Positions 1 through 20,285 of a stretch of DNA of 20,285 nt are shown here, in pieces. The stretch lies in the IMG/VR virus record IMGVR_UViG_3300031975_000308, positions 1 through 20,285 of that record; one strand, written 5' to 3'. A program made the translations under genes and the position numbers. This stretch comes from a virus. Every line of letters starts with the position of its first letter. The first letter of the stretch is position 1. The notes beneath the pieces were generated by a model that was not told the origin of the DNA, made no database searches, and was given only the letters and a program-made list of their open reading frames with translations.

Positions 1-246
1 TGGTAATATTTTTGGGAGAACTATGATAGCGAAGATAGCAGTTAGTGCTATGATTCTTCTAGTCCATTGGAATCCTACGTTCTCATATTCTCTTGCTTCT
101 TTAAATGCCTCAGTCTGTATTTTAGATCTAGCTAAAAGCATCTTTTGTTCAGCTTGTTTAGCTTTTATGTTTTGAGACCATATGCTCATGACTCCACCAA
201 GAACGGTGGAGCCAAGCATGGTAATCATTTCGAATGGAATGCCCAT
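1..246 (-). CDS. Holin-like small membrane protein, 3' end cut by window edge
   Basis: The first 82 residues are visible (MGIPFEMITMLGSTVLGGVM...) and the frame is still open at base 1, so the C-terminus is missing. A short hydrophobic stretch lies near residues 5-24. A charged, probably helical linker (about 28-58, rich in K, Q, E and R) follows, then a second hydrophobic segment around 64-82 (RRIIALTAIFAIIVLPKILP). Two membrane segments around a charged linker fit small phage holins or lysis-associated membrane proteins. This is inferred from topology and position, since I recognise no diagnostic motif. The start shares one base with the stop of the preceding gene (TAATG), so translation is probably coupled. 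It could instead be a virion-associated membrane protein. Confidence 0.6.
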   Translation of the reverse strand, partial: MGIPFEMITMLGSTVLGGVMSIWSQNIKAKQAEQKMLLARSKIQTEAFKEAREYENVGFQWTRRIIALTAIFAIIVLPKILP

Positions 247-353
247 TAGTTAACAATCACTCCTATTATAACTACAATACCTACTGCAATTATAATTTTG
301 TTTCTCTTACTAAGACCTTTAAACCAGTCTTTAATTAGATTTATTTTTTCCAT
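246..353 (-). CDS. 35-aa single-pass membrane peptide
   Basis: This encodes 35 residues beginning MEKINLIKDWFKGLSKRNKI and ending in a hydrophobic helix of about 16 residues (IIIAVGIVVIIGVIVN). The basic N-terminal half would stay in the cytoplasm and the tail would cross the membrane. An AAGGA ribosome binding site precedes the ATG by about 8 bases, and the stop overlaps the next start (TAATG). It overlaps the preceding 37-aa gene by 23 bases. Its place directly before the holin-like gene suggests a lysis-region peptide, such as an antiholin or small spanin-like component, but that is only inference from context. Confidence 0.6.
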   Translation of the reverse strand: MEKINLIKDWFKGLSKRNKIIIAVGIVVIIGVIVN

Positions 354-444
354 TTGCTTTCCTTTTCTTTTTGACAACGCCAATAGTTTTATTATTAAGC
401 ATCTTTGCTAATTCTGCAAAACTTATACTTTTTTCTTTTGACAT
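331..444 (-). CDS. 37-aa basic peptide, unknown function
   Basis: The frame encodes 37 residues starting MSKEKSISFAELAKML and ending in a lysine/asparagine-rich tail. The N-terminal part could form one amphipathic helix and the C-terminal half is strongly basic, so nucleic-acid or membrane-surface binding is possible. I do not recognise the family. The nearest purine-rich ribosome binding site (AGGG) lies about 15 bases upstream of the ATG, which is rather far. The 23-base overlap with the next gene and the same orientation support it as coding. Confidence 0.45.
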   Translation of the reverse strand: MSKEKSISFAELAKMLNNKTIGVVKKKRKANGKNKSN

Positions 445-469
445 TGATTGTTGATTAGTCCCTGCTTAG

Positions 470-613
470 TTATATATTTTTCCAACCATTGGATAGAGAT
501 GTTTCTTTTTTCTCATGTTCACAATTGTGGCAACCGCAACTAGAACAACTGCTTCCATTAGAACAATGGCAATTATGCCCACAATTTTTACACTGTCCCA
601 TATCAATCATCAT
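470..613 (-). CDS. Cysteine-rich metallothionein-like peptide
   Basis: This frame encodes 47 residues, or 43 if translation starts at the inner ATG at 601. Residues 8-33 hold eight cysteines at 8, 11, 15, 17, 23, 26, 28 and 31 and four histidines at 13, 16, 29 and 33. The spacing CxxC-x3-CxC-x5-CxxC-CxxC-like resembles two small metal-binding half-repeats (CKNCGHNCHC and CSSCGCHNC). Metallothioneins use such clusters to hold Zn, Cu or Cd ions. A 14-residue polar tail follows. The start is uncertain: neither ATG has a clear ribosome binding site, and the first ATG overlaps the end of the preceding gene, so translation may be coupled. A very small zinc finger is the main alternative. Confidence 0.6.
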   Translation of the reverse strand: MMIDMGQCKNCGHNCHCSNGSSCSSCGCHNCEHEKKETSLSNGWKNI

Positions 614-767
614 TGTATGAGCCGTCCCAATTATCTTCATCTGGCTTTCTTTCTGTTCCAGGAACTTTTACTGCATCACCTTTTATTACAACTTTAGGTG
701 TTACAAATTCTGGATACGGTAATTTAAAACCAGTTATTATGTCTTGCTCTTTGTCCTTGTTACTCAT
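603..767 (-). CDS. 54-aa acidic protein, unknown function
   Basis: The chosen start (MSNKDKEQDIITGF) has AGGAG five to six bases upstream. A longer frame to 800 would run through the promoter -10 element and lacks this signal. The protein is polar with an acidic C-terminus (DEDNWDGSYNDD) and a central beta-like segment (FVTPKVVIKGDAVKVPG). No membrane helix or known motif is visible. It is the first gene downstream of a predicted promoter at 778-806, so it probably heads a short transcript with the cysteine-rich peptide and lysis-region genes. Function unknown. Confidence 0.65.
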   Translation of the reverse strand: MSNKDKEQDIITGFKLPYPEFVTPKVVIKGDAVKVPGTERKPDEDNWDGSYNDD

Positions 768-777
768 AATATCTCCT

Positions 778-806
778 ATTATACCAAATAAAAGGGGCAC
801 TTACAA
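778..806 (-). promoter_or_regulatory. Extended -10 sigma-70-type promoter
   Basis: On the minus strand TTGTAA (801-806, 4/6 of the -35 consensus) is followed by 17 bases and TATAAT (778-783), preceded by TG one base away (TGGTATAAT). It lies between the metallophosphoesterase stop and the 54-aa gene. The AGGAG of that gene begins directly after the -10, so the predicted transcript start falls in or next to the ribosome binding site. The leader must be very short. Confidence 0.6.
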
Positions 807-810
807 GGTA

Positions 811-2040
811 TTAGTTCCATTGTACCCACTCAGATTTTGGCTTTTTTGCTAGTGTTTGTTCAGAAATTACAGGTAATTGAAAAGTTATACCATACTTAGG
901 ATGTGTAAACCATAAGGCTTGGCGTGGCTCTTCAAAAGAAAACCTGTTACTCATTGCATACTCATCGTAACCTTTAAGAGATCCATTAACTATGATACCT
1001 TTTAAAGATAAGTACTGATGCCAATGTCCCATAATAACATAATCAATCGGCTTCTTGTGTGTAGCATATTCATTCTTTACTTTAGCAACCCCTCTGGCAA
1101 TCGGCCCTAACATGCCAACTACTCCGCTGCCCCCCTTAACTCCTAGCCTATCGCCATGTGTTAGTAAGTAATTAACATCGTATATTTTGTAGTAAGCATC
1201 AAAGCCAAAAGGTATTTGAAATTGTACTCTATTGTCTTTAGCATTAGTGTAATGTTTCTCAAGCATAGTATACAGCATCCAGTCAAAGCTAGTAGCCGCC
1301 GCTTGTTTATGTCTGTATTGTCTAAACATTCTGCCATGATTACCAAAAGCGCATGGTACAAATACTTTACCAAAAGTATCAGCTAATGAATTGATTGCCC
1401 ATGTCAGATGATCGAACAACTCTAATACATGTTCTATGTTGGTGCCATCATTTGTTTCCGCAAGCTCTTCATGTATGTGGCCAGATATCATATCTCCGCC
1501 TAAGCATAGTACAATACCAGGATACTTAGGATTAACCATATGATTAGTACATAGATCTATGGTAGATTCTATAGTAGATTTAAGTCTAGCTTTAGCAATG
1601 TCTCTATCATATGCATTTAAATTATTGACTTCATCTGGATTAACTACTTCACCCCAGTGCAAATCAGATAGAAATAATGTAGGTACACCAGGTGCTCCGT
1701 GTGCTGGAGAACTTTTCTTTAACCATTTAGGTGGTTTAGCAGTACGATTGTGTAGTTTAAATACTGTCTTTCTTATTTGTTCTGCAGTAATATTATCTAA
1801 AGCTAGTTCTTTTACTTGTTTCTTTAGCTCTGATATTTGCATATCATATAGAATCTTCTGCTCTACTAAGGCCGCCGCAGTATCGGGGGCATTTACATTT
1901 GGTGCAATGCCTTCTCGTTCTGCTGTATCTAATCTGCCTAGTAACGTAGTACGTGGTATGCCTAAGTTCTTTGCCGCTTCTGCTTTATTGCCTTTGGCTA
2001 GTACTACTGCGTTTACTGCTTCTTGTATTTTATCTATCAT
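811..2040 (-). CDS. HTH-linked metallophosphoesterase
   Basis: A 409-residue protein with all five motifs of calcineurin-like phosphoesterases: DLHWG (D126, H128), GGD (D183), GNHGR (N234, H235), a His in LLTHGDR (H295), and GHWH (H339, H341). These residues normally hold two metal ions and hydrolyse phosphoester bonds in nucleotides, nucleic acids or proteins. Residues 15-37 (KAEAAKNLGIPRTTLLGRL) look like a Fis-type helix-turn-helix, followed by a helical linker of about 60-95, so the enzyme may act at DNA. The start has AGGAG seven bases upstream. It follows the 127-aa gene in the transcript from the 2515-2544 promoter. Substrate unknown. Confidence 0.88.
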   Translation of the reverse strand: MIDKIQEAVNAVVLAKGNKAEAAKNLGIPRTTLLGRLDTAEREGIAPNVNAPDTAAALVEQKILYDMQISELKKQVKELALDNITAEQIRKTVFKLHNRTAKPPKWLKKSSPAHGAPGVPTLFLSDLHWGEVVNPDEVNNLNAYDRDIAKARLKSTIESTIDLCTNHMVNPKYPGIVLCLGGDMISGHIHEELAETNDGTNIEHVLELFDHLTWAINSLADTFGKVFVPCAFGNHGRMFRQYRHKQAAATSFDWMLYTMLEKHYTNAKDNRVQFQIPFGFDAYYKIYDVNYLLTHGDRLGVKGGSGVVGMLGPIARGVAKVKNEYATHKKPIDYVIMGHWHQYLSLKGIIVNGSLKGYDEYAMSNRFSFEEPRQALWFTHPKYGITFQLPVISEQTLAKKPKSEWVQWN

Positions 2041-2055
2041 ATATACTCTCCTATT

Positions 2056-2439
2056 TTATTTTTTAACACCAGAATCATTTACTATTCTGCCGAAACAATC
2101 TACGACTGCACCTTCTGGCGCACTCTTTAAAGTTCCGTCTTCGTGGTATGCAGGTGCTATAACTCTGTACACCATTTCTTGTGGAGGATCAGATGGTATA
2201 AATACTCCAGTCCATTCTCCTGTTCTTTCGTAACGTCTTATCTCTGCTAGATCACTCTTTGCTTCTAAGTAAGTTCTGTAATGTTGTGCATGATCTTTGT
2301 CTCTCTGTCCTAGTCTGCGCGATAGTCTGTAAGCAACAGACATAGCTTCTGTTTTATCTTTCTTCCACTTGTCTAATGTTTTTTGATCCACCTTTTCTGG
2401 CGGTTTACTTTTTGATGGGTAGTTCGGGTGGTACTTCAT
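2056..2439 (-). CDS. 127-aa hypothetical protein
   Basis: The start at MKYHPNYPSK has AGGAG four to five bases upstream; the frame opens further to 2487 but without that signal. The middle (about 30-90) is highly charged and predicted helical, with many Lys, Arg, Asp and Glu, and may form a coiled coil. The C-terminal third (about 90-127, with VYRVIAPAYHEDGTLK) looks like a small beta domain. I do not recognise the family. It is the first gene after the 2515-2544 promoter and is probably co-transcribed with the metallophosphoesterase 15 bases downstream. Confidence 0.7.
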   Translation of the reverse strand: MKYHPNYPSKSKPPEKVDQKTLDKWKKDKTEAMSVAYRLSRRLGQRDKDHAQHYRTYLEAKSDLAEIRRYERTGEWTGVFIPSDPPQEMVYRVIAPAYHEDGTLKSAPEGAVVDCFGRIVNDSGVKK

Positions 2440-2514
2440 ATTTTCTCCTGTAAAAGCTAGGGGCAAACCAAAATTATTACATTTCAATTCGCCCCTTGTG
2501 CCCCCCTAATGCAT

Positions 2515-2544
2515 ATTATACCATAAGGGAGGGGTTAAAGTCAA
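2515..2544 (-). promoter_or_regulatory. Strong extended -10 promoter after the RNR gene
   Basis: On the minus strand TTGACT (2539-2544, 5/6) is separated by 18 bases from a perfect TATAAT (2515-2520) with an upstream TG (TGGTATAAT). It starts directly after the ribonucleotide reductase stop codon and would drive the 127-aa gene and the metallophosphoesterase. The leader of about 70 bases carries two G-runs and a matching TGCCCC, which could pair weakly. Confidence 0.75.
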
Positions 2545-2547
2545 GGG

Positions 2548-4470
2548 TTAATTTGACGATATGTCAACTATTTCACATACTCCAGAGCTACAAGCTAACT
2601 CTTGTGACCCCGTTGTATTGTCTTCTTTTTCATAGTTGCTTAGTTCTGCCCAATCTATATCTTGTGGCATTAGTTTAACTGCTTCAAGATATTCCTCTCT
2701 ATTAACATCTTGATATGGTGCTTGTTGATAAACGTGTTCAGAATGTGGCAAGAAACTTACACCAGATATTTCATCAAAGTGTTTGTAAACCCATGCTCCT
2801 ACATCTAACCACTCATGTTCTCTTACTGATACTGTGCATGAAGGTTTGTGTTCACACCAATACCTTTGATACATTAGCCACGTTTCCAATTGATCAATAG
2901 CTGTTAAATCATTTCTAGTTATACAACCATCTGGTGCTTTCATAGGAAAAGAAAACACAACTACTGAATCTGGTTTAGTTATATCTGGCTCATGTGGCAT
3001 ACCTTTCTCAATCATTAATGTTGTTAAAGGATCTTTCTTATCACCACGTACTGTACGTATATAGTATTGACTGTGTCTGCTATGAATACCAGAAGCACTA
3101 TCAACTAATTGACTAACAGTACCAGATGGTTTAACACAAGTGATAGCTGTTGATTGTGGTATGCCTAACTTCTTAGCAAACTCTTTATTAGTATCAACTG
3201 CTTCTTTGCGTAGACGCATTAAGAATTCTTTCTTAGGATTACTAGTAAGTTTGTTATCCATAATGCCTGTAAGAGATACACCTAACAATCTTTCTTCTTC
3301 TGTATTCTGTATCCATTGTTTACGTAGATATTTAAAATCAGTAAAGGTAGATTGAAACGTGCCTAATATAGTCGCGGCTCTTACTTTAGCTAAGAGATCT
3401 TTCTCACTATCAGTTGCACGGATAACTACCTCTGTAAGATTACAGAATTGATATGGTCGTAGTATAATTTCTGAGCAAGGGTTAGTACCGAAGTCCCATT
3501 CAACATCTCTTCTACCGTTCTCAGATGCTTTGTTTTTGGCGGCTTGCCTATTAAAAATACCCCGCTCACCAGACTTAGAATCATATAAACTCTTCCATTC
3601 TTTTATAAAGACAGACATATCTGGTTTGATTGTGTATGTCGCTGAGTTATTAGAGAGGGCACGTTGGCCTTCTTCTAACCACCATTGTCCTGTCTTTGCA
3701 CTACGCATTCTATCATCTTGTAAGTTACTAAGAGATATTAAAGCAGATCTTCTTACTCCTCCAACAACAACTACCTCACCAACTTTGCAAACAATATCAT
3801 GACACTCTAAAGAATTTAATTGTCTACCTGCTGCGTTTCTAAAAGTCTTAATAGTAAAATCAAATAAATTAATTAAAGGTTGTGGTCCACTTGCTCTTCC
3901 TCCAAATGTTTTTAAACGTGATCCAGCAGGACGTACACGAGTTACATCTATCTTAGGAACTTGTCCAGAATATAACATAGCAATCAGTTCTCTAAATGAT
4001 TTTGCCCAACCTGCTTTGCTATCTTGTACTACGACTACAGTATCACTATCTTCAAAATCTTCAGCAACTACTGGTAACTTTTCAGTGTTACTTCTTTCTA
4101 CAGAAAATCCCACACCCGTACCACATAAAAGAATATACATAACTTCATCAAAAGATCTTATATGATCTATTGGAATGTAGCTACAGTTATAACCTGCTGT
4201 ATGATCTCTATCCAATGCAGGCCCTGCTGTCATCAAAGCTCTCATAGAAGGCATCACCTTTAGAGATAAAATAGAATCTAACAGTTCTTCTTTTATTTTA
4301 TTGTTTAATTTATATTTGTAATTATTTTCAATGTGATCAGTAACAAAACTAACATATCTACTAACAGTCTCTGGCCAAGTTTCTCTTCTCTTTTCTTCGT
4401 CTATAAAACGAGCATACCTAGAAGTATGTATAAATTGTTGGTACTCAGATGGCAGATAATTATTGTTCAT
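2548..4470 (-). CDS. nrdJ: Class II (adenosylcobalamin-dependent) ribonucleotide reductase
   Basis: A 640-residue monomeric class II ribonucleotide reductase, which makes deoxyribonucleotides using adenosylcobalamin to generate the radical. Visible family motifs are NCSY (C96), GTGVGFSVER (117-126), GGVRRSALISL (237-247), NPCSEIIL with the probable radical cysteine C332 and its N330/E334 partners, CNL at 343-345, and GTVSQLVDSASGIHSR. The C-terminus carries a CSSGVC pair (C627, C632) of the kind that re-reduces the active site. Length and the DTVVVVQDSKAGWA region match the single-chain Lactobacillus-type enzymes. AGAGGA precedes the ATG. The gene has its own promoter at 4513-4541 and probably raises dNTP supply for replication in a host that has or imports B12. 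No cobalamin riboswitch was seen. Confidence 0.95.
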   Translation of the reverse strand: MNNNYLPSEYQQFIHTSRYARFIDEEKRRETWPETVSRYVSFVTDHIENNYKYKLNNKIKEELLDSILSLKVMPSMRALMTAGPALDRDHTAGYNCSYIPIDHIRSFDEVMYILLCGTGVGFSVERSNTEKLPVVAEDFEDSDTVVVVQDSKAGWAKSFRELIAMLYSGQVPKIDVTRVRPAGSRLKTFGGRASGPQPLINLFDFTIKTFRNAAGRQLNSLECHDIVCKVGEVVVVGGVRRSALISLSNLQDDRMRSAKTGQWWLEEGQRALSNNSATYTIKPDMSVFIKEWKSLYDSKSGERGIFNRQAAKNKASENGRRDVEWDFGTNPCSEIILRPYQFCNLTEVVIRATDSEKDLLAKVRAATILGTFQSTFTDFKYLRKQWIQNTEEERLLGVSLTGIMDNKLTSNPKKEFLMRLRKEAVDTNKEFAKKLGIPQSTAITCVKPSGTVSQLVDSASGIHSRHSQYYIRTVRGDKKDPLTTLMIEKGMPHEPDITKPDSVVVFSFPMKAPDGCITRNDLTAIDQLETWLMYQRYWCEHKPSCTVSVREHEWLDVGAWVYKHFDEISGVSFLPHSEHVYQQAPYQDVNREEYLEAVKLMPQDIDWAELSNYEKEDNTTGSQELACSSGVCEIVDISSN

Positions 4471-4512
4471 TAGATTTCCTCTAGTTAATTTTTGTTAATG
4501 TGGTGAAAGTAC

Positions 4513-4541
4513 ATTATAACATATTGGTGCAGATCTGTCCA
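4513..4541 (-). promoter_or_regulatory. Promoter of the ribonucleotide reductase gene
   Basis: On the minus strand TGGACA (4536-4541, 5/6 of the -35 consensus) lies 17 bases from a perfect TATAAT (4513-4518) with TG in the extended -10 position (TGTTATAAT). It sits in the 76-base gap between the PD-(D/E)XK gene and nrdJ, giving a leader of about 35 bases. Confidence 0.75.
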
Positions 4542-4546
4542 CAACA

Positions 4547-5029
4547 TTATGCAAATGTCCTCAAATATAATGTAGATAAGTCTTGCTTATACATGTCTTC
4601 TACATCATCTATAATAACCCCTTTTGTTTTAGGGTTTAAAAACTTACATACTTGCACCATTATTATGTTGGTATCTGGATATAATTTTTCTATTATAGGC
4701 CTGTATAAATAACGCAATTGTACTTCTGCTATTCTTCTAGATTTTAATTTACATTCTAGTATAATTAAATCTTTGACATCTCCGTGTGGTAAAATTACTA
4801 TGTCAGATTGGCAGTAACCTACGCCCCTTCTGTCTTCATACTGATACCACTGACCATGCAATACATTTTCTGCACCATAAATAGCTTTCATATAATTGGC
4901 TACTCTATTTTCATAAAGCACGCCAGCTCTCTTCACACCTGTCAACCTTGGAGAGGGTATAAATACAGGACGTTCATCGAGAGCTTTCGCCCATCGCAAC
5001 TTACTGAGTACTAAACGTCTTTTCGACAT
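4547..5029 (-). CDS. PD-(D/E)XK family nuclease
   Basis: A 160-residue basic protein with the core of a PD-(D/E)XK nuclease: E40 in the first helix (GVLYENRVANYM), D76 in QSDIVIL, the E92-C-K94 motif in LIILECKLK, and Q104 in the following helix. This fold usually cuts DNA with Mg2+. In phages such single-domain enzymes act as Holliday junction resolvases, as endonucleases or in recombination. The gene overlaps the preceding ATPase gene by 19 bases, and only a distant AAGGG precedes the ATG, so translational coupling is likely. It closes the replication operon, just before the promoter of the reductase. Exact substrate not predictable. Confidence 0.75.
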   Translation of the reverse strand: MSKRRLVLSKLRWAKALDERPVFIPSPRLTGVKRAGVLYENRVANYMKAIYGAENVLHGQWYQYEDRRGVGYCQSDIVILPHGDVKDLIILECKLKSRRIAEVQLRYLYRPIIEKLYPDTNIIMVQVCKFLNPKTKGVIIDDVEDMYKQDLSTLYLRTFA

Positions 5030-6276
5030 GGAAAAACCACATTCCCTTCGACCTTTATGTACCCAGAATCTTCCATAGCCTTGATGGTTTGTTCTAACTC
5101 ACCAGGATTTGGAATCTTTCGTAGCAATTCTCTTTTAAATAATTTCAAAAGCATGTGGCTTCTTCCATTATTAAATAGTGTACCATGTAACCATGTCACC
5201 ATGTCATGTGCAATACGGCCAGTTCTTCCCATACCAAAACCTTCTAAAGCTTTAGGCATTTGTTTCTCCGCCGCAAACATTAATTCTTTTGTAAACTCCC
5301 AATCTTCTAGCATGATCTTGCGCGTGCCCCTCCTTGATGCAGAGACTGCAATAGCTACTTTAATAAAGTGAGATACTCTACGTTGTACATACTCAGACAA
5401 ATGATTATCAGTAGGTTCTGGCGGTATACCAGCTTTGATGTCTTCGTCTACAATTTTAAATGCATCTTCATCAAAAGTCATTGGCCCATACATTTTAGAT
5501 ATATCTGCTAAATCATTACGCAAATTATTGACAGTATTTTCGCTGACTCTTTCTTGTACTAATGATTGTGGTATACGTTCTCCATCATAATAGATAGGTA
5601 ACATACGAGACAATAGTCCTTGAGATCTAGCATCTTCTGGTAAGTTATCCACAAATTGTTCTGGTGTAGCACAAGCTAACCAGTTAAGACATGGGCCTTT
5701 TACAATGTATTCGCCAGATGTTTTAGTCTTGTGGCTGTACTCTGCTTTAGAATCCCACATGTCTGTCATAAACATTTGAAGATATCTCTCGTGTCTGCCC
5801 ATAAATGTACCAAACTCAGAGGTTACTAATGTGATAGACGAGTCGTAGAATTCATCTAAAGCAGGACTAGATAATCGTAAGTCTAGCCTAGTAATCTTTG
5901 TCATGTCCACTGCTAATTTCTCTGGAGTAATTCTATCTTGAATCATATATAAAGGATAATTACGTAGACCATATTGATCTAATCCAGAGTTAAAGTTTTG
6001 ATCATCTTCTGTTGTACCTACTGGTGTGGTCAACCTACTAAACACTTTAGTAAATGGTAAGATTAAACTTACTGATTTGTTACGACCGGGTGGTGCAATT
6101 AATACTACAAATAGATTAGATCTGATATCATAGTTAGCCATTGGATACCATACACGTCTGCCCATCGCACCTGCTACTGCGCTAAGTGCACTCCATTGTG
6201 CAAACGGCTTTGGTATTGGACTGTCTGCAACTGCTTCTACTGAAGCCTTTACAAAGTCTGTATAGTTTCTACTCAT
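5011..6276 (-). CDS. DUF3987-like P-loop ATPase, probable replication helicase
   Basis: A 421-residue protein with a Walker A motif APPGRNKS (61-68) and a Walker B-like strand ITLVTSEFG (148-156). The opening region (FAQWSALSAVAGAMGRR) and overall order resemble DUF3987 proteins, which in phages occupy the place of the replicative helicase or primase-helicase. The C-terminal part (about 340-421) looks like a winged-helix module (LLRKIPNPGELEQTIKAMED, then SGYIKVEGN). No separate primase motif is visible. The start overlaps the end of the polymerase gene by 8 bases (ATGAGTAG) and has only a weak ribosome binding site, consistent with coupling. No DnaB-type helicase is seen elsewhere in the window, so this is the best helicase candidate. 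Confidence 0.72.
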   Translation of the reverse strand: MSRNYTDFVKASVEAVADSPIPKPFAQWSALSAVAGAMGRRVWYPMANYDIRSNLFVVLIAPPGRNKSVSLILPFTKVFSRLTTPVGTTEDDQNFNSGLDQYGLRNYPLYMIQDRITPEKLAVDMTKITRLDLRLSSPALDEFYDSSITLVTSEFGTFMGRHERYLQMFMTDMWDSKAEYSHKTKTSGEYIVKGPCLNWLACATPEQFVDNLPEDARSQGLLSRMLPIYYDGERIPQSLVQERVSENTVNNLRNDLADISKMYGPMTFDEDAFKIVDEDIKAGIPPEPTDNHLSEYVQRRVSHFIKVAIAVSASRRGTRKIMLEDWEFTKELMFAAEKQMPKALEGFGMGRTGRIAHDMVTWLHGTLFNNGRSHMLLKLFKRELLRKIPNPGELEQTIKAMEDSGYIKVEGNVVFPCRKDV

Positions 6277-7813
6277 GTGGTTTCCATTTCTTCATGTTCT
6301 TCCAATCGAGACCTGTCTCACAATCAGAAGGAATTATCATTTCTCTGCCATTAACTTGCATAGGATTTTTCATCCGCTCTAATATTTTAGGAATGATTTC
6401 AGCTTCCTTGCCAATAGGAAACTGCCCCAAGATAGCATCATGTACTTGTCCTAGTACTTCAACACCTTCATCTTTTAATTCATTCCACACACGATACAAT
6501 CCTATGTTTAATAAATCTCCAATGGTAGATTGTGGTACATACGCAATAGCTTTACGTAATGTTGTAGCATCATCTAGTCTGCCCCAGAATTGTCTACGTC
6601 TACCTAATGGAGTTGTAAGTGTACCCTCTAGTTGCAACTGCTTCGCAGTCTTATCATGCCACTTACGTATGCCTGGAAACGCTCCTTGTATTCTGACTAA
6701 GGAAGATGGGCCAGTCCCTATTATCGTGCCCCCATCAATTAGTTCTTGGAAACCACCTTCCTTATCTTGTTTGTGCCATCTCTCCAGTGATGACAGCGCA
6801 ATCACTCCACCATAGTAAAGCAATTGAAACCTCGTTGCGTGTGATAGTTTTATCTTTAAATGTCTACCTAAAGAAGTAGCCGATAGACCATAGTTAGTTC
6901 CATGACCTGCTCGCTTACACATATCTCTGTAGCTAAAGTGTCCAATGTAAGGACGATCTGCTAGCTCTCTATTCTGTGCAAGATCAGAAGACCAACCCAT
7001 ATTAGGCCATACCATTTTAACTACTTGAGTATGCAAGTCTTCACCTTCACACGCATTAATGTAACCCTCATCTCCAGCAACGTAAGCCGTAACTCTAGAC
7101 TCTGCTTGTTCCAAGTCAGCATAAAACAATACGTTGCCTTCATCGGGTACAAATATTTCGCGCATATCTTTTGTAATATTTTGTAGATTAGTTCCTGTAC
7201 CCCAAGGGCTTTCTGAACTTGCCCATCTACCTGTCTCTGTGCCTGCAACCTTAAATGATGTACGCAATCTACCATCATCATCTCGCTCACAGTTTAAAAT
7301 ATTTAATTGTTTATCTATATCTCGTAAAGATAATATAGCATTACAGAATGGACGAGCACGAGGATATTCTTTACGTAAATGTTCTAGTGCTTCTTTGTCT
7401 GTAGATACTTTCTGTTTACCTTTAGTGTATGCAATTACTGGCGGTAGATTAAGCCACTCATATAAAAAACTTTTTAATTGTACAGGACTGTTGTGATTAA
7501 GATCTTTATCCCATACTGCATTAGCAAATAAGTTTAACATGCGCTCAACCATAACTCTATTCTTGACAAGGGGGGCCCGGATTACTCCTGCCTTCATCTC
7601 GTCAACCTTTAGCCCACGCAACATCATACTAAGTGCAGGCTTTAAACTGTTAAGTTCAAACTGATATGTATTCTTAGTTGTATCGTCTAATTCTTTTGAT
7701 AGCTTTGACCATATCTCACTAGTGAGTGAGCAGTCTAGTCCGCAATATACCCAAAGAGTTTGTTCCTTATTTAACTCTTGAGTTGCTATCTCCGTGTTCT
7801 TGATTATCCTCAT
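6269..7813 (-). CDS. Family A DNA polymerase, polymerase domain with exonuclease motif III
   Basis: From this start the protein has 514 residues and carries the family A polymerase motifs: motif A DLEQAESR (D233), the O-helix motif B with K300, Y308 and G309 (CKRAGHGTNYG), and motif C VHD (H458, D459). Residues 23-27 (YCGLD) match exonuclease motif III (YxxxD), followed by the usual linker helix. Exonuclease motifs I and II are absent here and lie in the gene at 8362-9465, so the enzyme is split. The residue equivalent to E. coli Phe762 is His304. The start was chosen because AGGAG lies seven bases upstream of the second ATG of an ATGATG pair; the neighbouring ATG (7816) is equally possible. 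A longer frame to 7837 lacks this signal. It overlaps the DUF3310 gene by 47 bases. Confidence 0.92.
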   Translation of the reverse strand: MRIIKNTEIATQELNKEQTLWVYCGLDCSLTSEIWSKLSKELDDTTKNTYQFELNSLKPALSMMLRGLKVDEMKAGVIRAPLVKNRVMVERMLNLFANAVWDKDLNHNSPVQLKSFLYEWLNLPPVIAYTKGKQKVSTDKEALEHLRKEYPRARPFCNAILSLRDIDKQLNILNCERDDDGRLRTSFKVAGTETGRWASSESPWGTGTNLQNITKDMREIFVPDEGNVLFYADLEQAESRVTAYVAGDEGYINACEGEDLHTQVVKMVWPNMGWSSDLAQNRELADRPYIGHFSYRDMCKRAGHGTNYGLSATSLGRHLKIKLSHATRFQLLYYGGVIALSSLERWHKQDKEGGFQELIDGGTIIGTGPSSLVRIQGAFPGIRKWHDKTAKQLQLEGTLTTPLGRRRQFWGRLDDATTLRKAIAYVPQSTIGDLLNIGLYRVWNELKDEGVEVLGQVHDAILGQFPIGKEAEIIPKILERMKNPMQVNGREMIIPSDCETGLDWKNMKKWKPHE

Positions 7814-8087
7814 CATCCCTCTCCTGTGTGGTTTCAATAAGTTTGTTAATAAACCATTTAGCTTTTTCTAAATCTTGAATTGGTTTCTTCTTGTGTTCGT
7901 ATCGCCAGATATATTTCAAAGCTGACCCTTGTAAATAATATTTGAATCCATCTCCTTGACAAGCCTTGATTGCATCAATGCAACCTATGTCTCCCTTGTT
8001 ATAATGAGACGGAAAGTTTACTGGGTCTTCATTTCTTTTTGCTTTTATCTTTTTAACTAGTTCAGTCATTTCTTTTACGCTTGTCAT
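7767..8087 (-). CDS. DUF3310-family protein
   Basis: The 106-residue protein shows the DUF3310 pattern: SHYN (27-30), a CIDAI helix, KYYLQGSALKYIWRYEHK and DLEKAKWFINKLIE. Proteins of this family are common in phage genomes and are often annotated as nucleotide-kinase-like, but their activity is not established. A GGGGG run six bases before the ATG is the likely ribosome binding site. The gene overlaps both neighbours, and its last 47 bases overlap the polymerase gene in another frame. It lies between the two halves of the DNA polymerase, so it may act in the replication complex. The C-terminal 20 residues are very polar and may be disordered. Confidence 0.82.
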   Translation of the reverse strand: MTSVKEMTELVKKIKAKRNEDPVNFPSHYNKGDIGCIDAIKACQGDGFKYYLQGSALKYIWRYEHKKKPIQDLEKAKWFINKLIETTQERDDEDNQEHGDSNSRVK

Positions 8088-8355
8088 TTGATACCCCCAT
8101 TATATAAAAAAATTCTTCTCTCGATTTCTTTGCATCTAACATAGCAAAGTCACATATTAAATCAAAGTCTTCTTCGTCATTAAACAACCATTCGATTGCG
8201 TCTTCTCTAAACTTTATATACTCTTTATCTACACCAGTGTACGCAATGTCTTGCATAGCTTGATCAAGTACTGAGCGCCACAATACTACTTCATTCTCTA
8301 TCGGAATGTATTCTTCCTCCAACGGCTTTGCCGCAAAGTATTGGGGACGTTTCAT
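8062..8355 (-). CDS. 97-aa acidic phage protein, unknown function
   Basis: This acidic 97-residue protein is predicted to be mostly helical. The stretch VLWRSVLDQAMQDI, then AIEWLFNDEEDFDLICDFAM and KKSREEFF resembles small phage proteins with a W-L...DF..C..A..D...R pattern, of unknown role. AGAGGA lies about ten bases before the ATG. The end overlaps the DUF3310 gene by 26 bases. With DUF3310 it fills the gap between the exonuclease and polymerase parts of the split DNA polymerase, so a link to replication is plausible but not shown. Confidence 0.7.
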   Translation of the reverse strand: MKRPQYFAAKPLEEEYIPIENEVVLWRSVLDQAMQDIAYTGVDKEYIKFREDAIEWLFNDEEDFDLICDFAMLDAKKSREEFFYIMGVSNDKRKRND

Positions 8356-8361
8356 AAAAGT

Positions 8362-9465
8362 TTATTCCTCTGCTTTGGTACTCTTAGAAAAACTTGTAAG
8401 GTTCTTCCATGCTCCTTCATTAGTATAAATAGATCCCAAGAAACCTAATCCTTTTTCCATTTCTGGCTGGAGAGAATGTTGTGCATGCATGGTGTCATGT
8501 ACAGTTCCTGCTACATCTATTCCGTATTTATAACTTAACCAAGACACATCATAAGTTTGATTCTGTGCTACCTTAGTTATCTTTTTATCTTGTAATAAGT
8601 TAGCTATCTCTTTCCAGATAGTTATCTCTGTAGTGTAATCATAGAATGCTTGAGACTTCTTTGTGATATCTCTGAATGGTATAACCATTGATCGTTTAGG
8701 TGATGGAGCAAATCCTATACAAGTTATCTCCCCACTTGCTGTCTCAATATCAAATGATAAAGGATTGTCCTCACTGTTTTCTTCTCTGCATTCTTTAAAG
8801 AATTGCACAACCTCTTCGTAAGTAGGCTCTATGTATATTTCTCTTTCAGTATTTTCTATGTCTTTAGTTGTAGATTCTTGTACTGCTTTTTTTAAATCAC
8901 TTACTACTGTAGGTCTGAATGAATAGTTTTTAAGAACTGCAAACGGACTGTATGTTGGCATGATCTTGTATGCTCTATTTAATTTGCCCACGTTTGAATA
9001 TGTTAGTGCTCCTCTGTAAGATCCTATCTTGTCTATGTTTGTTAATGCCCACAGACCCAAGCCACCCATTGTAATTATAATGTTAGGATTAAAGTCATTG
9101 ATCTCTTTGTATAGTCTTTCAATATCTTGTTCATAGTCTTTTTTTAAAAATCCGTATTGAGAAGGAGAATAGTTTGACTGCCACTCCCCTTCTTTCTTGA
9201 TAGCCTTATACTCATTCCTCTTATGGAAAAAGAACTGAGCATTTTCTTGTGCTGGCTTCAGTTGAAATGCATGAGTGAGCATAACAGATTGTGCGTCTAT
9301 GCCTGCGAGTGCGCACATGGGATTCAATACTTGCTGTATGCCTCCTGTATTTATTTTGTTAAGTCTAGATTCGGTAGTCGTAGGATATTCTAAAACTATG
9401 CAAATAGAATTCCCAGAATCTGGAATCTGTGACTCAACCCGCTTATGTACTGCGTACTCACTCAT
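8362..9465 (-). CDS. UDG-like domain fused to DNA polymerase 3'-5' exonuclease (motifs I and II)
   Basis: A 367-residue two-domain protein. Residues about 20-190 resemble the uracil-DNA glycosylase superfamily: a GGIQQVLNPM turn (41-50), NIIITMGGLGLWAL (128-141) and TYSPFAVLKN (171-180), though the usual catalytic GEAPG segment is replaced by VLEYPTTTES. Residues about 210-358 are a family A polymerase proofreading domain with motif I SFDIET (D239, E241), motif II NQTYD (N302, D306), and the typical VHDTMHAQHSL and KGLGFLGSIYT segments. It ends just where motif III should follow; that motif is at the start of the gene at 6269-7813. The two proteins together would make one polymerase. No clear ribosome binding site precedes the ATG, 11 bases after the previous stop. 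Confidence 0.85.
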   Translation of the reverse strand: MSEYAVHKRVESQIPDSGNSICIVLEYPTTTESRLNKINTGGIQQVLNPMCALAGIDAQSVMLTHAFQLKPAQENAQFFFHKRNEYKAIKKEGEWQSNYSPSQYGFLKKDYEQDIERLYKEINDFNPNIIITMGGLGLWALTNIDKIGSYRGALTYSNVGKLNRAYKIMPTYSPFAVLKNYSFRPTVVSDLKKAVQESTTKDIENTEREIYIEPTYEEVVQFFKECREENSEDNPLSFDIETASGEITCIGFAPSPKRSMVIPFRDITKKSQAFYDYTTEITIWKEIANLLQDKKITKVAQNQTYDVSWLSYKYGIDVAGTVHDTMHAQHSLQPEMEKGLGFLGSIYTNEGAWKNLTSFSKSTKAEE

Positions 9466-9476
9466 GCTATCACAAA

Positions 9477-9920
9477 CTACTTATTAATAATCTTTTTAAT
9501 AGAAGCTTGTAATATATCTTTGTTCTTACCAACCATCTCGTGTTTCACAACACCAGAAAAAGACTGGCCGATTGCTTGTTCAAGCAACTCTCCAAAAGAT
9601 TGATCCTGGTCCATGTCTAAAGCATCTGTTAAGAAACTCTTCAAAGACATAGCTGGGTTCTTTTGTTTCATAGCATTAGGCGTTGCCCAATACTCTAGTC
9701 TTGTTGGTTCTGCATTAGCTATATCAGCCGCATCCAAATCTGATTGGATAACTCCTGTAGCTTTTACATTTATCTTCACTAACGGAGTTTGGTTCTCACC
9801 TACTCTGTCTGAACGATAGCTAGTAATTACAAAATCGTAACTACCCTCTGGTAAAGTAACCGTTTGCGGTACTTCATTTGGTGACATACTTAAAAAGTCA
9901 CCCACGTCTGATCCTGTCAT
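9477..9920 (-). CDS. Probable phage ssDNA-binding protein (DUF669-like)
   Basis: A 147-residue protein with a beta-rich core (LPEGSYDFVITSYRSDRV, then TPLVKINVKATGVI) and a C-terminal part ending in SFSGVVKHEMVGKNKDILQ. This layout resembles DUF669-type phage proteins, which often lie next to Sak4-like ATPases and are thought to bind single-stranded DNA. The assignment rests on pattern and neighbourhood; no decisive motif was seen. The gene has the best ribosome binding site in the window, AGGAGG eight bases before the ATG, which suggests high expression as expected of an ssDNA-binding protein. It sits 12 bases after the Sak4-like gene. Confidence 0.62.
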   Translation of the reverse strand: MTGSDVGDFLSMSPNEVPQTVTLPEGSYDFVITSYRSDRVGENQTPLVKINVKATGVIQSDLDAADIANAEPTRLEYWATPNAMKQKNPAMSLKSFLTDALDMDQDQSFGELLEQAIGQSFSGVVKHEMVGKNKDILQASIKKIINK

Positions 9921-9932
9921 GGTATATACCTC

Positions 9933-10727
9933 CTATTTTGACATTGGTTTTGACAACTTCTTCTTCGCATTCCCTTGAATTGCATCAAACAATTTCGCAA
10001 GATCAAGCTCTGTGTTAGGTTCTAATATGTCTAACGCAGGAACTTTAAGATCCATTCTATGATCCGATACAGTTCTTAGAGAACGTTCTGTGCCTTTGCT
10101 TGAACTCTTAGTGTCCACTCTACAAACACAGTTAAAGTATCGACCCAATTTTGTAGATAGCTTTGAGCCGACACTAGTTGGATATGATTTACTCACACCC
10201 AAATCCCCCTCCATGTACTGCATGTGTGTTGTCACCACAACATTACATGGAACTTCTGAACCAGTTATATATTGTATGAGGTGCTGCACATCTCGTGCCG
10301 CTGTTCCCCATTCTGGTTGAGAAGGTTGTTCTGTTGGTTTCTTGTTATTAAATACTAATGCACTACGCAATGCAGACTCACCCATAAGAGTGAGGCTATC
10401 AATTACAAGCACATCGTCCTTAGTCCAAGTCTTAACAGAACCAAAGTCTTCATCTCCATCTTTCCAATTAGCAATTAGATTTGCCCCCTTACGAAAAGCT
10501 TCCGCCTTACCAATTGGATCTTTAAGAGTTACGTAAGATACACGACTGACTCCTTCTGGAGTTAGCAGGTCTGGTAATATAGATAGACCATCATCGTAAT
10601 CAAGTATACGAAGATTCTTTCCAGCATTAGCTAATGAAGCTAGCGCCGCAGTCTTACCAGATCCACTGTCGCCTACCAGTAATAATTTAGTTACATCAGT
10701 TGATGCGTGTTGTTTAATACTTGCCAT
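9933..10727 (-). CDS. Sak4-like RecA-fold ATPase
   Basis: A 264-residue P-loop ATPase with Walker A GDSGSGKT (19-26) and Walker B DVLVIDS (105-111). The order and size match the Sak4 group of phage single-strand annealing or RecA-like recombinases, which work with a phage ssDNA-binding protein and a Cas4-like nuclease, both present here. It is expected to load on ssDNA during recombination-dependent replication. The start at MASIKQH is chosen because AGGAG lies upstream and the promoter at 10747-10775 ends just before it; the upstream in-frame ATG at 10748 lies inside the -10 element. The C-terminus is lysine-rich. Confidence 0.85.
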   Translation of the reverse strand: MASIKQHASTDVTKLLLVGDSGSGKTAALASLANAGKNLRILDYDDGLSILPDLLTPEGVSRVSYVTLKDPIGKAEAFRKGANLIANWKDGDEDFGSVKTWTKDDVLVIDSLTLMGESALRSALVFNNKKPTEQPSQPEWGTAARDVQHLIQYITGSEVPCNVVVTTHMQYMEGDLGVSKSYPTSVGSKLSTKLGRYFNCVCRVDTKSSSKGTERSLRTVSDHRMDLKVPALDILEPNTELDLAKLFDAIQGNAKKKLSKPMSK

Positions 10728-10746
10728 ATTTTTCTCCTGTGTTTGC

Positions 10747-10775
10747 ATTATACCAAATTAATTGCAATCCGTCAA
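10747..10775 (-). promoter_or_regulatory. Extended -10 promoter of the replication block
   Basis: On the minus strand TTGACG (10770-10775, 5/6) is followed by 17 bases and a perfect TATAAT (10747-10752) with TG in the extended position (TGGTATAAT). The -35 overlaps the stop codon of the 72-aa gene. It would drive the Sak4-like, ssDNA-binding, exonuclease, polymerase and helicase genes with a short leader. Confidence 0.78.
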
Positions 10776-10990
10776 TAACTTTCTTTCCAAGAACCATCAG
10801 TATTATATCCTGTTGGTAGCTCGTTAGTTTTCTTGAACGCATTAATTGTTTTAGTTATATGATAACCTTCTTCAGTTTTCATAGACATAAACTTATTAAG
10901 ATATTTATTATCTGGATCTAGTTTAAATAGTTCTATTGATAGATAGTCTATAATCTTATGATCCATTGGTGTCTTTAAATATTTTCCCAT
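10772..10990 (-). CDS. 72-aa hypothetical protein
   Basis: Encodes 72 residues (MGKYLKTPMDHKIIDYLSI...), predicted to be a small helical protein with no membrane segment. AGGAG lies five bases before the ATG. No known motif is recognised. It follows the 30-aa membrane peptide by 12 bases, and its end contains the -35 element of the replication-block promoter, so it is the last gene of the upstream operon. Confidence 0.68.
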   Translation of the reverse strand: MGKYLKTPMDHKIIDYLSIELFKLDPDNKYLNKFMSMKTEEGYHITKTINAFKKTNELPTGYNTDGSWKESY

Positions 10991-11002
10991 AGTTTCTCCT
11001 GT

Positions 11003-11095
11003 TTAAGTTATTGCTGTTATGACTACATAAAGTAAGTAGCCTAGTATAATTAGTCCTGGTAGTAAATCTAAAATTTTATCAATTAGTTTTTTCAT
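11003..11095 (-). CDS. 30-aa membrane peptide
   Basis: A 30-residue peptide, MKKLIDKILDLLPG followed by one hydrophobic helix of about 16 residues. The short basic N-terminus and hydrophobic rest predict a single membrane span. Its ATG overlaps the stop of the Cas4-like gene in an ATGA junction, which supports translation by coupling. Function unknown. Similar tiny membrane peptides recur at 16678-16767 and 246-353. Confidence 0.6.
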   Translation of the reverse strand: MKKLIDKILDLLPGLIILGYLLYVVITAIT

Positions 11096-12084
11096 TCTAG
11101 TTCTACCTCTATTTCTAATTCGTTGGCAGGAAGAGCAACTACATTGTCCTCTTTCCGCAAGTCTTTGTGTACTTCTCTATCAAAGTCTGACTCTACAACT
11201 ATGTGCCTGCGTGAGGGTGCTTCATTGCATACTTCTCTAAATTTACAGCCACCATAATTGCTACATGCAGTAAAGTCAGCAGGATAGTAATTGTCTTTTG
11301 CATACATGTTAGATAAATCTATCTTGTGCATAGAATCTATATACCATTCTTGTATTACCTCATCATTAACTTTAAATACTGCACGTTCAAAGCGTGTAAA
11401 GTTCACACCAGTTTGTGCCGCTTCTACTATGAATCCAACGACAGGTAACTTTAGTATATGTTTTGCCGCCCATAGATATGCATACACTTGATTGTTAGGT
11501 GTAAAGTTTGCAAAGTAATAACTAGTCAAGCCTGTCTTGGTAGTCTTAGTATCTACTACATAAAGTTCGTTGTCTAGTTCTACAACTTTATCTATACGAC
11601 CAGACAATCTTTCACCTGTTACAGAGAAAGGCACTTCAAATCTTTGCTCAAGTGCAGGGTCTCCATCTGGCATAGTAGCTACCTTGATATTGTCTTCCCA
11701 AAACTCTTCTGCTCTCCACACAATAGCACGCATGGTTGCTTCAAGTCCTCGAGCTTTATCTTCGGTGCGTAATAACTCTTCGCCAAACTCTAACAGTATT
11801 AACTTGATAGCATTCTTGACAGACTCATCTTTTGATTTGCCTTCAAATCTACCACGATCTAATTCTTCAAAACCTTCATGAACTGCTGACCCAAAGCCAG
11901 TAGCTGATGAGTATTGTTTAGATTTATAACCTAATAAGTTTTGATAATTATAGTAGCGGGGGCATGATGAGAAAGCAGACAAGCTAGAGGTATCCCATAC
12001 CATTTGTTTAGCTGTTCCATTTTCTTGCCACACATACTTAGGAAAGTGTGGTGCTTCTATATATCCTATACCATCGTCCATCAT
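11092..12084 (-). CDS. Cas4/RecB-like PD-(D/E)XK nuclease with Fe-S cysteines
   Basis: A 330-residue nuclease with the features of Cas4/AddB-type exonucleases. H69 lies in GSAVHEG, D165 in SGRIDKV, D178 and K180 in VVDTKTTK, and Q199 in NNQVYAYLW. Four cysteines placed as in iron-sulfur members of the family are C41 (SCPRYY) and C274, C280, C286 (CSNYGGCKFREVC). Such enzymes trim DNA ends and in phages work with Sak4-type recombinases and an ssDNA-binding protein, both encoded downstream. A clear AGGGGG lies five bases before the ATG. It starts three bases after the 2OG oxygenase stop and overlaps the 30-aa peptide by 4 bases. Confidence 0.88.
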   Translation of the reverse strand: MMDDGIGYIEAPHFPKYVWQENGTAKQMVWDTSSLSAFSSCPRYYNYQNLLGYKSKQYSSATGFGSAVHEGFEELDRGRFEGKSKDESVKNAIKLILLEFGEELLRTEDKARGLEATMRAIVWRAEEFWEDNIKVATMPDGDPALEQRFEVPFSVTGERLSGRIDKVVELDNELYVVDTKTTKTGLTSYYFANFTPNNQVYAYLWAAKHILKLPVVGFIVEAAQTGVNFTRFERAVFKVNDEVIQEWYIDSMHKIDLSNMYAKDNYYPADFTACSNYGGCKFREVCNEAPSRRHIVVESDFDREVHKDLRKEDNVVALPANELEIEVELE

Positions 12085-12086
12085 AT

Positions 12087-12827
12087 TTACCCCCTGTACA
12101 TTTTGTTTATTACTGATTCTTTTTCTGCGTTATCTGTGTGCCATGCACATAAGTTTGCCGCAATAGTTCTTCTCTCGCCCTCACCTTTGAATGGATACAC
12201 CATGTGTTGTAACCATATAGGAAAGATAAATAACTTACCAACCTCTGGTTGAATGGTGCAAGTAGTCGGTGGTTTTAACATTGGATTATCTAATGAAGAT
12301 GTCTTACCATAATTAAAAGCAAGAAACCCATCACTGTTACCAGATGCTCCAAATAAATTGTACTCTCCATCGTTGGGACTTTTTTGTTTTGTTATTTGTT
12401 CTGGTACTTTAGTCCAAGTAGTTGCCGCTAGTCCTGTTATAGATGGCACACTATGATCATGAATAGGATTGTAGTCTCCTTCATAACTGTGAACTGACCA
12501 CATCTCATCTACTCCCACTTGCATATTGTCTGGGAATAATTTGTTTGAACCTATTCTTCTGACAAAATGTTTAACATACTCCATACCAAGTTGATTAATA
12601 GTTTGTGTAAACCTTATAACTTTTTCGTCTTCTGCATTCATGGTTAGTTGTTGACCGCTTTGTATTTGTCCTACCAAATGTTTAGAATGATCTTCTCTGT
12701 CTTCTGCTACCATAAGATCGTCAAGATATGTGTTGAGATCATCTACCATTGGCATTGGCAGTTGTGCTTCCATCAATATTACTTGAGGAAGTTCATGCAT
12801 TTTAAGATTGATTTGTTGTTCTTCCAT
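12087..12827 (-). CDS. 2OG-Fe(II) oxygenase
   Basis: A 246-residue protein of the phage 2-oxoglutarate/Fe(II)-dependent oxygenase group. The iron ligands are probably H123 and H125 or D124 in NPIHDHS and H208 in WLQHMVYP; R219 or R220 in GEGERRTIAANL would bind 2-oxoglutarate. These enzymes hydroxylate or demethylate proteins, nucleic acids or small molecules, and are very common in marine phages, but the substrate is usually unknown. Segments MWSVHSYEGDYNPIHDHS and SGNSDGFLAFNYG fit the double-stranded beta-helix fold. AAGGA lies about ten bases before the ATG. It is the first sizeable enzyme gene after the small-gene run. Confidence 0.85.
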   Translation of the reverse strand: MEEQQINLKMHELPQVILMEAQLPMPMVDDLNTYLDDLMVAEDREDHSKHLVGQIQSGQQLTMNAEDEKVIRFTQTINQLGMEYVKHFVRRIGSNKLFPDNMQVGVDEMWSVHSYEGDYNPIHDHSVPSITGLAATTWTKVPEQITKQKSPNDGEYNLFGASGNSDGFLAFNYGKTSSLDNPMLKPPTTCTIQPEVGKLFIFPIWLQHMVYPFKGEGERRTIAANLCAWHTDNAEKESVINKMYRG

Positions 12828-12839
12828 TATTTCTTTTCC

Positions 12840-13139
12840 TTATCTGTCAAATGGTGATTTGTTTTGATAAATAACTTCTTCTGTCTCTAAGCATTTAAAA
12901 TATGTTGTCCAAGCTGTAGTTTTTCCGCTACGAGATTTAGTTTTATTGGAGATTCTTTCCCATTGTTTGTCTTCAAATTGAAATGTCTTTGATCTATTTC
13001 CATTTGTGCCTGTAGCCAACCATGTTTTGTGTAGATCCCAAACATCCACACTATCATATTTTTTTAATTCATTAACTAATGCTTCACTGGTTCTAAAGTT
13101 AGGTTTCAGATACCAATATTTTTTATTTTGTTCTTCCAC
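12840..13139 (-). CDS. 99-aa hypothetical protein with GTG start
   Basis: Translation is predicted to start at a GTG whose first base is the last base of the preceding stop codon (TAGTG); AAGGA lies seven bases upstream. The 99 residues are rich in Trp, Lys and Thr (WYLKPNF, VWDLHKTWLATG, TTAWTTYFKCLE) and lack cysteine pairs or a membrane helix. The pattern of aromatic and basic residues would suit nucleic-acid binding, but I do not recognise the family. Confidence 0.68.
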   Translation of the reverse strand: MEEQNKKYWYLKPNFRTSEALVNELKKYDSVDVWDLHKTWLATGTNGNRSKTFQFEDKQWERISNKTKSRSGKTTAWTTYFKCLETEEVIYQNKSPFDR

Positions 13140-13381
13140 TACACGTCCTTTAAGATCATCGCCAATGGGTCTTGATCAAACTGTTTTGGTTTAGTGCGCG
13201 CCGCTTTGGCAGTGATTCTCTTGCCAGATTTCTCGGCGGCTTTTATATTTTCTCGCGTACCTCGTAGATAAGTAATGATAGCTTCAATACCTTTATCATC
13301 TTGAGCCAGATCAACGGGATCCATCTCTAGATATTCAGTTGGTACTATTAGTTCTTCTGCTTGTGTATCGTCTCTAGCCAT
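13139..13381 (-). CDS. 80-aa hypothetical protein
   Basis: An 80-residue protein with an acidic first half (ARDDTQAEELIVPTEYLEM) and a basic second half (KAAEKSGKRITAKAARTK). GGGAG lies about nine bases before the ATG. It shares 34 bases with the preceding 52-aa gene in another frame and one base with the following GTG-start gene. The split charge suggests a small scaffold or nucleic-acid-associated protein. Function unknown. Confidence 0.65.
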   Translation of the reverse strand: MARDDTQAEELIVPTEYLEMDPVDLAQDDKGIEAIITYLRGTRENIKAAEKSGKRITAKAARTKPKQFDQDPLAMILKDV

Positions 13382-13506
13382 GTGTCGTTCTCCCTCTCTT
13401 GTTGTTTAATGTATGCGTCTCTATTCATTTTTGGTGTGAAGGCTTCTTCAGTTGTTTTCTCAATCCACCGAATGTCTCCCTCTGTTAAATGGTTGTACTC
13501 ACTCAT
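13348..13506 (-). CDS. 52-aa hypothetical protein
   Basis: Encodes 52 residues starting MSEYNHLTEGDIRWIEK, mostly charged and probably helical. A GGAG lies about 11 bases before the ATG, and the start overlaps the end of the preceding 44-aa gene by 8 bases. It overlaps the next gene by 34 bases, long for this genome, so one of the two starts may be wrong. No known motif. Confidence 0.55.
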   Translation of the reverse strand: MSEYNHLTEGDIRWIEKTTEEAFTPKMNRDAYIKQQERENDTWLETIHKQKN

Positions 13507-13633
13507 CAAATTTATTCTCCAGTATTGTTATTTGTTTTTGTATATGTTCTAAGTCTTCTTTAGTTACTTCACTAACATCATCTAATGCACACGCAATAGA
13601 AATGCTAGCCTCTTTCAATGCTTCAATCCACAT
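13499..13633 (-). CDS. 44-aa acidic hypothetical protein
   Basis: Encodes 44 residues starting MWIEALKEASISIACAL and continuing as an acidic helix (EVTKEDLEHIQKQITILENK) with heptad-like hydrophobic spacing that could form a short coiled coil. No clear ribosome binding site is seen; it overlaps the preceding gene by 11 bases, so coupling is likely. Function unknown. Confidence 0.55.
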   Translation of the reverse strand: MWIEALKEASISIACALDDVSEVTKEDLEHIQKQITILENKFDE

Positions 13634-13889
13634 GTTGTTGCTCCGCTCTTTGTTTATCATCAAGTTCATTTGGCGATTCTACTGCCATAACGATTGCGTC
13701 TGGTATAGTCTTTAAGTTTTCTTTGAATGCTTTCGAATAGTATTGATTTGTTTCTTTGTCATAATCAAAACTTTCCAGCAATGTTTTTAACTGTGACTCT
13801 GCGTCAGCTTTATCGTAAGCCTCAACCTCCCAATGTTTAGTATGCATATGTCCTGTTACTACATTGAATTTTTTCTTTGGTATTGCCAT
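13623..13889 (-). CDS. 88-aa hypothetical protein
   Basis: An 88-residue protein with AGGAG eight bases before the ATG. The N-terminal strand FNVVTGHMHTKHWEVEAYDK is followed by a helix (ADAESQLKTLLES), then YYSKAFKENLKTIPDAIVMAV. The order suggests a small alpha/beta fold with some likeness to proteins annotated as phage homing-site or transcription modulators, but not enough for assignment. Two histidine pairs near the N-terminus are notable. Function unknown. Confidence 0.65.
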   Translation of the reverse strand: MAIPKKKFNVVTGHMHTKHWEVEAYDKADAESQLKTLLESFDYDKETNQYYSKAFKENLKTIPDAIVMAVESPNELDDKQRAEQQHVD

Positions 13890-13902
13890 AATGTTTCTCC
13901 TG

Positions 13903-14223
13903 TTAATGTATTGTTTCTTCTGGGTCTGGTACTATTCTTATACCAGTAATCGAAGTAAAGTCAAGAGGGTCTACAACTGCACCACTCTCCACCATCTTGT
14001 CAATCAAAGGCCCAAGCTCTGCTATGTTGGCAACTGATGCACCAAATATCTTGAGCGCCCCTGCTGTACCTACTGACATCAGAAGCATACGAAGACTTAC
14101 TTCGAGCATTGCTCCCATGATAACCCCAGTAGAATATTCTTTTGACATATCTAACAAAGGCTCTTTGAGTTCGTTCACACATCTTTCAAACTCTTTCCTC
14201 ATATCTTTTTCTAAATCAATCAT
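13903..14223 (-). CDS. 106-aa protein with a hydrophobic core segment
   Basis: Encodes 106 residues: an acidic amphipathic helix (about 1-28), a glycine- and methionine-rich hydrophobic region (about 33-67, with GVIMGAMLEVSLRMLLMSVG), then a polar tail. The middle may form one or two membrane helices or a buried helical hairpin. GGAG lies about ten bases before the ATG and the start overlaps the end of the preceding gene by 8 bases. I do not recognise it. Confidence 0.65.
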   Translation of the reverse strand: MIDLEKDMRKEFERCVNELKEPLLDMSKEYSTGVIMGAMLEVSLRMLLMSVGTAGALKIFGASVANIAELGPLIDKMVESGAVVDPLDFTSITGIRIVPDPEETIH

Positions 14224-14401
14224 GCAATGTATTCTCCACTATTTCAAAGTTAACTGCGTTTATCTTTATCTTTGTACTCTTTATAAAATCTTTGTCAATC
14301 TTATTTAGTTTATCTCTAACAGCTCGTAGATCATCTAGTTTGTTAGACTGTACAATTATGTTTCTGTTTCTTTCACTAGTTAAGCAGTAAGTCTTTTTCA
14401 T
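14216..14401 (-). CDS. 61-aa hypothetical protein
   Basis: A 61-residue protein, MKKTYCLTSERNRNIIVQ then a basic helix (LDDLRAVRDKLNKIDKDF) and a strand. The order strand-helix-strand suggests a compact alpha/beta mini-domain. AGAGGA lies five to six bases before the ATG, which overlaps the preceding stop in an ATGA junction. Function unknown. Confidence 0.65.
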   Translation of the reverse strand: MKKTYCLTSERNRNIIVQSNKLDDLRAVRDKLNKIDKDFIKSTKIKINAVNFEIVENTLHD

Positions 14402-14721
14402 AGTTCCTCTCCCGTTTGTTCGTTGATTAACTCAAGTTGTTTCATTTCCATTGAGTGTGTTATACGCACCACATCTTTGTCATGCATAATTCTTAGCAAG
14501 TCATACTTGCCTTCATCTATATCCACTTCACCTTTCATTTGTTCTTTAAAAGCTCTGATGTATCTGTTGAACCTCATAGCTAGAGCAAAGGGTTTGTCAC
14601 TCTTGATACAGATAGAGGGTGACTCTTCTTCTGTTTCGTCTAGGTGTTTCTTAGCCTTTTCCAAAGCGTTTGAGATATCTATCTGTTGGAATAGGTTGTA
14701 AGTTTTCGGGTTGTAAGCCAT
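14398..14721 (-). CDS. 107-aa hypothetical helical protein
   Basis: The start MAYNPKTYNLF has AGGAG seven bases upstream; the frame opens further to 14820 but that part overlaps the preceding gene and lacks a signal. Most of the 107 residues look helical and charged (NALEKAKKHLDETEEE, RFNRYIRAFKEQMKGEVD). No catalytic motif or membrane segment is seen. It overlaps the preceding gene by 71 bases in another frame, so both starts and the overlap deserve notice. Function unknown. Confidence 0.65.
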   Translation of the reverse strand: MAYNPKTYNLFQQIDISNALEKAKKHLDETEEESPSICIKSDKPFALAMRFNRYIRAFKEQMKGEVDIDEGKYDLLRIMHDKDVVRITHSMEMKQLELINEQTGEEL

Positions 14722-14914
14722 TTGCATTCTCCTGTTGGTATTCATAATCATCTGTGTCATCAAAGATCCCTCGCGCAGAACCATCACTGAAGATATCTTC
14801 TGAGTGATCATCGAATCCATCTAGAATAAAGTCCCCATCTTCGGGAACCCATTCTTGTTTTTTAGTTTTCTTGTTGTACTTAGTACCTTTATAAGCATAG
14901 TTATTTCTTGGCAT
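14651..14914 (-). CDS. 87-aa acidic, probably disordered protein
   Basis: The start MPRNNYAYKGTKYNKK has GGAG six bases upstream, favoured over the ATG at 14926. The first 20 residues are basic, followed by a long acidic, low-complexity stretch (about 24-63, with DGDFILDGFDDHSEDIF) and a Gln/Asn-rich tail. The composition predicts disorder; DNA-mimic or acidic host-takeover proteins of phages look like this, but that is speculative. It overlaps both neighbours. Confidence 0.6.
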   Translation of the reverse strand: MPRNNYAYKGTKYNKKTKKQEWVPEDGDFILDGFDDHSEDIFSDGSARGIFDDTDDYEYQQENANGLQPENLQPIPTDRYLKRFGKG

Positions 14915-15077
14915 TGTGTTCTCCATATTCTATGTAGGAAGCAGTCTTTCCTACGATTAGTATCCCAAGCCATATAATAGCAAGGGGGTTAGGTAACGAT
15001 AGTACTGCCATTATCGTTAAGAAGTGAAAGAATCCATGAGTGCCTATCCACCCATAAATACTACCAAATGCGTCCAT
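14901..15077 (-). CDS. 58-aa two-helix membrane protein
   Basis: The chosen start MDAFGSIYGWIGTHG gives 58 residues with two likely membrane helices, about 14-28 (FFHFLTIMAVLSLPN) and 31-47 (PLAIIWLGILIVGKTA). A longer frame to 15155 runs through the coding end of the cyclotransferase gene. GGAAAC just before the ATG is a weak ribosome binding site; the 17-base overlap with the cyclotransferase gene suggests coupling. Function unknown. Confidence 0.65.
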   Translation of the reverse strand: MDAFGSIYGWIGTHGFFHFLTIMAVLSLPNPLAIIWLGILIVGKTASYIEYGEHNAKK

Positions 15078-15447
15078 GTTTCCATTCTTTCGTGTTGTCC
15101 GTAACGATAATAAAATCATCGGATAGATTAATATCTGGCTCGTCAGTATACACATAGATTGTAGCTTCTATGTCGTCTGGCACGAGCTTCACTTGGACAG
15201 GCTCATAACCTGCACCAATCTCTATACTATTGGTTATTTGAAAGACTCCTTCATCAACCTCATATAATTCTCCTTTAATACTGTACCCATTTTCTTTCGG
15301 CACTACGATAGGAAAGATTCCATTACCGTAATCAAGTATATCAAAGTTGGGGGCAGTATGGTACTCGCCTTTGTACTTCTGTCCATCGAGTATTCCATTC
15401 AACCTATGCCCCCTCTTTAGTGTGCCATATACAAATAGATTTGTCAT
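15061..15447 (-). CDS. Gamma-glutamylcyclotransferase-like (AIG2/GGCT fold) protein
   Basis: The 128 residues carry the GGCT-fold signature VYGTLKRG (6-13), a GIFPIVV strand, GELYEV (59-64), and a candidate catalytic Glu, E76, in SIEIGAGYEPVQV. These enzymes release gamma-glutamyl groups as 5-oxoproline, or cleave gamma-glutamylamines. Phage copies are known to accompany amidoligases and class II amidotransferases, both of which lie upstream in this window, so it may trim or edit a gamma-glutamyl or amide product of that pair. The start overlaps the previous stop (ATGA); no strong ribosome binding site is visible. Confidence 0.85.
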   Translation of the reverse strand: MTNLFVYGTLKRGHRLNGILDGQKYKGEYHTAPNFDILDYGNGIFPIVVPKENGYSIKGELYEVDEGVFQITNSIEIGAGYEPVQVKLVPDDIEATIYVYTDEPDINLSDDFIIVTDNTKEWKHGRIW

Positions 15448-15611
15448 GTACGAATATACCTAGACACTAACTGTCTATGTTTATCTTCCCATATATTCTT
15501 CATATCTTTTGTTGGTGCGTTATCCTTTGCAATGAGTAAGTTCTTTAATCGTCTTTCAATGGTTGCCATACTCTTATTGTATGGGTGTTCCTCAGCTTTT
15601 TTGTAGTGCAT
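15444..15611 (-). CDS. 55-aa basic hypothetical protein
   Basis: A 55-residue basic protein starting MHYKKAEEHPYNKSM, with AAGGA about nine bases before the ATG. A second in-frame ATG at residue 15 would give 41 residues. It is mostly helical (IERRLKNLLIAKD, then MKNIWEDKHRQLVSRYI). It overlaps the metalloprotein gene by 20 bases and ends in an ATGA junction with the cyclotransferase gene, so all three are probably translated together. Function unknown. Confidence 0.65.
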   Translation of the reverse strand: MHYKKAEEHPYNKSMATIERRLKNLLIAKDNAPTKDMKNIWEDKHRQLVSRYIRT

Positions 15612-15969
15612 TAACTTCTTCCTTTATGATGTCTAGTATCTGAGGGTTGTCTCTAAATACCCCCATCAGCCAGTTGGTTACAGTGTTTGCCACTTGTTCC
15701 TCTGCGTCATCATCTTTCAATGCTCCCCCATCTGCGTTGAGAGACGATAGATATATGATTGCATGTAAAATCTCATGCAGTAAAGTGTTGGCATAGTCAA
15801 TGCCACTTACTTCTTTCTGTATCTCTATCTTATTTTCTCTTGAAAGATATTGACCGAAGCAATCGGTGTTGCTTTTTCTGAACGAGGGTTCAGTCCTCTC
15901 GATATTTATATCAGCAAAGCCTATCTTTACTTTGGTTAACTCATTGTTTTTATTAGATCTTTTTATCAT
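15592..15969 (-). CDS. HExxH zinc metallopeptidase-like protein
   Basis: A 125-residue protein with HEILH at 65-69 inside a helix (NTLLHEILHAIIYL) and E90/E91 downstream as a possible third zinc ligand. This matches small phage metallopeptidase-like proteins related to gluzincins, but the fold cannot be named exactly. It could cleave a host or phage protein, or be a structural zinc protein. The ATG overlaps the preceding stop in an ATGA junction. A perfect consensus promoter lies about 100 bases upstream inside the preceding gene and may boost its expression. Neighbours include the cyclotransferase. Confidence 0.75.
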   Translation of the reverse strand: MIKRSNKNNELTKVKIGFADINIERTEPSFRKSNTDCFGQYLSRENKIEIQKEVSGIDYANTLLHEILHAIIYLSSLNADGGALKDDDAEEQVANTVTNWLMGVFRDNPQILDIIKEEVNALQKS

Positions 15970-16433
15970 GATGAATTACTTTCTGTCAGTGCTCTGTTGA
16001 TATCAAAGTATTCCCTAAGCATTTGTGCAAAGTCTGGATTTTCTTTGGTCGTTTTGTCTGAAGGCTTATTATACTTTATTTTTGGTGTCTTGTCAAATGA
16101 TAAAAGAGCCTCGTCAGTTAGTTGTTTGTGCATATCTTTGGACATGATAAGAACTCGCCTCCCCCATGTCTTTGATATAATGCCAAACCTATTGCCATAG
16201 TGATGATTGATATAATGCTTATCGTCTCTGGCTCTGCCAACATATCTACGGAAGTAATAGATAGGGACATTGGTTTCTTTTACTTGTTTGCACAAAGCTC
16301 TTTTGCTTGTGCCTTCTCGTACTGTATCTCTCTGCTCATACCCATCATCATCAGTCCAATACTCGTAGATAGGGGCATCGAATCTTATCTGATCTGCCTT
16401 TGCAAAGTATCTGTCTAGATAAAACTTAGCCAT
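15966..16433 (-). CDS. 155-aa hypothetical protein
   Basis: The start MAKFYLDRYFAKADQ has GAGGG about eight bases upstream and overlaps the preceding stop by 8 bases (ATGGCTAA). The 155 residues include YEYWTDDDGYEQ, YYFRRYVGRARDDKHYINHHYGNRFG and TWGRRVLIMSKDMHKQL, so the middle is aromatic and basic and could bind nucleic acid or a protein surface. No catalytic set was recognised. The stretch FDKTPKIKYNKP is encoded by bases that also form a perfect TTGACA-17-TATAAT promoter. Confidence 0.68.
   Translation of the reverse strand: MAKFYLDRYFAKADQIRFDAPIYEYWTDDDGYEQRDTVREGTSKRALCKQVKETNVPIYYFRRYVGRARDDKHYINHHYGNRFGIISKTWGRRVLIMSKDMHKQLTDEALLSFDKTPKIKYNKPSDKTTKENPDFAQMLREYFDINRALTESNSS
16068..16096 (-). 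promoter_or_regulatory. Perfect consensus sigma-70 promoter inside a gene
   Basis: On the minus strand TTGACA (16091-16096) is followed by exactly 17 bases and TATAAT (16068-16073). Both hexamers match the consensus fully, but the TG extended element of the other promoters is absent. It lies inside the 155-aa gene and would transcribe the metallopeptidase-like gene, the cyclotransferase and following genes. Confidence 0.55.
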
Positions 16434-16662
16434 GTCTAAAGCCCTCGTCATCTAACATGTAATCAACATCACGATATTGATCTCGCCATTCGTCATCATT
16501 TTCTGCAATCATATCATTGAGTACAGTTACTTGAGACTGTCCATACTTCGCCACAAAATCTTCTCGTGCTTGATCTAGTGTCATGTTTTGTTCAGCCATT
16601 TCGTCAATCAAATGCCATGAGTATTCTTGCATTTCCATTAACCAATTTTTTACTTGTCCCAT
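16426..16662 (-). CDS. 78-aa acidic hypothetical protein
   Basis: A 78-residue acidic, mostly helical protein (GQVKNWLMEMQEYSWHLIDEM ... EDFVAKYGQSQV ... DDEWRDQYRDVDYMLDDEG). AAGGAGG five bases before the ATG is one of the strongest ribosome binding sites here, so high expression is likely. The charge and size fit early phage proteins that bind host enzymes, but the function is unknown. Confidence 0.7.
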   Translation of the reverse strand: MGQVKNWLMEMQEYSWHLIDEMAEQNMTLDQAREDFVAKYGQSQVTVLNDMIAENDDEWRDQYRDVDYMLDDEGFRHG

Positions 16663-16677
16663 ATAGTCCTCCTTGTT

Positions 16678-16767
16678 TTATATTAATAATATAGTAGCTA
16701 TGACAACCACAACTACTTCCCACATCTCTGCGTCTAGCATAGCTGTAAAGAATAGTACATCAATCAT
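16678..16767 (-). CDS. 29-aa membrane peptide
   Basis: A 29-residue peptide, MIDVLFFTAMLDAEMW followed by a valine/isoleucine-rich hydrophobic tail (EVVVVVIATILLI). Its ATG overlaps the stop of the preceding membrane protein in an ATGA junction. It probably inserts in the inner membrane and may partner the 72-aa protein. Function unknown. Confidence 0.55.
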   Translation of the reverse strand: MIDVLFFTAMLDAEMWEVVVVVIATILLI

Positions 16768-16982
16768 TGTTCTATTCTCTCTAGCTTATATACTTCAACG
16801 GGTATTGTGTCAACAGTATTTATTATTTCGGGCATTTCTTTTTCAGTTGTCATGTTGGTATAGTTGACATGAGTATCTCTGTTTAACTCTAGCGTGACTG
16901 CAAATATTGCAACCAAAGCCCATGCCCACAGCATACCTAAGACAAACCAAACGGCTACCCATAATTTATATCCTTTGTTCAT
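16764..16982 (-). CDS. 72-aa single-span membrane protein
   Basis: Encodes 72 residues with one strong membrane helix at about 8-30 (LWVAVWFVLGMLWAWALVAI) after a short basic N-terminus, then a polar C-terminal domain of about 40 residues, probably outside the cytoplasm. AGGAG lies nine bases before the ATG. It is the first gene after the long structured leader and the promoter at 17237-17264. Function unknown. Confidence 0.7.
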   Translation of the reverse strand: MNKGYKLWVAVWFVLGMLWAWALVAIFAVTLELNRDTHVNYTNMTTEKEMPEIINTVDTIPVEVYKLERIEQ

Positions 16983-17003
16983 AGTTATATTCTCCTAAGT
17001 TGT

Positions 17004-17065
17004 GGGGGTAGTAAGGTATAATCAGCTAACGATTTCACTCGCTTGGTAATTTATCCTTGCCCCCC
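17004..17065 (-). promoter_or_regulatory. Long imperfect hairpin in the leader of the 72-aa gene
   Basis: On the minus strand GGGGG pairs with CCCCC at the base, then AAGG with CCUU, UAA with UUA, and AGCGA with UCGUU around a GUGAAA loop, separated by small internal loops. It ends ten bases before the AGGAG of the 72-aa gene, so it could control translation or stabilise the message. Confidence 0.5.
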
Positions 17066-17070
17066 TGATT

Positions 17071-17134
17071 CATACTAACCGATAGGCTCGTAGTTAGTGG
17101 TCGGCTTTCAACATACTCACCGATAGGGTGTGAG
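17071..17134 (-). repeat. 16-base direct repeat forming two related hairpins
   Basis: On the + strand CATACTAACCGATAGG (17071-17086) and CATACTCACCGATAGG (17112-17127) differ at one base and lie 41 bases apart. Each forms a hairpin: ACTAAC/GTTAGT (17074-17098) and CTCAC/GTGAG (17116-17134). The single difference is matched by a change in the opposite arm (A-T becomes C-G), so pairing is kept. Confidence 0.65.
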
Positions 17135-17236
17135 AAAATAAACACATAAACCTTTCTCACTTCAGTTCTCTTTGGCTCTTATCTCCTGTACAGTTCGACT
17201 TTTTCCACTCGACCAAATGTGTTTACTGAATATTGT

Positions 17237-17264
17237 ATTATATCATATTGGTATTTAATTGCAA
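17237..17264 (-). promoter_or_regulatory. Extended -10 promoter in the non-coding hub
   Basis: On the minus strand TTGCAA (17259-17264, 4/6) is followed by 16 bases and TATAAT (17237-17242) with TG in the extended position (TGATATAAT). It would transcribe the small-gene run with a structured leader of about 245 bases. The left repeat array begins about 18 bases upstream of the -35, where an activator could bind. Confidence 0.6.
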
Positions 17265-17282
17265 TAGTTTTCTACACTACTG

Positions 17283-17321
17283 AACACCGCTAGATCACCG
17301 AATGAACACGTATGGTCACGA
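17283..17321. repeat. Left array of four phased 7-mers
   Basis: On the + strand AACACCG (17283), ATCACCG (17294), AACACGT (17305) and GTCACGA (17315) are spaced 11, 11 and 10 bases apart. All share the core CAC(C/G). The spacing is one helical turn, so a protein could bind along one DNA face. A mirror-image array is at 17446-17484. Confidence 0.75.
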
Positions 17322-17380
17322 TTTCGGGGAGACCTACCCCCACACCCTTATAATATACGATCATTATTATATATATATTT

Positions 17381-17401
17381 ACTATATATAGTATATATAG
17401 T
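17381..17401. repeat. 21-bp A+T-rich palindrome
   Basis: ACTATATATA-G-TATATATAGT is perfectly symmetric around one base. It lies inside a longer A+T tract (about 17347-17403) near the middle between the two repeat arrays, where duplex melting would be easiest. Confidence 0.65.
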
Positions 17402-17411
17402 TAGGTATAAC

Positions 17412-17440
17412 ATACTAGAGGCTTTGGACACCCCTAGTAT
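17412..17440. terminator. Strong hairpin after the amidotransferase gene, possible terminator
   Basis: On the minus strand ATACTAGGGG pairs with CCTCTAGTAT (ten pairs, one G-U) around a nine-base loop. It lies 48 bases after the amidotransferase stop. No U-run follows, so it is not a standard intrinsic terminator; it could pause transcription or protect the 3' end. Confidence 0.4.
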
Positions 17441-17445
17441 AAGAT

Positions 17446-17484
17446 TCGTGACGTATCGTGTTCTATCGGTGTTCACTCGGTGTT
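17446..17484. repeat. Right array of four phased 7-mers, mirror image
   Basis: Read on the minus strand from 17484: AACACCG, AACACCG, AACACGA, GTCACGA with spacers of 4, 4 and 3 bases, the same order and spacing as the left array. The 7-mers are highly conserved (26 of 28 positions) while the spacers are not (3 of 11). It ends 3 bases before the amidotransferase stop codon. Confidence 0.75.
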
Positions 17485-17487
17485 ATA

Positions 17488-18405
17488 CTATTTGTTGCCT
17501 CGATTGTCGTCAAGGTTTGACAAACCCCAGATCCATTCGGCAGTACCGAGAGGATTCAGTTCGACTAGATCAAGTATATCCTCTTGAGATGCCCCCAAGA
17601 AGTCTTTGTCTGTCAATAACTCATCTTCTGGTTGAGCTAGATCAACAGATGTCTCGGCATATGTTCTACCATATCTATCTTTTGGTTGGTCAGTATCCCA
17701 ATCCCATGAATCATCATAAGAGAAGTCATACTGATATGATCTGTCGTTGTAGGCATAGCCGTTTCCATAGTTGCCATAAACCACGTTAGGAACTTTCTTG
17801 CCTTTGTTGATGTCATAGTTGAAGCCTACCCCACGATTGATAGAATAGGTATTTGATACCCAACCTACACCAGATACTTCTTTGCCTTGTTGAGGATTCA
17901 CGATGGTGAACTCTTTGGTTTTGCCATCGAGGAATACCATCTTGTCAGTACCTATTGTCTCGGCTAACATATCTTGCCATTCAACATTGTATAACATAGT
18001 AGGATTGTGAGCCAGTTGAGGTCGCAGTATCCACTTGACAAATTGATGGGTGTCAGACTTGTTATCATCAATCATTGGTGTAGGTAATCTTGCTCCATTA
18101 TGCATTACCCATAAGTCTCTACCATGTTCTTTTGCATTTAGAACTTGGAAGGGGTGTGATAGTGATCGAGTTGTCTCACCTTCAGTAGTAAATCTGAAGT
18201 GAATACCCATTGGTGTATCTAAATCTTTGTAGATATCCCACACTTTAGTAATATCTTTGAAAGTCTTGGGTACAATTTTGTGTGTGTGTACCTTGCCATT
18301 GTTGTAGAACATGACACCAAAGCCATCACTGTTATTTTGGTAGGCACATTCCATCAAGTCAATGTCTACTTTTTTTGGTTCATTTGTTTGTATTATTAAG
18401 CACAT
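17488..18405 (-). CDS. Class II glutamine amidotransferase
   Basis: A 305-residue protein with the Ntn-type class II glutaminase domain: C2 directly after Met as nucleophile, NNSDGFGVMFYNNG (24-37), HFRFTTEG (69-76), HPF (84-86), MHNG (101-104) and SDTH (117-120). It should release ammonia from glutamine. The amidoligase just upstream is the likely acceptor of that ammonia. From about residue 195 the sequence leaves the domain and turns into a Tyr/Asp/Gly-rich low-complexity region (210-245) and an acidic tail (255-305), perhaps for binding the ligase. AGGAG lies about nine bases before the ATG. It shares the transcript from 19923-19951. Confidence 0.9.
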   Translation of the reverse strand: MCLIIQTNEPKKVDIDLMECAYQNNSDGFGVMFYNNGKVHTHKIVPKTFKDITKVWDIYKDLDTPMGIHFRFTTEGETTRSLSHPFQVLNAKEHGRDLWVMHNGARLPTPMIDDNKSDTHQFVKWILRPQLAHNPTMLYNVEWQDMLAETIGTDKMVFLDGKTKEFTIVNPQQGKEVSGVGWVSNTYSINRGVGFNYDINKGKKVPNVVYGNYGNGYAYNDRSYQYDFSYDDSWDWDTDQPKDRYGRTYAETSVDLAQPEDELLTDKDFLGASQEDILDLVELNPLGTAEWIWGLSNLDDNRGNK

Positions 18406-18433
18406 ATTATTATCTCCTATATTTAGTTAAGAT

Positions 18434-19858
18434 TTAACCATTGACAACATTGTCAATAGCTTCGTTGATCTCGTTAGATACTAGACGATTAGGTCTGCTA
18501 TCTTTGAGATATCCTTTGCGAACAAACCACTCATTGATGTATGGAAAGTCTGCTCTGTTTCTTGGTAGTTTAAACCACTTCAAGAAATCTCTATAATGCA
18601 ATTCGTTGAAACTGCATTGTTGCACATATTCACCAAGGGCGAATGAGAATTCTAATACTCTCAATATGCCATTCTTGGTTGCGTTGCCTCTGAATATTCT
18701 CAACTCGATTGAACTAGCATGAGCAGTATTTACGGCTTCATACTTATTGTAATCTCGTTGATTGCCGTCAGTAATCTTTTTCTGTTTGAACTTGGCATAA
18801 TCGTTAGCCTTGCGACCTGCGACTGCCTCAATAAAATTCCTGTTGACTTCATCATTGATAATTACTTGTAGTTTACCAATTTGTGATGAAGTAAACGAGG
18901 CTCTATTGAGGTGTACATGAATACCACAAGTATCAGTATTCCATGCCTTAACGTATGTATTGCCATCATTATCAGTCCAATTATGCCATGAGAATAATTT
19001 ATCTAGTTGCTGTTTGTGATATGCTAGGGTACATGGAGCAGTCACCATCTCAAACCCATTACCTAGTGAGCCATCACCTTTGAACATACAGTATCTACCA
19101 TCAAATAAATCATCAATCGTCTGAGGAAAATCATCTGGACAATTATTTCTGGCTTCCCATTCTGCCTCTAAACCACCTAACAAAGTCTTGCGAGTTATTC
19201 GTGGCTCGTGAGGTAATGACATCTTGGAAAGTCTTTCCATGACATCATAATCATAGCGGTACACCCCTTCAAAATTTGAATCGTGATCCTCATCATCATC
19301 ATCATATTCTGAATAATCGCAGTCCTCATTGTGAACATATTGATCTGATCTATCATGGTAATAATAATCTGAATCTCTACAATCAAGGCATACAATTTGA
19401 TCGCCACCATAAACTGAAACTGAATCCTCATCTGCCATAGTGACACCGCAATTTTCACAAGAATTTAACTCAAATAATTCTGCTTTCTCATCATTAACTT
19501 GATCTAAAAAACATTCCATAAAGCGATAGAATAATTTTATATCTCGATTTTCTAGTATTTGATTATAGCGAGTTAGTTTATATTGAAAATTGTGTAATTT
19601 ATTTTCAAATCTTGTCCATTCGTGATAAGTGAAATATCTATTTGTAAACATATCACAGAAATCAAAATCAATTACATCATCAACATTGATATAATCGTTA
19701 TCCCAATCACGATATTTTCGTTTGGCTTTGTTGAACTCTTTGTAAAATCTTGCAAGCCATTTAGTATAAGTAGATCGGCTTGGATTTTCAAACATACAAT
19801 CATCAAGTAATAATCTATTATATGTTCTCATTACTTGGTAAGGACTTTTAGTAAACAT
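18434..19858 (-). CDS. Amidoligase (COOH-NH2 ligase family) with internal zinc ribbon
   Basis: A 474-residue protein. The C-terminal domain (about 225-440) shows the glutamine-synthetase-like amidoligase motifs: GLEAEWE (229-235), KGDGSLGNGFEMVTAP (260-275), CGIHVHLNR (311-319), KYEAVN (372-377) and IELRIFRG (384-391). Such enzymes use ATP to join a carboxyl to an amine. Residues 134-160 hold a zinc ribbon (CENC ... CLDC), followed by a very acidic stretch (about 163-196). The N-terminal 130 residues are helical and basic/aromatic. GGGAG lies nine bases before the ATG. It forms an operon with the amidotransferase, and a cyclotransferase lies further along; this trio is known from other phages. 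The target is unknown: a host or phage protein, peptidoglycan peptide or small molecule. Confidence 0.88.
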   Translation of the reverse strand: MFTKSPYQVMRTYNRLLLDDCMFENPSRSTYTKWLARFYKEFNKAKRKYRDWDNDYINVDDVIDFDFCDMFTNRYFTYHEWTRFENKLHNFQYKLTRYNQILENRDIKLFYRFMECFLDQVNDEKAELFELNSCENCGVTMADEDSVSVYGGDQIVCLDCRDSDYYYHDRSDQYVHNEDCDYSEYDDDDEDHDSNFEGVYRYDYDVMERLSKMSLPHEPRITRKTLLGGLEAEWEARNNCPDDFPQTIDDLFDGRYCMFKGDGSLGNGFEMVTAPCTLAYHKQQLDKLFSWHNWTDNDGNTYVKAWNTDTCGIHVHLNRASFTSSQIGKLQVIINDEVNRNFIEAVAGRKANDYAKFKQKKITDGNQRDYNKYEAVNTAHASSIELRIFRGNATKNGILRVLEFSFALGEYVQQCSFNELHYRDFLKWFKLPRNRADFPYINEWFVRKGYLKDSRPNRLVSNEINEAIDNVVNG

Positions 19859-19894
19859 AGTTTTTGTCTCCCATTTGGTTATGATATAAAATTA

Positions 19895-19944
19895 TTTTTA
19901 TATCTCGCTATATACAATCGCTTATATATAGCAAGCTATAAAAA
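19895..19944. promoter_or_regulatory. Two-block palindromic operator candidate
   Basis: TTTTTATA-tctc-GCTATATA-caatcgctta-TATATAGC-aagc-TATAAAAA: two 8-bp blocks per arm are perfectly complementary, with equal 4-base gaps and a 10-base centre. The right arm covers the spacer and -10 of the amidoligase promoter. The expected transcript start falls near the centre, so only half would be in RNA; a DNA-binding site fits better than an RNA hairpin. Confidence 0.65.
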
Positions 19945-19951
19945 CTGTCAA
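19923..19951 (-). promoter_or_regulatory. Promoter of the amidoligase-amidotransferase operon
   Basis: On the minus strand a perfect TTGACA (19946-19951) is followed by 17 bases and TATATA (19923-19928). It lies 65 bases before the amidoligase ATG. The extended TG element is absent and a palindrome overlaps it, unlike the other promoters, which suggests separate control. Confidence 0.7.
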
Positions 19952-19954
19952 GAA

Positions 19955-20134
19955 TTATCTTTTATAAAGATTATCTAATGCATTATAGTCTTTTCTCTCG
20001 CACAATGGCACATTATTATTTTCAATAATGTATCGATCTCGTGCCGATTTCCAATTAATAAATTGGTGTTTGAGTATATTCTCAAAATTTAATTTGGCTT
20101 TTCTTTTATTTATTTCTAATGATATGGCAGTCAT
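19955..20134 (-). CDS. 59-aa basic hypothetical protein
   Basis: Encodes 59 residues starting MTAISLEINKRKAKLNFEN, rich in Lys, Arg and Asn, and probably helical. GAGGGG lies about eight bases before the ATG, and the start overlaps the previous stop in an ATGA junction. The basic character would suit nucleic-acid binding. It is the last gene before the amidoligase promoter. Function unknown. Confidence 0.65.
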   Translation of the reverse strand: MTAISLEINKRKAKLNFENILKHQFINWKSARDRYIIENNNVPLCERKDYNALDNLYKR

Positions 20135-20274
20135 ATTTTTAACCCCTCGCTAGGATAATGTTGTTTGATTTCTTTGGTACTCATATTAGAAGCTACTGTA
20201 TAAACAATTTTATGCTTCAGTTTATCTTGTTTTTTGATAACCTCTTTTATTAATTGTTCTCTAATTGATCTCAT
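20131..20274 (-). CDS. 47-aa basic hypothetical protein
   Basis: Encodes 47 residues starting MRSIREQLIKEVIKKQDK. A helix of alternating charge is followed by VYTVASNMSTKEIKQHYPSEG, which could be the recognition part of a small helix-turn-helix (TKEIKQHYPS), though it is too short to be sure. GAGG lies seven bases before the ATG at the window edge. It is coupled to the next gene by ATGA. A small regulator that binds the palindrome at 19895-19944 is possible but speculative. Confidence 0.6.
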   Translation of the reverse strand: MRSIREQLIKEVIKKQDKLKHKIVYTVASNMSTKEIKQHYPSEGLKI

Positions 20275-20285
20275 TATTTTACCTC

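Follow-up and report, generated by a model that had tools for sequence, protein, structure and literature searches.

The non-coding region between positions 17283 and 17484 of the DNA analysed here (the window, the 20,285-bp record of a marine phage to which no taxonomy is assigned) contains two arrays of four 7-mers that face each other across an A+T-rich core, next to a promoter that is directed away from them. We consider it likely that this element constitutes the single replication origin of the phage, with a melting core placed between two initiator arrays and beside a promoter; that replication starts here is inferred, as there are no data on replication starts, on protein binding or on coverage. 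The features of the region are the following.

16983 to 17236, minus strand: conserved non-coding leader of the promoter's transcript, an adjoining feature and not part of the origin proper
17237 to 17264, minus strand: outward-directed promoter of sigma-70-like type, TTGCAA-N16-TATAAT, separated from the outer end of the promoter-side array by 18 bp
17283 to 17321, plus strand: promoter-side array, four 7-mers with steps of 11, 11 and 10 bp, kept in nine lineages
Plus strand, 7-mers of the promoter-side array: AACACCG (17283 to 17289), ATCACCG (17294 to 17300), AACACGT (17305 to 17311) and GTCACGA (17315 to 17321)
17322 to 17445, no strand: core between the arrays, 124 bp, 68% A+T overall, with a very A+T-rich middle
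17349 to 17398, no strand: least stable 50-bp stretch of the window and proposed DNA unwinding element; contains TACTATATATAGTA
17380 to 17393: perfect 14-bp palindrome TACTATATATAGTA, inside the least stable stretch, imperfect over about 26 bp
17446 to 17484, minus strand: gene-side array, mirror image of the promoter-side array
Minus strand, 7-mers of the gene-side array: AACACCG (17484 to 17478), AACACCG (17473 to 17467), AACACGA (17462 to 17456) and GTCACGA (17452 to 17446)
17488 to 18405, minus strand: class II glutamine amidotransferase-like gene, used as flanking marker, its end 3 bp from the element

A 505-bp intergenic region separates the amidotransferase-like gene from a 72-aa gene (16764 to 16982), and the element takes up its right-hand portion; the recognisable genes surrounding the element are all directed leftwards. 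The amidotransferase-like gene lies close to genes for a gamma-glutamyl cyclotransferase (15061 to 15447) and an amidoligase-like protein (18434 to 19858); the three may form a peptide-ligation set, with the amidotransferase and amidoligase matches falling below the Pfam cut-offs.

The original prediction, made from the letters of the window alone, had described two facing arrays of four 7-mers, and both the sites and their coordinates proved to be correct. A hand count likewise reproduced the predicted match between the arrays, which is 26 of 28 positions for the 7-mers and 3 of 11 for the spacers. The 21-bp A+T palindrome that had been placed near the dyad is indeed located there, its centre (17386.5) being 3 bp away from that of the arrays (17383.5), but its length has to be revised, to 14 bp for the perfect palindrome and to about 26 bp for the imperfect one. 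In a motif-blind scan, which looks for any three 7-mers repeated at a constant period and opposed by a like set on the opposite strand, the window reached a score of 42, and the maximum in 60 Markov shuffles of the window was 34 when all periods were tried; at period 11, these shuffles gave a mean of 30.1 and a maximum of 32. The element is present in a single copy in the long genomes G001, G010 and G011, where it is the sole place scoring above the shuffle range.

The arrays are conserved among relatives. A search with the amidotransferase protein returned L001-L007 at 80-100% identity, which have all kept the arrays, and L008-L016 at about 55%, without arrays at the corresponding place; L026 and L028 were added by exact-pattern scans of IMG/VR. 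Single pattern matches in L021, L023, L024, L025 and L027 were rejected, being one-sided tandem repeats without mirror arrays. Aligning seven distinct close-relative sequences of the 202-bp element required no indels, and the invariant columns amount to 48 of 56 in the sites, 9 of 22 in the array spacers and 84 of 124 in the core, the corresponding mean pairwise differences being 7%, 31% and 15%. Equal divergence of spacers and 7-mers among relatives had been named as an outcome that would refute the reading, and it is not what is seen.

Further relatives were fetched by a PD-(D/E)XK nuclease search (56-60%) and a Sak4 alignment search (about 80%). Recovery of the arrays at the corresponding locus of related phages had been proposed as a check, and a de novo motif-blind scan found the element in the same position in nine lineages (A to I), the most distant of which retain about 56-59% identity in a protein of the replication operon. 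Besides lineage A, these are:

Lineage B: L068, L079, L080, L082, L088 and L089
Lineage C: L071, L072 and L076
Lineage D: L098, L099, L101 and L103
Lineage E: L105
Lineage F: L134-L136 and L138
Lineage G: L163
Lineage H: L168
Lineage I: L172

The flanking order is kept as well: amidoligase and amidotransferase come first, followed in B-E and G-I by a 230-270 aa gene, and then by the element, a small ORF and a 161-aa homologue; the amidoligase is not visible in L172, whose contig starts within the amidotransferase gene. The 230-270 aa gene (L079:4923-5657, L101:5048-5830 and similar) has no homologue in the window; its end either reaches the element's first 7-mer or lies immediately in front of it, and in some cases the stop codon overlaps this 7-mer. 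The unit itself is AACACCG in A and B, has drifted to AATACCG in C and F and to ATACCGA in D, and takes weaker forms in E, G, H and I; this drift runs broadly in parallel in both arrays of each genome. The match between left and right arrays is 0.74 within a genome and 0.65 across lineages (permutation p about 0.0003), a result that is only suggestive, as the sites were chosen by eye and the lineages are not independent. With sites better conserved than spacers, and nine lineages carrying the element, one feature of iteron origins, phased direct repeats under selection as binding sites, is met.

A second feature of such origins, an adjacent A+T-rich DNA unwinding element, is met at the level of sequence, unwinding itself being inferred. 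Nearest-neighbour calculations placed the least stable 30-bp stretch and the least stable 50-bp stretch between the arrays in 13 of 13 contigs, namely the window, G001 (57.5 kb), G002, G010 (59 kb), G011 (50 kb), Kuura and seven others, one for each of the lineages B-E and G-I. The core has a fixed length of 124 bp in lineage A and measures 98 to about 145 bp elsewhere, with boundaries set by eye. In lineage D, small indels within the A+T tract give elements of 187, 189 or 191 bp. Because inter-array distances vary in this way, the arrays do not lie on a fixed helical face across lineages, and the indels of lineage D are more readily accommodated by a melting core than by a rigid inter-array loop. 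In lineages B-E (for instance L082 and L071), each array is bordered on its inner edge by a homopolymer run, of G at the gene-side array and of C at the promoter-side array; these runs (GGGGGCA and TGCCCCC in lineage B) bracket the A+T core and possibly form a nested dyad.

The element is linked to a particular set of replication genes, which in the window are the following.

5011 to 6276, minus strand: DUF3987 protein, 421 aa, predicted replicative helicase/primase with a C-terminal winged helix
6269 to 7837, minus strand: family A DNA polymerase (PolA), 522 aa; a separate protein carries the 3'-5' exonuclease
8362 to 9465, minus strand: UDG-like plus 3'-5' exonuclease protein, 367 aa, common to Kuura
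9933 to 10748, minus strand: Sak4-like AAA ATPase, 271 aa, common to Kuura
11092 to 12084, minus strand: PD-(D/E)XK nuclease, 330 aa, common to Kuura

The nearest phage match of the polymerase (35%) is Caulobacter phage Kuura, and phmmer comparisons showed that PolA, the UDG/exonuclease protein, the PD-(D/E)XK nuclease, Sak4 and DUF3987 are the only early proteins detectably common to Kuura and the window. The best facing-array match in Kuura consists of GGGCAGT units with 10-bp steps at 43046-43248 (203 bp) and scores 42, where 20 shuffles gave no more than 36; the A-tract flanked by these arrays is where the 43.8-kb genome of Kuura is least stable. The region 42973-43334 of Kuura (L111), in which the facing GGGCAGT arrays surround the A-tract and TTACATATGTAA, is thus a candidate origin in a named phage. 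No close relative was available for testing the conservation of the Kuura element, and in G009, a 32-kb relative of Kuura, the element was not seen, the contig probably stopping short of that region.

It had been stated that the reading would be refuted if related phages lacked the 7-mers while keeping the flanking genes. This is partly what we find, since G003, G004 and L008-L016 keep the amidotransferase gene and have no arrays; in G003 and G004, however, the replisome has been replaced too. These two, the only array-less carriers of the amidotransferase gene for which the rest of the genome could be read, share the amidoligase-amidotransferase neighbourhood and encode a different polymerase (577 and 576 aa) and a primase-helicase-like protein of 557 and 550 aa, labels that come from reading the ORFs and not from a profile search. 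Loss of the arrays together with replacement of the replisome fits an origin. Phage HTVC027P shares the terminase (40%) and has its own annotated primase, helicase and 650-aa PolA. No facing arrays above the shuffle null were present in these three genomes with other replisomes. The scan also found none in the more distant carriers of PolA and DUF3987, Tiera, EBPR podovirus 3, 119X and Mel-JY34, and the facing-array architecture is therefore not general to DUF3987 phages; this absence counts against the origin reading.

Which protein binds the arrays can only be inferred. We infer that the binder is phage-encoded, and our leading candidate is the DUF3987 helicase, acting as initiator through its C-terminal winged helix, for which no binding data exist. 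It ranks first because it is one of the five proteins common to Kuura. DUF3987 domains have been described as predicted helicases of mobile-element replication (PMC5862659), and the PHROGs label of the family is primase/helicase. The full-length AlphaFold model was poor (pLDDT 45), so that only the C-terminal domain was used, whose 81 residues were modelled as a winged helix (pLDDT 82). Foldseek gave weak similarity of this domain to the winged-helix domains of MCM proteins, the best match being the MCM4 chain of the human replisome (E 0.007); this resemblance between predicted and known structure is at the level of the fold only. Counting against DUF3987, its presumed recognition helix is nearly invariant while the 7-mer motif drifts. 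A second-rank candidate for the array binder is the HTH-metallophosphoesterase encoded at 811-2040, which we place below DUF3987 because it is not among the early proteins of Kuura matched by phmmer. This 409-aa protein, which occurs in most lineages, matches phage exonuclease and DNA repair families and has a Fis-like HTH at its N-terminus.

If the element is an origin, a phage-encoded initiator would bind the helically phased 7-mers in both arrays and form a nucleoprotein filament on each side, directed inwards to the A+T core. The resulting strain would open this core, where the DNA of the genome is least stable, and helicase and polymerase would then be loaded there. Transcription from the adjacent outward promoter would probably assist this process, or may be regulated by the same protein.

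The promoter is also the starting point for the principal competing explanation. Among promoter-like sequences within 16700-18500 it scores best (10/12, with TG), but matches of this kind are no more numerous there than expected by chance, and its support comes from conservation: an outward TTGACA-like/TATAAT-like pair adjoins the promoter-side array in almost all lineages, and was not recognised in L135. Read by hand, the gap between array edge and -35 falls into two classes that differ by about one helical turn, a short one of 4-7 bp (B, C, E and H) and a long one of 15-19 bp (A, D, F, G and I). This spacing is compatible with an initiator that also controls the promoter or with a pure regulator, and the near-constant helical phase, being suited to transcription control as well, counts against the origin. 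The element could accordingly be a control platform, on which RNA polymerase is touched by a regulator sitting on the promoter-side array, while DNA looping to the far array makes the complex stronger. Its 7-bp direct repeats with 4-bp spacers upstream of a promoter have the geometry of OmpR/PhoB-family boxes, shared by those of PhoP (PMC4832192). Here, however, the motif is different, the arrays form a mirror-image pair around a melting core, and no regulator gene was recognised: Pfam profiles identified no response regulator among 30 window proteins, although a host regulator, or one encoded elsewhere in the genome, is not excluded. Nor did the PhoB box, the only one tested, match at the element. 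A control platform also fits poorly with the one copy per long genome, which leaves no second target promoter, with a core that is the contig's stability minimum in every case, with array-to-array distances that shift by non-integral helical turns, and with a promoter that is already near consensus. We regard a regulator array, which the original prediction had named as its alternative, as rather unlikely; it cannot be excluded, and one element could combine both roles, but it is less supported than the iteron-type origin, which, without being proven, rests on the nine lineages, on Kuura and on the stability minimum.

Two further explanations deserve mention. Repeats with an 11-bp period are required by ParR of plasmid R1, whose parC consists of two groups of about 11-bp repeats flanking a promoter (PMC9426499), and one can imagine a partition-type site at which an adaptor on the phased repeats links the DNA to an anchor or a filament. 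In R1, however, the par-gene promoter lies between the groups, and here it lies outside the pair; neither a ParM actin-like ATPase nor a ribbon-helix-helix (RHH) ParR adaptor was recognised among the scanned window proteins (the rest of the genome was outside the profile scan), no lysogeny gene was recognised in the window, and a melting core would not be expected, all of which makes a partition site highly improbable. We give hardly any credence to a packaging or recombination site (pac/cos or an attachment site), at which the 7-mers would be the arm sites of a terminase or recombinase. The element does lie a few kb from a small terminase gene (named from its sequence) and from the divergence point in several lineages, but in L101 the distance to this gene is about 4.5 kb with several genes between, no integrase was recognised in the window, and the element is absent where the terminase is related but the replisome different.

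The leader transcribed from the promoter has features of its own. In lineages A and F only, it contains a covarying hairpin and a pseudoknot to the hairpin loop, two 8-bp helices with 16 pairs in which 104 of 104 cells are paired and four pairs have changed on both sides. None of 500 shuffles reached its covariation score; the helices were picked by eye from these sequences, which biases the slid controls towards them. No Rfam family matched the window or leader, and a tRNA search of the window gave no match. We regard the leader as a candidate new structured RNA. It is also found downstream of the element in L026, L134, L135 and L136; L050-L053 matched the pattern in surroundings unlike the leader and were taken as unrelated. 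A tRNA-Cys (GCA) gene lies within the leader at L026:2835-2908 (plus strand) and L028:12401-12474 (minus strand), where the window has unrelated sequence.

Returning to the origin, the known systems closest in kind are the iteron origins of plasmids and lambdoid phages, bound by Rep or O, in which direct-repeat initiator sites lie beside an A+T-rich unwinding element (PMC4980987, PMC4081077). In contrast to these, two arrays of short repeats (7-mers with an 11-bp period) face each other across the core here, no Rep or O homologue was recognised, and the phage has its own PolA/DUF3987/Sak4 module. The PLE satellite of Vibrio cholerae has RepA iterons in a phage-related non-coding region which is needed for replication and whose repeats converge on an A-rich centre (PMC7145576); its initiator, however, is of the RepA_N family, of which no member was recognised here, and each PLE iteron is semi-palindromic. 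In our view, the element would function in the manner of an iteron origin that has an unwinding element; it shows the two features of such origins that can be read from sequence, while initiator binding and the start of replication remain to be shown.

GC skew, another proposed check, gave no clean switch. In the co-directional early genes of 11 of 11 genomes, the coding-strand skew at four-fold sites has lower values upstream of the element than downstream of it, but the counts per gene are small and the structural genes do not show the pattern of a leading-strand switch at this place; we therefore do not take skew as proof of an origin. The element contains no DnaA box (TTWTNCACA), the single match in the window being at 5645. 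Host DnaA boxes are common near iteron-type origins, though not universal.

Literature searches found no origin described for a replisome of PolA with a separate exonuclease, DUF3987 and Sak4, and found DUF3987 only as a predicted helicase. It is conceivable, though at present speculative, that the element represents an undescribed type of phage origin, in which mirror arrays of 11-bp-phased 7-mers surround the melting minimum of the genome, the DUF3987 helicase is itself the initiator, and the whole travels as one unit with the split-PolA/DUF3987/Sak4 module among phages that otherwise have no relationship, for example the marine phages studied here and Caulobacter phage Kuura. Both the proposed origin and its initiator are directly testable, given the compact size of the element (about 200 bp), the ranking of an initiator candidate and the further example in Kuura, a named phage of Caulobacter; facing phased arrays on the global stability minimum suggest a rule by which genomes of uncultured viruses may be scanned for origins.
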